DNA of 64,000 bases from Thalassobaculum sp. OXR-137. GTDB taxonomy: Bacteria; Pseudomonadota; Alphaproteobacteria; Thalassobaculales; Thalassobaculaceae. Position numbers and translations under genes: made by a program. The notes below the pieces were generated by a model that searched no databases, had not been told where the DNA came from, and worked only from the letters and a program-made list of their open reading frames with translations. Positions within the stretch are counted from its first letter, which is position 1; each line of letters starts with the position of its first letter. Shown piece by piece: positions 1 to 64,000 of the stretch. Location of the stretch: positions 2,588,001 through 2,652,000 of the forward strand of contig NZ_CP139715.1 of assembly GCF_034377285.1 (NCBI RefSeq). The letters are read 5' to 3'.

Positions 1-77
1 TTCCCGGGTTCGGGCTGGATTCTGTCAAGGAACGCGTGAGCTTGGCAGTGGTTCAGTCAAAAGATTTACAACCGGGT

Positions 78-656
78 TTACAGGACCTCGCCCCGCATCG
101 CGTCTTCCAGGGCGTCGGCGTCGTCCAGGTCGAGCACGCGGCGGGCGATGCCCAGGGAGAAGCCGGCGCGGGCCAGCGCCGCCATGTCCCGGTCGCGGCG
201 CTCCTCGCGTTCTTCGGGCGCCCGCATGGGGCCGAGCCGCCGGCGGCGGGCGAACCGGCAGGCGGCGGCGATTTCCGCCGCCTCGGAGTCGTCGCCGTCC
301 TGTTCCTCCAGCACGGTGTCGATCAGGTCGCCGTCCACACCCTTCTCGCGCAGCTTGAGGGCGATGCGGCGGGCGGACTCGCCCCGGCGCCGCAGGCTGG
401 CGGCCTTGCCCTCGGCGAAGGTCCGGTCGTCGACGATGCCGGACGCGGCATAGCGGGCGACGACCTCATCGACCCAGGGGGCGGCCTCCTGCGGATCGCA
501 CCGGTCCTCGCGCGCCGCCTTGTCGACCCGGCGCATGAGAACCCGCCGCAGCCCTTCCACCGAACTGGCGTAGCGTTCCAGGTAATGCAGGGCGGCGCGT
601 TCCAGATAGGTCTTGGTCAGCGGGCCGCGTTTCTTGGTTCGGGAAGGATTACTCAT
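78..656 (-). CDS. recX: Regulatory protein RecX
   Basis: A 192-residue basic, helix-rich protein of the RecX family, which binds RecA filaments and limits RecA recombinase and coprotease activity. The chain shows the repeated three-helix pattern of the family (for example the ALHYLERYASS and RRIALKLREKGVD segments), and its length is normal for an alphaproteobacterial RecX. recA is not in the window, so the gene is not in the recA-recX arrangement here. It is divergent from argD across about 180 bases. The ATG at 656 is the only good start. The family assignment rests on overall pattern rather than on catalytic residues. Confidence 0.85.
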   Translation of the reverse strand: MSNPSRTKKRGPLTKTYLERAALHYLERYASSVEGLRRVLMRRVDKAAREDRCDPQEAAPWVDEVVARYAASGIVDDRTFAEGKAASLRRRGESARRIALKLREKGVDGDLIDTVLEEQDGDDSEAAEIAAACRFARRRRLGPMRAPEEREERRDRDMAALARAGFSLGIARRVLDLDDADALEDAMRGEVL

Positions 657-742
657 GCCTTGAGGGTAGCACGGTCGGCGGCCTGTCGAAGGGTGGGGCG
701 AATATCCCTGTAAATATTAATCGAAGGATCACGCAGTTCACG

Positions 743-771
743 TTGACAAGGGCGGAAGGCATCCTGAGTAT
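743..771 (+). promoter_or_regulatory. Candidate sigma-70 promoter for argD-argF-hslO
   Basis: A perfect -35 box TTGACA lies at 743-748. A 17-base spacer separates it from the -10-like hexamer GAGTAT at 766-771, which matches consensus at the three most informative positions (A2, A5, T6). It sits about 65 bases upstream of the argD start, in the only non-coding gap ahead of the operon. Transcription would begin near 778. No arginine operator could be recognised by eye. Confidence 0.5.
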
Positions 772-837
772 CGCGGTTTTCGCCGGTCCGGGGACGATTC
801 GCGTATACCCGGCGGCAACAACCGAGGAGTAAATGTC

Positions 838-2022
838 GTGGTGACTAGCGTGATGCCGACCTATGGCCGGATCGACATCGCCTTCGAGCGGGGCGAGGGA
901 CCCTACTTGTATAGCACCGACGGCCGACGATTCCTCGATTTCGCGACCGGTATCGCCACCAACTCCCTGGGCCATGCCCATCCCAAGCTGGTGAAGGCGA
1001 TTGCCGATCAGGCCGCCAAGCTGATGCACGTCTCGAACCTGTACCGGATTCCGGAGCAGGAGGCGCTGGCCGACAAGCTCGTCGCCACGTCCTTCGCCGA
1101 CACGGTGTTCTTCTGCAATTCCGGGGCGGAGTCCCTGGAAGGCTCGATCAAGGTGGCGCGCCGCTATCAGTTCCATGTGGGTCAGCCGCACCGGACCAAG
1201 GTGATCTGCTGCAACCACGCCTTCCATGGCCGGACGCTGGGCACCCTGTCGGCCACCGACAAGGAAGCCTACCGCGAGGGCTTCGGCCCGCGCGTGCAGG
1301 GCTTTACCCATGTGGCCTTCGGCAATCTGAACGAGATGCGCGACGCCGCCGCGGCCGACGATGCCGCCGCCATTCTGGTGGAGCCGGTGCAGGGCGAGGG
1401 CGGTATCTTCGTCGCGCCGCCGGAATACCTGCAGGCGCTGCGCGAGATCGCCGACGAGTTCGGCCTGATGCTCGTCTTCGACGAGGTCCAGTGCGGCATG
1501 GGCCGGACCGGCAAGCTGTGGGCCCACGAGTGGTCGGGCATCGTTCCGGACATCATGGCCTCGGCCAAAGGTCTTGGCGGTGGCTTCCCGGTCGGCGCGG
1601 TGATGGCGTCCGAGAAGGCTGCCTCCGGTATGAAGCCGGGGCTGCACGGTTCGACCTACGGCGGCAACCCGCTGGCCATGGTCGCGGCGAAGACGGTGCT
1701 CGACATCATCTCGGACTCGGCATTCCTGGAGCACGTCGTGAAGACGTCGGAATCCCTGCGCGAGCAGCTCAAGAAGGTCGTGGCCAAGCATCCGGGCGTG
1801 GTCGAGGAGGTTCGCGGTGCGGGCTTCCTGATGGGCCTGAAATGCGTGATGCCGGCCGGCGACCTGCAGACCGCCCTGCGCGAGAAGGGGCTGCTGACCG
1901 TGGGTGCCGGCGAGAACGTGCTGCGCGTTCTGCCGCCGCTCACCATCGACGAGAGCCATGTGTCGGAGGCGGTCTCCCTGATCGACGCGGCCTGCGCCGG
2001 GCTGGCCCGTCATGCCGCTTGA
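838..2022 (+). CDS. argD: Acetylornithine aminotransferase (ArgD)
   Basis: A 394-residue class-III PLP aminotransferase that converts N-acetylglutamate semialdehyde to N-acetylornithine in arginine synthesis, and may also serve the succinyl-DAP step of lysine synthesis. Visible marks are the PLP-phosphate loop CNSGAES (93-99), the [12 protein letters not shown] motif with cofactor Asp215, and the Schiff-base Lys244 in [11 protein letters not shown]. The start is GTG at 838 (or GTG at 841), supported by a GAGGAG ribosome site at 824-829 and by the family's usual N-terminus. An out-of-frame ATG at 833 overlaps this start and reads ATG-TCG-TGG-TGA. The gene overlaps argF by 11 bases. Confidence 0.95.
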
Positions 2023-2968
2023 TCGGGCGGGCGAGCCGATGCCCGGCAATTCGGCGCCTGGGAGCGTGAAGCATTTCCTCGATCTGGACCAGATCGACCC
2101 CGCCACCCTGCGCGGCATGATCGAGCTGGCGAAGGACTTCAAGCGCGGCGAGGGTCTTGCCGCGCGTCCGCTGGACGGCAAGATCCTGGCGCTGATCTTC
2201 GAGAAGCCCTCGACTCGGACGCGCGTCTCCTTCGAGGCCGGCATGAAGCGTCTCGGCGGCGAAGTGATCATGCTGAACAGTGCGGATCTGCAGCTCGGAC
2301 GCGGTGAATCCGTGTCCGACACCGCCAAGGTCCTGTCGCGCTACGTCGACTGCATCATGATCCGCACCTTTGCGGAATCCACGCTGACCGAGCTGGCGGA
2401 GAACGCCACGGTGCCGGTGATCAACGGTCTGACCGACCGCACCCACCCGTGCCAGCTCATGGCCGACGTGATGGCCTTCGAAGAGCATCGCGGGCCGATC
2501 AAGGACAAGGTGATCGCCTGGTCCGGCGACGGCAACAACATGGCGGCCTCCTGGATCCAGGCGGCCGTGCAGTTCGATTTCGTGCTGCGCATCGCCTGTC
2601 CGCCGGAGCTCATGCCGCCGCAGGACGTCATCGACTGGGCCAAGGCGCAGGGCGGACGGATCGAGATCACCGCCGACCCGCAGGCCGCCGCGACCGACGC
2701 CGATGCGGTGGTCACCGATACCTGGGTGTCCATGGGCGATGCGGATTCCAACCGCCACAACCTCCTGGCCCCGTACCGTGTGGACAACGCCCTCATGGCC
2801 AAGGCCAAGCCGGATGCGGTGTTCATGCACTGCCTGCCGGCCCATCGCGGCGAGGAAGTGACGGCCGAGGTCATCGACGGTCCGCAGTCGATCGTCTTCG
2901 ACGAGGCCGAGAACCGGATGCACAGTCAAATGGCCATCCTGCATTGGTGCCTGGCGGAGACGAGATGA
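2012..2968 (+). CDS. argF: Ornithine carbamoyltransferase (ArgF)
   Basis: A 318-residue enzyme that condenses ornithine with carbamoyl phosphate to citrulline. It has the carbamoyl-phosphate motif STRTR (67-71), the ornithine-side DRTHPCQ motif, and the family signature [13 protein letters not shown] near the C-terminus. The listed start at 2012 lies inside the end of argD. A second in-frame ATG at 2041 would give [16 protein letters not shown] and is also plausible, because conserved sequence begins only at KHFLDL. Its TGA overlaps the hslO ATG by four bases, so argD, argF and hslO look translationally coupled. Confidence 0.95.
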
Positions 2969-3921
2969 GAGAACGCGAAACGCTGTTCGAGAACACCGGT
3001 CGCGACGACATCATCCTGCCCTTCCAGATCGACCCCTACGGACTGCGCGGCCGTGTCGTGCGGCTGGGGTCGGTCATCGACGGCATTCTGAGTCGTCATG
3101 CCTATCCGGACGTGGTGTCGGTGATGCTGGGGGAGACGGCGGCGCTGGCCGCCTGTCTCGCCGGCTCGCTGAAATACGAGGGCGTGTTCACCCTGCAGAC
3201 CAAGGGCGACGGTCCTATCGGCGTGCTGATGGCCGACGTGACCACGGCCGGCGCGGTGCGCGCCTATGCGACCTACGACGCCGACCGGGTGGCGCAGATC
3301 GACCCCGCCGACGCGGCCGCCCGCTCGGTGCCGCGGCTGCTGGGCGGCGGCTACATCGCCTTCACCGTCGACCAGGGGGCGAATACCGACCGCTACCAGG
3401 GCATCGTCGAGCTCTCCGGCCGGACCCTGTCGGAATGCACCCACGCCTATTTCCAGCAGTCGGAGCAGCTCGACGCCGGCGTCCTGATCGCCGCCGGCCG
3501 GCGCGAGGACGGCTGGCGCGCGGGCGGGATCATGGTGCAGCGCCTGCCGTATTCCCGCGACCTGCCGGGCCGGCCGAGCGAGGACGAGTACGAGGACCTG
3601 TGGCGGACCGCCGTGACGCTGATGAGCAGCACGCGGGCCCAGGAACTGCTGGCCGCCGACCTGTCGCCCGACCAGCTGCTGTACCGGCTGTTCCACGAGG
3701 CGGGGGTGCGGGCCTACGAAGCCCAGCCGATGACGGATACCTGCCGCTGTTCCAAGGAGCGGGTGGAGCGGGTGCTGCTCTCCCTGGACCCGGCCGACGT
3801 CGAAGACATGAAGGTCGACGGCGCGCTCGTGGTTAACTGTGAGTTCTGCAAGCGCGAATGGCGTTATGATGATGCCGCCCTGGAGGCTCTGCGGAACTCC
3901 GCGGAGTCGCCGGGTTTCTGA
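2965..3921 (+). CDS. hslO: Redox-regulated chaperonin Hsp33
   Basis: A 318-residue Hsp33, a cytoplasmic holdase switched on by oxidative stress. The C-terminal zinc centre is intact: Cys-Arg-Cys in [13 protein letters not shown], then after a linker Cys-Glu-Phe-Cys in NCEFCKREW. Oxidation of these four cysteines releases zinc and activates the chaperone in known homologues. The start is the ATG at 2965, inside the argF stop (ATGA overlap); the open frame continues far upstream, but that part is only a shadow of argF. Pairing of argF with hslO is a recurring alphaproteobacterial gene order. Confidence 0.95.
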
Positions 3922-3953
3922 TGTCACACCGACCGAGAAGAGGACACGTCCCC

Positions 3954-4553
3954 ATGCGCCTCGACCGCCGTACCCTGATGCTGTCGGCCCTTGCCGCCGC
4001 CGGTGTCGGGTCGCTTGCCGCCTGCACCACGCCGAACCCTACGCCGGTCTATCCGGACCTGACCTTCGTGAACCGGCCACCGATCCGCCTGAACGTCGGC
4101 ACCCTCCAGATCATCGATGAGGTCGTCCCGCCGATGACGGCGCCGAATGTCGAGCATCTGGCGCCGGTGACGCCCGCCGCCGCCATGGAACGCTGGGCCC
4201 GGGACGTCCTGCAGGCTACCGGAACCTCCGGGCGCGCCGTGATGGCCGTCCGCCAGGGCAAGATCGTCGAAGAGCGGCTGAAGACCACCGGCGGGATCAA
4301 GGGCGCCTTCACCACCGATCAGTCCGAACGCTACATCGTGTCCATGGCCGGCCAGCTCGACCTGTTCGACGGCGCCGGCATCCGGCTCGGTCAGGCGCTG
4401 GCCGAGGCGGAGCGTTCCAAGACGATCGCCGAGAACGCCTCGCTCAACGACCGGGAGCGGCTTTGGTACGAACTGGTGGAAGCGACCGCGCGGGACTTCG
4501 CGGGCTCCATGGAGCGGGCGATCAAGCGGGAGCTCGCGGCCTACGTCTCCTGA
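3954..4553 (+). CDS. Putative lipoprotein with Tat-like signal
   Basis: A 199-residue protein of unknown function. The N-terminus has a twin arginine (DRRTLMLSAL), a hydrophobic stretch and a lipobox LAAC with Cys24, so it is probably an exported lipoprotein. The mature part is mixed and has no recognised catalytic motif; a C-terminal helix rich in Arg, Glu and Ala follows. The ATG at 3954 is preferred over one at 3921 because GAAGAGGA lies just upstream and because it places the signal peptide at the very start. It follows hslO by 32 bases and could be the last gene of the arg-hslO operon. A perfect hairpin lies just after it. Confidence 0.7.
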   Translation: MRLDRRTLMLSALAAAGVGSLAACTTPNPTPVYPDLTFVNRPPIRLNVGTLQIIDEVVPPMTAPNVEHLAPVTPAAAMERWARDVLQATGTSGRAVMAVRQGKIVEERLKTTGGIKGAFTTDQSERYIVSMAGQLDLFDGAGIRLGQALAEAERSKTIAENASLNDRERLWYELVEATARDFAGSMERAIKRELAAYVS

Positions 4554-4580
4554 GGCCGATCCCACATCCAGGCATGAAAA

Positions 4581-4606
4581 AGGCCGGCTCCGTGAGGAGC
4601 CGGCCT
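4581..4606. terminator. Intrinsic terminator between convergent genes
   Basis: A perfect 11-bp hairpin: AGGCCGGCTCC at 4581-4591 and GGAGCCGGCCT at 4596-4606 with a 4-base loop. It sits between the lipoprotein gene (plus) and the Hsp20 gene (minus). Four A's precede it, giving a U-run for minus-strand transcripts, and CGTTCGTT follows it, so it may serve both strands. Confidence 0.75.
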
Positions 4607-4633
4607 CGTTCGTTAGAGAGGGCTGGGCGCCGG

Positions 4634-5107
4634 TCAGGCGGCCTGCGTGCCCTCCAGCCGCTTGGTCGCCACGCCGCCGGCGATCTCGATCTTGCGCGGC
4701 TTCTTCTCCTCCGGCACCTCGTGGACGAGATCCACGTGCAGGAGGCCGTTCTCCACGCTGGCGCCGACCACCTTGATGGTCTCGGCGAGCTGGAACCGGC
4801 GCTCGAACGCCCGGGTGGCGATACCGCGGTGCAGGAAGCTGCGGTTGGCCTCCTCCTCGGTCTTCTCCACCTTGCCGGAGATCACGAGGGTGCTGCCCTC
4901 GACGGTGATGTCGAGGTCGCCCTCACCGAAGCCAGCGACCGCCATGGTGATGCGGTAGTCGTCCTCGCCGAGCTTCTCGATGTTGTAGGGCGGGTAGGCC
5001 GGGGCGTTGGCGGAGTCGCCGGCCCGCATCATGTCGTCCATCAGCCGCGCCATACGGTCGAAGCCGACGGTGGACCGGAAAACAGGGGTGAAATCGATCG
5101 TACGCAT
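4634..5107 (-). CDS. Small heat-shock protein, Hsp20 family
   Basis: A 157-residue alpha-crystallin-type chaperone (IbpA/HspA class) that binds unfolding proteins in the cytoplasm. The N-terminal RTIDFTPVFRSTVGFDR segment and the alpha-crystallin domain (about residues 35-130) are clear, and the domain ends with a GLLHVDLVHEVPEE strand. A short variable tail follows. The ATG at 5107 has a strong GAGGAGG site just upstream; the open frame extends further but reads into an RNA leader. The RpoH-type promoter and ROSE-like leader upstream predict induction by heat at both transcription and translation. Confidence 0.95.
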   Translation of the reverse strand: MRTIDFTPVFRSTVGFDRMARLMDDMMRAGDSANAPAYPPYNIEKLGEDDYRITMAVAGFGEGDLDITVEGSTLVISGKVEKTEEEANRSFLHRGIATRAFERRFQLAETIKVVGASVENGLLHVDLVHEVPEEKKPRKIEIAGGVATKRLEGTQAA

Positions 5108-5205
5108 GCCACATCCTCCTCGGAAGCGAAGTGGTGTTACTGCCTTGCCCGCCATGGTGGCCGGGCGGTTCATCACCGGAGCCCGATCATCGGCGCCCCG
5201 GTGAT
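5108..5205 (-). ncRNA. ROSE-type RNA thermometer in the Hsp20 leader
   Basis: The leader of the Hsp20 mRNA is about 100 nt and highly structured. On the minus strand it begins with ATCACCGG...CCGGTGAT (8-bp stem, 5172-5205), then a CCGCC...GGCGG stem. It ends with TTCGCTTCCGAGGAGGATG next to the start codon. This last part carries the UYGCU motif (here UCGCU) facing a GGAGG-type ribosome site, the hallmark of ROSE thermometers that block translation of small heat-shock genes in Rhizobiales until warmed. The call is by motif and position; folding was judged by eye. Confidence 0.65.
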
Positions 5206-5210
5206 CTTCC

Positions 5211-5239
5211 AGATGGGAACGGCTTAATTTCGGTTCAAG
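5211..5239 (-). promoter_or_regulatory. RpoH (sigma-32) type promoter for Hsp20
   Basis: Read on the minus strand, CTTGAA (5234-5239) is followed after 16 bases by CCCATCT (5211-5217). This fits the heat-shock sigma factor pattern CTTGAA-N(11-16)-CCCCATNT. Transcription would start near 5205, exactly where the ROSE-like leader begins. Confidence 0.7.
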
Positions 5240-5288
5240 AGGGGCTTCGCGGGTTGCCATTCTAATCGTCTGCGCCATACTTGTTTTG

Positions 5289-5717
5289 ATGACGCAACAA
5301 ATTAACCAAAGGACCGCGCCCCCCGCGGTCGTGGTCCTGGATGGCCCGTATCGGGAGGTCATGGACCTTTTGGAGCAGGCCCGCAGCCATGCGGAGCGTA
5401 CCCGCAGAACCAGCTACTCCCGCCGCATGCCGCCCTCGCGCAGCCGCACGCGGGCGAGCTGCGAGGCGCTGCGGGTCACCACGCGGCTGTCCCACTGTCT
5501 GGCCTGGCTGATGGTGCAGAAGGCGATCCACGCCGGCGAGCTGCCGCCGGAAGCGGCGCTGGATCCGGACAAGCGGCTGGACGGTCACGACGTGTGCACC
5601 GTCACGGACGCGGAGCAGGACCCGGAGATCTCCGACGAGCTGCGCAGCCTGCTGACCCGCAGCCGCCGGCTGTTCGAGCGGGTGTCCCGGCTGGACGATC
5701 GGATCGGCGGGGCCTGA
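5289..5717 (+). CDS. DUF1465 family protein
   Basis: A 142-residue soluble protein of a family found in Alphaproteobacteria and lacking a firmly known function. The diagnostic core is ALRVTTRLSHCLAWLMVQKAIHAGE followed by a C-terminal helix ending ELRSLLTRSRRLFERVSRLDDRI. It is strongly helical and has no membrane segment. The start is the ATG at 5289; a TTG just before it is in frame but less likely. No clear ribosome site is visible. It is divergent from Hsp20 and has its own small gap of about 180 bases. Confidence 0.75.
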   Translation: MTQQINQRTAPPAVVVLDGPYREVMDLLEQARSHAERTRRTSYSRRMPPSRSRTRASCEALRVTTRLSHCLAWLMVQKAIHAGELPPEAALDPDKRLDGHDVCTVTDAEQDPEISDELRSLLTRSRRLFERVSRLDDRIGGA

Positions 5718-5743
5718 CGGTCACCGCCGGCGCGCGCCATCCC

Positions 5744-5774
5744 CGAAAACGAAAACGGCGACCCGAAGGCCGCC
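5744..5774 (-). terminator. Intrinsic terminator of rpmE
   Basis: On the minus strand GGCGGCC-TTCG-GGTCGCC (5757-5774) forms a 7-bp stem (one G-U pair) capped by a UUCG tetraloop. GTTTTCGTTTTCG follows it. It lies 27 bases past the rpmE stop, a textbook Rho-independent terminator. Confidence 0.85.
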
Positions 5775-5800
5775 GCTTGTATTCCGTCGATCCGAAAGGA

Positions 5801-6019
5801 TCAGATGCCGAGACCGGCGAAACGCTTGTTGAAGCGCGCGACCTGACCGCCGCTGTCGACGATGCGGTGCTGGCCGGTCCAGGCCGGATGCGACTTGGAG
5901 TCGATTTCCAGCTTCAGCACATCGCCCGGCTTCCCGTAGGTGGAGCGGGTCATGTACTCGGTACCGTCGGTCATGACGATCTTGATCTCGTGGTAGTCCG
6001 GATGGATGTCGGCCTTCAT
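5801..6019 (-). CDS. rpmE: 50S ribosomal protein L31
   Basis: A 72-residue bL31 of the large ribosomal subunit. It begins [19 protein letters not shown], has the SHPAWTG motif and ends [10 protein letters not shown], which is the standard alphaproteobacterial form. It has no cysteine, so it is the zinc-independent (C-minus) type. The gene sits after the MotA/MotB-like genes but has its own candidate promoter and its own terminator, so it can be transcribed alone. Confidence 0.97.
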
Positions 6020-6078
6020 CGGGTCTCTCCCGTCACATCGTCGAGGCGCCCCAACGGTCGCCGGTGCATTTCAGAACG

Positions 6079-6111
6079 CGGGTAATTACCCGAGAGGGGG
6101 ACAGAGCGCAA
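6079..6111 (-). promoter_or_regulatory. rpmE promoter with -10 box inside a perfect palindrome
   Basis: Read on the minus strand, TTGCGC (6106-6111), 17 bases, then TAATTA (6083-6088) make a plausible sigma-70 promoter. The -10 box is the centre of a perfect 14-base palindrome CGGGTAATTACCCG at 6079-6092, which could be an operator. The regulator is unknown. Confidence 0.5.
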
Positions 6112-6132
6112 GGGGCAGCGGCGGAAAATCTG

Positions 6133-7776
6133 CTAGCGCTGGGTCAGTTTCAGTTCGATGCGCCGGTTGCGGCTGATATCGCCGGACTCTATCGGCTGGA
6201 ATTCGCCGTATCCGGTGGCCGACAGGCGGCTTGCCGGGATGCCCTGGTCGATCAGGAATTCCACCACCGAGATCGCCCGGGCGGCGGACAGCTCCCAGTT
6301 ATTGGCGAACTGCTCGTTATAGATCGGGACCGAGTCCGTGTGCCCTTCGATCTGCAGGATCCAGTTGATGTCGTCGGGGATCCGGGCGGCGATATCCTTC
6401 AGGGCGGTGGCGAGCTGGGCCAGGGATTCGCGTCCGTTGTCGCCGATATCGGCGGAGCCGGAGCCGAACAGCACCTCGGACTGGAAGACGAACCGGTCGC
6501 CGACGATGCGGATGTCCTGACGGCCGGACAGCACCTCGCGCAGACGGCCGAAGAACTCACTGCGGAACCGCGCCAGTTCCTGAACCTTGGTGGCCAGGGC
6601 GGCGTTCAGACGCTGGCCCAGATCGACGATCTGCGCCCGCTTGTCCCTGTTCTCCTGCTCCGAGATCTCCAGGGCCCTCTCGATCCGGGCGAGCTGCTCG
6701 CGCAGCGCGGCGATCTGGGCGTTCAGCAGTTCGACCTGCTGCCGGGCCTCGGCGGAGATCCTCTCCTCCTCGCTCAGCGCCTCGCGGGCCTGGGTCAGGG
6801 TCTCCCGGGTCGAATTCAGTTCGCTGAACAGTTCCTCCAGACGGATGTTGCGCTGCTCGACCTCCTTCTGGGCGAGCTGGGTACGCTCGGTCTGGTCGGC
6901 GAGCTCCGCCTCCAGGGCCTTGGTCTTGTCGCGCTCGGCGCCGAGGGTCTGGTCGAGCTGGGCGATCTTGCCCGCCGCCTCGGCCAGCTCCTTGCGCAAG
7001 GCCGCGCGCGCCGCCTCCAAGGCGTCGCGGTCGACCTCCAGGTCCTCGACCTTCTTCTGCTCGGCGGTCAGGTCGGCCTCCAGCCGCTCCCGCAGGGCGG
7101 CCAGGCTCGCGACCTGCCTTTCCAGATCGTCGCGGGTCGTGCGCAGGGCGGCGAGGTCCCGGCGCAGACGTTCCAGGTCCCTGAGCTGCAGTTCTATCGT
7201 TTCGCGGTTGGCCTGGACCACCTCCAGCGCCTTGTCGAGATCGGCCGAGATCGCATCGCGCTCCGAGGTGGCGATGCGCTCCTTCTGCTCGGTCTCGGCC
7301 AGCTTGCCGAGCAGCGCGTCGCGCTCCTTCAGCACTTCCAGCAGTCTGGCGTCGACGCCGGTGCGGCCCGCCTCCAGGCTGTCGATCCGGCCCTGCAGGA
7401 CGGCCCGCTCGCGGGTCAGTTCCGCCAGCCTGGACTCCAGGGTCGACTGGGCGGCGGTCAGCCGGTCGACCTGGGCGCTGAGCTTGTCGCGGGTGGACAG
7501 GGAGGTCTGAAGTTCAGCCGAGAGCTGGGCGACGGTGACCCGAAGTTCCGCGTTGGCCTCGCGCTCCAGGGACAGCAGGTCCGACAGTTCGGAGATCTGC
7601 TGGTTCAACCGCGCCAGGGTCTCGTCCTTACCGGACAGGATCTGGGTCAGGTAGAACTGCGCCACGATGAAGATCATCAGGACGAAGATGATCACCATCA
7701 GCAGCGAGGCCAGCGCGTCGACGAAGCCCGGCCACGTGTTGGTGTCGCGATTGCGTCGGCGGGCGAGCGCGGACAT
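6133..7776 (-). CDS. MotB-like coiled-coil protein with OmpA peptidoglycan-binding domain
   Basis: A 547-residue inner-membrane protein. A single membrane segment (about residues 20-45) starts with FVDALASLL, placing Asp20 where MotB-type proteins keep the proton-carrying aspartate. A very long coiled coil (about 50-400, repeated ELA/RLE/LEA heptads) follows, then an OmpA-like domain with EGHTDSVP and SRNRRIELKL that should bind peptidoglycan. It is much longer than MotB or TolR. It lies 3 bases after the MotA/TolQ-like gene and surely works with it as an ion-driven envelope complex. The physiological role is not known; flagellar function is unlikely because no flagellar genes are nearby. Confidence 0.75.
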   Translation of the reverse strand: MSALARRRNRDTNTWPGFVDALASLLMVIIFVLMIFIVAQFYLTQILSGKDETLARLNQQISELSDLLSLEREANAELRVTVAQLSAELQTSLSTRDKLSAQVDRLTAAQSTLESRLAELTRERAVLQGRIDSLEAGRTGVDARLLEVLKERDALLGKLAETEQKERIATSERDAISADLDKALEVVQANRETIELQLRDLERLRRDLAALRTTRDDLERQVASLAALRERLEADLTAEQKKVEDLEVDRDALEAARAALRKELAEAAGKIAQLDQTLGAERDKTKALEAELADQTERTQLAQKEVEQRNIRLEELFSELNSTRETLTQAREALSEEERISAEARQQVELLNAQIAALREQLARIERALEISEQENRDKRAQIVDLGQRLNAALATKVQELARFRSEFFGRLREVLSGRQDIRIVGDRFVFQSEVLFGSGSADIGDNGRESLAQLATALKDIAARIPDDINWILQIEGHTDSVPIYNEQFANNWELSAARAISVVEFLIDQGIPASRLSATGYGEFQPIESGDISRNRRIELKLTQR

Positions 7777-7779
7777 GGA

Positions 7780-8916
7780 TCAGTCCCGCCGTTCTTCCTC
7801 GGCCAGTGCCGCGATCGTGCGCGCCACGAGCCGGATCTCTCCCCGCAGCTCCTCGGTCATCTGGGCCCGGCCGTTGCCGCTGTCCTCCAGCATCCGCGCC
7901 ATGTAGGCCTCGATGTTGCGCAGGTGGCTGCGCACGATCTCGTCCCGGCCGCCGCCGCTGGAATCCGCCAGGCGGGTCAGCACCGGCCGCAGGTCGTCAT
8001 GGGCGGCCACCATCCGGTGCAGCAGATCCCGGTCGGTGTCGAGCTTGTCGGTCAGCTCGCGGAGCTGTTCCACCAGCGCGACCATGATGGCGTTATTGCT
8101 GCGCCGGTCGTCCTCGCCGCGGGACATGATGCGCTGGAGCTTGTCGAGGGATTCGGCGGTCTGCTCCATCAGCGCCTGCTGATAGGCGGTCGCCGAATGC
8201 TCGCCGTCGCCGAGAAGGGAGGAGCCGCCCAGGCGGGTGAAGCTCGACAGCCATTCCTCAAGCTCGTTGTAGAACCGGTTCTGCGCCTTGCCGAGCTGCA
8301 GGTCGAGAAAGCCGAGCACGAGGGAGCCGGCCAGTCCGAACAGCGAGGAGGCGAAGGCGGTGCCCATGCCCGCCAGCGGGGACTGAAGCCCGGCCTTCAT
8401 GTCGGAGAAGACGGCGCCCAGGTCGCCGCTCTCGATCGACAGGCCATCGATCACCTGGCTGACCGCGCCGACGGTGCGCAGCAGGCCCCAGAAGGTGCCC
8501 AGCAGGCCGAGGAAGATCAGCAGGCCGATCAGATAGCGCGAGATGTCCCGCGATTCCTCCAGCCGCACGCTGATGCTGTCCAGCAGGGAGCGCAGGGACA
8601 TGGCCGACAGGGTGCCCTGCCGCCCGCTCGAAGCCCGCTCGTTCAGCAGCGTCGCCACCGGCGCCAGCAGCACCGGGTCGCGCTGCATCGACATGCTGTT
8701 GCGGAAACTGTCGATCCAGGCCGCTTCCGGGGCGAGCAGGAAGACCTGCTGGAAGACGAACAGGATGCCGATGACCGCCACGCCGAGAATGACGCCGTTC
8801 AGGGCGGGGTTGGCCATGAAGGCGTCGATCAGCGCACTGAACAGCACGCCCGCCACGACCAGCACCGCGACGAGGAAAATGATCATGCGGACGAGATAGC
8901 GACGCGGATCGGTCAC
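7780..8916 (-). CDS. MotA/TolQ/ExbB-type proton channel protein
   Basis: A 378-residue membrane protein. Two hydrophobic segments near the N-terminus (about 10-30 and 40-60) and a later pair (about 140-165 and 200-225, with GTFWGLLRTVG and AGMGTAFASSLFGL) match the core of MotA/TolQ/ExbB channel subunits. A long charged C-terminal tail (about 235-378) with predicted helices is an addition beyond TolQ. The next gene downstream is its MotB-like partner. The pair resembles stator units that turn proton flow into mechanical work on the cell wall. It is separate from the real tolQR at 23.5-24.7 kb. Confidence 0.75.
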   Translation of the reverse strand: MTDPRRYLVRMIIFLVAVLVVAGVLFSALIDAFMANPALNGVILGVAVIGILFVFQQVFLLAPEAAWIDSFRNSMSMQRDPVLLAPVATLLNERASSGRQGTLSAMSLRSLLDSISVRLEESRDISRYLIGLLIFLGLLGTFWGLLRTVGAVSQVIDGLSIESGDLGAVFSDMKAGLQSPLAGMGTAFASSLFGLAGSLVLGFLDLQLGKAQNRFYNELEEWLSSFTRLGGSSLLGDGEHSATAYQQALMEQTAESLDKLQRIMSRGEDDRRSNNAIMVALVEQLRELTDKLDTDRDLLHRMVAAHDDLRPVLTRLADSSGGGRDEIVRSHLRNIEAYMARMLEDSGNGRAQMTEELRGEIRLVARTIAALAEEERRD

Positions 8917-8980
8917 GAGACGGTACGTCCTTTTCTTCCTCGGCCCCCATGGACGGAGCCGATGGCCCTCGGGCCAGCGG

Positions 8981-10051
8981 TCAGCGGTTGATCACGACGA
9001 GATCGACCCGGTCGGCCGGCCCGTCGTCCGGCCGGTTGCCGAGGGCGCGGACATCCATGCGGGTGCTCGCGATCTCGTTGTCGATCAGATAGGCGCGGAC
9101 GGCCAGGGCCCGGGACAGCGAGAGGCGGCGCGCCTTGTTGGCCCCGTCCTGGTCGCCGTTGGCATAGGCCATGAGCTGCAGGCGCAGCCCGCTATCCTGC
9201 TTCAGCTTGGCGATCACCGGATCGAGTTTGGCGGCGGCATCGCCGGGCAGCTGGGACTGACCGTCAGGGAAGGCGATCCGCGTGGTGTCGCCGCCGGCAC
9301 TCTGGGCCGAGGGCTTCGGCGCCGGAGCCGCGGCCGGAGCGGCCGGGGCGGAGACGGGCTTCGCCGCTTCCTGCGTCGGCGCGGGCGGCGGCGGAGGAGG
9401 CGGGGCCACCGACGCGGTCCTGGTCGGCTGCGGCGGGGCAGGCGGCGGCGGGGCCGCGGGAGCCGCCCTGGCGGCGGTGTTGGCCGACGGGGCCGGCGGC
9501 GGCGGAGGCGGGGTCGGCGCGGCGGATGCGGTCTGCTCCGGCTGCGGCTTCGGCGTCATCGGTTTCGGCGCGGAGGCCGTGCTGCCGGTGGACGCAGGCG
9601 GCGGGGCCGCACGCTGCGGGGTCGCCCGTTGCGGCGCGGGCGCGCGCAGGGTCGGCGCCGGCGTGGGCGAGGTTGCGCGCGGCACGGCGGCGCCGGAGGT
9701 CGACGGCGCACCGCCGCTGCGGCCTTGGATCAGCGCCTGCACGGCCGGCGGGGGTGCCGCGTAGCGCGGCGCGTCGGGCCGGACCAGGAAAGCGGGAATA
9801 TCGGTCGGCGCGCCGGGCGTTACATCCGGTGTCGGATAGGCGCCCGGCGACGGCATCGGCGGCGCGTAGCCCGGCATCGTGCCGGCGCTGCCGCCAAGTC
9901 CGTTCAGCACGCTCAGATCGACCGTAACGTTCGGATTGGTCTCTATGTATGGGCTCGTGACCGTCTGCGCCCGCAACGGAGCGGTGCCGCCCGCGGCAGC
10001 GATGGCGGCGGCGATAAGCGTCAGTGCGACGTGCGCGCGATGTCCCCGCAT
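8981..10051 (-). CDS. OmpA family protein with proline-rich linker
   Basis: A 356-residue exported protein. A signal peptide (about residues 1-29, ending PLRAQ) is followed by a low-complexity Pro/Ala-rich region (about 60-240, several runs of prolines) and an OmpA-like domain (about 250-356, with SGLRLQLMAYANGDQDGANKARRLSLSRALAVR). The long extended linker could let the wall-binding domain reach across the periplasm. It lies 64 bases ahead of the MotA-like gene, so the three genes probably form one functional unit. No lipobox was seen. Confidence 0.75.
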   Translation of the reverse strand: MRGHRAHVALTLIAAAIAAAGGTAPLRAQTVTSPYIETNPNVTVDLSVLNGLGGSAGTMPGYAPPMPSPGAYPTPDVTPGAPTDIPAFLVRPDAPRYAAPPPAVQALIQGRSGGAPSTSGAAVPRATSPTPAPTLRAPAPQRATPQRAAPPPASTGSTASAPKPMTPKPQPEQTASAAPTPPPPPPAPSANTAARAAPAAPPPPAPPQPTRTASVAPPPPPPPAPTQEAAKPVSAPAAPAAAPAPKPSAQSAGGDTTRIAFPDGQSQLPGDAAAKLDPVIAKLKQDSGLRLQLMAYANGDQDGANKARRLSLSRALAVRAYLIDNEIASTRMDVRALGNRPDDGPADRVDLVVINR

Positions 10052-10166
10052 CGTTCCTCCCGAACCAGCGAATTCCTGCCGGTTATACCAGAGGTGGGGA
10101 GTCCGACAACAGCGCCGCCGAGTCTCCCCGGCGGCTAAATCACTTGGAATGGCTTGGAATCGCGCT

Positions 10167-10979
10167 TTAGGCGGACTTGCCGACGCGCAGAAGTTTCAGC
10201 AGCGGCACGTGCAGCGCGTCGTTCGCGGCGACCACATCGCCCGATTCGAGCACCTCGGTGCGTCCGGCGAAGTCGCTGACATACCCGCCCGCTTCCTTGA
10301 CCAGCAGGATGCCGGCGGCGATGTCCCACGGGTTCAGCTTGTGCTCCCAGTAGCCGTCGAAGCGGCCGGAGGCGACCCAGGCGAGGTCCAGGGCGGCCGC
10401 GCCGAAACGCCGCACGCCGGCCGTCGCTTCCATCACCGCGCGCTGCTGGGCGAGGAACGTGTCGTGATTGCCGCCGAGACCGGTGACCGGAATGCCGGTG
10501 GCCATCACGGATTCTTGCATGTTGCGCCGGCCCGACACCCGAAGGCGCCGGTCGTTCAGATAGGCGCCCGCACCCTTCTCGGCCCAGTAGAACTCGTCGG
10601 TCAGCGGCTGGTAGACCGCGCCGGCGATGATCTCGCCCTTTTCCTCTAGGGCGACGGAAATCGCGAAGTGCGGGATCCCGTGCAGGAAGTTGAGGGTCCC
10701 GTCCAGCGGATCGATGATCCAGCGCTGTTTGTTCGGATCCGTGCCCTCGACCGTGCCGGACTCCTCCATGAGGAAGCCGTATTTCGGCCGGGCGTGCTTC
10801 AGCTCCTCGTACAGTACCTTCTCGGCCTGCTTGTCGGCCGTCGACACGAAGTCGGCGGGACCCTTCTTGGAGACCTGCAGGTTTTCGACCTCGCCGAAGT
10901 CGCGGCGCAGGCTGCGGGCCGCCTTCTGGCAGGCCTTGAAGACGACGTTGTACAGGGCCGATCGGACGGCCATGGGCAA
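10167..10979 (-). CDS. suhB: Inositol monophosphatase family protein (SuhB-like)
   Basis: A 270-residue magnesium-dependent sugar-phosphate phosphatase. Visible metal-site motifs are EESG (FLMEESGTVEG), DPLDGTLNFLHG and WDIAAG, all intact. The family hydrolyses myo-inositol-1-phosphate and related substrates, and the E. coli homologue SuhB also acts in rRNA transcription. The exact substrate here cannot be read from sequence. It lies 50 bases after efp and before the OmpA/MotA-like genes, and is probably co-transcribed with them. A 7-bp stem-loop (10114-10135) lies after the gene but lacks a U-run. Confidence 0.88.
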   Translation of the reverse strand: MPMAVRSALYNVVFKACQKAARSLRRDFGEVENLQVSKKGPADFVSTADKQAEKVLYEELKHARPKYGFLMEESGTVEGTDPNKQRWIIDPLDGTLNFLHGIPHFAISVALEEKGEIIAGAVYQPLTDEFYWAEKGAGAYLNDRRLRVSGRRNMQESVMATGIPVTGLGGNHDTFLAQQRAVMEATAGVRRFGAAALDLAWVASGRFDGYWEHKLNPWDIAAGILLVKEAGGYVSDFAGRTEVLESGDVVAANDALHVPLLKLLRVGKSA

Positions 10980-11029
10980 ATTCCTCGATGGTTGGATGCG
11001 GGGCCCCGCGACAGGCGGGGCGCCGGTGA

Positions 11030-11596
11030 TCAGTCCTTGGCGCGCTCGACGTAGCTGCAGTCTTCCGGCTTCACGACGATGCGGGTGCCGGCCTCGATAT
11101 GCGGCGGGACCAGAACCTTCACGCCGTTCTCAAGAACCGCCGGCTTGTAGGAGGAGGAGGCGGTCTGCCCCTTCACCACGGCATCGGCCTCGACGATGGT
11201 CATCACGACGGTGTCCGGCAGGGTGACCGACAGCGGCTCTTCCTCGTAGGACTCGATGGTCACCGCCATGCCGTCCTGCAGGAAGGCCTTCTGCTCGCCG
11301 ACCATCTCGGAATTGACCGCGACCTGTTCGTAGGTCTCGCCATCCATGAAGTACAGCAGGTCGCCGTCCTCGTAGAGATAGGTGGCGTTGCGCTGCTCGA
11401 GCCGGACGCGCTCGACCTGCTCGTCGGCGCGGAAGCGCTCGTTCAGCTTGGTTCCGCTGCGAATGTCCTTCATCTCGACCTGGTTGAAGGCGCCGCCCTT
11501 GCCGGGCTTGACCGCCTGCGTCTTGGTGACGACCCAGAGCCGGTTCTGGTGCTCGACGACATTGCCGATACGCACCGCGTTGCCGTTGATCTTCAT
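11030..11596 (-). CDS. efp: Translation elongation factor P
   Basis: A 188-residue EF-P that enters the ribosome E site and relieves stalling at polyproline. The N-terminal KOW-like domain carries KPGKGGAF, with Lys33 at the tip that is beta-lysylated by EpmA in organisms that have it; the two OB domains follow. This matters here because tolA, the OmpA-like protein at 8981 and other products carry proline runs. It leads the efp-suhB-OmpA-like gene set and is divergent from a small unknown gene. Confidence 0.96.
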
Positions 11597-11802
11597 CGAA
11601 GTCCCGTCCGCGAAAAGAAGTGCCGGAAATCGCGGCGGCTTTTATCAGGCGGGGCGCGCGGTGTCCACGCTTTGCCCCCGCCCGGCGCTGCCCGTGCCGC
11701 CGCCGGGCGACCGGCGCTCACGCGAACGCGACGGCCGGCGGTTGATCACGAATGCGTGTCAGGCCGACAAAGTGTGGAGTCCCAGATGGTTGCTGCGCGA
11801 AA

Positions 11803-11838
11803 TTGAATGTAGGTGTACTATTTAATTCAAACGGTTTG
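11803..11838 (+). promoter_or_regulatory. AT-rich divergent control region with small palindromes
   Basis: The gap between efp (minus) and the small gene at 11862 (plus) holds an AT-rich island. It contains TTGAAT (11803-11808) mirrored by ATTCAA (11825-11830), and the 11-base palindrome CAAACGGTTTG (11828-11838) just before the downstream ribosome site. Hexamers such as TACTAT could serve as -10 boxes, but no convincing -35/-10 pair was found. Operator function is a guess. Confidence 0.3.
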
Positions 11839-11861
11839 TGAAATCTGGGAGACGTCCGCCC

Positions 11862-12212
11862 ATGGCTCGTCCGCGCGGCAAGCCCGAAAAGCTCGACAAC
11901 ACCACCCGCCGCAGTCTCAACGTGCTGGCCGACGCGACCGCCGAGGTGGTCGGCCGGGGCGACGTGTACAAGGCGATCGTCAAGGTCGCCGAGGACGGCG
12001 AGGGCAACGACTACGAGACGGCCCGCGACAAGTTCGACCACATGGACCTTGGCGACCGGGTCCGGATCCGGTCCCAGGCGCTCGAGCATCTGGACGGGCA
12101 CGACGCCAAGCCGGCGGCACCGCCGCCGGAGGAACCCGAACAGCTCGACTGGGCGAAGCAGATGATGACGAGCTTCCCGAAGCTGTCCGAAGGTCTGGAC
12201 GGGGACAAGTAG
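11862..12212 (+). CDS. Small acidic protein of unknown function
   Basis: A 116-residue protein I do not recognise. It starts with a basic MARPRGKPEK tail, then a helical region (about 10-70) with charged residues. A Pro/Glu linker (about 85-100) and a short C-terminal helix LDWAKQMMTSFPKLSEGL follow. It has no membrane segment, cysteine pair or catalytic motif. The ATG at 11862 is chosen because GGGAGA lies 9 bases upstream; an upstream GTG at 11838 is in frame. It stands alone between divergent efp and convergent thiE. Confidence 0.6.
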   Translation: MARPRGKPEKLDNTTRRSLNVLADATAEVVGRGDVYKAIVKVAEDGEGNDYETARDKFDHMDLGDRVRIRSQALEHLDGHDAKPAAPPPEEPEQLDWAKQMMTSFPKLSEGLDGDK

Positions 12213-12216
12213 GGGC

Positions 12217-12855
12217 TCAGCCCTTCAGCACGTCCTCGAACGCCTTCACGCCGGCGGCTGGGCCGTCGGGATACCCCCAGACCGCATTGATCACCGCCAG
12301 GAAATCCGCCCCCGCTTCGACGAGCGGGCCGCAGTTCTGCTGGGTGATGCCGCCGATGGCGACGCAGGGCACGGTCATCATTTCCGCCCACCACTCCAGG
12401 ATCTCGAGCGAGGCCATGGTGGTCTCGTCCTTGGTGGAACTGCGGAAGAAGGCGCCGAAGGCGACGTAATCCGCGCCGGCCTCGCCGGCTTCCATCGCCA
12501 GGTGGCGGCTGTTCTTGCAGGTCACGCCGATCTGCGCGCCGGGGCCCATAAGCTTGCGCGCCTGGGCATAGGGCGTGTCGCTCTGGCCCACATGGACGCC
12601 GTCGCAGCCGGAGGTCACCGCCAGGTCCGGGCGGTCGTTCATCAGCAGCGGCACGCCGCGCTGGTGGCAGACCGGCAGGATCGCATCGGCGGCGCGCAGG
12701 ATGGCGTCGTCGTCCACGTCCTTCAGCCGGAGCTGCAGGCAGGCGACCGGGCCGGCGTCGAGTGCCGCCGCCAGGTCGTCGCAAAACGCCGCCACGTCGG
12801 GGAGACGCGGCGGCGTGATCAGGTACAGTTCGGATGCCATTGAGGCTTGGCTCAC
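12217..12855 (-). CDS. thiE: Thiamine phosphate synthase (ThiE)
   Basis: A 212-residue TIM-barrel enzyme that joins HMP-pyrophosphate to thiazole phosphate, forming thiamine phosphate. Family landmarks visible are LYLITPP at the start, [34 protein letters not shown] and the phosphate-binding CVAIGGIT. The GTG start at 12855 overlaps the fba stop (GTGA); an ATG at 12840 (MASELYL) is a fair alternative. It is the last gene of the tkt-gap-fba-thiE set. Its pathway partner thiD lies separately at 35020. Confidence 0.88.
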
Positions 12856-13778
12856 TTGCCTTTGTAGATGTCGATGATCTGGTCGAGCATCGCCAGGGCC
12901 TCGTCGCGCGGGCGCTGGAAGGTGTTGCGGCCGATGATCGAGCCGTTGGCGCCGCCTTCGTACAGGCCGCGGATCTCCTCCATCAGGCCGTCCAGGCCCT
13001 TGGCGTCGCCGCCGGAGAACACCACGATGCGACGGCCGTTGAAGCTCGCCTGCATGACGTGCTTGATCCGCTCGGCCAGGGTCGAGGTCGGGATGCCGTT
13101 GCTCTCATAGGCCTTGCGGGCGGCCTCCAGGCCGATGCCATCCTTCGGCGGCTTGACCTTGATGATGTGCGCGCCCATCAGCGCCGCCATGTGGGCGGCA
13201 TAGGCGCAGACATCGACCGAGGTCTCGGCTTCCTTCGAGAGGTCGCCGCCGCGCGGATAGGACCACATGACAACGGCGAGGCCGAACGCCTTGGCCTCCT
13301 CGGCCATCTCGCGGATCTGGCCCATCATCTCGAACTGGGAGTCCGAGCCCGGGTAGATCGTGAAGCCGATGGCCGAGCAGCCGAGCCGCAGGGCGTCGCC
13401 GACCGAGCCGGTGATGGCCTGGGACGGGCCCTCCTTGTCGCGGGCGAGGCTGTTGGAGGAGTTGACCTTGAGGATGGTCGGGATCGCGCCGGCGAAGCTG
13501 TCGGCACCGGCCTCCAGCATGCCGAGCGGAGCCGCATAGGCGTTCAGGCCCGCGTCGATCGCCAGCTTGTAGTGGTAGTGCGGGTCGTAGCCTTCCGGGT
13601 TCGGCGCGAAGCTGCGCGCCGGGCCGTGCTCGAAGCCCTGGTCGACCGGCAGGATGACGAGCTTGCCGGTCCCGCCGAGCTTACCCTGCATCAGGATGCG
13701 GGCGAGGTTGGTCTTGGTCCCGGGATTGTCGCTCTCGTAGCAATCCAGGATCTTCTTGACCTTCTGCGTGATCTTCAT
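12852..13778 (-). CDS. fbaB: Fructose-bisphosphate aldolase, class I, archaeal/DhnA type
   Basis: A 308-residue metal-independent aldolase of the FbaB/DhnA family, which interconverts fructose-1,6-bisphosphate with the two triose phosphates. The Schiff-base lysine is probably Lys207 in [10 protein letters not shown], and [10 protein letters not shown] (44-53) is the usual substrate-side motif. It lacks the zinc-binding histidines of class II enzymes. It lies 27 bases after gap and overlaps thiE by four bases. Confidence 0.92.
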
Positions 13779-13805
13779 GGGTGCTCTCCTCGGATCGCTC
13801 GTGTC

Positions 13806-14813
13806 TTAGAGGGTTTTCGCCAGCGCAGCGGTGGTGTCCAGCATGCGGTTGGAGAAGCCCCACTCGTTGTCGTACCAGGACAGCACGCGGACCATCTTGC
13901 CCTCGATCACCTGGGTCTGGCCCAGATCGAAGGTGGAGGAGTGGCTGTCGTGGTTGAAGTCGGTCGACACCAGCGGCTCGTCATTGATGCCGAGGATGCC
14001 CTTCAGCGGACCGTTGGCCGCGTCGGTGATCGCCTTGTTGACCTCTTCGATGCTGGTGTCGCGCTTCGGCACGAACTTGAAGTCGATCAGGCTGACATTG
14101 GCGGTCGGGACACGCACCGAGGTGCCGTCCAGCTTGCCCGCGAGCTCCGGCAGCACCAGGCCGACGGCCTTGGCCGCACCGGTGGAGGTCGGGATCATCG
14201 ACTGGGCCGCGGCGCGGGCGCGGTGCAGGTCCTTGTGCAGCGTGTCCAGGGTCGGCTGGTCGCCGGTATAGGCGTGGATCGTGGTCATGTAGCCACGCTC
14301 GATGCCGATGGCGTTGTTCAGCACGAAGGCCACCGGGGCCAGGCAGTTGGTCGTGCAGGAGGCGTTGGAGATGACCTCGTGCTCGGCGGTGAGCTGGTCG
14401 TGGTTCACGCCGTAAACGACGGTCAGGTCGGCGCCGGTCGCCGGCGCGGAGATGATGACCTTCTTGGCGCCCGCCTCGATGTGCTTGGCGGCCTGCTCGC
14501 GCTTGGTGAAGATGCCGGTGCAGTCGAGGGCGATGTCGACGCCCATTTCCTTGTGCGGCAGGTTGGCCGGGTCGCGCTCGGCGGTGACCTTGATCTTGCC
14601 GAGGCCGATGTCCATCCAGTCCTCGCCGGTGGTCACCTTGCCGGGGAAGCGGCCGTGCACGGTGTCGTAGCGGAACAGGTGGGCGTTGCTCTCCACCGGG
14701 CCCAGATCGTTCACCAGAACAACCTCGATATCGTCGCGCTTCGATTCGTACAGTGCGCGCAACACGAGGCGGCCGATCCGTCCAAACCCGTTGATCGCAA
14801 CCTTCGTGGCCAT
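13806..14813 (-). CDS. gap: Glyceraldehyde-3-phosphate dehydrogenase, type I
   Basis: A 335-residue NAD(P)-dependent GAPDH. The Rossmann motif is INGFGRIGR (7-15), the active site is [12 protein letters not shown] with catalytic Cys153, and HAYTGDQ is present. It converts glyceraldehyde-3-phosphate to 1,3-bisphosphoglycerate, reversibly. It sits between tkt and fba on the minus strand with short gaps (77 and 27 bases). Phosphoglycerate kinase, often next to gap in related genomes, is absent here. Confidence 0.96.
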
Positions 14814-14890
14814 CGTTTCTCTCCTCCGAGTGTCGTCACATAACTGATTGTCAGGTGGGGATATGGGTCAGATCGACGCCATTAACACCA

Positions 14891-16894
14891 CTAGATCCGT
14901 GCCTTTACCGCACCGGCGACGTCGCCGGCGGTGATCCGGAAGTGCGCGTACAGCTCCTGATAGGGGCCGGACTCGCCGAAACCGGACATGCCGATGAAGA
15001 CGCCGTTCTCGCCGAGCAGCCGGTCCCAGCACTGCCGCACGCCGGCCTCGATGACCACGCGCACGCCGGAGCCGAGCACCTCCTTGGTGTAGGACGGATC
15101 CTGGGCGGCAAAAAGTTCAAGCGACGGCATCGAAACCACCGCGGTCGGCACGCCGTCGGCCTCCAGCTTGGCCTTGGCGTCCATGGCGATCTCGATCTCG
15201 CTGCCGGTGGCGATCAGGGTCGCCTTGCGTGCGCCGCTGGCCTCGGCCAGGACGTAGCCGCCCTTGGCCGACAGGTTGGCCTGCGAATGCTCGGTGCGCA
15301 CCGTCGGCACGTTCTGGCGGGTCAGCGCCAGGACGCTCGGGCCGGAGACCCGCTGCAGGGCGAGCTGCCAGGCTTCCGTCGTCTCCACCGCGTCGGCCGG
15401 ACGGAACACCGCCAGGTTCGGGATCGCGCGCAGGGCGGCCAGATGCTCCACCGGCTGGTGGGTCGGGCCGTCCTCGCCGAGACCGATGCTGTCATGGGTC
15501 ATGACGAAGATGCAGCGGATGCCCATCAGGGCGGCCAGCCGGATCGACGGGCGGCAGTAGTCGGTGAAGACCAGGAAGGTCCCGCCATAGGGGATGACGC
15601 CGCCATGCAGCGCCATGCCGTTCATCGCCGCGGCCATGGCATGCTCGCGCACGCCGTAATGCAGGTAGCGGCCGCCGTAGTTCGACTTGTCCAGGATCTC
15701 CTGGGCGCCGACCTTGGTGTTGTTGGAGCCCGACAGGTCGGCCGAGCCGCCCAGCAGTTCCGGCAGCACCGGGGCGATCACTTCCAGCGCCTTCTGCGAG
15801 GAGACGCGGGTCGCGAGCTTCGGCTGCTCGGCGCTCAGCGACTTCTTGTGGGCGTCGATGGCGTCGGCCAGTTCCTTCGGCAGGGCGCCGGACAGGGCGC
15901 GCTCGAAGGCATCCTTCTTGCCCGACTTGGACAGGTTGGCGGTCCAGGAATCATAGGCCTCGGCACCGCGGTCGCCGAGCGACAGGCCGAGTTTGGCGAC
16001 CTCCTCGGGGATCACGAACGGGCCGTGCGGCCAGTTGATCGCGGCGCGGGTGCCGGCGATCTCCTCGGCCCCCAGCGGCGAGCCGTGGGAGGATGACTTG
16101 CCGGCCTTGGTCGGCGCGCCGAAGCCGATGGTGGTGCGGCAGGCGATCAGCGACGGGCGCGGATCGGCGGCAGCCTCGGCCATGGCGGCGGCGAGCGCCT
16201 TGGGGTCGTGACCGTCGCAGGACACCACGTGCCAGCCGTAGGACACGAACCGCGCCGGCACGTCGTCCGACAGGGTAAGGTCGGTCGGGCCGTCGATGGA
16301 GATCTTGTTGTCGTCCCACAGCACGTTCATCCGGCCGAGACCGAGATGGCCGGCCAGGGACGCGGCCTCGTGGCTGACGCCCTCCATCAGGCAGCCGTCG
16401 CCGGCGATCACCCAGACCCGGTGGTCGACCAGGTCGTCGCCGAAGCGGGCGTTCAGGTGGCGCTCGGCGACCGCCATGCCGACGGCGTTGGCGAAGCCCT
16501 GGCCGAGCGGACCGGTGGTCGTCTCGATCCCGGCGGCGGCGCCGTATTCCGGATGGCCGGCGGTCTTGGAGCCGAGCTGGCGGAACTTCTTCAGCTCCTC
16601 CAGCGGCATGTCCTGGTAGCCGGTCAGGTGCAGCAGCGAGTACAGCAGCATCGACCCGTGGCCGGCGGACAGGATGAACCGGTCGCGGTCGGCCCAGTCC
16701 GGGTGGCGCGGGTCGAAGCGCAGAAACTGCGAGAACAGGACGACGGCGGCATCGGCCATGCCCATGGGCATGCCCGGGTGTCCCGATTTCGCCTGTTCGA
16801 CGGCATCCATGGAAAGCGCGCGGATGGCGCTGGCGAGGCTGGCGTGGTCACCGTCCGAGAGGGCGGCGCCGGAAATCGGTGCGGAAGCGGTCAT
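14891..16894 (-). CDS. tkt: Transketolase
   Basis: A 667-residue thiamine-diphosphate enzyme of the pentose phosphate pathway that moves two-carbon units between sugar phosphates. The TPP/Mg site [13 protein letters not shown]...LWDDNKIS, the N-terminal [10 protein letters not shown] and the central [15 protein letters not shown] motif are all present, and length is normal. It is the first gene of the set that continues with gap, fba and thiE. The 288-base gap upstream separates it from the divergent DUF4164-zapA genes. A TATATT-like -10 is visible there on the minus strand, but no good -35. Confidence 0.96.
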
Positions 16895-17182
16895 GGTACG
16901 GTTCGCGGGCTTTTGGCGGGCGTCCAGCGACCGCCGGCGCCTCGGTGGCGCGGAACATGCCCAGGGAGCGTCCTTCCGTCAAGCCGGCCCGGTGGTTCCG
17001 ACACGCAATATAGGGCGGTGCGGAACCTCACATGCCGGTTCGATTGACGGTGGGCGCGACCGACGGATATCATGCGGCACCTCAACGACGGGGCTTAACT
17101 CCTTCGTTTCAGGGGGTACATCGCCGGTTTCGGATACCGAATCGTAGGCGATGGGCGGGATTGACGGACCAGGACGGCGGGT

Positions 17183-17407
17183 ATGTCTCGGCTGAATACG
17201 GCACGCGAACGGCTGGACAAGGCGGTCTCCCGTCTTGAAAAGGCGCTGGAAGGACTCGACGATTCCGGCGGCGGCGATGCGTCGGCGGTGACCGGGGAAC
17301 TGTCCGCGGTGCGTCGCGACTACGCCAAACTCTCCAAGGCGGCGGACCAGGTCGAGCAGCGGCTCGACAAGGCGATCGGCCAGCTCAAACTCGTGTTGGA
17401 GCCCTGA
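17183..17407 (+). CDS. DUF4164 family coiled-coil protein
   Basis: A 74-residue, almost wholly helical protein with heptad-like spacing (LNTARERLDKAVSRLEKALEGL, then a Gly-rich turn, then a second helix). This is the pattern of DUF4164, a small alphaproteobacterial family whose gene usually precedes zapA, as here with a 3-base gap. A role beside ZapA in division-ring assembly is inferred from context only. A near palindrome TTCGG-ATA-CCGAA lies upstream near 17125. Confidence 0.7.
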   Translation: MSRLNTARERLDKAVSRLEKALEGLDDSGGGDASAVTGELSAVRRDYAKLSKAADQVEQRLDKAIGQLKLVLEP

Positions 17408-17410
17408 TCC

Positions 17411-17740
17411 GTGGCCCAGGTCGATATCAGCATCAACGGCAAGTCGTACCGCATCGCCTGCGAGGACGGGCAGGAGAAGCGGCTGGGCGAGCTGGCCCAG
17501 ATGGTCGACGCCCATGTGGCCGACATGGTGGAGCAGGTCGGCCAGGTCGGCGACACCCGCCTGTTGGTGATGGCCAGCCTGCTGGTGGCCGACGAGCTCA
17601 TGGACCTGCGCGATGCCGCCAACGAGGTCGACGAGGGCGACGAGGAATTCTCGCCCAACGAGATCGAGGACATGTCGCTCGCCATGGAGAGCCTGGCCGA
17701 GCGGATCGAGCGGATCGCCGCCCGCATCGAAGGGGCCTGA
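17411..17740 (+). CDS. zapA: Cell division protein ZapA
   Basis: A 109-residue ZapA, which binds and bundles FtsZ filaments at midcell. The N-terminal globular part VDISINGKSYRIACEDGQEKRL and the following LAQMVDAHVADM segment are typical. The C-terminal part is a coiled coil (about 65-105). It probably starts with GTG at 17411. It is coupled to the DUF4164 gene upstream and followed by the 6S RNA, a conserved arrangement in many Proteobacteria. Confidence 0.88.
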   Translation: MAQVDISINGKSYRIACEDGQEKRLGELAQMVDAHVADMVEQVGQVGDTRLLVMASLLVADELMDLRDAANEVDEGDEEFSPNEIEDMSLAMESLAERIERIAARIEGA

Positions 17741-17795
17741 CCCGCGGCCTGCCGGGCCCGCGCAGCGACGCCGGCTCTCACTCCTACATCTTCGC

Positions 17796-17822
17796 TTGAA
17801 TTTAGCCGGCCCGGGGTTACGT
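17796..17822 (+). promoter_or_regulatory. Candidate 6S RNA promoter
   Basis: TTGAAT at 17796-17801 is a fair -35 box. A weak TTACGT lies at 17817-17822, with a short 15-base spacer. The predicted start, about 17828, coincides with the first base of the 6S closing stem. Confidence 0.35.
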
Positions 17823-17827
17823 TGGTG

Positions 17828-18004
17828 TCAGCGACGGGGCGGCGCGGTTTGTCAGGCCGCACTTTACCCCTGGGGCTATAATCTCTCTGAGGGAGCTGCC
17901 TCTTCCGGGACCGTGGTCTCGGAATCGCGGCGCCCACCTGCTATGCAGGCCACAGAGGGTATGCATATGCCAACGGCCGAGGCGGCTCCGTCGCGCTGAA
18001 TTTT
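17828..18004 (+). ncRNA. ssrS: 6S RNA (SsrS) candidate
   Basis: The 350 bases between zapA and the 5-formyl-THF cyclo-ligase gene hold no ORF but strong RNA structure. TCAGC+GACGGGGC (17828-17840) pairs with GCTCCGTC+GCTGA (17985-17999) as a long closing stem with a 2-base bulge. Just inside is TACCCCTGGGGCTATAATC, which resembles the CCCCTGAGCCGATA bubble strand of E. coli 6S. Inner hairpins include TTCCGGGAC/GTCTCGGAA and CCTGC/GCAGG. 6S RNA binds RNA polymerase-sigma-70 in stationary phase, mimicking an open promoter. Gene context matches known zapA-ssrS-ygfA loci. The ends are approximate. Confidence 0.72.
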
Positions 18005-18090
18005 CCTAGGGCATGTGCCCGGCCGGCCGCTCTGCCTCCGCGAGGCGCGGCACGCTGCGGAGTCCTTGTTCACCTGACCCTAGAGCGCCG

Positions 18091-18720
18091 ATGACCGACC
18101 TGTCCCCCGATGCCCCCGCCCTCGATACGCCGATCCTGGATCCGGAGGCGCTGAGCCGGGCCAAGGCCGACCTGCGCGAGCGCATGGCCCGGCAGCGTCA
18201 GGTGCTGGCGGCGGACGCGGCGGATGCGGCCCATCGGCTGGCGATGAACCTGTCGGCGGCCATCGCGCCGTCCTCCGGCACCATCGTGTCGGGCTACTGG
18301 CCGATGCGCGACGAGATCGACCCGCGTCCCTGCCTGACCGCCCTGTGGTCCGCCGGCTGCCGCATCGCCCTGCCGGTGGTGCCCGACGACAAGCAGGCGC
18401 TGATCTTCCGCGAATGGGAGCCGGACGAGGATCTGGTCCCCGGCCCCTACGGCACCTCGGAGCCCGGGCCGGAGGCGGAGGTGGTGTTCCCAACCCTGCT
18501 GCTGGTGCCGCTGCTCGCCTTCGACCGGCGCGGCCGGCGGCTCGGCTATGGCGGCGGCTATTACGACCGCACCCTCGTCGCCCTGCGCGAATGGCAGACC
18601 GTCCAGGCCATCGGCGTCGCCTATGCCGGCCAGGAGGTCGAGGCCGTCCCCGCCGGTGCGCATGACGCCCTGCTGAACGGGGTGGTCACGGAAAACGGCT
18701 TCATCGAAATCTCGGAGTAG
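18091..18720 (+). CDS. fau: 5-formyltetrahydrofolate cyclo-ligase
   Basis: A 209-residue enzyme that uses ATP to convert 5-formyl-THF to 5,10-methenyl-THF, recycling folate. The family core is visible: a basic N-terminal helix (AKADLRERMARQRQV), SGYWPMRDEIDPRP, VPLLAFDRRGRRLGYGGGYYDR and IGVAYAGQEV. The ATG at 18091 is preferred over an upstream start at 18013, which would reach into the 6S end. It is found after 6S RNA in many Proteobacteria (ygfA). The next gene follows after 3 bases. Confidence 0.9.
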   Translation: MTDLSPDAPALDTPILDPEALSRAKADLRERMARQRQVLAADAADAAHRLAMNLSAAIAPSSGTIVSGYWPMRDEIDPRPCLTALWSAGCRIALPVVPDDKQALIFREWEPDEDLVPGPYGTSEPGPEAEVVFPTLLLVPLLAFDRRGRRLGYGGGYYDRTLVALREWQTVQAIGVAYAGQEVEAVPAGAHDALLNGVVTENGFIEISE

Positions 18721-18723
18721 AGC

Positions 18724-19539
18724 GTGCGCCTGTTGTTTCTCGGCGACATCGTCGGACGGTCCGGCCGCGAGGCGGTCATTCATCATCTCCCCGCCCTGAT
18801 GCGGGACCTGAAGACCGACTTCGTGGTGGTCAACGGCGAGAACTCGGCCCATGGCTTCGGCATCACCGCGAAGATCTGCGGCGAGCTCTACGACGTCGGT
18901 GTCGACGTGATCACCACCGGCAACCATGTCTGGGACCAGCGCGAGATCCTCGACGCCATCACCGACGACAGCCGTCTGGTGCGCCCGATCAACTTCCCGC
19001 CGGGCACGCCGGGCAAGGGTGCGGTGGTGCACGAGACCCGCGACGGCCGCCGGGTGCTGGTGATCAACGCCATGTGCCGGCTGTTCATGGACCCGCTGGA
19101 CGACCCCTTCGCCGCGGTGGAGAAGGCGATCGACGGCATCGCGCTCGGCGGCGACGTGGACTTCATCCTGATCGACATCCACGGCGAAGCGACCAGCGAG
19201 AAGATGGCCTTCGGCCACGCCTTCGACGGCCGCGTGTCCCTGGTGGTCGGCACCCACACCCATGTGCCGACGGCCGACGTCATGGTGCTGGCCAACGGCA
19301 CGGCCTACCAGAGCGATGCCGGCATGTGCGGCGACTACGACAGCGTGATCGGGATGAAAAAGGAATACCCGGTCAAACGCTTCACCACCAAGCTGCCGAC
19401 CCCGCGCCTGGAAGCGGCCGACGGCGAGGCGACGGTCTGCGGCGTCTTCGTGGTGACCGACGACCGCACGGGCCTGGCGATCAGCGCCGAACCGGTGCGC
19501 GTCGGCGGGCTGTTGGCTGAGACGATGCCGGTGGGGTGA
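18724..19539 (+). CDS. YmdB-type metallophosphoesterase (TIGR00282)
   Basis: A 271-residue dimetal phosphoesterase. Metal ligands are visible in GDIVGRSGR, NGENSAHG, GNHVWDQ, DIHGEATSEK and GTHTHVPTAD, all in family order. The Bacillus subtilis member YmdB acts as a 2',3'-cyclic nucleotide phosphodiesterase, and the substrate in Alphaproteobacteria is not settled. It starts with GTG at 18724, 3 bases after the cyclo-ligase gene, so the two are co-transcribed. A palindromic repeat unit lies after it. Confidence 0.88.
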   Translation: MRLLFLGDIVGRSGREAVIHHLPALMRDLKTDFVVVNGENSAHGFGITAKICGELYDVGVDVITTGNHVWDQREILDAITDDSRLVRPINFPPGTPGKGAVVHETRDGRRVLVINAMCRLFMDPLDDPFAAVEKAIDGIALGGDVDFILIDIHGEATSEKMAFGHAFDGRVSLVVGTHTHVPTADVMVLANGTAYQSDAGMCGDYDSVIGMKKEYPVKRFTTKLPTPRLEAADGEATVCGVFVVTDDRTGLAISAEPVRVGGLLAETMPVG

Positions 19540-19607
19540 GGGGGCCCTCACACTCCGCCCCCGTGATCCCGATCTCGCTTCGGGAGCTCCCGCAATCCCC
19601 TCAACAC

Positions 19608-19720
19608 CGTCATCCCGGTTTGGCCCGGACCTGGTCCGGGGCAAGACCGGGACCGGGCTGTGCTGCCCGACTGGGTCCCGGCCGGTCCCCGGATCGGGTC
19701 CGGGGTCCGCCGGGATGACG
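19608..19720. repeat. Palindromic intergenic repeat (CGTCATCCCGG type)
   Basis: In the 334-base gene-free stretch 19540-19873 an element is bounded by CGTCATCCCGG (19608-19618) and its exact complement CCGGGATGACG (19710-19720). Inside are further imperfect palindromes built on GGTCCGGGGC and GGATCGGGTCCGGGG. CGTCATCCCGG-ended units of this kind are common dispersed REP-like repeats in Alphaproteobacteria. No transposase is encoded. It may also stop transcription after the phosphoesterase gene. The rest of the gap shows nothing clear beyond an AT-richer patch near 19810-19830 that may hold the yebC promoter. Confidence 0.7.
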
Positions 19721-19873
19721 GGGAGTAGAGGGAAGGCCCCCGCCTGTGCTACACCCCCGCGCGGCGCCGCGTCGGTGCCGGGGCGGTACGGCTGAAGCCG
19801 TGCGTCGAAACCCCACATCTGGTATAGAGAGACGATTCGCGCCACGAACGGTCGCGGACGGGAGCGTTTGGAA

Positions 19874-20623
19874 ATGGCCGGTCATTCCCAGTTCAAGAAC
19901 ATCATGTACCGCAAGGGCGCGCAGGATAAGAAGCGCGCCAAGATCTTCACCCGCCTGACCCGCGAGATTCAGGTCGCGGCGAAGACCGGCGGCGAGGATC
20001 CGGGCTCGAATCCCGCGCTGCGCAGCGCCATCGCCGCCGCGCGCAAGGAGAACATGCCCAAGGACAATATCGACCGCGCCATCAAGAAGGGCTCCGGCGG
20101 CGGCGACGACTCCAACTGGGAAGAGGTGCGCTACGAGGGCTACGGTCCCGGCGGCGTGGCCATGATCGTCGACGCGCTGACCGACAACCGCAACCGCACG
20201 GCTTCCGAAGTCCGCGCCGCCTTCTCCAAGTTCGGCGGCAACCTGGGGGAAACCAACTCGGTGTCCTTCATGTTCAACCGGGTCGGCCAGATCATCTATC
20301 CGGCGCAGGTCGGCAGCGCCGACGACGTGCTGGAGGCGGCGATCGAGGCCGGGGCCGAGAACGCCGAGAGCACCGAGGCGGAGCACGAGATCACCTGCCC
20401 GGTGGAGGACTTCAACACCGTGCGCGAGGCGCTGGAAGCCAAGCTGGGCGAGCCGCAATCGGCCGGGCTGACCTGGAAGCCGCTGAATACCGTGGCGGTG
20501 GACGAGGACCAGGCGGGCACGCTGATCAAGCTGTTCGACACCCTGGAAGACAATGACGACGTGCAGCAGGTGTCGGCCAATTTCGACATCGCCGACGACG
20601 TCATGGCGAAACTGTCCGCCTGA
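19874..20623 (+). CDS. yebC: YebC/PmpR (TACO1) family protein
   Basis: A 249-residue protein of the TACO1/YebC family. The hallmarks are [25 protein letters not shown] at the start, [18 protein letters not shown], and [13 protein letters not shown]. Members were long annotated as transcription regulators. More recent work on bacterial and mitochondrial homologues points to a role in translation, helping ribosomes through difficult sequences such as proline runs. The ATG at 19874 is the family start. It precedes ruvCAB, a widely conserved order. Confidence 0.93.
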
Positions 20624-20642
20624 TCCCCCATCGGGTCCGCGT

Positions 20643-20669
20643 CCCGTTCCGGATCGCCTCCGGGACGGG
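20643..20669 (+). other. Stem-loop between yebC and ruvC
   Basis: CCCGTTCCGG (20643-20652) pairs with CCGGGACGGG (20660-20669) with one G-U pair and a 7-base loop. No U-run follows, so it is unlikely to be a strong terminator. It may be a processing or mRNA-stability hairpin in a yebC-ruvC transcript. Confidence 0.4.
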
Positions 20670-20711
20670 CGCCGGAAGTCGGGGGAGGGAGGCGGCATCA
20701 CGGAGACGCGC

Positions 20712-21314
20712 ATGCGGCTGATCGGGCTCGACCCCGGCCTCAGGAATACAGGATGGGGGGTGATCGAGACCGACGGCGTGCGCCTGCGTCACGTCGCCGA
20801 CGGCACCGTCCATTCGGACGGCCAGGCCGACATCGCCACCCGCCTCGTGCAGCTCTACGACGCAATCCTGGACCTCATCGACCGCTTCAAACCGGACGAG
20901 GCGGCGGTGGAGGAGACCTTCGTCAACCGCAACCCGGAAAGCACCCTGAAGCTCGGCCTCGCCCGAGGCGTCGTTCTGCTGGCGCCGGCCAAGGCGGGGC
21001 TGCGGGTCGCCGAATACGCGCCCAAACGGGTCAAGAAGGCGGTGGTCGGGACCGGCAACGCGGCCAAGGAGCAGGTGCAGGCGATGATCGCCACGCTGCT
21101 GCCGGGGGCAGTCATCAAGAGCCCGGACGCGGCCGACGCCCTCGCCGTGGCGGTCTGCCACGCCCATTACGTCCAGTCCCGCGCCTCATTCGGCCAGACG
21201 GCCGGGGTGGCGGCGCGCAAGACCGGATCCGTCACCGACATGGCCCCGGGGCTGGAGAAGGCGATCGCCGCCGCGCTCGCCAAGGAAGCGGCCGCCGGAG
21301 GAGGACGACGATGA
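20712..21314 (+). CDS. ruvC: Holliday junction resolvase RuvC
   Basis: A 200-residue endonuclease that cuts four-way junctions symmetrically. The four acidic active-site residues are recognisable: Asp7 in [16 protein letters not shown], Glu in [11 protein letters not shown], and the pair in [16 protein letters not shown]. The ATG at 20712 is the family start. A Lys/Ala-rich C-terminal tail (about 170-200) adds to the usual length. Its TGA overlaps the ruvA ATG (ATGA), so ruvC, ruvA and ruvB are coupled. Confidence 0.96.
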
Positions 21315-21934
21315 TCTCGCGCCTGAAGGGCATTCTCGACGGTATCGGCGACGGTCAGGCGGTGATCGACGTCAACGGCGTCGGCTACCTGATCTTCTGC
21401 TCCGGTCGCACGCTGAGCGCGTTGGGGGCGATCGGCGACGCCGTGAAGGTCGAGATCGAGACCCATGTCCGCGAAGACCACATACACCTGTACGGCTTCT
21501 CCAGCGGCTCGGAGAAGGCGGCGTTCCGGATGCTGCAGACGGTGCAGGGGGTGGGCGCCAAGCACGCCCTGTCGATCCTGACCGTGCTGTCGCCTGACGA
21601 GCTGTTCACCGCCATCGCCGCCCAGGACCGCACGCTGCTGACCCGGGCCGACGGCGTCGGCCCGAAGCTGGGGACCCGGATCGTCAACGAGCTGAAGGAC
21701 AAGACCGTCAACGTGGCGCTGGGAATCGCCGCCGACGCGCCGGCGGCGGCGCGGACGGCTGCGGTCAAGGCGGCCGGGGGCGATACGCTCGCCGACGCGG
21801 TCTCCGCCCTGGTCAATCTCGGCTACGGCCGGGCCGAGGCCTATGGCGCTGTGCAGGCCGCCCAGTCCGCACTCGGCCCTGACGCGGCCCTCGACCGGCT
21901 GATCACCGGCGGGCTGAAGGAGCTGGCCGGGTGA
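21311..21934 (+). CDS. ruvA: Holliday junction branch migration protein RuvA
   Basis: A 207-residue junction-binding subunit that forms a tetramer on the four-way junction and loads RuvB. The N-terminal OB domain ([28 protein letters not shown]), the two helix-hairpin-helix motifs around [16 protein letters not shown] and [16 protein letters not shown], and the mobile C-terminal domain ([16 protein letters not shown]) are all present. The ATG at 21311 overlaps ruvC by four bases, and ruvB's GTG overlaps its end by four. Confidence 0.96.
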
Positions 21935-23004
21935 GCGGGGAGTGGGACGACGAGACGGCGGAGGGTGACCGTCTCATCGACGGTGAGCGCCGGCCCGAGG
22001 ATATGGGCGAGACCACCCTGCGCCCGCAGACCCTGGACGACTTCACCGGCCAGAAGAAGGTCCGCGAGAACCTGAAGGTCTTCATCGACGCCGCCCGCGG
22101 CCGGGGCGAGGCGCTGGACCATGTGCTGCTGTTCGGTCCCCCGGGCCTGGGCAAGACCACGCTGGCGCAGATCGTGGCGCGCGAGCTCGGCGTGAACTTC
22201 CGCGCGACCTCCGGCCCGGTGATCGCCAGGGCGGGAGATCTGGCGGCGCTGCTGACCAACCTTCAGCCGCGCGATGTCTTGTTTATTGACGAAATACACC
22301 GCCTTAATCCTGCCGTAGAGGAAGTGCTGTATCCCGCTATGGAGGACTTTCAGCTTGACCTCATTATTGGCGAAGGCCCGGCGGCGCGATCGATCAGGAT
22401 CGATCTGGCACCGTTCACGCTTGTCGCCGCGACGACCCGGTCGGGGCTGATCACCACGCCGCTGCGCGAGCGCTTCGGAATCCCCCTGCGCCTGCAGTTC
22501 TACGAGCCGGAGGAACTGACCCGGATCGTCAAGCGCGGCGCCGACCTGCTGTCCTTCGGCCTGACCGAGGACGGGGCCGGCGAGATCGCGCGGCGCGCCC
22601 GCGGGACCCCGCGCGTGGCCGGCCGGCTGCTGCGCCGGGTCCGCGACTTCGCCACGGTTGCCGGTAAACAGGTGGTGGACGCGATCCTCGCCGATGCCGC
22701 CCTGACCCGGCTCGACATCGACAAGCGCGGGCTGGACGCCATGGACCGGCGCTACATGGGCTGCATCGCCGAGAACTACGGCGGCGGGCCTGTCGGGGCG
22801 GAGACCCTCGGGGCCGCGCTCGGCGAACAGCGCGACGTCATCGAAGAGGTCATCGAGCCCTATCTGATGCAGCAGGGCCTGATCCAGCGCACCCCGCGCG
22901 GTCGTATCCTGTCGGCGGCGGGCTGGCGCTATCTCGGCCTGACGCCGCCGAAATCCGTCGACACCCAGCTCGATCTGCTCGGCCAAGGGGAGGACGATGT
23001 CTGA
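21931..23004 (+). CDS. ruvB: Holliday junction DNA helicase RuvB
   Basis: A 357-residue AAA+ motor. It shows Walker [10 protein letters not shown] (from about residue 69), Walker [10 protein letters not shown], the sensor ATTRSG, the arginine-finger region and a C-terminal winged helix with [18 protein letters not shown]. The start is GTG at 21931. Codons 117-149 (22279-22377), covering Walker B, use AT-ending codons far more than the rest of the gene. The protein sequence there is normal. Confidence 0.97.
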
Positions 23005-23413
23005 ACCCTTTCGCTTCCCCGTGCGTGTCTACTACGAGGACACGGATGCGGGCGGGGTGGTCTACCACGCCAATTACCTGCGGTACGCCGAACGGGCGCG
23101 CACGGAATTTCTGCGGGCGCGGGGGGTCGAACAGCGGGAGATGCGGGAGGCGGAGGACTTCGCCTTCGTGGTCCGGCGCTGCACGGTGGATTACCGGGCG
23201 CCGGCGGTTCTCGACGATGCGCTGGAGGTGATCACCCGCATAACCGGGGTCCGCGGCGCCGCGCTCGAAGCGGTGCAGGAGGTCGTCCGCCAGGGCGAGT
23301 CCGATCCGCTGGTGGTGATGGATCTGGTGATTGCCGGGGTGAATGGGCGGGGTCGGCCGGTACGGCTGCCTCAGAAGATACGGGATCTGGTCGGCGGCTC
23401 CGCCCCGGCCTGA
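22997..23413 (+). CDS. ybgC: Tol-Pal-associated acyl-CoA thioesterase YbgC
   Basis: A 138-residue hot-dog fold thioesterase of the YbgC/FadM type. The active-site region [26 protein letters not shown] contains the conserved Asp and the HANYL motif. It acts on short-chain or ACP-linked acyl groups and is the customary first gene of tol-pal operons, although it is not needed for Tol function in E. coli. It overlaps the ruvB end by 8 bases, joining the ruv and tol blocks. Confidence 0.92.
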
Positions 23414-23472
23414 GTGTTTGGACGACAGGCCGGCGGCAACGCGCCCGGGCGGCTACGAGGAAGAGGAAGTCG

Positions 23473-24252
23473 ATGCAGCAACTTGCACAAGCGGTGGTCG
23501 ATACGACCCAGAGTGCGGCCCCGGGTCTGGCTTCGCCGGGACTGGCGGCGCCCGCCGTGGCGATGTCCCACGAGCTCAGCATGTGGGGCCTGTTCATGCA
23601 GGCCGACACCGTGGTCAAGATCGTGATGCTGCTCCTCATCCTGGCTTCGGTCTGGAGCTGGGCGATCATCTTCGAAAAGATCATGAAGATGCGTCGGATG
23701 CGGCGCCGGGCGGACGAATTCGAGGATGCATTCTGGTCCGGCGGGTCGCTGGAGGATCTGTACGACCGTATGGGCAGCCATCCGGCCGACCCGATGTCGT
23801 CGATCTTCTCCTCGGCCATGCGGGAATGGCGCCGCTCGGCCGCCAAGGGCCTGACCCAGCGCTCCAACGAGCTGCGGGCCAGCCTGCGCGAGCGGCTCGA
23901 CCAGATCATGACCCTGACCATAAACCGGGAGATGGAGGCGCTGGAGAAGCGCATGACCTTCCTGGCCTCGGTCGGCTCCACGGCCCCCTTCGTCGGTCTG
24001 TTCGGCACCGTGTGGGGTATCATGAATAGCTTCCAGGCCATTGCCGCCTCGAAGAACACTAGCCTCGCCGTCGTGGCGCCGGGCATCGCGGAGGCGCTGT
24101 TCGCCACCGCGCTGGGTCTGGTCGCCGCCATTCCGGCGGTCGTCGCCTACAACAAGCTGTCCAGCGACCTCGGCCGCTACTCCGGCCGGCTGGAAGGGTT
24201 CGCCACCGAGTTCGGGTCGATCCTGTCGCGACAGCTGGACGAGGGACGCTGA
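23473..24252 (+). CDS. tolQ: Tol-Pal system protein TolQ
   Basis: A 259-residue inner-membrane channel subunit of the proton-driven Tol-Pal machine. Three membrane segments are visible: about 48-68 (VKIVMLLLILASVWSWAIIF), about 160-185 (LASVGSTAPFVGLFGTVWGIM) and about 205-230 (EALFATALGLVAAIPAVVAY). The ribosome site GAGGAAGAG precedes the ATG at 23473. With TolR it powers TolA, keeping the outer membrane attached during division. Confidence 0.96.
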   Translation: MQQLAQAVVDTTQSAAPGLASPGLAAPAVAMSHELSMWGLFMQADTVVKIVMLLLILASVWSWAIIFEKIMKMRRMRRRADEFEDAFWSGGSLEDLYDRMGSHPADPMSSIFSSAMREWRRSAAKGLTQRSNELRASLRERLDQIMTLTINREMEALEKRMTFLASVGSTAPFVGLFGTVWGIMNSFQAIAASKNTSLAVVAPGIAEALFATALGLVAAIPAVVAYNKLSSDLGRYSGRLEGFATEFGSILSRQLDEGR

Positions 24253-24255
24253 GAC

Positions 24256-24711
24256 GTGGCCGGCGGACTCATCAAACGGGGAACCGGTCACGGCAGAGGG
24301 CGTCGTCGGAACCCGCCGCTGAGCGAGATCAACGTCACGCCGTTCGTCGACGTGATGCTCGTGCTGCTGATCGTCTTCATGGTCACCGCACCGCTGCTGA
24401 CCGTGGGCGTGCCGGTCGACCTGCCGAAGACCAAGGCGGCCCAGCTCACCGACGAGGTGGAGCCGCTGGTGGTTACCGTGCGGGCGGACGGCAGCCTGTT
24501 CCTGCAGGAAAGCGCCATCGGGCGGGACGAACTGGTCCCGAAACTGCTCGCGGTGGCGGGTGCCAATCCCGAACTCAGAATTTTCGTCCGGGGCGACAAG
24601 TCTATCGCCTACGGGTCGGTCATGGAGGTCATGGGCCAGATCAGCTCGGCCGGGTTCACCCGGGTGGCGCTCCTGGCGGAGCTTCCGGAGGAGTCGGCGG
24701 GCACCAACTGA
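24256..24711 (+). CDS. tolR: Tol-Pal system protein TolR
   Basis: A 151-residue ExbD/TolR protein with one membrane segment (about 30-50). The essential proton-binding Asp is in INVTPFVDVMLVLLIVFMV. A basic N-terminal tail (KRGTGHGRGRRRNPP) faces the cytoplasm and the rest is a periplasmic domain. It probably starts with GTG at 24256, 3 bases after tolQ. Confidence 0.95.
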   Translation: MAGGLIKRGTGHGRGRRRNPPLSEINVTPFVDVMLVLLIVFMVTAPLLTVGVPVDLPKTKAAQLTDEVEPLVVTVRADGSLFLQESAIGRDELVPKLLAVAGANPELRIFVRGDKSIAYGSVMEVMGQISSAGFTRVALLAELPEESAGTN

Positions 24712-24788
24712 GGGTGCCTCTGGATCCCGTGCAGGGACCCGGAGAGCCGCGGTGGTGATGGCCCAATGAGGAGCGTGACGAGCGAACA

Positions 24789-25895
24789 ATGAACGTGGCT
24801 CTGGTCATTTCGATTCTGATGCACGCCGGGGTGCTGGCGCTGGCCGTTTTCGGTCTGCCGATGCTTGCCCGCGACGAGCCGATCGAAAACCGCCTGGTGG
24901 TCGTTGACGTGGTCACCGTCGCGGAAGTCACGAACGCGCCGCCGCCGGCCGAAACCACCAAGCCGGACAACACCCCGCCGCCGCCGCCCACGGCCGCGGC
25001 CCAGCCAGACCGCACGCCGCCGCCACCCCCTCCGCCTCCCGCAGCCAGGCCGGCACCGCCGCCGCCTGCCCAGAAGGAGGCCGCCAAGCCGACTCCGCCG
25101 CCGCCGGCCAAGGTCGCCGAGGCGTCCCCGCCGCCCGAGCCGGCCCCGCCCGTCAAGGCGGAGCCCGTGCCCGTGCCGGCCAAGAAGCCGGAGCCGCCGA
25201 AGCCCGAGCCGGAGAAGCCGGAGCCGGTGCCGGTGGAGAAGCCGAAGCCGGACGTCGTCAAACCGGAAATTCCGAAGCCGGAGACGCCGAAGCCGGAGGC
25301 GCCCGAGGCGGCCAAGGTCGAGCGCGTCGAGGACGAAGCGCCCGCCCCGGTGCCCGTGGCCCGGCCGAAGCCGCCCGAGCGTCCCAAGCAGGTCGCCGAG
25401 AAGGAGGCGCCGAAGACGCCCGAGAAGAAGGAGCCGGAGAAGAAGGACGACTTCATGAACGTCCTGAAGACGGTTCAGAAGCTGAAGAAGGACGCGCCCA
25501 AGCCGGCGGCCGAATCGAAGCCGTCGCCGGTGCCCGACGCCGACACCACGGCGCGCAACTCCAGTTTCGATCCGAGCCAGAAGCTCTCGGTGTCGGAGAT
25601 GGACGCGATCCGCCAGCAGATCAGCAGCTGCTGGCTGGTGCCGGCCGGCGCGAAGAACGCCGCCGATCTCGTGGTCGAGATCGAGGTCACGATGAATCCC
25701 GACCGCACGGTGCGGTCCTACAAGGTGGTGGATTCCGCACGGATGCAAAGCGATCCGTTCTTCCGCTCCGCCGCCGAGTCCGCCATGCGGGCGCTGAAAT
25801 CGCCGAACTGTTCCCCGCTGCAACTTCCGCCGGAGAAGTACGACACATGGAAAAACTTCACGATCACCTTCGATCCGAAGGACATGCTGTCATGA
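24789..25895 (+). CDS. tolA: Tol-Pal system protein TolA
   Basis: A 368-residue energy-transducing protein with one N-terminal membrane helix (about 5-25). A very long Pro/Lys/Glu-rich rod (about 50-240) with many PP and EKPEP runs spans the periplasm. A C-terminal TolA/TonB-like domain (about 265-368) contains [21 protein letters not shown] in two parts around the conserved Cys-Trp. Unlike E. coli TolA, the rod is proline-rich rather than alanine-rich helical. Such runs are targets for EF-P, which is encoded nearby. The end overlaps tolB by four bases. Confidence 0.9.
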
Positions 25896-27307
25896 CCGAC
25901 AGCGCCGTTTCGAGCGGCCCGGTGACGGCGCCCCGCCCGCCGCGTCCCACCGTCGACATGTCGATGTCGCGACGCGACCTCGCCCGCCTGTCGCTGGCCG
26001 GTCTGGTCGGCGCGGCGGGGGTCGGCGGTTTCGCCGCCCCGGCGCGCAGCGAGTTGCGCATCGACATCACCCGGGGCCGGGTGGATCCGCTGCCGGTTGC
26101 CATCGCCGACTTCAAGGGCGAGGGCGTGGAGGCGACGCGGGTCGGCCGAACGATGACCGAGATCATCTCCTCCAACCTGGAGCGGTCGGGGCTGTTCAAG
26201 CCGATCAACCCGAAGGCCTTCATCCAGTCGGACCTGGATTTCGACACGCCGCCGCGGTTCGGCGACTGGCGTCAGATCGCCGCCCAGGCGCTGGTGCACG
26301 GCCGGGTGACCATCCCGTCGCCGGGTCAGTACCGCATCGAGTTCCGTCTGTGGGACGTGTTCGCCGAGCAGTACATGACCGGTACCTCGCTGACCGCCAT
26401 CGAGGAATCGCTGCGCCGGGCAGCCCATATCGTCTCGGACATGATCTACAAGCGGATCACCGGCGAGGACGGCTACTTCGACACCCGGTTCGTCTATATC
26501 GCGGAGAGCGGCCCGCAGAACCGGCGCAAGAAGCAGCTCGCCATCATGGATCAGGATGGGGCGAACCATAAGTTCCTGACCGACGGCAACACCCTGGTGC
26601 TCACCCCGCGCTTCTCGCCGACGGTGCAGGAGATCACTTACCTCGCCTACTATCAGAACCGGCCGCGGGTCTACATCTTCAACCTGGATTCCGGTCAGCA
26701 GGAGGTCCTGGGCGACTTCCCGGGCATGACCTTCGCGCCGCGCTTCTCGCCGGACGGCAACCGGGTGATCATGAGCCTGGCCAAGGACGGCGTGACCGAC
26801 ATCCACACCATGGACCTGCGCACCCGCCGGGTGGCCCAGCTCACCAACACCCGGTCGATCGACACCTCGCCGACCTATGCCCCGGACGGCAGCCAGGTGG
26901 TCTTCAACTCCGACCGCGGCGGCACCCAGCAGCTCTACACGATGGGCGCCGACGGCTCGAACGTGAAGCGGATCAGCTTCGGTGACGGGCGCTACGCCAC
27001 GCCGGTCTGGTCGCCCCGCGGCGACCTGGTCGCCTTCACCAAGATCACCGGCGGCACCTTTCACATTGGCGTGATGCGTCCCGACGGTTCCGGCGAGCGT
27101 CTCCTCAGTCAAGGATTCCTGGTGGAAGCGCCGAGCTGGTCGCCGAATGGTCGCGTTCTCGTTTACTTCAAGCAGACGCCGTCCGACCGGAGCGGACGCG
27201 GCGGAACGTCGAAGTTGTACACGATCGATCTTACGGGCTACAACGAGCGCGAGGTCATTACCCCGCTGGATGCGTCGGATCCAGCGTGGAGCCCCTTGCT
27301 TCGCTAA
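25892..27307 (+). CDS. tolB: Tol-Pal system beta-propeller protein TolB
   Basis: A 471-residue periplasmic protein with an N-terminal TolB domain (about 50-170) and a six-bladed propeller of TolB/WD-like repeats with signatures such as [30 protein letters not shown] and [14 protein letters not shown]. It binds Pal and TolA. The signal peptide has a twin-arginine motif [10 protein letters not shown] before the hydrophobic region, so export may be by the Tat system rather than Sec. The ATG at 25892 lies in the tolA stop. The last bases run into an AT-richer gap before pal. Confidence 0.95.
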
Positions 27308-27383
27308 TGGATTAGAAGTTATAAGGAAACACGCTCGTGGTCGGCTGTCGGGAAACTGTGCAGTCCGGCTCGACGAGTCCGGG

Positions 27384-27403
27384 CCCGGCAGGCCGGGTCT
27401 TTT
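27384..27403 (+). terminator. Weak hairpin with U-run between tolB and pal
   Basis: CCCGG-CAGG-CCGGG (27384-27397) is followed by TCTTTT. The 5-bp stem is short, so it may be only a partial terminator or attenuator that changes the ratio of tolB to pal mRNA. pal could also have its own promoter in this 156-base gap. Confidence 0.4.
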
Positions 27404-27463
27404 GGACCACGAGGGGGGCGGGGCGCCCGGCACCACAGAATTCTCCAGAGGGACACACCTACC

Positions 27464-27967
27464 ATGCGCATCAAGTTTCTCAGCGTATTTGCCGCCGTCG
27501 CGCTGCTCGCTGCTTGCGAGACCGCTCCCGACGAGTCGGCGAATGCGGGTTCGGGCGGCAACGTTCAGCCGACCACTTCCAGCACGGCGACGGCCCCCAC
27601 CGGCCCGACCCCGGGCAGCGCGGAAGACTTCGTCGTCAATGTCGGCGACCGCGTCTTCTTCGCGTTCGACAGCTCCGCGCTTGACAGCGAGGCCCGCACG
27701 ACGCTCGAGCGTCAGGCGTTCTTCCTGCGCAAGTATCCGAGCACCTCGGTCACCGTCGAGGGCCATTGCGACGAGCGTGGCACCCGCGAGTACAACCTGG
27801 CGCTCGGCGAGCGTCGCGCCAGCGCGGTGAAGGACTATCTCGTCTCCCTCGGCATCGATCCGAGCCGTCTGTCGACCATCTCCTACGGCAAGGAGCGCCC
27901 GGTGAACCCGGCGTCGACCGAGCAGGCCTGGGCCGAGAACCGTCGCGGCGTTACCGTTCTCAACTAA
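27464..27967 (+). CDS. pal: Peptidoglycan-associated lipoprotein Pal
   Basis: A 167-residue outer-membrane lipoprotein. The signal peptide ends in the lipobox LLAAC with lipidated Cys18. A Ser/Thr/Gly-rich linker (about 20-50) and an OmpA-like domain (FAFDSSALDSEARTTL, VTVEGHCDERGTREYNLALGERRA) follow, binding diaminopimelate in the wall. It is released from TolB when Tol is energised. The gene is followed by a strong terminator. Confidence 0.96.
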   Translation: MRIKFLSVFAAVALLAACETAPDESANAGSGGNVQPTTSSTATAPTGPTPGSAEDFVVNVGDRVFFAFDSSALDSEARTTLERQAFFLRKYPSTSVTVEGHCDERGTREYNLALGERRASAVKDYLVSLGIDPSRLSTISYGKERPVNPASTEQAWAENRRGVTVLN

Positions 27968-27990
27968 CGGTTCGCGATCGCGTATTGGAC

Positions 27991-28024
27991 GGCGGTGCCC
28001 ACCGGGCGCCGCCGTTCTTTTTTT
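27991..28024 (+). terminator. Strong intrinsic terminator after pal
   Basis: GGCGGTGCCC (27991-28000), a 3-base loop and GGGCGCCGCC (28004-28013) form a 10-bp stem with one G-U pair. It is followed by GTTCTTTTTTT. It should end the tolQRAB-pal transcript, so cpoB probably starts from its own promoter in the next 90 bases. Confidence 0.88.
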
Positions 28025-28110
28025 GACCGCTTCGTTTGGGCGGACCGGATGCGGCGGCAATCTGCCTTCCGCGCCATAATTCCGCCGCGAGCATCCTGGA
28101 GACTGGGACC

Positions 28111-29103
28111 ATGATGCGCTTCCTCGTGATCATCCTTCTGTTGTCCGCCGCCGCTCCGTCCGTCGCTTCGGCGCAGGACGTGAACGCCCTGCTGAACCGC
28201 ATGGCGCGGCTCGAGCGGGAACTGGCCGACCTTCAGCGCACGGTTTATGCCGGCGGTCAGCCGCCGGCCTCGGTCACCTCCAGCCAGGCCACCCAGCTTT
28301 CCCAGCCCGACGGTGTCGGCGGATCGCCGCTGGCCCGGGTGGAAGTCCGCCTCCAGCAGATCGAGGCCGATCTGCGCCGGATCACCGGCCGCATAGAGGA
28401 GTTGGGCTACAAGGTGCAGAACGTGTCCGACCGGATGGACAAGCTTCAGACCGATACCGACATCCGCTTCCGCGAGCTGAGCGGCGACGCCGCCGGTCCC
28501 GCACTCCAGGACAGCGGGACGCAGCCGCGAACCGAGCTGGCCCCGCCGGTCGACGCCACGCCGTCCGCCTCCGGTTCGGATGCCGGGCCGACCACCGGCG
28601 CGAAGCCGAAGGATCTCGGCTCCCTGTCGGGCAGCGAGCTCTCCGCCCTGAAGGCGACAACGCCGCCCCCGGCCAGCGCAGCCCAGGGCCAGACGGCACT
28701 GCTCCCGGCCCAGGGGTCGGTGGAGGAGCAGTACAAGGCGGCCTTCGATCATCTGGTGAAGCACGACCTGCCGACCGCCGAAGCGGCCTTCAAGGCGTTT
28801 CTGGCGGCGCATCCGGACGACCCGCTCGCCGGCAACGCCCAGTACTGGCTGGGCGAGACCTACTACGCGCGGGAGCGCTACGAGGAGGCGGCCGTCGCCT
28901 TTCTGGGGGGCTATCAGAGTTATCCCAAAAGCCCCAAGGCGGCCGACAATCTGTTGAAGCTCGGCATGGCCCTGGCGCGGATCGATCGTAAGGAGGAGGC
29001 GTGCACGACCTTCGCCAAGCTGAACGAGGACTTCCCCAAGGCGCCGACGAACATCAAGCGCCGCATGATCAACGAGACCAAGGCGCTGAACTGCGGCGGG
29101 TGA
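28111..29103 (+). CDS. cpoB: Tol-Pal system protein CpoB (YbgF)
   Basis: A 330-residue periplasmic protein with a signal peptide (about 1-24, ending ASA). A short coiled coil (about 25-50 and 85-135) is followed by a low-complexity linker and three TPR repeats (about 210-325, including AFDHLVKHDLPTAEAAFKAFLAAHP and YWLGETYYARERYEEAAVAF). CpoB links Tol with cell-wall synthesis during constriction. The ATG at 28111 has CTGGAG upstream; a second ATG follows directly. The stop overlaps the tilS GTG by three bases. Confidence 0.9.
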   Translation: MMRFLVIILLLSAAAPSVASAQDVNALLNRMARLERELADLQRTVYAGGQPPASVTSSQATQLSQPDGVGGSPLARVEVRLQQIEADLRRITGRIEELGYKVQNVSDRMDKLQTDTDIRFRELSGDAAGPALQDSGTQPRTELAPPVDATPSASGSDAGPTTGAKPKDLGSLSGSELSALKATTPPPASAAQGQTALLPAQGSVEEQYKAAFDHLVKHDLPTAEAAFKAFLAAHPDDPLAGNAQYWLGETYYARERYEEAAVAFLGGYQSYPKSPKAADNLLKLGMALARIDRKEEACTTFAKLNEDFPKAPTNIKRRMINETKALNCGG

Positions 29104-30495
29104 GCCCGCCCCCCAACGCGGACGTTGCCCGGACGCCGACCCCGCTCGACGAGCGGGATGGGATCGCCCTGATAGAGGCGGTCTTGGCCGAAGAGGGCGA
29201 TCCCACCGGACCGGTCGCCCTCGCCGTGTCGGGCGGACCCGACAGCACAGCCCTTCTGCATTTCGCCGACCGCTGGTCCATCCTCCGGCGCCGACCGCTC
29301 CTGGTCCTAACCGTCGATCACGGCCTGCGCGCCGAGGCGGCGGCCGAAGCGGCCGATGTTGCCCGCCGGGCCGCGGCACTCGGCCATTCCCACAGAATAC
29401 TCCCCTGGCACGGCCACAAGCCGACCTCCGGCATTCAGGCCGCGGCCCGCGAAGCGCGGCTGACACTGCTGACCGATGCCTGCCACGACGCCGGCGCTTC
29501 GACCCTTCTGCTGGCGCATCACCGCGACGACCAGGCGGAAACGGTGTTGCACCGCATAGAGCGGGACACCGGGCCCGAAGGTCTGGCCGGTATGGCGCCC
29601 GTCGCCTGGCGGTGCGGCGTGCGGCTGGCCCGGCCGCTGTTGGGCGTCCCGAAGGAGCGGCTGGAGGCGTCCTGCCGGGCGGCTGGATGGGACTATGTGG
29701 AGGATCCCTCCAACGCCGACCCGCGGTTCACCCGCGCCGAGCTGCGGCGGCTGCGCCCGGCGCTCGACGTCGCGGGGCTGACCGCCGACCGGATGGCCCG
29801 CCTCGCCGACGCGATGGGTGCCGCCCGCCGGGCCATGGAGGCGGAGGTGAGGGACTGGCTCGCCCGCCATGCCCGGATCCATCCCTGCGGCACCTGCCGG
29901 CTCGACCGGGCGCTGCTGGCGGCCGCACCGCCGATCTTCGCCGCGGCCGTGCTGCGCGGCGTCCTGAACATTGCGGGGGATACCGGCTATCCGCCCCGGA
30001 CGGCGGCGATGGACGGGCTCCTCGCCTGGCTGGGCGACGCGGCGGGCGGTCGGCGGCGCACCCTGAGGGGATGCCTGCTGCAGGCCGATGGGGACAGCGT
30101 GACCGTGATGCGCGAGGAAGCGGCCTGCGCGCAGCCCCTGTCGATACCGAGCGGGCGCACAGCCTGCTGGGACGGTCGTTTTCTCGTGCATAATGCAACT
30201 GGCGGTCCGATCGGGATTCAGGCCTGCGGCACAGAAGGCTGGCGGCGGATCAAGCGTTTAGGGCTGGATGCCGCGCTTCCCGAGAGTGCCCGCGCGCTGC
30301 CGCACCCCGCGCGGCTCGCCTGGCCGATTGTCACTGACCTTGACGGGGTCGTCGCGCTCCCCCACCTTGTGCTTGGCGAGCGAAGGGCGCCCAACCCGGA
30401 TGATTTCGGGCCGGAGGACTTAGGGGTGATAATCCACCTGCTGGCGACGCGTGAGCGACGGATCGATGGCCCGATGGCCAATGGAAGGCTGACAC

Positions 30496-30503
<8 letters not shown>
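29100..30503 (+). CDS. tilS: tRNA(Ile)-lysidine synthase TilS
   Basis: A 467-residue N-type ATP pyrophosphatase that changes C34 of the CAU-anticodon isoleucine tRNA to lysidine. The PP-loop [12 protein letters not shown], the LTVDHGLR strand, [17 protein letters not shown] and the [15 protein letters not shown] motif are all in place; the C-terminal half is more variable. It probably starts with GTG at 29100, overlapping cpoB. Its end overlaps the ftsH start by 8 bases. The tilS-ftsH order is widespread and suggests coupled translation. Confidence 0.93.
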
Positions 30504-32421
<1,918 letters not shown>

Positions 32422-32464
32422 CCTGCCCGGTTCGGGTGACGTCCCACCGGAGAGGGTCTCTCCC

Positions 32465-33574
32465 ATGACACTACCCATCGTTTACGAGCCCGCGCCCAGG
32501 CGCGGGCTCTCCGCATCTGCCCTCCCGCAGTCCGACTATGCCCGGCCGGTCGGCCTGGTCTATGGCGCGGCCGCCCAGGCGGCCGTCGCGGCCGGCGAAG
32601 CGCTGCCCCTGGCCGGCGGTCCCATCGCCTTCCGCTCCCTCGACCTGATCCGCCGCGAGGCAGGGGTCGTGCGGGTCCTCACGGTCCCTGTCGACGCCTT
32701 GGACCCTGCAGCCCTGCCGTCCGGCACGATCGCCCGGCTGACCGCGCCGCGAGGCCCCCTGTGGGGCGCCGACGCTCTCGCGCCGGCCATCATGGGCATC
32801 GTCAACGTCACCCCGGACAGCTTCTCCGACGGCGGGCGCTTCGCCTCCCGCGATGCCGCCATCGCCCAGGGCAGGCGGCTGGCAGAGGAGGGCGCCGACA
32901 TCCTCGACATCGGCGGCGAGTCGACCCGGCCCGGCGCTGCGGATGTGTCCATCGCCCAGGAGATCGACCGGGTGGTCCCGGTGATCGAGGCGCTGGCGGG
33001 CGAGGGGCACCGGATCTCCGTGGACACCCGCAAGGCGCCGGTGATGCGGGCGGCGCTGGAGGCGGGGGCGACGATCGTCAACGACGTCTCCGGCCTGACC
33101 CACGATCCGGAGGCGCCGGCCTTCCTCGCCGGGCAGGCGTGCCCGGTGGTCCTGATGCATATGCGCGGCGAGCCCGGAACGATGCAGGCGGATCCGCGTT
33201 ACGATTGTGCGCCGCTGGATGTCTACGACGAGTTGGAGGCCCGGCTGACGGCGGCGGAGGCCGCTGGCATATCCCGCGACCGTCTGGTGGTCGATCCGGG
33301 CTTCGGCTTCGCCAAGACCGCCGCCCACAACATTCAGGTTACCGCCTGGCTCACCGTGCTCCACGGGATGGGGAGGCCCGTGCTCTTCGGCGCATCGCGC
33401 AAGAGCTCCATCGGGGTTCTGTCCCGCGGCGAGGCCGCCGATGCGCGCCTGCCGGGCTCGCTCGCCCTGGCCGGCGCGGCGATGGATCTGGGGGCGCAGA
33501 CGGTGCGGGTGCACGACGTGTCGGAGACGGCGCAGGCCTTGGCTCTGCGCCGTGCCATTCTGGCGGCTTCTTGA
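32465..33574 (+). CDS. folP: Dihydropteroate synthase
   Basis: A 369-residue folate enzyme joining pterin pyrophosphate and p-aminobenzoate. The TIM barrel (about 100-365) shows IMGIVNVTPDSFSDGG, DIGGESTRPGA, VNDVSG, MHMRG and DPGFGFAKT, all the substrate motifs. About 100 residues ahead of the barrel (from MTLPIVYEPAPRRG) form an extra N-terminal region absent from E. coli FolP but seen in alphaproteobacterial members; its role is not known. The ATG at 32465 is chosen because GGAGAGGG lies just upstream. glmM follows. Confidence 0.93.
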   Translation: MTLPIVYEPAPRRGLSASALPQSDYARPVGLVYGAAAQAAVAAGEALPLAGGPIAFRSLDLIRREAGVVRVLTVPVDALDPAALPSGTIARLTAPRGPLWGADALAPAIMGIVNVTPDSFSDGGRFASRDAAIAQGRRLAEEGADILDIGGESTRPGAADVSIAQEIDRVVPVIEALAGEGHRISVDTRKAPVMRAALEAGATIVNDVSGLTHDPEAPAFLAGQACPVVLMHMRGEPGTMQADPRYDCAPLDVYDELEARLTAAEAAGISRDRLVVDPGFGFAKTAAHNIQVTAWLTVLHGMGRPVLFGASRKSSIGVLSRGEAADARLPGSLALAGAAMDLGAQTVRVHDVSETAQALALRRAILAAS

Positions 33575-33649
33575 GCCCGCGGCGTTAATCACCTTTAAAG
33601 ATGCAATACGCTATAAATGTCGAAACAGTTGAGAGACTTTGACACGCCC

Positions 33650-35011
33650 ATGGCCCGCTCCCTTTTCGGAACAGATGGCATCCGCGGCCTCGCAAACGCG
33701 GAGCCGATGACCCCGGCGACCGCCATGGCGGTCGCGATGGCCGCCGGGGCGCGGTTCCATACCAACCATGGCCGGCGCAACCTGGTGCTGATCGGCAAGG
33801 ACACCCGGCTGTCCGGCTATATGCTGGAACCGGCGATGGTCGCCGGCTTCACCTCCATCGGCATGGACGTGGTCCTGGTCGGCCCGATGCCGACCCCGGC
33901 GGTGGCGATGCTGGTCCAGTCCATGCGCGCGGATCTGGGCGTGATGATCTCCGCCTCCCACAATCCCTACCACGACAACGGCATCAAGCTGTTCGGCCCG
34001 GACGGCTACAAGCTCTCGGACGCGGTCGAGGCCGAGATCGAGGAGATGGTGGCGCGGGTGGATAGCCTGCCGCTGGCCGGTCCGGAGGCGCTGGGACGCG
34101 CCCGGCGGCTGGAGGACGAGCAGGGCCGCTATATCGAGGTGGTGAAGTCCACCTTCCCCCGCGACCTGCGTCTGGACGGCGTCAAGGTGGTGATCGACTG
34201 CGCCCATGGTGCCGCCTACCGGGCCGCCCCGCGGGTACTGTTCGAACTCGGCGCGGAAGTCATTCCCATGGGCGTCTCCCCGGACGGGTTCAACATCAAC
34301 GACGGCTGCGGTGCCACCGCGCCGGAGGCGATGATGGCCCGCGTCCAGAAGGAGAAGGCCGATGTTGGCATCGCCCTGGACGGCGACGCCGACCGGCTGA
34401 TCCTGGCGGACGAGACCGGCCACAAGCTGGACGGCGACCAGATCCTCGGCCTGATCGGCGGTTCCTGGCAGAAGGACGACCGGCTGAGCGGCGGCGGCGT
34501 GGTCGCCACGGTGATGTCCAATCTCGGGTTGGAGCGCTACCTGAACGGCATCGGCCTCGAGCTGGTGCGCGCCAAGGTCGGCGACCGCTACGTCCTCGAG
34601 GCGATGCGCGAGGGCGGCTACAATGTCGGCGGCGAGCAGTCGGGCCACATGATCCTGTCGGACCACGGCACCACCGGCGACGGCCTTGCGGCCGCGCTGC
34701 AGGTGCTGGCGGCGATGAAGCGGGCGGACAAGCCCCTGTCCCAGGTCGCCCGCGTGTTCGAGCCGATGCCGCAGATCCTGCGCAATATCCGGTTCGCCGG
34801 CGGCGATCCCCTGGCCAGCGACACGGTCAAGGCAGCCATTGCGGCGAGCCAGGATGCGCTGGGCACCGGTGGGCGCCTGGTCATTCGCAAGTCGGGTACC
34901 GAACCTCTGATCCGGGTGATGGCCCAGGGGGACGATGAAGGTCAAGTCGTGGCCGCGGTCGACAGGGTCGTGGACGCAATCGAACTCGTAGGAACAAAAG
35001 CTGCGGAGTAA
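33650..35011 (+). CDS. glmM: Phosphoglucosamine mutase GlmM
   Basis: A 453-residue alpha-D-phosphohexomutase that turns glucosamine-6-phosphate into glucosamine-1-phosphate for UDP-GlcNAc. The phosphoserine loop is [12 protein letters not shown] with Ser103, the metal loop is DGDADR, and the sugar and phosphate loops GGEQSGH and [12 protein letters not shown] follow. The start at 33650 ([13 protein letters not shown]) fits the family. An upstream ATG at 33617 is in frame, but it sits on a CTATAAAT box that looks like the gene's own -10 element. UDP-GlcNAc is also the substrate of pseB in this window. Confidence 0.95.
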
Positions 35012-35019
35012 CGGCGGTC

Positions 35020-35832
35020 ATGCCAAGGTCGACTGAAGGGCGTGTTCTGATCGCTGCCGGATCCGATTCCGGCGGCGGTGCGGGGATCCAGGCGGATATC
35101 AAGGCGGTAACGGCACTTGGCGGATATGCCATGACGGCCGTCACGGCCTTGACCGCGCAGAACACCAAGGGTGTTTTCGGCGTCCACGAAGTGCCGATCC
35201 CGTTCCTGCGCCAGCAGCTCGACCTGCTGGTCGACGATATCGGCGTCGATGTGATCAAGACCGGCATGCTGCATTCCGGCCCGGTCATCGATACCATCGT
35301 CGATGTGATCGAGGAAAAGGCGATGCATGTGCCGCTGGTGGTCGATCCGGTGATGATCGCCAAGGGCGGCCATCCGTTGCTCAATCCGGACGCCATGCAG
35401 GTGCTGAAGGCGCGGCTGATCCTGCGCGCCCATCTGCTGACGCCCAATCTGCCCGAGGCGGAATTGCTGACCGGCATGACGATCAAGGACGTGGACGACA
35501 TGCACCACGCCGCCGAGATGCTGCTGTCGCTCGGTCCGCCGGCGGTGCTGCTGAAGGGCGGTCACCTGTCCTCCGACACCGTGGTCGACCTTCTGGCGAC
35601 GGAATCCGGCATTCGGGAATTCCGGAGCCGGCGTGTCGACAGCACCAGCACCCATGGCACGGGCTGCACCCTCGCCTCCGCCATTGCCACCGGTCTGGCC
35701 CAGGGGCTGGCCCTGGAGAAGGCGGTCGAGCGGGCGCGGAAATACGTGATCACGGCCATCGAGACCGCCCCCGGCTACGGGAAGGGCCACGGGCCGCTCA
35801 ACCACGTTCACACGGTCAAGGAACGCGCCTGA
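35020..35832 (+). CDS. thiD: Hydroxymethylpyrimidine/phosphomethylpyrimidine kinase ThiD
   Basis: A 270-residue ribokinase-fold enzyme that phosphorylates HMP and HMP-phosphate to the HMP-pyrophosphate used by ThiE (encoded at 12.2-12.9 kb). The start AAGSDSGGGAGIQADIKA, the substrate region PLVVDPVMIAKGG and the C-terminal ATP/anion-hole motif DSTSTHGTGCTLASAIA are intact. It lies 8 bases after glmM and converges on the GT20 gene with only 41 bases between. Confidence 0.95.
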   Translation: MPRSTEGRVLIAAGSDSGGGAGIQADIKAVTALGGYAMTAVTALTAQNTKGVFGVHEVPIPFLRQQLDLLVDDIGVDVIKTGMLHSGPVIDTIVDVIEEKAMHVPLVVDPVMIAKGGHPLLNPDAMQVLKARLILRAHLLTPNLPEAELLTGMTIKDVDDMHHAAEMLLSLGPPAVLLKGGHLSSDTVVDLLATESGIREFRSRRVDSTSTHGTGCTLASAIATGLAQGLALEKAVERARKYVITAIETAPGYGKGHGPLNHVHTVKERA

Positions 35833-35873
35833 GCGCTAAAGCCTGACGGGGAGAGGAGACCCGGTCGCGCCGA

Positions 35874-37400
35874 TTACTCGGCTGCGACCGGCTTCTTATG
35901 GCTGACCGGGCGGCCGGCGCGGCTTTCGGCCAGTTCCTCGAAGCGCTCCATCGTGTGCTGCGACCACTGGACGATGTCGTAGTGGCTCACGTTCTTGCGC
36001 ATCATCTGCATGCGGGCGCGCTGCTCCTCCGGCTTCATGTCCAAGGCCTGGTCGATGGCCGAATCCATGAAGCGTTCGGAATAGGGGTTGGTCAGCACCG
36101 CATAGGGAAGCTGCACCGCGGCCCCCATGAACTCTGAGATCACCACGGTCCCGAGCTCGTCTATCCGGGCGGCGCAGTATTCCTTGCACACCAGGTTCAG
36201 GCCGTCGCGCAGCGGCGTCAGCCAGCACACGTCGGCGGCGCGGAAATAGGCGATCAGGTCCTGCAGCGGGATGGCGCCGGTGAACAGCATGATCGGCGTC
36301 CATTCGAAGGTGCCGAAGCGGCCGTTGATGCGGCCGACCAGCCCCTCGATCTCCTCCTGCACCCGCCGGTAGACGGCCATGTTCTGGTTGGCCAGCACCG
36401 AGACGCACATCAGGCGGATTTCGCCGTGCAACTCCGGGCGGCGCTCCAGCAGCCGTTCGAAGGACTCCAGCATCTCCTTGGTGCCCTTGGTGTAGTCGGT
36501 GCGGGCCACGGAGACGATCAGCCGCTTGCCGCCGAGTTCTTCCTTGATCTCCTGGAGCTTGGTCTCGGTCTCCTCGGAGCGGGCGAGCTCTTCGATGTAG
36601 TTGACGTTGGTGCCGACCGGGAAGGCGTCGATGTTGACGATCTGATCGTGATACTTCAGCCGGGTGATGATCGTCGGCTCGGACAGTGCCATGCCGCGCG
36701 GCGACATCCCGTCCTCCACGTCGATCTCCTCCTCGACGCTGACATCGAACAGGGTGCGGGCGGTGTTGGCGAAGTTCATGGCGTAGCGCGGGATGTGGAA
36801 TCCGACCTGATCGCAATGGAGCAGGCTGTCCATGATCTCGTTGCGCCAGGGCAGCACGTTGAACACGTCGGGCGACGGGAACGGCGTGTGGTGGAAGAAG
36901 GAGATCCGTGCGTTCGGCTTCATCTGCCGCAGATAGACAGGCACGAGCCACAGATTGTAGTCGTGGATCCAGATGATGGCGTCGTCGGCGGCCTGTTCGG
37001 CGGCGGCCTGGGCGAACAGGAAGTTCACCTCCTGGAAGGTCGGCCAGTCGACCGGTCCGTAGTCGTAGGCGTCGACGAAGGAATGGAGGATCGGCCAGAG
37101 CGCCTCCTTGGAGGTCACCGCATAGAAGCTGTTCACCTGGTCTTCGGTCAACGCCAGGCGGGAGACGGAGTAGTCGCCGAAATCGTCGCTGATGGTGACG
37201 ACCCGCTCCCAGTCCGGCATCTCGCCGTATTCGCGCAGTTTCCAGGCGATCCAGGATCCGTGGGAGACCTGACCGAAGAAACTCTTCAGCGTGGGGACGA
37301 TACCGTTCGGGCTCTTGTTCGGTCTGAGTTCGATCTTCCCATCGACCTCGACCTCCTCATAAGGCTGACGATGGTAGACGATGACCAGATCCGATTTCAT
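35874..37400 (-). CDS. ggpS: GT20 synthase, probably glucosylglycerol-phosphate synthase
   Basis: A 508-residue family-20 glycosyltransferase with the retaining GT-B fold. Visible motifs are [56 protein letters not shown] (donor phosphates) and [18 protein letters not shown]. Sequence alone also fits trehalose-6-phosphate synthase (OtsA). The glucosylglycerol-phosphate call (ADP-glucose + glycerol-3-phosphate) is inferred from neighbours: it is coupled to an HAD phosphatase and to gpsA, which makes the glycerol-3-phosphate acceptor. A glucosylglycerol-hydrolase-like gene is divergent. It overlaps the HAD gene by four bases. Confidence 0.72.
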
Positions 37401-38152
37401 GCCGCTGCCCCCCGAAGGCTCGTAAGTGTTCGAATCACCTCATGAATACCGGCGGCGCCGTTGCCGCGGCTGATTGTGGTGTTCTCCAGGCTCTTAACGC
37501 GCGAGACGAGGTCCGGTTCGCTGTTCGCGACCGCGACGCCGCGCAGGCCGGTCTCGAACAGGGACAGGTCGTTCATCGTGTCGCCGGCAACGAGCACCCG
37601 GTCGGGATCGATCTTCAGATGATCGACCAGCCGCAGCAGGGTCGGCCCCTTGCTCACGCCCTTGGGCAGGACGTCCAGATAGGTGCTGGCGGAGGTGAGA
37701 CAGTCGAACCCGGCCGCCTCGATCCGCTCGGCCACCGCCGCATCGTAGCGGTCAGGATCGTAGTAGTAGCTGACCCGGTAGCGGAACGGGGTGGGCTGCA
37801 GCTCCAGCCAGTCGACATCGGCGAGCATCTCGCGGACCCGGTCGCCCGCATCGCCCCAGCGCCGGGCGATATCGGCCTCCAGTTCCGGCACCGTCTCGAA
37901 CTCGGCCCCCTGGACGATGGTGGTGCCCACGTCGCCGATGACGAAATCGGGCTTCGGAACCCAGCCGTCGCCGGTCAGCTCGCGGATGAAGGGGATGTCG
38001 CGGCCGGTGACGAAGACCAGGGATATCCGGTCACGGTTGGCGTCGATGGCGGAATAGAGCGTCGAGCGCTCTTCGTCGGTTCCGCCGAGGAAGGTTCCGT
38101 CCAGATCGGTCGCCAGGACGACGTCCGCCTTGCTGGGGTCGGTGCGGGTCAT
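37397..38152 (-). CDS. HAD-IIB sugar-phosphate phosphatase, probably glucosylglycerol-3-phosphatase
   Basis: A 251-residue HAD-superfamily phosphatase of the sucrose-phosphatase/mannosylglycerate-phosphatase (IIB cap) type. Its four HAD motifs are clear: ATDLDGTFLGG, VFVTGR, the Lys in LPKGVSKG, and AGDTMNDLSLF. The cap (about 85-160) binds the sugar. Lying between gpsA and the GT20 gene, with ATGA overlaps on both sides, it most likely removes phosphate from the GT20 product. It is not the cyanobacterial StpA/GgpP-type enzyme. Trehalose-6-phosphatase or sucrose-6-phosphatase activity cannot be excluded. Confidence 0.72.
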   Translation of the reverse strand: MTRTDPSKADVVLATDLDGTFLGGTDEERSTLYSAIDANRDRISLVFVTGRDIPFIRELTGDGWVPKPDFVIGDVGTTIVQGAEFETVPELEADIARRWGDAGDRVREMLADVDWLELQPTPFRYRVSYYYDPDRYDAAVAERIEAAGFDCLTSASTYLDVLPKGVSKGPTLLRLVDHLKIDPDRVLVAGDTMNDLSLFETGLRGVAVANSEPDLVSRVKSLENTTISRGNGAAGIHEVIRTLTSLRGAAA

Positions 38153-39270
38153 GGCAGCATCTCCGATACATAGTCGCCTACGTCGTCTTCGTTTCCGTGC
38201 GGGATCCGAATGTTCATCGCCGCCGGCTCGGCCTTGAGCGGGCGTTCCATCAGCCGGCCGATGGCCTCCGAGATCTCGACGCCGTCGGCGACGATGGAGC
38301 GCACAGCCTCGCAGATCGGCATCTCGACGCCGAGCTTGCGGGCGAGATCGGTGACGGAGACGGCGTTGACCACGCCCTCCACCACCGAACGGCGGTTGCT
38401 CAGCAGGTCCTCCTGGCGTTTGCGCTGGCCGAGCGCCTTGCCGAAGGACATGTTGCGCGACTGCTCGCTCGAGCAGGTCAGCGCCAGGTCGCCCATCCCG
38501 GACAGGCCGGTGACCGTCTCGCGGCGGCCGCCGAGGGCCTGGGCCAGGGTCTTCATCTCGTCCAGGCCGCGGGTGATCAGGGCGGCCCAGGTGTTGGTGC
38601 CGAAGCCGGAGCCGCTGGCGATGCCGCAGGCGATGGCGATCACGTTCTTCACCGCGCCGCCGACCTCGACCCCGATCAGGTCGTCGGAGATGTAGGGCCG
38701 GAAGGACGGGGTGGCGAGCGCCAGGGACAGGCGGGTGGCGAGCGACCCGTGCGGGTTGTCCGCCGCATCGGCCGAGGCGATGGTCACGGCCGTCGGATGG
38801 CCGCCGGCGACCTCCGCGGCGAAGCTCGGTCCGGAGAGCACGGCGATCGGCCGTCCGGGCATGGCCTCGGCGACGACGGTGGTCATGAGCTTGCCGCTCT
38901 CCCGCTCCACGCCCTTGCTGGCGAGGACCACGGGCACGCCCGGCGCCGCGACCGCATGCACCCGCTCGCCGATATCGCGGATGGCCTGCGACGGCACCAC
39001 GAGCAGGATCGCGTCCACCCCGGCCACGGCCTGCGCCATGTCGGAGGTCGCGGTCACGCCGTCGGGAATCTCGTATCCCGACAACAACTGTTCGTTGGTT
39101 CGCTCGCGGTTGATCGCGGAGGACAGGGCCGGGTCGCGGGCCCAGAGGGTGACCTCTCCGCCGGCGCGGGCGGCGGTGATGGCAAGGGCGGTACCCCAGG
39201 CGCCGGCACCGATAACGGCGAATTTTTTTATCGCCGGAGCGTCACTTATGTCGGGGGAGAGCGTTGTCAT
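38149..39270 (-). CDS. gpsA: Glycerol-3-phosphate dehydrogenase [NAD(P)+] GpsA
   Basis: A 373-residue enzyme that reduces dihydroxyacetone phosphate to sn-glycerol-3-phosphate. It has the nucleotide-binding motif AVIGAGAWGTALA (GxGxxG, 21-26), LSGPSFAAEVAGG, the catalytic-lysine region GGAVKNVIAIACG, and GLSGMGDLALTCSS. As the first gene of a three-gene set with the HAD phosphatase and GT20 synthase, it probably serves as a dedicated acceptor supply for glucosylglycerol rather than only phospholipid synthesis. Whether another gpsA exists cannot be judged from this window. Confidence 0.93.
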   Translation of the reverse strand: MTTLSPDISDAPAIKKFAVIGAGAWGTALAITAARAGGEVTLWARDPALSSAINRERTNEQLLSGYEIPDGVTATSDMAQAVAGVDAILLVVPSQAIRDIGERVHAVAAPGVPVVLASKGVERESGKLMTTVVAEAMPGRPIAVLSGPSFAAEVAGGHPTAVTIASADAADNPHGSLATRLSLALATPSFRPYISDDLIGVEVGGAVKNVIAIACGIASGSGFGTNTWAALITRGLDEMKTLAQALGGRRETVTGLSGMGDLALTCSSEQSRNMSFGKALGQRKRQEDLLSNRRSVVEGVVNAVSVTDLARKLGVEMPICEAVRSIVADGVEISEAIGRLMERPLKAEPAAMNIRIPHGNEDDVGDYVSEMLP

Positions 39271-39312
39271 ATCGACTATGGGGGGAACTCCAAAGATTGA
39301 ATGGGGCCTCTT

Positions 39313-39341
39313 TAAAATGCATTGCAGCGCCGAATGATCAA
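39313..39341 (-). promoter_or_regulatory. Candidate promoter of gpsA-HAD-GT20 set
   Basis: On the minus strand TTGATC (39336-39341), 17 bases, then ATTTTA (39313-39318). Transcription would start near 39306, giving a leader of about 36 nt before the gpsA ATG. The -35 hexamer is the same as that proposed for the divergent hydrolase gene. Confidence 0.4.
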
Positions 39342-39394
39342 GGGTTGACCCCGCCGATTGGGCCCATAGTTGTTGCGGTGCAGCACGGCTCGGG

Positions 39395-39423
39395 TTGATC
39401 CCGGACCGCCGTCCCGGTTAGCA
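39395..39423 (+). promoter_or_regulatory. Candidate promoter of the glucosylglycerol hydrolase gene
   Basis: TTGATC (39395-39400), 17 bases, then TTAGCA (39418-39423), in the 205-base divergent gap. The -10 is poor. A clear ribosome site AGGAAGG lies 7-13 bases before the ATG at 39476. Confidence 0.3.
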
Positions 39424-39475
39424 CTATGCGGGTCCAGCGGGGCATCCTTACCACTTTGAATAGGAAGGAAACGCG

Positions 39476-41854
39476 ATGACGACCGCGGTCACTCAGAACG
39501 AAGAACGGACAAAGGAACTGGTGGATTGGTGCCGAAATGCGCTCGACACCTCGGCCACCCATTTCGACGCCGGTCTTCAGATTGCCCGCGGTCTGGGAGC
39601 GCATAAACGCGACGGTCTCTGCGAAGTCGGGTTCTGGGCGCCGGAACTGCTCGACCGCCGTGTGCCGGACGGCGACATCTTTCTGGAAGTGCTGGAGCCG
39701 GAAGAGCCGGTCGACCTGACGGTCTCGCGCCAGACGCTGCGCATGAGCCGCCAGCTCGTGCCGATCGGCCGCTGCGAGGCGTTCTGTTTCGCCGCCGTCG
39801 AGGGCATGCGCGCCGGGACCCGCGACGAGATCGGCTCGTTCTATGCGCTCGCCTGGCGCGACGACGAGGGCTGGCACCGCATTCTGGACCCCCTGGCCGC
39901 CTCCCTGCCGTTCGGCGCCTTCGCGCCGGCCGAATACTACGACGTGGCGGCGATGCAGGCGGAGCGCCGGGACAAGGAGTATTTCGCCAACCTCCCCGAG
40001 GGGGATCCGGTCAAGCTGGGCCCGCCGGTGAACATCCTGCAGATCCACGTGGCCACGGCGACCGCCGGCGGCACGTTGGCCAGCCTTACCCGGCGCTACG
40101 AGCATCTGGCCGAGCGGGTGCGCATGAAGCTGCCGGTCGAGCCGGCCGACCGCATTTTCCTGGGGTATGACGGCGTCCAACTGCTCCCCGTGGAGCCGAC
40201 GACGGTGTTCGAGACCGGACCGGACTTCTGGGAAGAACTGTCCGACGACGATGCCGACGACGAGAGCGTGACCGTCGAGCTGCACCGCCCCAATACCACG
40301 AACTGGGGCTACGACGTGGTGATCGCCGGCATGGGCGCCGTCAACCCGGCGATCCTGGAGACCGGCCGCCCGGATGAGCTGGTCGACCTTGCCGCCGTGC
40401 TCCACACCTTTCCGAGCGGGCCGAAGAAGCTGGTGTTCGACGTGGTCTTCGGCCACAGCGACAATCAGGGCCTGCGGGCGTTGAACCACCACTACTTCGC
40501 CGGCCCGAACATGTACGGGCAGAACATAAACTACCGGAACGGCATCGTCCGGGCCGTGCTGCTGGAGATGCAGCGCCGCAAGGCCGATTTCGGCGCCGAC
40601 GGCATCCGCGTCGACGGCGCTCAGGACTTCACCTTCTGGGACAGCAACACCGAGCGGGTGGAGCACGACGACGAGTACCTGCAGTCCATGTCCGACGTGG
40701 TGCAGGAGGTGGCGGGGCGCCGCTACCGGCCGTGGTTCGTGTTCGAGGACGGCCGGCCCTGGCCGCAGGAGGACTGGGAGCTGTCGTCCACCTACCGCGC
40801 GGTGATCGACGCCCAGCGCGACGACGACGTGTTCCAGTGGGGTCCGCTCACCTTCGCCCACAACACGCCGTTCCTCTATACGTTCTGGCTGTCCAAGTGG
40901 TGGCGGATCCGCGAGATCATGGAACATGGGGCGCACTGGATCTCGGGCTGCGCCAACCACGACACCCTGCGCCGGGGCACCCAGATCAATCCCAAGCTCA
41001 ACGTGAACACCCGCCTGGGCGACACGCGGATGGAGATCCTGGACAAGGCCTACGACAACCCGGCCGTTTCGCTGATCACCTACGGCGTGTTTCCCGGCGT
41101 GCCGATGGACTTCCTGAATGCCTCGGCGCGGGCGAGCTGGGGCTTCATCCGCAACCAGGACGACCAGTACGGCGTGAAGGTGGTGGCCGAGGAGGCGATC
41201 TCGCTGAAATGGCAGGTCGACAACTATTCCTACTCGGTGCCGATGGCGTTCCGCCGGCTCAAGGCCATGGGCTTCGAGGACCGGGACAGCCTGGTTCGGT
41301 TCATGGAGTTCCTGCCGGCCCTGGTCGAGGTCACCGGCTACGACCTGGACGTGATCGCCAAGCTGCTGAACGAGGTCGATCCGCCGCTGGCCGGACCGGC
41401 GCCGTTCACCGTGCCGATCCTGAAGCAGATCGCCCGAGCCTGGATGGACGACATGCACGACTACTGCAACGTGTCGGGCTACGAGGCGGCGCTGAGCGAG
41501 AGCCAGACCGCATTCAACCTGGGGCTCCGCGCGTTCCGCCACGCCCGGCCGTGGCTGCGGGACAACCTGCGACCGGAGGACGTCTACGAGTATCGCGAGC
41601 CGGTCGACGGCCGGGTCCTGTTCGGCACCCTGCGCCACGGTCCGGACGGCGAGCAGGTCTACGCCATCGCCCATCTGGAAGGCGGGGCGATGGAGAACTT
41701 CGATCCGCTGACCTTGCCGATCAAGGGGCTGGAAGGGGACGGCTGGAACGTCGCCCTGCGCACGCCGCCGATCGGCGGCGACTATATCGGCGGACCGATC
41801 ACCCTGTCGGACAGCATGGGTGTGCTCTACACCCGCAGCGCCGACCGACGCTGA
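39476..41854 (+). CDS. gghA: GH13-like glucosylglycerol hydrolase (GghA type)
   Basis: A 792-residue protein with a central (beta/alpha)8 barrel of alpha-amylase type. GH13 marks are the nucleophile motif ADGIRVDGAQDF (Asp380), a candidate acid/base Glu424 in WFVFEDGRPW, and ANHD (493-496), matching the usual NHD of the transition-state aspartate. An N-terminal beta-rich region (about 50-170) and a C-terminal beta domain (about 700-792) flank it. Length and layout fit the glucosylglycerol hydrolase family known from cyanobacterial slr1670. Divergence from the presumed synthesis genes supports a role in breaking down the osmolyte. The GghA identification is from memory of the family, not from an alignment. 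Confidence 0.72.
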   Translation: MTTAVTQNEERTKELVDWCRNALDTSATHFDAGLQIARGLGAHKRDGLCEVGFWAPELLDRRVPDGDIFLEVLEPEEPVDLTVSRQTLRMSRQLVPIGRCEAFCFAAVEGMRAGTRDEIGSFYALAWRDDEGWHRILDPLAASLPFGAFAPAEYYDVAAMQAERRDKEYFANLPEGDPVKLGPPVNILQIHVATATAGGTLASLTRRYEHLAERVRMKLPVEPADRIFLGYDGVQLLPVEPTTVFETGPDFWEELSDDDADDESVTVELHRPNTTNWGYDVVIAGMGAVNPAILETGRPDELVDLAAVLHTFPSGPKKLVFDVVFGHSDNQGLRALNHHYFAGPNMYGQNINYRNGIVRAVLLEMQRRKADFGADGIRVDGAQDFTFWDSNTERVEHDDEYLQSMSDVVQEVAGRRYRPWFVFEDGRPWPQEDWELSSTYRAVIDAQRDDDVFQWGPLTFAHNTPFLYTFWLSKWWRIREIMEHGAHWISGCANHDTLRRGTQINPKLNVNTRLGDTRMEILDKAYDNPAVSLITYGVFPGVPMDFLNASARASWGFIRNQDDQYGVKVVAEEAISLKWQVDNYSYSVPMAFRRLKAMGFEDRDSLVRFMEFLPALVEVTGYDLDVIAKLLNEVDPPLAGPAPFTVPILKQIARAWMDDMHDYCNVSGYEAALSESQTAFNLGLRAFRHARPWLRDNLRPEDVYEYREPVDGRVLFGTLRHGPDGEQVYAIAHLEGGAMENFDPLTLPIKGLEGDGWNVALRTPPIGGDYIGGPITLSDSMGVLYTRSADRR

Positions 41855-41878
41855 CGCGCAGTTGCAGGTCCGCGGCGG

Positions 41879-43645
41879 CTATTCCGCCGCGGTCTGCTGG
41901 GCGGGTTCGACGGCCGCGCCCGGAACCGGTGCGGCCACCCGGTCATCGAGGGAGAAGCGCTTCAGCAGCCCGAACGGCCGGGCAAGCGACAGAATGCCGG
42001 CCATGGCGAAGGCGATATAGACCAGCATCAGCGCGCTCGCCGCGCCGAGCAGGGACTTGGCCGTGTAGCGCACCTCGTGGACAGGTCTCGGCAATGCCGG
42101 ATATCCGGGGCGCCGTGACGGGGCGTCGTATTGGCGGATGGCGCCGTAATCGAGCGGGTGAACCCCTTCGATGACGGCGGAGCCGTAGCCCGCGGCGAAG
42201 GTGCTGCACAGGTTCTTCATGGACAGCCCGTAGTAGAGGCCCCGTCCGACCACCGTCCACATGTGCCTTAACGTGTAGTATTGCCGCCAGCTCTCCTGGA
42301 ACAGCGCCTGCCATTCCGTGCGCGTCATCAGCGGGTGATCGGTGATGACGTGAATGGTGTCGAAGGCGTTGAGATCCTCGTCGATCGGCACGCCCCCGCG
42401 CAGCATGAGCTGATGGTCCTTCGATCCCGGCAGGGGAGAGAGGGCGAAGAAGGTGACGATGTCGACGGGGATCTCGTCCTGCAGAAAACGGATGTCCTCG
42501 CGGACCCGCTCCGGCGTGTCGTTGGGAAAGCCGATGATCACGCCAGCGTAGATCATGATCCCGGCGCGCTTCCACGTCAGCACCATGTCGCGCATCAGAT
42601 GGAGCTTGTTCTGGCCCTTGGCCGCGGCCTTCAGGTTGTCCTCGCGCACGGACTCCATACCGAGGAAGATCCGCTTCACCCCCGCCTCGCGGCAGGCCTC
42701 CACGAAGCCCGGGATTCGGCTCGCCAGAGTGTCGACCTGCACGAGCACGTCCCACTCCCAGTCCAGCTCCCGCGAGAGGCGGATGAGGATCTCGGTGACC
42801 TCCCGCCAGATCGGGCTGCGGGCGAAATTGTCGTCGCTGATCAGGATGGAATGGCCGCCGACGGCGGCGACGCCCCGCAGATACGTCTCGATCGCTTCCG
42901 GCGACCGGCAGCGCATCGCATGGCCATGGACGTTGATGATCGTGCAGAAGCTGCAGATGAAGGGGCAGCCGCGGCCGACTTCCATGCCGTGGAAATTGTC
43001 CAGGGTTCTGGCCGCCACATCCGGCGCGGCGATCAGGGCCGGCGCTTTGCTGAGATCCGCTACCTGGGTGAGATTGTTGTAGAGCGGCTTGACGGCGCCG
43101 TCCCGGATGTCGCGCAGCAGGGCGTCCACCCCCGCTTCCAGCTCACCGGCGAAGAGGCTGATGCCCAGTTCCTTGACACCCGGAAAGGCGCCCTCCCATT
43201 CCGGCACCATGGCCAGCACGCCACTGACATGGAAGCCGCCGATGATCACCGGATATCCGGCTTCTCGGAACGGCCGGGCGATATCAACGGCCCGGGGGAA
43301 CTGATTGGTCTGCACGCCCACCATCATCACGGCGCAGCGGTCGAAACCGTCGAGCCAGCGCATCAGCTCGTCGGGCCGCAGCCGGTTGCTCATCTCGTCG
43401 ATGCGCCGGGTTTCGATCCGAATGTCCGGGCCGAGAGCCCATCGATCCGCCGCCTCGGCGAACAGGCCGTCGACGACGATCAGGACGTTCGAAATCATGA
43501 ACGAGCGCCACCACTGGATGACGAACCCGTCGTCGTCATAGTGGGAGGGCTTGATGAGCAGGAGGCCGACGGAGCGGACGCCCGATCCGAGCTCTTGATC
43601 GTGCACGTCCAGGATCCGGCTGGCGGGTTCGATGAGACTCGCCAT
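41879..43645 (-). CDS. B12-binding-type radical SAM protein with C-terminal membrane helix
   Basis: A 588-residue protein with a Rossmann-like cobalamin-binding region (about 45-190) lacking the classic DxHxxG histidine. A radical SAM core (about 215-430) has the cluster motif GRGCPFICSFC (Cys227, Cys231, Cys234), and the DDNFA, FLGMESV and GVIIGFPNDTPE motifs follow. After about residue 450 comes a tail with one hydrophobic helix (LMLVYIAFAMAGILSLA, about 540-556), suggesting membrane attachment. The layout resembles hopanoid or lipid-modifying radical SAM enzymes, but the substrate is unknown. It is convergent with gghA (24 bases apart) and has its own upstream gap with a strong GGGAGG site. 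Confidence 0.75.
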   Translation of the reverse strand: MASLIEPASRILDVHDQELGSGVRSVGLLLIKPSHYDDDGFVIQWWRSFMISNVLIVVDGLFAEAADRWALGPDIRIETRRIDEMSNRLRPDELMRWLDGFDRCAVMMVGVQTNQFPRAVDIARPFREAGYPVIIGGFHVSGVLAMVPEWEGAFPGVKELGISLFAGELEAGVDALLRDIRDGAVKPLYNNLTQVADLSKAPALIAAPDVAARTLDNFHGMEVGRGCPFICSFCTIINVHGHAMRCRSPEAIETYLRGVAAVGGHSILISDDNFARSPIWREVTEILIRLSRELDWEWDVLVQVDTLASRIPGFVEACREAGVKRIFLGMESVREDNLKAAAKGQNKLHLMRDMVLTWKRAGIMIYAGVIIGFPNDTPERVREDIRFLQDEIPVDIVTFFALSPLPGSKDHQLMLRGGVPIDEDLNAFDTIHVITDHPLMTRTEWQALFQESWRQYYTLRHMWTVVGRGLYYGLSMKNLCSTFAAGYGSAVIEGVHPLDYGAIRQYDAPSRRPGYPALPRPVHEVRYTAKSLLGAASALMLVYIAFAMAGILSLARPFGLLKRFSLDDRVAAPVPGAAVEPAQQTAAE

Positions 43646-43774
43646 GCGATCCTCCCGTTCGAGCGCGACCGGAACCGCCCCGACCGCAGAATGATAGGTT
43701 GGATAGGAGTCTATCGGAAGCCACGCATAGGGGGAACCGACCAGCGTGCCCGGAAAGTCCCGATCGTCGTGCGG

Positions 43775-46700
43775 TCAGGACTCTCCTTTGTCCTGCTCCG
43801 TCGACTCCCAGGGCTTGGGCACCCGCGGCGGGATGGCATAGGTCGGCGTTTCCTGATCCAGGCTCAGGTTAGGGTTGAAATAGGGGTCGGCGTCCAGCGC
43901 ATCGCCCCACTTGTCGCGCATCCACATCATCTCGCCACGGAAGCGGTCGCGCTTCTCGTCGGTGTCCTCATGGCCGCGCGACACCGACTCGTGGTGATAC
44001 AGCTCGGCATAGGGCGTCAGCACGATGCGATGGCCGGCGGCGCGGATCTTCAGGCAGAAATCCACGTCGTTGAACGCCACTTTGAGTTCCTTCTCATTCA
44101 TGCCGCCGATCTGCTCGTAGATCTTCTTAGTGGTCAGCAGGCAGGCGGCGGTGGTGGCGCTGACGTTGTGAATCAGCTGGGCGCGGTTGAAGTATCCGGG
44201 CGCCTCGCGCGGCAGGTGCTTGTCGAAATGCCCGGCCACGCCGCCGATGCCGGTAGTCACGCCGACATGCTGCACGGTGTCGTTCGGGTAGTAGAGCTTT
44301 GCCCCGACGGCGCCGACGCCCGGCCGCTGGAGCTGCCGCACCATCTCTTCCAGCCAGCCGTCATCGATCGGCTCGATGTCGTTGTTCAACAGGAGCAGCA
44401 GCGGACCCTTGGCCAGCTCGGCGGCCCGGTTGTTCAGACGGGAGAAGTTGAACGGCTCGTCGTCTCGCAGGACCGCGATCCGCTCGTCCTTCTGGATCTC
44501 GGCGAAGTATTCCAGCGTCTCCGCCTTCTGCGAGCCGTTGTCGACGACGATCAGGTCCCAGTTCGGATAACCGGTCTTCTCCAGCAGCCCGGTGACCACC
44601 ATGCGCATCATGTCGACCCGGTCGCGGGTGGGCACGAGGATGGTGACATGCGGCTTGCGGGCGGGCAGGGCCGGGACGACCCGGTGGCTCAGTCCGTCGC
44701 GGCCGGCGACCACCTCGGCCTTCACGCCGCTGCGCTCCAGGTGCTCGGCGATCGCCTTGCGCGCCCGCTCGTAGGGGTAGGTCTTCTCGCCGGTGCCCAG
44801 CGCCACGCTGCCGGCGACCATACGCCAATGGTACAGCACGGCGGGGATGTGGCGGACCCGCTCGACGCTGGTCTGCTCCAGCACGCGCAGGGCCATGTCG
44901 TAGTCCTGGCTGCCCTCGAAGCCCTCGCGGAACCGGCCGGCCTTCTCGACCAGCGACCGGCGGTAGACGCCCAGGTGGTTGATCATGTTCTGCGACAGGA
45001 ACAGCTCCGGCGACCAGTCCGGCTTGAAGTAGGGGTCGGAGATCCGCCCCTCCTCGTCGATCTTGTCCTCGTCGGAATACAGGATGTCGGCGTCCGGATC
45101 GGCCTCCAGGCTGGCCGCCATCCAGTACAGGGCATCCTCCGTCAGCTCGTCGTCATGGTCGAGCAGGGCCATCCACTCGCCGGTCGCCACCTCCAGCGCC
45201 GAGTTGCTGGCAGCTGAGATGTGCCCGTTGGTCTCGCGGAAGACGACCTTGATGCGCGGATCCTCGGCGGCGTAGCGCTCCAGCATCTTCCGGGTTTCCG
45301 GGCTTTTCGAGCCGTCATCGGCGATGCACAGTTCCCACGCGTCGTAGAGCTGGGCCTTCACGCTCTCCACCGCCTTTTCCAGCAGGGCGGGCGGCGTCTC
45401 GTAGGTCGGCATGACGATGGAGAAGACAGGTTTCGTCTCCATGCGCGCAACATGGGCGCGGATGGCGGCCCGGTCGCTATCCGTCAGCGCATAGAACAGG
45501 TCGCGCCAGTCGTCGTAGGTCTCGATCGGCTTCGGCAGCTTCTTGATCAGGTATTCCTTCAGCCCCTGCACACCGCCTCGGCGCAGGTTGCCGACGATGG
45601 GGCGCACGCCTTCCTGGGCATAGGCATTGGTCGCCAGGACCCGAAGCAGTTCCGCCCGGGTGATCTCCCGTGCCCGGATCGGCCCCATCTCGAACCGGCC
45701 CTTCCAGCTGATCGGGTCGAGCCGAAGACCCTTTACGTCGTCGGGCAGGCGCACGAAGCAGGTGACGGTCTCGCCGCTGGTGACCGGCAGCCGCTTGCGG
45801 TCGATCTCCGCCGTTCCGGCGCCGGTATCGGCGAACAGCGACGGCGCCGCCATCCGATCGGCCTTGATGGCATAGGTCAGCTCGACCCAACCGGTCGGCA
45901 TCCGAACCCGATCGGACTGCAGGACCATGACGCAGAAGGTGTCGGTGGCTTCCCAGACGTCGCCGTCGATATGCTTCGCCCGGAACAGCTCGCCCGGTCT
46001 CAGCGTGTGGGTCACCCGGCGGGCACGGCGGGCGAGGTTGCCCGCCTTGCGCAGCGGCGCGGTGACGCGCCACGACGTGGAAGCCTCCAGCGCGCCGATA
46101 TGGTTCTGCAGATCGGCGCGGGCCATGGCCAGGTTGTGGATATGGCCGTCCCGGGTCTTCACCTCGCTCTGCAGGTCCGAGACGTCGTCGCGGAGGTCGT
46201 CGATGGTGCCGCGCAGGGACTCGATGGTCTCTTCCAGGGCGCCGATCGTGCGGTCGCGGTCGTCGATGACCCGCTCGCGCTCGGCGACCCGCAGGTCCCG
46301 CTCCGCCACCCGGCCGTCGCGTTCGCGCACGCTGTCGTCCAGGAGGCGGATCCGGTTGTCGCGCTGGTCGATCTCTTCGCGCAGGCGCAGTTCGATTCCG
46401 GCCCAGTCGGCGAAGGTGTCGTCGAAATAGTAGGATGCCCGGTCGATCTCGACCTGAACCTCCCTAACCAGTGCAAGCGCCGTATCGCGGTCGCCGGTAT
46501 CGGCCATCCGGACGGCGTCGTAGATGCGGCCGACCCAGGCCGCCAGGGCCGGCTCGGTCTTCAGGATGTCGTCGTCCAGGGCGTGGTGGCGCAGACCGAC
46601 ATCGAGGAATCCGTCGATCTCGGACGCGGCATCCCCTATGCGGTTCGCAAATCCGAGATGCAGGTCGCCGTCGACCCGCTCCATCTCCCCCCGCCAACCG

Positions 46701-47323
46701 GCCATGAGCCGATCGAAGCTGGCCCAGGATTGCGGGATACCCTCGCTGCAGGTCAGCGCCTCGATCTGATGGCGCAGCCACAGCATCAGGGCCCGGCCCC
46801 GGGGCATGGCGTCGCGGCGCTCCAGGGAGCGGGCGATCTCCAGCGGATGGCGGAGCATGTGCAGGACCGTCACCTGGACGCCCCGGTCCGCCAGCATCTG
46901 GCGCCACAGCGGCAGCAGGCGGCACATGCGGGGGTCCTTCACCCCCCACAGGGCGGCGTCGGAGAACTCGGCGTCGAGGATGGCCTCCAGATCCTTGCGC
47001 GCCGCGCGCGTTACCGGATGATCCAGCCAGCCCTCCGGCATGGCGCGCGGATCGTCCCAGCGCATGCCCAGATCGGCCAGCAGCCGGTCGTGACGGGTGA
47101 CGACGCCCTGATGCTCCCAGAATCCACGGTCGTTGTTGCCCTCGGCCGCTTCCATCAGGTCGGTGCCGAGCTCGACGCCCAGCAGGTTGACCACGCGGGT
47201 CAGGGCGGAGGTGCCGCTGCGGTGCATGCCCAGGACGAGCAGGGCGGTCTGCGGTCGCGCGTCCGGTGCGGAGGTTGCCCCGCTGTCCTTGTCATCGAGG
47301 GGGGCGTCTGTCGTCGTGGGCAT
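43775..47323 (-). CDS. Sulfotransferase-like / coiled-coil / tandem GT2 glycosyltransferase fusion
   Basis: An 1182-residue multi-domain protein. Residues 27-270 form a sulfotransferase-like domain with the PAPS phosphate loop GMHRSGTSA (32-40) and the VLHMLRHPLEIARSL strand. Residues 305-415 are a coiled coil with repeated RDxRxxERD units. The STSWRVTAPLR linker (415-425) is often seen in surface-polysaccharide glycosyltransferases, and 440-550 is beta-rich. Two GT2 domains follow: 632-850 (SIVMPTYETP, LDHDDE) and 893-1110 (TILVPTRDR, LLNNDIEP, NDVDFCLKIRAAGHR). It probably builds or sulfates a surface glycan. Neighbouring secretion and sugar genes support this; no single homologue is claimed. 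Confidence 0.8.
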   Translation of the reverse strand: MPTTTDAPLDDKDSGATSAPDARPQTALLVLGMHRSGTSALTRVVNLLGVELGTDLMEAAEGNNDRGFWEHQGVVTRHDRLLADLGMRWDDPRAMPEGWLDHPVTRAARKDLEAILDAEFSDAALWGVKDPRMCRLLPLWRQMLADRGVQVTVLHMLRHPLEIARSLERRDAMPRGRALMLWLRHQIEALTCSEGIPQSWASFDRLMAGWRGEMERVDGDLHLGFANRIGDAASEIDGFLDVGLRHHALDDDILKTEPALAAWVGRIYDAVRMADTGDRDTALALVREVQVEIDRASYYFDDTFADWAGIELRLREEIDQRDNRIRLLDDSVRERDGRVAERDLRVAERERVIDDRDRTIGALEETIESLRGTIDDLRDDVSDLQSEVKTRDGHIHNLAMARADLQNHIGALEASTSWRVTAPLRKAGNLARRARRVTHTLRPGELFRAKHIDGDVWEATDTFCVMVLQSDRVRMPTGWVELTYAIKADRMAAPSLFADTGAGTAEIDRKRLPVTSGETVTCFVRLPDDVKGLRLDPISWKGRFEMGPIRAREITRAELLRVLATNAYAQEGVRPIVGNLRRGGVQGLKEYLIKKLPKPIETYDDWRDLFYALTDSDRAAIRAHVARMETKPVFSIVMPTYETPPALLEKAVESVKAQLYDAWELCIADDGSKSPETRKMLERYAAEDPRIKVVFRETNGHISAASNSALEVATGEWMALLDHDDELTEDALYWMAASLEADPDADILYSDEDKIDEEGRISDPYFKPDWSPELFLSQNMINHLGVYRRSLVEKAGRFREGFEGSQDYDMALRVLEQTSVERVRHIPAVLYHWRMVAGSVALGTGEKTYPYERARKAIAEHLERSGVKAEVVAGRDGLSHRVVPALPARKPHVTILVPTRDRVDMMRMVVTGLLEKTGYPNWDLIVVDNGSQKAETLEYFAEIQKDERIAVLRDDEPFNFSRLNNRAAELAKGPLLLLLNNDIEPIDDGWLEEMVRQLQRPGVGAVGAKLYYPNDTVQHVGVTTGIGGVAGHFDKHLPREAPGYFNRAQLIHNVSATTAACLLTTKKIYEQIGGMNEKELKVAFNDVDFCLKIRAAGHRIVLTPYAELYHHESVSRGHEDTDEKRDRFRGEMMWMRDKWGDALDADPYFNPNLSLDQETPTYAIPPRVPKPWESTEQDKGES

Positions 47324-47520
47324 CGGCTATCCGGACACTAGGCTTCCCGTCTCCGTCGGGAGACTGAGGATTTGCAACAATTCCCGTTTCGTAACACACT
47401 CCGGGACGCCCGTGGGGATGACAATTCCCTTTTAATGAATGCGCCGGTTTGGCTATAAGCCGGAATAGTCAAATCGGTTCGTATGCCGATGCGGGCACCA
47501 TAGCGATAGCGGACGACACG

Positions 47521-47814
47521 ATGGGTAAGTATCTCGACGATCTTTGGAACGACCTGGAGAAGACCTGGGATCTCGCCATGGAGATCAACGACCTTCCCGA
47601 GGCGGATCGAAGCGACGTTGCTGCCGCGTGGGAGAAGTTCAAGGCTTCCGCTCTGGTCGATGCGTCCCGCACCGAGACCGAGGCCGGCGCCACCACCCCG
47701 CCGCTGAAGGTCTTCTGCACGAACATCTACGGCATTCAGTACAATAGCGAGACGAAGTACTGGATCCCGTTCCGCCACGGCGACATCGATCTTGCGAAGT
47801 TTACCGAAGATTAA
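47521..47814 (+). CDS. Small acidic protein of unknown function
   Basis: A 97-residue protein I do not recognise. It starts MGKYLDDLWNDLEKTWDLAMEIN (helical, acidic), continues with an Ala/Thr linker and ends in a short beta-prone region YGIQYNSETKYWIPFRHG. There is a single cysteine and no membrane segment or signal peptide. The ATG at 47521 is preferred; upstream in-frame starts lie in the divergent gap. It lies ahead of the type I secretion genes but is separated by 95 bases. No Gly/Asp-rich repeats are present, so it is not an obvious RTX substrate. Confidence 0.55.
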   Translation: MGKYLDDLWNDLEKTWDLAMEINDLPEADRSDVAAAWEKFKASALVDASRTETEAGATTPPLKVFCTNIYGIQYNSETKYWIPFRHGDIDLAKFTED

Positions 47815-47909
47815 GTGAATTCGTGCCCCTACTACCCTGGGGCGACCGGCGGTACTCTGTTGGGCGGTTATGCCCCCGCCTCTTTGAGGCCGGATAGATC
47901 GGTGCCGCG

Positions 47910-49937
47910 ATGAACAAGCCAGAACCCGTTTCGGTCCATAATCTGCTGAAGGCCTGCTACACGGCCTTCGTGGCCTGCGGCGTGTTCAGTTTCTTCGTCA
48001 ACCTGCTGATGTTGACGATGCCGCTGTTCATGTTCCAGGTGTTCGACCGCGTTCTGGCGAGCCGCAGCGAATCCACGCTGTTCCTGCTGCTGATGATCGC
48101 CGCCATCGCGCTGGGCGTGCAGGCCGCGCTGGACAGTGTCCGGTCCTTCGCCTTCGTGCGCATCTCGCGCTGGATCGACCGGCGGATCGCACCGCTGCTG
48201 CTGTCGGCTGCGGTCGCCGAGGCCCTGGATCGGTCGAAGACGGCGAACAGCAATGCGCTGCGCCAGTTGTCGGTCCTGCGGAACTTCCTGACCGGCCCGG
48301 CGATGCTGACCGTGCTCGACATACCGTGGGTTCCGATCTTCCTGCTGCTGATCCTGTATCTGAACGCGCCGATGGGCTTCGCCGCCGTGGGGGGCGCGCT
48401 GGTGATGCTGGCGCTGGGGCTGACCAACGACCACCTGACCCGTCCCGCCCTGAACGAGGCGCAGGCCTATTCCAACCGGGCCTATGCCGCCGCCGACGCC
48501 GCCGTGCGCAATGCCTCTGTGGTGGAGAGCATGGGCATGCGTCAGTCGGTGATCCGCCGCTATCTGACCGAGAACGAGACCGTGCTGGCCCTGCAGAGCA
48601 AGGCGAGCGACCGGGCGGCCATGTTCCTGGCCGTGTCCAAATCGGCCCGTATGCTGATCCAGATGCTGATCATGACGGTGGCCGCGACCCAGATCATCGA
48701 TCCGCACACGCCGATGACCGGCGGCATGATGATCGCCAGCGTGCTGATCCTCGGCCGGGCGCTGCAGCCGATCGAGCAGGGCGTGGCCCAGGCCCGCGGC
48801 ATGGTCGAGGCGTTCGGCGCCTACAAGCAGATCGAGGAGACGCTGCTGAACGCCCAAGCCCAGCCCGAGCGGATGCGGCTGCCGGATCCGGAAGGCCAGA
48901 TCACGGCGGAAAACCTGTTCTACCAGCCCCCGGGGCTGGCCAAGCCGATCCTGCAGCGCATCCAGTTCGAGGTCGAACCGGGCGAGACGCTGGGCATCGT
49001 CGGCCCGTCGGCCGCCGGCAAGTCGACGCTGGCGCGGCTGCTGGTCGGGGTACAGCGGCCGACGGTCGGTTCGGTCCGCCTGGATGGCGCCGACATCTAT
49101 TCCTGGGACAACGAGGCGCTCGGCCAGCATATGGGCTACATGCCGCAGGACGTGGAGCTGTTCTCCGGCACCGTGGCGCAGAATATCGGCCGGCTGCAGG
49201 AGAATCCGGATCCGGAAGCGGTGGTCCGGGCGGCCAAGATGGCCGGGCTGCACGATCTGATCCTGCGCCTGCCGGACGGCTACGACACCGAGATCGGGTG
49301 GGGCGGACAGCTCCTGTCCGGCGGCCAGCGCCAGCGGGTGGCCCTGGCCCGGGCGCTTTACGGCGATCCCCGGGTCGTCGTGCTGGACGAGCCCAACGCC
49401 AACCTGGACAGCCAGGGCGACGATGCGCTGGTGCAGGCGCTCAAGGCGCTGAAGGCGGCGAACGTCACGGTGATCCTGATCACCCACCGGCCCTCCACCC
49501 TGGCGCTGATGGACAAGATCCTGGTGCTCAACGGCGGCACGGTGCAGCGCTTCGGTCCGCGCGACGAGACCCTGTCCTTCCTGCAGCAGGCCCGGCGTCC
49601 CGGCATCGAGGGGCCGGCGCCGCAGATCGCCGACAACCGGGATCAGCGCGCCCGACCGGCCGAGCCCGACCGCCGTGCGATGGAGCCGACGGTGGACGCC
49701 TCCGCCGGACCGGAGATCGAGCGCCCGCAGGAAACGCCGAGGGCGGCGAGCCAGAATGCCCGGGGGCCGGGCGAGATCCTGGAGCCGCCGACTCCGGAGG
49801 ACGCCGATCCGGACGCCCCGAAGGGACCGCGCGGCCGTGGGGCGGTGGTCCGGCCGCCGTCGCCCTACAAGGCGCGGGCGACCTCCCTGCAGGTGCAGAG
49901 CGTTCGAGCCATTTCGGCCGATCCGACCAAGGACTGA
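47910..49937 (+). CDS. Type I secretion ABC transporter (PrtD family)
   Basis: A 675-residue inner-membrane exporter. An N-terminal membrane domain of about six helices (about 15-310) begins without a C39 peptidase domain, as in PrtD/AprD. The nucleotide-binding domain (about 330-560) has Walker A GPSAAGKST (365-373), signature LLSGGQRQRV and Walker B VVVLDEPNANLD. After it comes an unusual 115-residue Pro/Arg/Glu-rich disordered tail (about 560-675). With the adaptor encoded 16 bases downstream and a TolC-like channel (not in the window), it would export a protein with a C-terminal signal. No obvious substrate gene is adjacent. Confidence 0.9.
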   Translation: MNKPEPVSVHNLLKACYTAFVACGVFSFFVNLLMLTMPLFMFQVFDRVLASRSESTLFLLLMIAAIALGVQAALDSVRSFAFVRISRWIDRRIAPLLLSAAVAEALDRSKTANSNALRQLSVLRNFLTGPAMLTVLDIPWVPIFLLLILYLNAPMGFAAVGGALVMLALGLTNDHLTRPALNEAQAYSNRAYAAADAAVRNASVVESMGMRQSVIRRYLTENETVLALQSKASDRAAMFLAVSKSARMLIQMLIMTVAATQIIDPHTPMTGGMMIASVLILGRALQPIEQGVAQARGMVEAFGAYKQIEETLLNAQAQPERMRLPDPEGQITAENLFYQPPGLAKPILQRIQFEVEPGETLGIVGPSAAGKSTLARLLVGVQRPTVGSVRLDGADIYSWDNEALGQHMGYMPQDVELFSGTVAQNIGRLQENPDPEAVVRAAKMAGLHDLILRLPDGYDTEIGWGGQLLSGGQRQRVALARALYGDPRVVVLDEPNANLDSQGDDALVQALKALKAANVTVILITHRPSTLALMDKILVLNGGTVQRFGPRDETLSFLQQARRPGIEGPAPQIADNRDQRARPAEPDRRAMEPTVDASAGPEIERPQETPRAASQNARGPGEILEPPTPEDADPDAPKGPRGRGAVVRPPSPYKARATSLQVQSVRAISADPTKD

Positions 49938-49952
49938 GCGAGGAGCGACGTC

Positions 49953-51311
49953 ATGGCGATGGTGCGTAGCGAGGAATCGAGGGACCTGACCCGGTGGCAA
50001 GACCCGCTGGCCCACGAACCCGACCGCAATCCGATGGCCTGGCGCAAGGTCCTGTGGATCGGCTACGCCATCCTGTTCCTGTTCTTCGGGGTGTTCGGCG
50101 TCTGGGCCGGCTTCGCACCGCTCGGGTCCGGGGCGATCGCGATGGGCCAGGTTCAGGTCGCGGGCAGCCAGAAGGTCGTCCAGCACCTGGAAGGCGGCAT
50201 CATCAAGGAGATCCGGGTCCAGGAAGGCGACACCGTCAAGGAAGGCGACGTCCTGATGGTGCTGGAAGGTACGCGGGCCTCGGTCGATCAGGGCCGGCTC
50301 TTCCAGCGCGTCCTGGCGCTCAAGGGGCAGGAGGCGCGGCTGATCGCCGAGCGCGACGAGACGGCCGTGGTGAGCTATCCCGACGATCTGAAGCGCCTGG
50401 CCGACGACCCCTATGTGCAGTCGATCATGGACGGCGAAAGCCGTCTGTTCGACGGCCGCCGCGCGGCCTACCAGGGCCAGCAGGGCCTGCTCGACAAGCG
50501 GGTCGCGAAGAGCCGAGAGGAGATCGTCGCCCTGCGCGCCCAGCAGCGGTCCGACGCGCGCCAGCTCCAGATCATCGAGGAAGAGATCAAGGGTGTGCGC
50601 GAGCTCTTCAACAAAGGGCTGGAGCGCAAGCCGCGCCTGCTGGCCCTGGAGCGGGAGCAGGCCGCCCTGCAGGGCTCCATCGACAACCGCGAGGCGCTGA
50701 TGGCCCGGGCCGAGCAGACGATCGCGGAGACCGAATACCAGCGCCTCACCGTCCAGGAACAGAACCGCGCCGAGATCGAGACCGACCTGCGCGAGACCCA
50801 GACCCAGCTTCGGGACCTGCGCGAGCAGCTCGTCTCCGCCGACGATTCCATCGCCCGCAACACCGTGCGCGCGCCGATCGGCGGCAAGGTCTACGGACTG
50901 CGCTTCCACACGGTGGGCGGGGTGATCGGTCCGGCCGAGCCGCTGCTGAACATCGCGCCGGACGATGACGAACTGATCGTCCGCGCCCAGCTTCAGCCGA
51001 CGGATATCGACGTGGTCCAGATCGGTGCTCCGGCGACCGTGCGGCTGACCTCGTACAGCCAGCGCACCGCCAAGCCGATCGACGGCCGGGTGATCGACAT
51101 CTCCCCCGACGTGATGCAGTCGGCGGAAGGCACCCAGCCCTACTACGAGGCCCGCGTCCGGTTGAGCGAGGAGATGATGCGGCAGAACGATGTGGAACTC
51201 GTCCCCGGCATGCCGGCGATGGTGATCATTTCCACCGGCGACCAGACTCTGCTCGACTACCTGATTTCCCCGCTGACCCGGTCCCTGGAGACCGCCCTGC
51301 GGGAACAATAA
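49953..51311 (+). CDS. Type I secretion periplasmic adaptor (HlyD family)
   Basis: A 452-residue membrane-fusion protein. A short cytoplasmic N-terminus is followed by one membrane helix (about 35-55, WIGYAILFLFFGVFGVWAGF). The paired half-lipoyl domains (with VQHLEGGIIKEIRVQEGDTV and NTVRAPIGGKVYGL) enclose a long helical hairpin (about 110-290). A C-terminal beta domain (about 330-452) follows. It joins the ABC exporter to an outer-membrane channel. It is co-transcribed with the exporter. Confidence 0.92.
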   Translation: MAMVRSEESRDLTRWQDPLAHEPDRNPMAWRKVLWIGYAILFLFFGVFGVWAGFAPLGSGAIAMGQVQVAGSQKVVQHLEGGIIKEIRVQEGDTVKEGDVLMVLEGTRASVDQGRLFQRVLALKGQEARLIAERDETAVVSYPDDLKRLADDPYVQSIMDGESRLFDGRRAAYQGQQGLLDKRVAKSREEIVALRAQQRSDARQLQIIEEEIKGVRELFNKGLERKPRLLALEREQAALQGSIDNREALMARAEQTIAETEYQRLTVQEQNRAEIETDLRETQTQLRDLREQLVSADDSIARNTVRAPIGGKVYGLRFHTVGGVIGPAEPLLNIAPDDDELIVRAQLQPTDIDVVQIGAPATVRLTSYSQRTAKPIDGRVIDISPDVMQSAEGTQPYYEARVRLSEEMMRQNDVELVPGMPAMVIISTGDQTLLDYLISPLTRSLETALREQ

Positions 51312-51331
51312 CCAGCGCGAGCAATGACCGG

Positions 51332-52540
51332 ATGAGCGTTCCGCCCCCGTTCCTGCCCTATGGCCGTCAATGCATCGACGAAGCCGATATCGCGGCGGTG
51401 GCGGAGGTGCTGCGCGGCGACTTCCTGACCACGGGTCCGACGGTCGATGCCTTCGAAGCGGCCTTTGCCGCCGCCGTGAACGCGCTCTATGCGGTCGCCT
51501 GTTCCAGCGGGACGGCGGGGCTGCATCTGGCGATGATGGCGCTGGGGGTCGGGCCGGGGGACGTGGTGATCGTGCCGACGGTGACCTTCCTCGCCAGCGC
51601 CAACTGCGCGGTCTATGTGGGGGCGGAGCCGGTCTTTGCCGATGTCGATCCGGATACCGGCCTGACCACCCTGGCGGCGATCTCGGAAGCCGTGGAGCGG
51701 GCGGGCCGGGATCGGGTCAAGGCCATCGTCGCGGTCCATCTGAACGGACATTGCGTGGACGTGGCCGCCCTGGCGCAGGCCTTTCCGGAGATCCCGATCG
51801 TCGAGGATGCCTGCCACGCGCTGGGCGCCGCGAACGGCGGCGAGACGGTCGGCGCCTGCACCCATTCGGCCATCGCCATGTTCTCGACCCACCCGGTGAA
51901 GACGGTGGCGAGCGGCGAGGGCGGGGTGCTGTGCACCCGAGATCCGGTGCTGGACGAACGGATGCGCCGCCACCGCAACCACGGGATGGTCCGCGACCCG
52001 GCCCGCTTCACTGACCGCGAGGCCGCTTTCGACGCGGCGGGCGAGCCGAACCCCTGGTACTACGAGATGCCGGAGCCGGGGTATAACTACCGCCTTTCCG
52101 ACATCCACGCCGCACTGGGCCTCTCGCAGATCGGCCGGCTGTCCGGCTTCGTCGACCGCCGCCGCCACCTGCGCGGGCTGTACGAGACGGCGCTGGGCCG
52201 CTGCGGGCCGCATGTGCGGGCCCTGCCGACCGCCCCCGGCTGCGATCCGGCCTGGCACCTGTCGGTGGCGCTGATCGATTTCGCCGCCCTCGACACCGAC
52301 CGGGGCACGGTGATGCGGCGGCTGCGGGACGAGGGGATCGGGACCCAGGTCCACTACTTCCCGGTCCACCGCCAGCCCTATTTCCGCGAGACCGCCCCGA
52401 CCCCCGCGCTCGCCGGGGCCGACCGCTACTACGAACGCTGCCTGTCGCTGCCGCTGTTTCCGGCCATGGCGGACGAGGATGTGGGGCGCGTGGTGGCAGC
52501 CCTGAGCCGGTCCCTCGGCAACGGTGGTGCTGCCGGGTGA
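51332..52540 (+). CDS. pseC: DegT/DnrJ/EryC1 aminotransferase, PseC type
   Basis: A 402-residue PLP sugar aminotransferase. The Schiff-base lysine lies in FSTHPVKTVASGEGG, which is the PseC pattern, and VPTVTFLASANCAVYVGAEPVFADVD and EDACHALGA are family motifs. PseC aminates UDP-4-keto-6-deoxy-L-altro-HexNAc in pseudaminic acid synthesis. pseB, which makes that substrate, follows after 97 bases. The order C-then-B is the reverse of the common one. Other StrS-type sugars are possible, but the neighbour favours PseC. It lies 20 bases after the secretion adaptor gene. Confidence 0.85.
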   Translation: MSVPPPFLPYGRQCIDEADIAAVAEVLRGDFLTTGPTVDAFEAAFAAAVNALYAVACSSGTAGLHLAMMALGVGPGDVVIVPTVTFLASANCAVYVGAEPVFADVDPDTGLTTLAAISEAVERAGRDRVKAIVAVHLNGHCVDVAALAQAFPEIPIVEDACHALGAANGGETVGACTHSAIAMFSTHPVKTVASGEGGVLCTRDPVLDERMRRHRNHGMVRDPARFTDREAAFDAAGEPNPWYYEMPEPGYNYRLSDIHAALGLSQIGRLSGFVDRRRHLRGLYETALGRCGPHVRALPTAPGCDPAWHLSVALIDFAALDTDRGTVMRRLRDEGIGTQVHYFPVHRQPYFRETAPTPALAGADRYYERCLSLPLFPAMADEDVGRVVAALSRSLGNGGAAG

Positions 52541-52637
52541 TGCCCAGCTTGCCGCGGGCGCCGCTGAGCGGGACAATACGGGGTGATTCGCGCTTCCTGA
52601 TAAGGGGATAGGCGCGGGATCGAGGCGGGAGGGCCGC

Positions 52638-53654
52638 ATGCGGCAGTTCGATCAGAACTTCATCGACCTGAACGGCAAGACGGTGCTGGTCACCGGCGGG
52701 ACCGGGTCTTTCGGCAAGCAGTTCATCCGGACGGTGCTGGCCAACTTCAAGACGAAGCGCTGCATCGTCTTCTCCCGCGACGAGCAGAAGCAGTACGAGA
52801 TGGGGCTGGAGATCCCCGTCGAGAAGTATCCCGAGATGCGCTACTTCCTCGGCGATGTGCGCGATGTGGACCGGCTGGAAATGGCCATGCGCGACGTGGA
52901 CTACGTGATCCACGCCGCCGCGATCAAGCATGTGCCGACGGCCGAGTACAACCCGTTCGAATGCGTGATGACCAACATCCACGGTGCGGAGAACATCGTC
53001 AAAGCGGCGATCCGCAGCAAGGTGAAGCGGGTGATCGCGCTGTCCACCGACAAGGCGGCCAACCCGATCAACCTGTACGGCGCGACCAAGCTTGCCTCGG
53101 ACAAGATCTTCATCGCCGCCAACAACCTGTCGGGGGCCGGCGGCTGCATCTTCTCGGTCGTGCGCTACGGCAATGTGATCGGCTCGCGCGGCAGCGTGAT
53201 CCCGTTCTTCAAGCAGCTCATCGCTGACAGGAAGGACCATCTGCCGATCACCGACGACCGGATGACCCGGTTCTGGATCACCCTGCAGCAGGGCGTGAAT
53301 TTCGTGCTCAGCAGCCTGGAGATGATGAAGGGCGGGGAGATCTTCGTGCCGAAGATCGCGTCCATGAAGATCGTCGATGTGGCGTCGTGCCTGGGCCCCG
53401 GCCTCCCGCACAAGGTGGTCGGCATCCGCCCGGGCGAGAAGCTGCACGAGGTCATGGTGCCGGAGGACGACGCCCGCACCACGGTGGAGATCGACGACCG
53501 CTACATCATTCTGCCGGCCTTCACCGACGGGCCGCGGGCGATCTGGACCAAGGCCGGGGCGAAACCGGTCGACCCCGAGTTCCGCTACGCCAGCGACAGC
53601 AACGACGAATGGCTGAGCGCGGCCGATCTGGAAGGGATGGTGGAGGCGCTTTAG
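52638..53654 (+). CDS. pseB: UDP-N-acetylglucosamine 4,6-dehydratase (inverting), PseB
   Basis: A 338-residue short-chain-dehydrogenase-type enzyme converting UDP-GlcNAc to UDP-4-keto-6-deoxy-L-altro-HexNAc, the first step to pseudaminic acid. It has VLVTGGTGSFGKQF (NADP site), HAAAIKHVPTAEYNP, and the active-site STDKAANPINLYGATK with the Tyr-x3-Lys pair. The ATG at 52638 is preceded by GGGAGG. Later pathway genes (pseH, pseG, pseI, pseF) are not in the window. It is the last gene of the plus-strand block and is followed by an inverted repeat. Confidence 0.92.
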   Translation: MRQFDQNFIDLNGKTVLVTGGTGSFGKQFIRTVLANFKTKRCIVFSRDEQKQYEMGLEIPVEKYPEMRYFLGDVRDVDRLEMAMRDVDYVIHAAAIKHVPTAEYNPFECVMTNIHGAENIVKAAIRSKVKRVIALSTDKAANPINLYGATKLASDKIFIAANNLSGAGGCIFSVVRYGNVIGSRGSVIPFFKQLIADRKDHLPITDDRMTRFWITLQQGVNFVLSSLEMMKGGEIFVPKIASMKIVDVASCLGPGLPHKVVGIRPGEKLHEVMVPEDDARTTVEIDDRYIILPAFTDGPRAIWTKAGAKPVDPEFRYASDSNDEWLSAADLEGMVEAL

Positions 53655-53688
53655 GGGCGTTTCACCAATCTCGCCACCTTTCGCCACT

Positions 53689-53779
53689 CCCCGGATTTAT
53701 TCCGGGGCGAGACAGCAACTCGCTTCATTACCCGACAAACACGCACGCCATCGACGCTTGCCCCGGAATAAATCCGGGG
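53689..53779. repeat. Inverted repeat of two 20-base palindromic arms
   Basis: The arm CCCCGGATTTATTCCGGGGC (53689-53708) and its exact complement (53760-53779) enclose 51 bases. Each arm is itself a hairpin (CCCCGGA/TCCGGGG). The 157-base gap after pseB thus holds a REP-like pair, different in sequence from the element at 19.6 kb. It could stop read-through between pseB and the convergent DUF2842 gene. Confidence 0.75.
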
Positions 53780-53812
53780 AATGGGTGGTGAGGGGAAGTG
53801 AAGCCGAAACCC

Positions 53813-54019
53813 TTAGCCGACGTCCGAGCCCTCATCGCGCCGGGCCCAGCCGATGACGGAAACCGCCGGCCAGATCCAGACGATCCCGGCCACTAAGTAA
53901 TAGACCGTCTCGGCCAGAATATGGTCCGGCACGAAATCGGCGAGGCTCACCACGGCGATGACGTACAGCACGAGCCCGGCGATGATCACCAGGCCGGCAA
54001 GGGGGGATCTCCAGCGCAT
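53813..54019 (-). CDS. DUF2842 family small membrane protein
   Basis: A 68-residue protein with two membrane helices (about 8-28 and 40-60) and a short charged end. RWRSPLAGLVIIAGLVLYV and ETVYYLVAGIVWIWP match DUF2842, an alphaproteobacterial family of unknown function. The ATG at 54019 gives the family's usual length; a GTG at 54118 would add 33 residues without membrane character. It stands alone and is divergent from the transporter gene downstream on the map. Confidence 0.65.
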   Translation of the reverse strand: MRWRSPLAGLVIIAGLVLYVIAVVSLADFVPDHILAETVYYLVAGIVWIWPAVSVIGWARRDEGSDVG

Positions 54020-54251
54020 CCCGGGCACATAGCGCGCCGCACGGGCGAGGGCAAGCGCCGCCCCGGCAAACCCGTCCGATTCCGCCGGATCTGTCGCTCC
54101 TGAGAGAGCGGCTGTCACCGGTCCATGCTACCCGCCATAAGGACAGACACCGCCTGCTGGTACACGGGCGGCCCAGTTCCGGTCGAGGATCGGCCGTTCC
54201 GCCCGCTCCCGACCCGCCCACCGACGCGGCCCACCCGGAAAGGCCACGCCC

Positions 54252-55529
54252 ATGCCCGCCCTGTCCCCCGCCGTCGTCGCCCTGCTGCTGAGCGTGATCC
54301 TGCTGCAGGTGGCGAACGGCATGTTCTCGTCGCTGCTGGGCGTGCGGCTGGGCATGGAGCCGGAGATCTCCTCCCAGGTCGCCGGCTTCGTGATGTCCGG
54401 CTATTTCGTCGGGATGGTGCTGGGCTGCCTCGCCGTGCCGCGGATCATCGAGCAGGTCGGCCATGTCCGAACCTTCGCCGCCCTGGTGTCGATCATGTCG
54501 GCGGCGTCGATCTCCCACGCCTTCTATGTCGATCCGGTCTATTGGTTCGCCCTGCGGGTGATCTACGGGGTCTGCGTGGCCGGCGCCTACATGGTGGCGG
54601 AATCCTGGCTGAACGGGGCGACCAGCAACGAGCAGCGCGGCTCGCTGCTCTCGGTCTACATGGTCTGCCAGTACCTGGCGATGACCGGCGCCCAGTTCCT
54701 GCTGAACCTGGCGCCGCCGTCCAGTTTCATCCTCTACGCCCTGGTCTCGATCCTGTTCAGCCTGGCCCTGGTGCCGCTGACCCTGTCCCGGTCGGCCCCG
54801 GCCTCCAGCGTCGCCCGCTCGGCCCTCAGCTTCCGGCAACTGTATCGGGTCTCGCCGCTCGGCATGGTCGCCAGTTTCGGCAGCGGCATCCTGAGCGGCG
54901 CGCTGTTCGGCGCGTCGTCGGTCTTCGCCACCGCCATCGGCTTCACCGTGCCGGAGGTGGCGATCTTCGTCTCCGCCGTCCTGGGCGGCGGCCTGGTCAT
55001 GCAGTGGCCGGTGGGCAAGCTCTCCGACCTGATGGACCGGCGCACGGTGATCGCCGTCACGCTGGTGCTCGCCACCGCGCTGGGGCTGCTGCTGGCCTTT
55101 CTGCCGTTCCCCGGCTTCTGGGTCTACGTGACCATGGCGGGGCTGTATGGCGGGCTCTGCATGACCGTGTATTCGCTCGCCATCGCCCATACCAACGACT
55201 ACGTGGAGTCGACCGATCTGGTAGCGGCCAGCGCCGGGCTGCTGCTCGCCTTCGGGATCGGCGCCGTGGCCGGGCCGATCGCCGCCACCTCGGCGATGGA
55301 GTGGGTCGGCAACTGGGGCTATTACGGCTTCGGCGCGCTGACCGCCGGGTCGATCGCCCTGTTCACCCTGTGGCGCATGAAGCAGCGTCCGGCCCTGCCG
55401 GTCGAGGAACAGGGGCCGTGGGTGTCGGTCTCCCGCACCACGCCGGTCGCCGCCGAACTCGATCCGCGCTGGGAGCCGGAAGAGGAGACGGGCGAAGAAA
55501 ATCCGCAGCCGAATCCGGCTGCGGGGTAA
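54252..55529 (+). CDS. MFS transporter, YcaD-like
   Basis: A 425-residue major facilitator protein with 12 predicted membrane helices. The motifs FVMSGYFVGMVLGC, RVIYGVCVAGAYMVAESWLNG and GKLSDLMDRRTVIAVTL are visible. The AESWLN segment is typical of the YcaD-like subgroup, whose substrates are not known. The last 45 residues are a charged, disordered cytoplasmic tail. It appears to be a single-gene unit. GTG/ATG alternatives upstream were not preferred because the first helix starts right at ATG 54252. Confidence 0.85.
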   Translation: MPALSPAVVALLLSVILLQVANGMFSSLLGVRLGMEPEISSQVAGFVMSGYFVGMVLGCLAVPRIIEQVGHVRTFAALVSIMSAASISHAFYVDPVYWFALRVIYGVCVAGAYMVAESWLNGATSNEQRGSLLSVYMVCQYLAMTGAQFLLNLAPPSSFILYALVSILFSLALVPLTLSRSAPASSVARSALSFRQLYRVSPLGMVASFGSGILSGALFGASSVFATAIGFTVPEVAIFVSAVLGGGLVMQWPVGKLSDLMDRRTVIAVTLVLATALGLLLAFLPFPGFWVYVTMAGLYGGLCMTVYSLAIAHTNDYVESTDLVAASAGLLLAFGIGAVAGPIAATSAMEWVGNWGYYGFGALTAGSIALFTLWRMKQRPALPVEEQGPWVSVSRTTPVAAELDPRWEPEEETGEENPQPNPAAG

Positions 55530-55567
55530 GGCGGTCGGCACTTATTGCCTGATTAACTGGGCAAAAA

Positions 55568-56266
55568 TTACCAGAACTGCTTGAGGAATTCCTTCGCCCA
55601 GGTCCGGTCCAGCTGAGAGTTGCCGTTGAACAGGTCGAGGCGTAGGTCGTCCAGGGCCTGCTTGCCGGTCTTGACCTTGTCATAGGCGGGATCGTCCGGC
55701 GTCAGCATGACCATCTCGTCGGCGACGCTGTCATAGGCGACCTTGATGTCGTCGCCATAGATCTCCTTCAGCTCTTTCTCGGCGGAGAGCATCTGCTCCA
55801 TGCGGTCCATCGCGGTCTGATCGGAGGTGGTGAGGGACCTCAGCCCGCCGCCCAGATCCGGCGCTTCGGCCAGATCGACGAAGCGCCAGTGGGCCATGGA
55901 ATGGATAGGCTGCTCGCCGAAAGCGTCGGGTTCCACGCGGTAGAAACCGTCTTCTGGCAGGGTCATGGTCGCCAGCGGTTCGGCGGAGGCGTTCTGCATC
56001 ATGCTCTGGTTGGCGACGAAATCCTGGGACGAGCCGGCGCGCAGCTTGGAGACCATGCTCATCAGGCTTTGGGCGGCGTCGCCGTCCAGCCGCATCATGT
56101 TGCCGGTATTGTCGTAGGCGTGCCCCGAGACGGCGACCTGGGCGCCGCTGTCGAGGGTCAGGCGTTCGGCATCCGCGTACCGGTCGCGGGTGATATGGGC
56201 GTATTCGGACGCGGTAACCGTCTTCCACGGGGGCGTGAAAGCGGTCGAGGAAGTGACCGATGTCAT
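55568..56266 (-). CDS. Protein of unknown function
   Basis: A 232-residue soluble protein that I do not recognise. There is no signal peptide, membrane helix or cysteine. An N-terminal segment SAFTPPWKTV-like is followed by DRYADAERLTLDSGAQVAVSG, a Gln/Ser/Met-rich middle, and an acidic helical C-terminus (about 155-225) ending WAKEFLKQFW. The ATG at 56266 has GGAGGAG six bases upstream, a strong sign that it is expressed. It lies 84 bases downstream-side of soeC but is transcribed away from it in the same direction, and is probably a separate unit. Confidence 0.65.
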   Translation of the reverse strand: MTSVTSSTAFTPPWKTVTASEYAHITRDRYADAERLTLDSGAQVAVSGHAYDNTGNMMRLDGDAAQSLMSMVSKLRAGSSQDFVANQSMMQNASAEPLATMTLPEDGFYRVEPDAFGEQPIHSMAHWRFVDLAEAPDLGGGLRSLTTSDQTAMDRMEQMLSAEKELKEIYGDDIKVAYDSVADEMVMLTPDDPAYDKVKTGKQALDDLRLDLFNGNSQLDRTWAKEFLKQFW

Positions 56267-56350
56267 GAACAACTCCTCCAGATGGTCGGCGGGAGGGAAG
56301 CAAATCCCTTGCCAATTCCGCCATCCGGAGGAGGGGTATTCGGGGCGAGG

Positions 56351-57298
56351 CTACGCCGCTTCGGCCCCGTAATACGTCGTGACCACATGGGTCGCCTGGG
56401 CGAAGAACAGCCAGCGCTCGACCGCCACGCCCAGGGTGCCGATCACGGCAGCCAGCAGGGCCGGGATCCAGCCGCCGGCGGTCGCCATGATGCCCGCCAC
56501 CATCAGCAGGGCGAAGGGCACCACCACACCGGCCACGGCGGCGATCATCCGCAGCTTGTGCACGTGCTTGCGGGCGACCCGGTACCCCATCTCGCGCATC
56601 ACGAAGTTCTTCGAGGTGGACGGCGCGTCCAGCATCCGCACCTTGCCCAGATGGCCGAGCCCGGTGGCCGTGCCCGCCGTGGTGACCGGGGCGTCGGTGT
56701 CGATCCGCGACCAGTAGGTCCATTTCACCGCGGCGGCGGCCGAGCCGGCGATGATGGTGGCCCAGATCAGGAGCCCTGCATCGCCGCCGAAGCCGCAGAC
56801 CAATACCGCCATCCACAGGCCCCCGGTATAGAGCGCGAACAGCAGGTAGCCGGGGAGCACCAGCGGGTGGTGCCACTGGCGGATGGTCCGCAGCGAGGCG
56901 TAGATCATGCCGGTGCAGACCACCGTCACGGCGGCCCCGGCGCTGGCCAGGATGCCGAACACGCCCCAGAATCCGCGGGCATCCTCGAACACGATCCAGC
57001 CGAGCGCGAAGATCAGCGCCGGCAGGTAGGTGACGACCGCGGCCATGCCCTCGCGCGACAGCCAGGACGAGCGCCACTGGGACATCGCCCGCCAGGCCCG
57101 CTCGGGATGGCCGAGATGGAAGGTGGAGGCGAGCAGGCCGGCCGTGATCAGTCCCAGCGCCAGGGCGAAGCCGATCAGGCCGGACCACAGTCCGGCGGGC
57201 ATCAGCCCGGCGGCCCCGGCCAGCCCCATGAGGAACAGCAGCCCGTAGCCGGCGCCCGACGCGGTGGTGAAGAAGATGACGGAGGAGGCGGGATGCAT
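56351..57298 (-). CDS. soeC: Sulfite dehydrogenase membrane anchor SoeC (DmsC family)
   Basis: A 315-residue DmsC/NrfD-type integral membrane protein with eight or so helices, for example YGLLFLMGLAGAAGLMPAGL near the start and PALLAAVIGTLGVAVERWLFFAQ near the end. It anchors the SoeAB catalytic part and passes electrons to quinone. The ATG at 57298 is inside the long open frame and is the family start. It lies 14 bases after soeB, the last gene of the three-gene set. Confidence 0.82.
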   Translation of the reverse strand: MHPASSVIFFTTASGAGYGLLFLMGLAGAAGLMPAGLWSGLIGFALALGLITAGLLASTFHLGHPERAWRAMSQWRSSWLSREGMAAVVTYLPALIFALGWIVFEDARGFWGVFGILASAGAAVTVVCTGMIYASLRTIRQWHHPLVLPGYLLFALYTGGLWMAVLVCGFGGDAGLLIWATIIAGSAAAAVKWTYWSRIDTDAPVTTAGTATGLGHLGKVRMLDAPSTSKNFVMREMGYRVARKHVHKLRMIAAVAGVVVPFALLMVAGIMATAGGWIPALLAAVIGTLGVAVERWLFFAQATHVVTTYYGAEAA

Positions 57299-57312
57299 CT
57301 CGGTCTCCTCCC

Positions 57313-58113
57313 TCAGCGCGACAGCATGGCGTCGACCCACGCCAGGAAGCCGTTGCCTCCGGCGTTGGACGGCACCGCATCGGCGGCCTCGGCTGCCAGC
57401 GCTTCCAGCTTCGTCGGCGCGCCGGTATCGCCGGCAGTGTTCTTGCGCGGGCGCGGCGGCAGGTACTTGTTGGTCGGCTTGTAGCCCATCTCCGGCATCA
57501 GGTCGTAGCCGCCGCGCTCCGACACCATCTTGGAGACCGCGCTGCCGGGATCGCCGAGATCGCCGAAATGCCGCGCGCTGGCGGGGCAGGTCGAGACGCA
57601 GGCCGGCACCCGGTCCACCTCTTCCAGATTCTCGTTGTAGATCTTGTCGATGCACAGGGTGCACTTCTTCATCACCCCGTCGGTGTAGTCGTATTCGCGC
57701 GCGCCGTACGGACAGGCCCAGGAGCACAGCTTGCAGCCGATGCAGGTGTCCGGATTGACCAGGACGATGCCGTCCTCCTCGCGCTTGTAGCTGGCGCCGG
57801 TCGGGCAGACGGTGACGCAGGCCGGCTCCTCGCAATGCAGGCAGGAGCGCGGGAAGTGGACGGTGCGGCTCTCCGGCGCGTCGCCGACCTCGTAGGTGTG
57901 GACCCGGTTGAACCACACGCCCCAGGCGCCGGCATCGTCGCCGTCGGTGCTCTCGGTGCCGGAATAGGCGTTCCAGTCGGTCATCGGCGCGGAGTGACCG
58001 CCCGAGTTCCATTCCTTGCAGTTCACCGCACAGGCATGGCAGCCCACGCAGATGTCCAGGTCGATGACGAGGCCGAGCTTCTTGGTCGGCGCCTTGGTGG
58101 GAAGCGAGGTCAT
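57313..58113 (-). CDS. soeB: Sulfite dehydrogenase iron-sulfur subunit SoeB
   Basis: A 266-residue ferredoxin-like electron-transfer subunit with four cysteine groups for four [4Fe-4S] clusters: CVGCHACAVNCKEW, CLHCEEPACVTVCPTGA, CIGCKLCSWACPYGA and CTLCIDKI with PACVSTCPASA. The layout is that of DmsB/SoeB. An Ala/Pro-rich C-terminal extension (about 220-266) follows. The ATG at 58113 overlaps the soeA stop by four bases. Confidence 0.85.
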   Translation of the reverse strand: MTSLPTKAPTKKLGLVIDLDICVGCHACAVNCKEWNSGGHSAPMTDWNAYSGTESTDGDDAGAWGVWFNRVHTYEVGDAPESRTVHFPRSCLHCEEPACVTVCPTGASYKREEDGIVLVNPDTCIGCKLCSWACPYGAREYDYTDGVMKKCTLCIDKIYNENLEEVDRVPACVSTCPASARHFGDLGDPGSAVSKMVSERGGYDLMPEMGYKPTNKYLPPRPRKNTAGDTGAPTKLEALAAEAADAVPSNAGGNGFLAWVDAMLSR

Positions 58114-61007
58114 TCCGCAGCCTCCCCGTCGATCTTGGCCCCATAGCGCAGGGTCCTGGGGCCGGTCTTGCCGCCCGGCGGCTTGGGCAGCGGGGCGAAG
58201 CGCGGTTCGGCCTCGGTGCCGGGCGCGTCGGCCTCGGCCCGCTCGATGCGGACCCGCAGGTCGTACCAGGCGGCCTGGCCGGTGACCGGGTCGGCATTGG
58301 CATAGCGATAGCCGCCGCCCTTCGGCGGCAGCAGTTCGGAGATCAGGTGGTTCAGCAGGAAGCCCTTGGTCGCCTCCGGCGCCTTGGGGTCGAGGCCCCA
58401 GGCCCCCTTGCGCTTGCCGATGGCGTTCCAGGTCCATACCGTGTCCGGGTTCACCCCTTCCATGAGTTGGACCTGGGCCTTGATGCAGCCGTGGTGGGAG
58501 GTGACATGGACCCAGTCGTCCTCGCCGATGCCGAGCTGTTCGGCGCGCTGGCGGCTCATGTAGAGCTTGTTGAGCCCGTGGATCTGCCGCAGCCAGGCGT
58601 TCATCGAGCCCCAGGAGTGATACATGGCGGCCGGGCGCTGGGTGATGGCGTGCATAGGGAACTGGTCCAGCTCCTCGCCCAGGACCTCGCCTTCGAACGG
58701 CGCGTACCAGAAGGGCAGGGGGTCGAAATAGGTCTTCACCCGCTCGCGGTGATGTTCCGGCGGCACCACGTTGCCATGGCCCTCGGCGGCGAGGCGGAAG
58801 GTCTGCAGTGGCTCGGAGTAGATCTGGTGGATGATCGGGTTCGCCGCCCCGATCAGGCCGAGCGAGACCGCCTTCTCCAGATACTCCTTGTTGGCGTGCT
58901 TGAAGTAGCGTTCCGACGGCGCGAACTCGTGACGCCAGAAGCACTGGTTGTCGACGTAGCGCTGGAGCTGGTCCGGGTTCGGCTCGCCCTTGCCCTCCTT
59001 GGTGCCGTCGACACCGCGGAAGCCGGCCAGCGGGCCGACGCCCGGTGCGCGCTCGTGATTGGCCAGATAGTCGGGATAGCCGCCGGGGAACTTGGCGGAG
59101 CCGTCCTCCTTGGTCAGGCCGGGCAGGCCGAGGCGAACGCCGATCTCGATCAGCGCGTCCTGGAACGGGCGCACGTCGCGATCCGGCTTCACAACCGGCT
59201 GGCGGATCGAGTCCGCCGCCCCGTCGGCGTCGCAGATCGGTCGGTCGAGGAGGGAGATGCAGTCCCAGCGCTCGAGATACGTGGTGTCGGGCAGGATCAG
59301 GTCGGCATAGGCCACCATCTCCGAGGCGTAGGCGTCGGAGTAGATGATCTTCGGGATCTTGTACTCGCCGGTCTGCGGATCCTTGTCCGTCAGCATCTTC
59401 ATGGTGCCCGACGAGTTCATCGTCGAGTTCCAGCTCATGTTCGCCATGTACATGAACAGCACGTCGATCGGGTACGGATCGCCGGCCCAGGCGTTCTGGA
59501 TCACCATGTGCATCAGGCCGTGGGCGGCCACCGGCGCGTCCCAGGAATAGGCCTTGTCGATGCGCCGCGGGGTGCCGTCGGCCTCGACCAGCAGGTCTTC
59601 CGGCGAGGTCGGGAAGCCCAGCGGCGGGCCGGCCATCGGCTTGCCCGGCTCGACCTGTCCGGCCTTGCCCGCCGGCTTCAGGGGCGGCGGCACCGGGCGC
59701 GGGAAGGGCGGCTTGTAACGGAAGCCGCCGGGCGCGTCGATCGACCCCAGCAGAAGCTGCAGCAGGTGCAGCGCCCGGCAGGTGTGGAACCCATTGGAAT
59801 GGGCGGAGATGCCGCGCATGGCATGCATGGCGACCGGCCGGCCGATCATCTTCTCGTGGCGCCGCCCGGCCCAGTCGGTCCAGGGCTGGTCGATCACCAC
59901 CTCCTTCTCGAAGGCGGCATGGGCCAGCTCGGCGGCGAGGCGGCGGATGCGGTCGGCATCAAGGCCGCAGCGCTCGGCCACCGCGTCGGGCGCGTATTCG
60001 TCGGCGGTGTAGCGGTCGTAGAGCAGTTGGAAGGCCGGCACCGCCTTGCGGCCGTCGGCCAGCGTGTGCTCGCCGACCAGGGCCGGGGCGACGTCGGCCA
60101 GCATGGCGTTGGCGAGCGCAGTGGCCTTCTTGTCGAAGCACAGCGGCGCGCCGTCGGCGTCGCGGGCGAACAGGCCGTGGTCGGCCGCGCCCGGATCCTG
60201 GATCACCAGCCAGGGCGCGTTGGTGTAGCGCACCAGGTAGTCGAGATCGACGCGGCGTGCCTTCAGCAGCTCGTGCATCAGCGCCATGACGAACAGGCCG
60301 TCGGTGCCCGGGCGGATGCCGACCCACTCGTCGGCGATCGCGGAATAGCCGGTCTTCACCGGATTGACCGAGACGAACTTCGCACCCCGGGTCTTGATCT
60401 TGCCCAGCCCGGCTTTGATCGGGTTGCTGTCGTGATCCTCGGCGACGCCGAACATCATGAAGTATTCGGTATGCTCCCAGTCCGGCTCGCCGAACTCCCA
60501 GAACGAGCCGCCGATCGTATATAGGCCGGCCGCCGCCATGTTCACCGAACAGAATCCGCCGTGGGCGGCGTGGTTCGGGGTGCCGAACTGGCTCGCCCAC
60601 CATCCGGTCAGCGACTGCGACTGGTCGCGCCCGGTGAAGAAGGCCAGCTTGCGGGGATCTGTCTTGCGCACGTCGCCCAGCCATTCGGCCGCGGTCGACA
60701 GCGCCTCCTCCCACTCGATCTCCTTGAACTCGCCCGAGCCGCGCGGGCCGACCCGCTTCAGCGGCTTGGACAGCCGCGCCGGCGAGTAGTGCTGCATGAT
60801 CCCGGCGGATCCCTTGGCGCAGAGCACCCCCTTGTTCACGGGATGGTTCTTGTTGCCTTCGATGTATCGGATCCGCCCGTCCTTCAGGTGAACCTTGATG
60901 CCGCATCGGCAGGCGCACATGTAGCAGGTCGTATAGGAGACGGAATCCGAGACGACGGGCGAGGTTTCTACGACCTCGCGCACGGTCTCCAGGGGATTTG
61001 AGATCAT
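58110..61007 (-). CDS. soeA: Molybdopterin sulfite dehydrogenase catalytic subunit SoeA
   Basis: A 965-residue DMSO-reductase-family molybdenum enzyme. The N-terminal [4Fe-4S] motif is Cys28-x2-Cys31-x3-Cys35-x27-Cys63 in TTCYMCACRCGIKVH and GVLCAKG. The molybdopterin-binding regions (FFTGRDQSQS, MHAMRGISAHSNG, YADLILPDTTYLERWD) are present. There is no Tat signal peptide, so the enzyme faces the cytoplasm, as in SoeABC, which oxidises sulfite to sulfate and reduces quinone. The CYMCACRCG pattern matches SoeA rather than DmsA. The neighbouring TIGR02186 gene also points to sulfur metabolism. Polysulfide or other reductase function cannot be excluded without alignment. Confidence 0.8.
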   Translation of the reverse strand: MISNPLETVREVVETSPVVSDSVSYTTCYMCACRCGIKVHLKDGRIRYIEGNKNHPVNKGVLCAKGSAGIMQHYSPARLSKPLKRVGPRGSGEFKEIEWEEALSTAAEWLGDVRKTDPRKLAFFTGRDQSQSLTGWWASQFGTPNHAAHGGFCSVNMAAAGLYTIGGSFWEFGEPDWEHTEYFMMFGVAEDHDSNPIKAGLGKIKTRGAKFVSVNPVKTGYSAIADEWVGIRPGTDGLFVMALMHELLKARRVDLDYLVRYTNAPWLVIQDPGAADHGLFARDADGAPLCFDKKATALANAMLADVAPALVGEHTLADGRKAVPAFQLLYDRYTADEYAPDAVAERCGLDADRIRRLAAELAHAAFEKEVVIDQPWTDWAGRRHEKMIGRPVAMHAMRGISAHSNGFHTCRALHLLQLLLGSIDAPGGFRYKPPFPRPVPPPLKPAGKAGQVEPGKPMAGPPLGFPTSPEDLLVEADGTPRRIDKAYSWDAPVAAHGLMHMVIQNAWAGDPYPIDVLFMYMANMSWNSTMNSSGTMKMLTDKDPQTGEYKIPKIIYSDAYASEMVAYADLILPDTTYLERWDCISLLDRPICDADGAADSIRQPVVKPDRDVRPFQDALIEIGVRLGLPGLTKEDGSAKFPGGYPDYLANHERAPGVGPLAGFRGVDGTKEGKGEPNPDQLQRYVDNQCFWRHEFAPSERYFKHANKEYLEKAVSLGLIGAANPIIHQIYSEPLQTFRLAAEGHGNVVPPEHHRERVKTYFDPLPFWYAPFEGEVLGEELDQFPMHAITQRPAAMYHSWGSMNAWLRQIHGLNKLYMSRQRAEQLGIGEDDWVHVTSHHGCIKAQVQLMEGVNPDTVWTWNAIGKRKGAWGLDPKAPEATKGFLLNHLISELLPPKGGGYRYANADPVTGQAAWYDLRVRIERAEADAPGTEAEPRFAPLPKPPGGKTGPRTLRYGAKIDGEAAE

Positions 61008-61170
61008 TGCCTCTTCCGGGCTAAGACGAGCATGGTTCTCGGAGCATCGCAGTCCGCGATACGACCGGTCAAGCTGTGGCCCTTACCAAGACGTTGATGC
61101 GGAAGACTCCCGCGCCAGGATCGGGTGAGCCATGCCGGGCGATGCCCGGTGGAAGGCGGCGGACGCGCGG

Positions 61171-61644
61171 TCAGGTCAGCGCGTCGATCTCCGCGTCGGT
61201 CAGCGAGCCGGGAACGATGGTGATCGGGATGCGCAGCCGGGCGGCCGCCTTGGTCATCAGGTGGCTGACCAGGGGGCCGGGATTGTCGGATTTCGGGGCG
61301 GCCGCCAGCACGAGGATGGAGATCGTCGGCTCCTCCTCGATCAGCTTCAGCAGCTCGTCGCGGGCCGTCCCCTCGCGGATATAGACCACCGGAATCGATC
61401 CCGAGAGGTCGAGCACCTGCTGGCTGACCCGTTCGAGGAGGTGTTCGGCCTCCTGCCGCGCCTCTTCGCGCATCAGTTCGCCGACGCCCATCCAATGCTG
61501 GAATTCGACCGGCTCCACGGTGCGGAACAGTGCCACACGACCGCCGGTATGGCGGGCGCGCTGGCACGCGAAACGCAGCGCGACATTGAGTTCCTCGCTG
61601 TCGTCGACCACCACGAGGAATACGCGTTGACTGTCTTCCGTCAT
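61171..61644 (-). CDS. Universal stress protein family
   Basis: A 157-residue UspA-type protein with the alpha/beta fold VFLVVVDDSEELNVALRFACQRARHTGGRVALFR at the start and LLKLIEEEPTISILVLAAA further on. The C-terminal GxPITIVPG strand is present, but the ATP-binding GxxGxxGS loop is not clear, so nucleotide binding is doubtful. The ATG at 61644 is chosen because the upstream open frame reads into the next gene. It lies 34 bases after the TIGR02186 gene and 163 bases ahead of soeA, a likely sulfite-linked unit. A CCGGGC-GAT-GCCCGG hairpin (61135-61149) lies between. Confidence 0.85.
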   Translation of the reverse strand: MTEDSQRVFLVVVDDSEELNVALRFACQRARHTGGRVALFRTVEPVEFQHWMGVGELMREEARQEAEHLLERVSQQVLDLSGSIPVVYIREGTARDELLKLIEEEPTISILVLAAAPKSDNPGPLVSHLMTKAAARLRIPITIVPGSLTDAEIDALT

Positions 61645-61678
61645 GTCCGCTCGACCTTGACCCTGCCAGCCTGATCGC

Positions 61679-62434
61679 TCATCCGACCTTACGACCGATC
61701 CACGCCGCGAACCAGCCCGCAGCGATGGCGATGATGATCGCCAGCACACCATAGGCGGCGGAGTTGCCGTGTGCGAACAGGAAAATATCGGCGCCGATGC
61801 CGGTCTTCGACACGACCAGCGGCGTGGTCTGGGCATGCACCGCCGAGCCGTCGCGCAGGAAATAGACGGCGACCGTATAGGTGCCGGTCGCCACGTTGGC
61901 CGGCAGGTGGATGCGGGTGCGGAACAGCCGGTTCGACAGCACCGTGATCGGAAGCACCGACTCCGAATACAGGCCGGCGGCTTGCTTATTGCGGATCAGC
62001 CCGGCGCGGAAGATCGCTTCGGTGCCGGGATCCACGGCGGAATCGTCCGGACGCAGGTACAGGTTCTCGATCCCGATCTCCTGGCGCTGGCGGATGTCGG
62101 CGCTCGCCACGTTCTCCAGCGGTTCAGTGGACGCCACCGCATAGAAGGACGGCGCGTTGTCGAAGGTGACCGACTCCACGTTGGCCCAGATCCCCGCCAC
62201 CCGTTCCTTGCGCCGGACGGTGACGTCGCTGCGCGGACCGGTGACGGTCACCACGATCTCGCCTTCGCCTTCGACCGCGCCGAACAGCAGCACGTCGGCG
62301 CCGGTGAACCCGGTGGTGATGGCGATCAGATGCTCGCTGAGATCGGCGACGAGGTCCTGCTGCGCCCGGGCCGGCATGTCGCCGATCAGGCCGACCGCCA
62401 TCGCGAGCAGAAGGAGGAACCGCCCCGCCATCAT
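61679..62434 (-). CDS. TIGR02186 family (Alph_Pro_TM) membrane protein
   Basis: A 251-residue protein with an N-terminal signal peptide (about 1-24, FLLLLAMAVGLIGDMPARAQ), a periplasmic beta-rich domain (about 25-215) and one C-terminal membrane helix (about 225-245). This is the alphaproteobacterial TIGR02186 family of unknown biochemical role. Its genes are often found beside sulfite or sulfonate oxidation and TauE-type exporter genes. Here it is followed by a USP and soeABC. The ATG at 62434 has GGAAG eight bases upstream. Confidence 0.8.
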   Translation of the reverse strand: MMAGRFLLLLAMAVGLIGDMPARAQQDLVADLSEHLIAITTGFTGADVLLFGAVEGEGEIVVTVTGPRSDVTVRRKERVAGIWANVESVTFDNAPSFYAVASTEPLENVASADIRQRQEIGIENLYLRPDDSAVDPGTEAIFRAGLIRNKQAAGLYSESVLPITVLSNRLFRTRIHLPANVATGTYTVAVYFLRDGSAVHAQTTPLVVSKTGIGADIFLFAHGNSAAYGVLAIIIAIAAGWFAAWIGRKVG

Positions 62435-62749
62435 CAGGATCTTCCGCCCGCGCCGGGCAGGTTCGTCCTGGACGCCGCCAACCTGCCCGTCCCCGGATCG
62501 GGGAGCTCTGTCGCCGACGGCGCGGCGAGGGGCAGGGTAAGATGCATCAGGCGCCCGATCCGTGAAGGTCCGAAGTCCGACTGGCCGGCGGGCCATGTCT
62601 GTTAGGTCTGTCCGCCGGCATGAATGGGATCGCGCCCCACCGTGAATAACGGGGGGCGACGAAATATCCCTACACCCATACGGCGGATCTTGAAAGGTTT
62701 ATTTATTTGAGGGTCTTAGCTCGGTTGTATTCAGTCGAGACGTTTTTCC
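62435..62749. other. Gene-free 315-base gap with an AT-rich segment
   Basis: No convincing coding frame. The part nearest the TIGR02186 gene is GC-rich; 62660-62750 is strikingly AT-rich for this genome, with a TTTATTTATTTGAGG run near 62700. It probably holds the promoter of the TIGR02186-usp-soeABC set (minus strand) and the 3' end of the rhodanese transcript. No clear -35/-10 pair or terminator stem was found. Confidence 0.5.
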
Positions 62750-63076
62750 TCACTCGCCGGGCTCGACCGCATGGCCGGACTGCATCCAGGCCATGATGCC
62801 GCCCTGCAGCCGGTAGAACTGGCGGTCGCTGCCGCTGGCGATCATGCGGTCGGCGGCATGGCCGCAGCGCACGCCGCTCTTGCAGTGGAAGACGACCTTC
62901 TTGTCGGCCGGCAGCTCGACCGCGGCCGGGTCGAAGCCGGACAGCGGAATCAGCCGGGAGCCGGGGATGCGCGCCTGGGCGAATTCCGGCTCCTCGCGTA
63001 CGTCGATCAGCTCGACCGATCCGTCGGCGAGCCAGTCGGCCAGGGTGTCGGCATCGATGAATTCGGGCGTTGCCAT
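62750..63076 (-). CDS. Rhodanese-like sulfurtransferase
   Basis: A 108-residue single-domain rhodanese. The active-site loop HCKSGVRC holds catalytic Cys65; [23 protein letters not shown] is the typical first half. It transfers sulfane sulfur to thiol acceptors or cyanide. The ATG at 63076 is used because upstream frame residues look non-coding. It lies between the sulfite-oxidation genes and hutI, and a link to sulfur metabolism is possible but not proven. GlpE-like in size. Confidence 0.9.
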
Positions 63077-63200
63077 GGGGCATTCCTCGTTGGGGGCGCG
63101 GTCGGCCCCATCCTGGCGCCGCCGCGCGGCCATCACAAGTCTTGGCAGTCGAGGGCCGGTCCCCTTAGGGTTCACGGGACCGGCTGTGGGGAGCTGCGCC

Positions 63201-64000
63201 ATGTGGGACGCATTGTGGACCGATATCGACATCGCGACCTGTGCCACGGCGGACGGTTACGGGCGGATCGACGACGGCGCGATCGCCGTGAAGGACGGGC
63301 AGATCGCCTGGATCGGACCGCGCTCGGCCCTGCCGGGTCCCGAAGAGGGGCTGGCCGCCGTCCGGTATAGCGGCGAGCGGAACTGGGTCACCCCCGCGCT
63401 GATCGATTGCCACACGCATCTGGTCTATGGCGGACAGCGCGCCGGAGAATTCGAGAAGCGGCTGGCGGGTGCCAGCTACGCCGAGATCTCCCGCGCTGGC
63501 GGCGGCATCCGGGCCACGGTGGCGGCGACCAGGGCGGCGAGCGAGGCGGACCTGCTGCGGTCGGCCTTGCGGCGGCTGGCGCCGCTGGTGGCCGAAGGGG
63601 TCACCGTCATCGAGATCAAGTCCGGATACGGTCTCGACCTGGATACCGAGCTAAAAATGCTGCGAGTCGCGCGGGCGATCGAGCGCGAGGCCCCGGTGGA
63701 GGTCATCACCACCTTCCTCGGCGCCCATGCGGTGCCGCCCGAATTCGACGGCGATGCGGACGACTATATCGACTTCGTCTGCGACGAGGTGCTGCCGGGG
63801 GCTGTAGAGCAGGGGCTGGTCGACCAGGTCGACGCCTTCTGCGAGACCATCGCCTTCTCCCCGGAGCAGGTGGCACGGGTGTTCGAGGCGGCCAGGCTGT
63901 TCAACCTGCCGGTCAAGCTGCATGCCGAACAGCTCAGCGACTATGGCGGGGCGGAACTGGCGGCGGAGGCGGGTGCGCTCTCGGCCGACCATCTGGAATA
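63201..64000 (+). CDS. hutI: Imidazolonepropionase HutI (3' end cut by window)
   Basis: The first 266 residues of a metal-dependent amidohydrolase of histidine breakdown, converting imidazolonepropionate to formiminoglutamate. The metal motif is [12 protein letters not shown] with His71 and His73, and [23 protein letters not shown] and [13 protein letters not shown] are typical. Nothing suggests a frameshift; it simply leaves the window at 64000. Other hut genes would be expected just beyond. It starts at ATG 63201, 124 bases from the divergent rhodanese gene. Confidence 0.94.

Follow-up and report, generated by a model that had tools for sequence, protein, structure and literature searches.

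We report a locus of four genes in Thalassobaculum sp. OXR-137 that appears to encode both the synthesis and the breakdown of glucosylglycerol (GG), a sugar compound that protects cells against salt. It lies in the window, i.e. the whole stretch of 64,000 nucleotides that was analysed, and has the following features:

35874..37400, minus strand: ggpS, predicted GT20 glucosylglycerol-phosphate synthase (508 aa; over the TIGR02398 cut-off; sole GT20 of the genome; acceptor-site Arg absent)
37397..38152, minus strand: HAD-IIB protein (S6PP-like), proposed glucosylglycerol-phosphate phosphatase (251 aa; PF05116; linked to ggpS)
38149..39270, minus strand: gpsA of the operon type, for a 373-aa NAD(P)H glycerol-3-phosphate dehydrogenase (NF000942; in the operon GpsA clade)
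38152..38226, minus strand: codons of the GpsA C-terminal tail, about residues 349-373 (a tail common in operon GpsA)
39271..39475, no strand: intergenic region between the divergent gpsA and gghA, 205 bp (no sigma-70-type consensus site)
39476..41854, plus strand: gghA-like gene for a 792-aa glycoside hydrolase of GHL5, proposed to hydrolyse glucosylglycerol (PF14872; invariant acidic residues)

The Pfam-type scores are far above chance (Glyco_transf_20 438 bits, S6PP 150, NAD_Gly3P_dh_C/N 171/168 and GHL5 820). As the initial annotation had it, gpsA, the HAD-IIB phosphatase gene and the GT20 gene overlap by four base pairs (ATGA) at both junctions, and the GH13-like gene is divergent from these three, on the plus strand and 205 bp from gpsA. 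A promoter consensus scan of the divergent region gave no site for either transcript and a terminator scan of the same region gave nothing. Sugar-transferase and polysaccharide genes are present downstream in the window.

The GT20 protein scored 649.8 bits against the GgpS model TIGR02398 (cut-off 569), covering model positions 1-483 of 487, and stayed under the cut-offs of the OtsA model TIGR02400 (401.2 against 564.85), PRK10117 (251.5 against 759) and PRK14501 (444.9 against 634). Moreover, the Arg of a P-x-S/T-R motif, which in OtsA we take to bind the phosphate of glucose-6-phosphate, was present in the alignment in 16 of 16 non-GgpS GT20 proteins and in none of the 14 GgpS proteins, and the window GT20 also lacks it. 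A genome search gave this one GT20 in total. With TIGR02398 passed and the OtsA models failed, the suggestion that the GT20 is a GgpS rather than an OtsA has held, and the glucosylglycerol reading is well supported at the level of sequence. As regards the glucose donor, glgC was over its cut-off, in the genomes compared, in G000, G002, G050 and G063, and under it in G293 and G216.

The phosphatase matches S6PP (PF05116, 150 bits) and keeps the DxD (D16, D18), K168 and GDxxND (D191, N194, D195) residues, which presumably have the roles of the HAD catalytic motifs; in the corresponding alignment (A2) the row for locus L061 is in the wrong frame, and this row accounts for part of the "nearly invariant" marks. 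The StpA-type model TIGR02399 is absent from the 15 NCBIfam matches of this protein (E 0.001), and it matched none of 20 genomes and no control genome either. The view that the phosphatase is a separate HAD-IIB enzyme and not of the StpA type is borne out: it is S6PP-like and has its own frame (37397-38152), overlapping that of the synthase (35874-37400), i.e. there is no GgpPS fusion. No NCBIfam equivalog was reached over its cut-off, and therefore the linkage to ggpS is what points to the proposed substrate. An apparent fusion at L061 (829-aa frame) was rejected, the HAD being in a different frame and the ggpS start lying inside the long frame, and likewise at L067.

The 792-aa protein matches GHL5 (PF14872) with 819.8 bits against a cut-off of 23.7. 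Residues D322, D380, E424 and D496 are invariant in 13 of 13 aligned GHL5 proteins; we take these to represent GH13 regions I-IV, with D380/E424/D496 as the catalytic Asp/Glu/Asp of the barrel. The best fold matches of a predicted model (mean pLDDT 64.6) were GH13 enzymes, which gives loose support. Pfam names GHL5 as a hypothetical family; it is the family of the cyanobacterial GghA, Slr1670 (PMC5002435), whose hydrolysis of glucosylglycerol is known from papers. The noted resemblance to glucosylglycerol hydrolase is thus one of family membership, and we propose the same activity for the window protein. Among the class-sample genomes over the GgpS cut-off 4 of 14 have GHL5, and therefore the synthesis genes do not always come with GHL5 for breakdown. 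A search among plasmids for cyanobacterial GghA gave none, the sole matching record being from an alphaproteobacterium.

Taken together, these data suggest, with a probability of roughly 85%, that the locus is one of GG synthesis and breakdown. GpsA would convert dihydroxyacetone phosphate to glycerol-3-phosphate, GgpS would transfer glucose from ADP- or UDP-glucose to glycerol-3-phosphate, the HAD-IIB enzyme would dephosphorylate the product to GG, and GHL5 would split GG into glucose and glycerol once osmotic stress falls. The synthesis genes are translationally linked and probably on one transcript, with the breakdown gene transcribed away from them; substrates, products, salt regulation and co-transcription are all inferred here from the sequence.

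An OtsA acting with an unusual phosphatase and a trehalase-like GHL5 would instead make and degrade trehalose, and this might be entertained given that HAD-IIB enzymes are promiscuous and that the solved relatives of the GT20 are all trehalose-phosphate synthases or VldE-type enzymes. However, the OtsA models remained under their cut-offs where GgpS was over, the acceptor-site Arg is missing, the genome has a lone GT20, and the trehalose-phosphatase domain (OtsB, Trehalose_PPase) was found in 0 of 4 Thalassobaculum genomes by a search that matched 6 of 14 control genomes; linkage to gpsA would also be senseless for trehalose. On these grounds the trehalose reading was rejected as highly improbable. 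The product could also be some other glucoside of a glycerol-phosphate-like acceptor, e.g. a glycolipid or exopolysaccharide precursor, with a different substrate for GHL5, and the polysaccharide and sugar-transferase genes downstream would fit this, as would the GHL5 gene that adjoins a glycogen cluster in Rhodobacteraceae SC52 and genome G280, which has GHL5 and no GgpS over the cut-off. We consider it unlikely in view of the GgpS equivalog match and of the HAD-ggpS linkage, which is kept in diverse flanks.

The gpsA-HAD-ggpS synthesis operon is a recurrent arrangement. Among the best 80 of 478 ggpS loci, the HAD gene is directly upstream of ggpS in all 80 and gpsA is upstream of both in 69; gghA near ggpS is rarer (12 of these 80). 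The same order was seen in 18 of 18 GgpS genomes of the G set, the genes being split over contigs in G375. In the class of Variovorax, 4 of 321 genomes were over the GgpS cut-off; all four have the HAD gene upstream (37-57% identity), one has gpsA within 1.5 kb, and in none of the four is GgpS part of a fused GgpPS. The initial annotation was right that the arrangement is unlike the StpA-type and fused sets, but with 69 of 80 loci having it, it is not peculiar to this locus. A ggpS in an alphaproteobacterium is already in print as a table line (PMC7002103), and so are alphaproteobacterial gghA homologues (PMC5002435).

With the Synechocystis GgpS-GgpP-GghA system (sll1566, slr0746, slr1670) the window shares the GgpS family synthase. 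According to PMC6753628, the cyanobacterial gghA is upstream of ggpS on the opposite strand, so that an adjoining, divergent GHL5 hydrolase is also shared, and a figure legend there names gpsA near ggpS/gghA in some cyanobacteria. In contrast to cyanobacteria, the window has an S6PP-like HAD-IIB phosphatase where theirs is of the StpA/TIGR02399 type, gpsA, HAD and ggpS form a single overlapping set with a tailed GpsA, and glpK is not among the immediate neighbours. Heterotrophs with fused GgpPS, such as Marinobacter, resemble the window in the order of phosphatase then synthase and in that the host is a heterotroph, whereas the window has two overlapping genes and a GHL5 hydrolase for breakdown in place of a GG phosphorylase; PMC10873239, from which this comparison is taken, reports finding no such hydrolase in those heterotrophs that use the GGPPS pathway. 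Against this fused, GghA-less picture, our data point to a recurrent alphaproteobacterial glucosylglycerol route that has a phosphatase type and a GpsA particular to it.

The operon GpsA scored 408 bits against NF000942 (cut-off 257), the next match in the genome having 34 bits, and its best fold match is GpsA 3k96 (TM 0.95 by target). The description of gpsA as "dedicated" is therefore correct in that the gene is of the glucosylglycerol-operon type, but it is also the only GpsA over the cut-off in the genome, which rules out a second, housekeeping copy; it therefore presumably serves lipid synthesis too, and we infer that the ordinary gpsA was lost in the lineage, for which reason the operon GpsA would now also feed phospholipid synthesis.

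In a GpsA tree from which 17 of 84 operon rows, near-duplicates, had been dropped beforehand, and L082, L104, L114 and L123 omitted or exchanged for newly retrieved copies of these genes, the operon GpsAs, including that of the window, form a separate clade (the one-clade test excluded a further 25 operon rows, along with L180 and L099). A C-terminal tail of at least 12 residues was present in 67 of 68 operon GpsAs (median 23) and in 3 of 50 measured others; measured ordinary copies in two-copy genomes had it in 0 of 17. The script gave no measure for five non-operon rows, of which the only native one, L231, extends by eye some 7 residues beyond the normal chain end. The chain end of the window GpsA differs from that of ordinary GpsA and its tail is 23 residues by the script. 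No description of the operon-type GpsA (own clade, tail) was found in the literature.

The tail may couple GpsA to osmolyte synthesis. We tentatively propose, as an idea more doubtful than probable, that the operon GpsA is a glucosylglycerol-supply isoform whose conserved tail docks to GgpS and/or the HAD enzyme, or relieves feedback inhibition by glycerol-3-phosphate, and that it moved as part of the operon, at first coexisting with the ordinary GpsA and later taking its place in Thalassobaculum and other lineages, such that glycerol-3-phosphate for membrane lipids would now come from an osmolyte operon. Alternatively the tail may be without a role, a neutral addition that was passed on as part of the operon and places the gpsA stop at the HAD start codon. 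We put this at somewhat below even odds: one clade probably means one origin, so that the association does not amount to many independent cases, pN is higher for the tail than for the body in 14 of 15 pairs, genome G193 keeps the tail with no GgpS over the cut-off, and the operon GpsA L180 is almost without it. Neutrality is opposed by the tail itself, where all 15 pairs have a pN lower than pS (few sites), by the pattern E-P-x-A-L/M-x-h-x-h-x-H-P, which recurs from Thalassobaculum to Rhodobacterales, and by losses in genomes without GgpS: the tail is shortened in G280, and in two reduced genomes of the same genus gpsA is in place with the tail and the other locus genes gone. In these two the 1.5-1.7 kb between thiD and gpsA gave no tblastn match to HAD/ggpS remnants, nor is any stretch there open for 60 codons.

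A pathway-specific copy seems here to have taken the place of a presumably essential enzyme of lipid synthesis, and genomes with two copies, genomes with one and relatives lacking the pathway allow a comparison. Dinoroseobacter shibae (pDSHI02) and Falsirhodobacter algicola (annotated ggpS) share the gpsA-HAD-ggpS order and the tailed GpsA and differ in that the genes are on plasmids and that no gghA is annotated within the stretches read; with the operon on pDSHI02, the tail hypothesis is directly testable in D. shibae. Finally, the fold matches of GpsA include Dunaliella salina DsGPDH (PDB 6iuy), an osmolyte-related glycerol-3-phosphate dehydrogenase associated with a HAD-type phosphatase; DsGPDH is a fusion yielding free glycerol in an alga, whereas the window has separate enzymes and a predicted glucosylated product.

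The initial annotation had described a GT20 gene, an HAD-IIB phosphatase gene, gpsA and a divergent GH13-like gene, with 4-bp overlaps at the gpsA/HAD and HAD/GT20 junctions. All four frames were found at those positions and both junctions read ATGA (4 bp). These genes and their surroundings in the window are:

17834-17992, + strand, 6S RNA (65.2 bits; gathering score 46.4)
35020-35832, + strand, thiD (family and profile matches)
35874-37400, - strand, GT20 gene, putative ggpS (predicted frame)
37397-38152, - strand, HAD-IIB phosphatase gene (predicted frame)
38149-39270, - strand, gpsA (predicted frame)
39476-41854, + strand, GH13-like gene, GHL5 (predicted frame)
41879-43645, - strand, gene for a radical SAM protein, adjoining the hydrolase gene (weak matches to B12-binding families, none over cut-off)
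43775-47323, - strand, gene for a large protein (1182 aa) whose C-terminal half matches glycosyltransferase family 2 twice (family matches)

The thiD gene is convergent with the end of the GT20 gene and closes the run tilS-ftsH-folP-glmM-thiD (thiD was named by profile matches, the other four by reading of the proteins). Third-position G+C is 0.86-0.91 in the four locus genes vs 0.83-0.89 in their neighbours; because these values resemble each other, a compositional sign of recent arrival is absent. The genome is 5.65 Mb.

With 649.8 bits the GT20 protein clears the GgpS equivalog cut-off of 569; its scores on the three OtsA-type models fall below their cut-offs. A genome-wide profile search found it to be the only GT20 in the genome. 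A trehalose-phosphatase domain was not detected in any of four Thalassobaculum genomes, while the same search was positive in 6 of 14 controls. In an alignment of GT20 proteins, all 16 lower-scoring sequences, but none of the 14 GgpS, have the Arg of P-x-S/T-R, which in OtsA contacts the phosphate of glucose-6-phosphate; K98 (window numbering) was present in 14/14 GgpS and K54 in 13/14. Synechocystis GgpS requires ADP-glucose according to the available text of PMC6004087. We found glgC above cut-off in the window genome and three other sampled genomes (G002, G050 and G063), and not over cut-off in Tistrella (G293) or Stella (G216); GlgC-derived ADP-glucose is therefore not a safe assumption for every genome.

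The GH13-like protein matched PF14872 (GHL5) with 819.8 bits. Sucrose phosphorylase and trehalose synthase, raised in the initial annotation as alternative families, were unsupported, the next-best NCBIfam match being TreZ with 27.4 bits (cut-off 538.8). In the text available to us, PMC5002435 assigns Slr1670, required for glucosylglycerol re-assimilation, to GHL5 and reports homologues from alphaproteobacteria and archaea. Residues D322, D380, E424 and D496 were invariant in an alignment of 13 proteins, and a search against PDB sequences gave no match at E 0.001. The predicted model (mean pLDDT 64.6) gave pullulanase and branching-enzyme as fold matches at TM about 0.4, which is consistent with a GH13-like barrel and is read no further. 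On plasmid pSC52_1 of Rhodobacteraceae SC52 a GHL5 gene directly follows glgB-glgC-glgA-glgX-malQ, and is thus tied to glycogen genes.

The HAD protein gave an S6PP match (150 bits) and no NCBIfam equivalog over cut-off, and it did not match the StpA-type TIGR02399; a genome-wide search with TIGR02399 was negative in 20 of 20 genomes, with the controls equally silent. Its putative role as the pathway phosphatase rests on linkage to ggpS: among the best 80 of 478 relatives, the HAD gene lies directly 5' of ggpS in all 80 loci, 11 of which have no gpsA close by. In the proposed pathway GpsA would provide glycerol-3-phosphate, GgpS would glucosylate it, the HAD protein would remove the phosphate from the GgpS product and GHL5 would return glucose and glycerol.

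In a class-wide sample of 385 genomes, GgpS was over cut-off in 14, GHL5 was present in five and both occurred together in four (the window genome, G002, G050 and G063); in the own-family sample GHL5 was present in 6/61. A query scan over contigs of 84,980 species gave the 478 relatives. Only the 80 best were retained, and as these are the most query-like, their counts do not stand for all 478. Within these 80 loci, gpsA lies upstream of HAD and ggpS in 69, GHL5 lies inside the fetched flanks in 12, and the record titles of 76 show no names other than alphaproteobacterial ones; the remaining four come from Variovorax (L158), one Gammaproteobacteria MAG (L193) and two Actinomycetota MAGs (L174, L191). 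The closest named relative among them is Thalassobaculum litoreum (GgpS 95% identical). The order gpsA-HAD-ggpS was present in 18/18 GgpS genomes inspected among our sampled genomes (in G375 over two contigs), and the same arrangement is found on plasmids of Dinoroseobacter shibae and Falsirhodobacter algicola, whose records annotate ggpS. Near the gpsA of four family members that lack ggpS (L138-L141), there was no match to HAD or ggpS. In G473 (Variovorax class) HAD-ggpS is directly preceded, on the same strand, by a stretch of GHL5 gene encoding the C-terminal part.

In 17 of the 18 GgpS genomes sampled, that of the window included, no GpsA other than the operon-encoded one exceeds the NF000942 cut-off; G375 has two. 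Since the window GpsA has no second copy, it must presumably feed lipid synthesis too. Among 39 named genomes of the loci (L210 left out), 18 had two GpsA matches, 10 a single one in the operon and 11 a single one elsewhere. Pooling genomes with gpsA in the operon (n = 46), it was alone in 27 and accompanied in 19; one of the latter, G437, has a divergent operon copy of the type in locus L180, just below the cut-off (251.7 vs 257).

The operon GpsAs carry a C-terminal tail, whose length was counted from the position 36 residues beyond the [VIL]x[ML]PI motif. It was at least 12 residues long in 67/68 operon GpsAs (median 23) and in 3/50 measured others, i.e. those of G444 and G193 and the second GpsA of G375 (exactly 12). 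Among measured proteins, the corresponding numbers were 0/17 for native copies in two-copy genomes, 0/8 for single copies located elsewhere (G444's set aside) and 0/19 for glucosylglycerol-free rows. The pattern is roughly E-P-x-A-L/M-x-h-x-h-x-H-P, with an HP or NP pair in 53 of the 68. The predicted GpsA model has a mean pLDDT of 91.1, with 68-77 in the last blocks. We propose that the tail docks GpsA to partners or changes its regulation; a neutral extension is possible. In pairs from Thalassobaculum and the sister genus, tail pN was below pS in 15/15 and above body pN in 14/15, and the tail is therefore constrained, but less so than the enzyme body.

A GpsA tree of 123 proteins with tails removed (short search, no bootstrap) placed 66/68 operon GpsAs in one group (SH-aLRT 96), which also takes in two reduced relatives, G193, G280 and the unlinked tailed GpsA of G444, and has no native or glucosylglycerol-free row inside. 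In a thinned tree (96 rows) the group without locus L059 had a support of 97.5, and placing L059 inside it was not rejected (p-AU 0.653); L180, a long branch, was omitted from this one-clade test. Because of these two analyses a single origin of operon GpsA is likely, L180 perhaps excepted.

The two reduced relatives (G001 and G005), 1.5-Mb genomes of the same genus, gave no GgpS or GHL5 match. Here, tilS-ftsH-folP-glmM-thiD is followed by gpsA in the same place (72-74% identical), with non-coding DNA of 23-24% G+C at the expected HAD and ggpS position and GpsA tails of two and nine residues. At 37% G+C, against 65-68% for the relatives in Thalassobaculum, their loci resemble those of genomes undergoing reduction. 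GgpS was likewise not over cut-off in G280, which has GHL5 (tail of six residues), or in G193 (25 residues); thus, the tail is lost or shortened in two of three GgpS-free lineages and kept in one.

As far as their available text goes, earlier reports describe fused GgpPS in heterotrophs, with gghA homologues not found alongside (PMC10873239), gghA divergent from ggpS, with a figure legend naming gpsA as neighbour in some cyanobacteria (PMC6753628), and ggpS listed for one alphaproteobacterium (PMC7002103); the parts of PMC7824335, PMC9361551, PMC8168540 and PMC5507952 available do not describe a gpsA-HAD-ggpS operon. In the open-access literature covered, we found no prior description of this operon or of the GpsA tail, which does not establish absence from print.

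Finally, in G203 (locus L067, 7602-7763) an N-terminal gpsA fragment separates the HAD gene from an intact gpsA, an arrangement that a duplication or exchange of gpsA at this operon might leave behind. The 1.13-Mb plasmid pTM3 of Tistrella mobilis (L151; G293 contig 4) bears the operon with the only GpsA over cut-off in that genome, a presumably essential gene on a secondary replicon.
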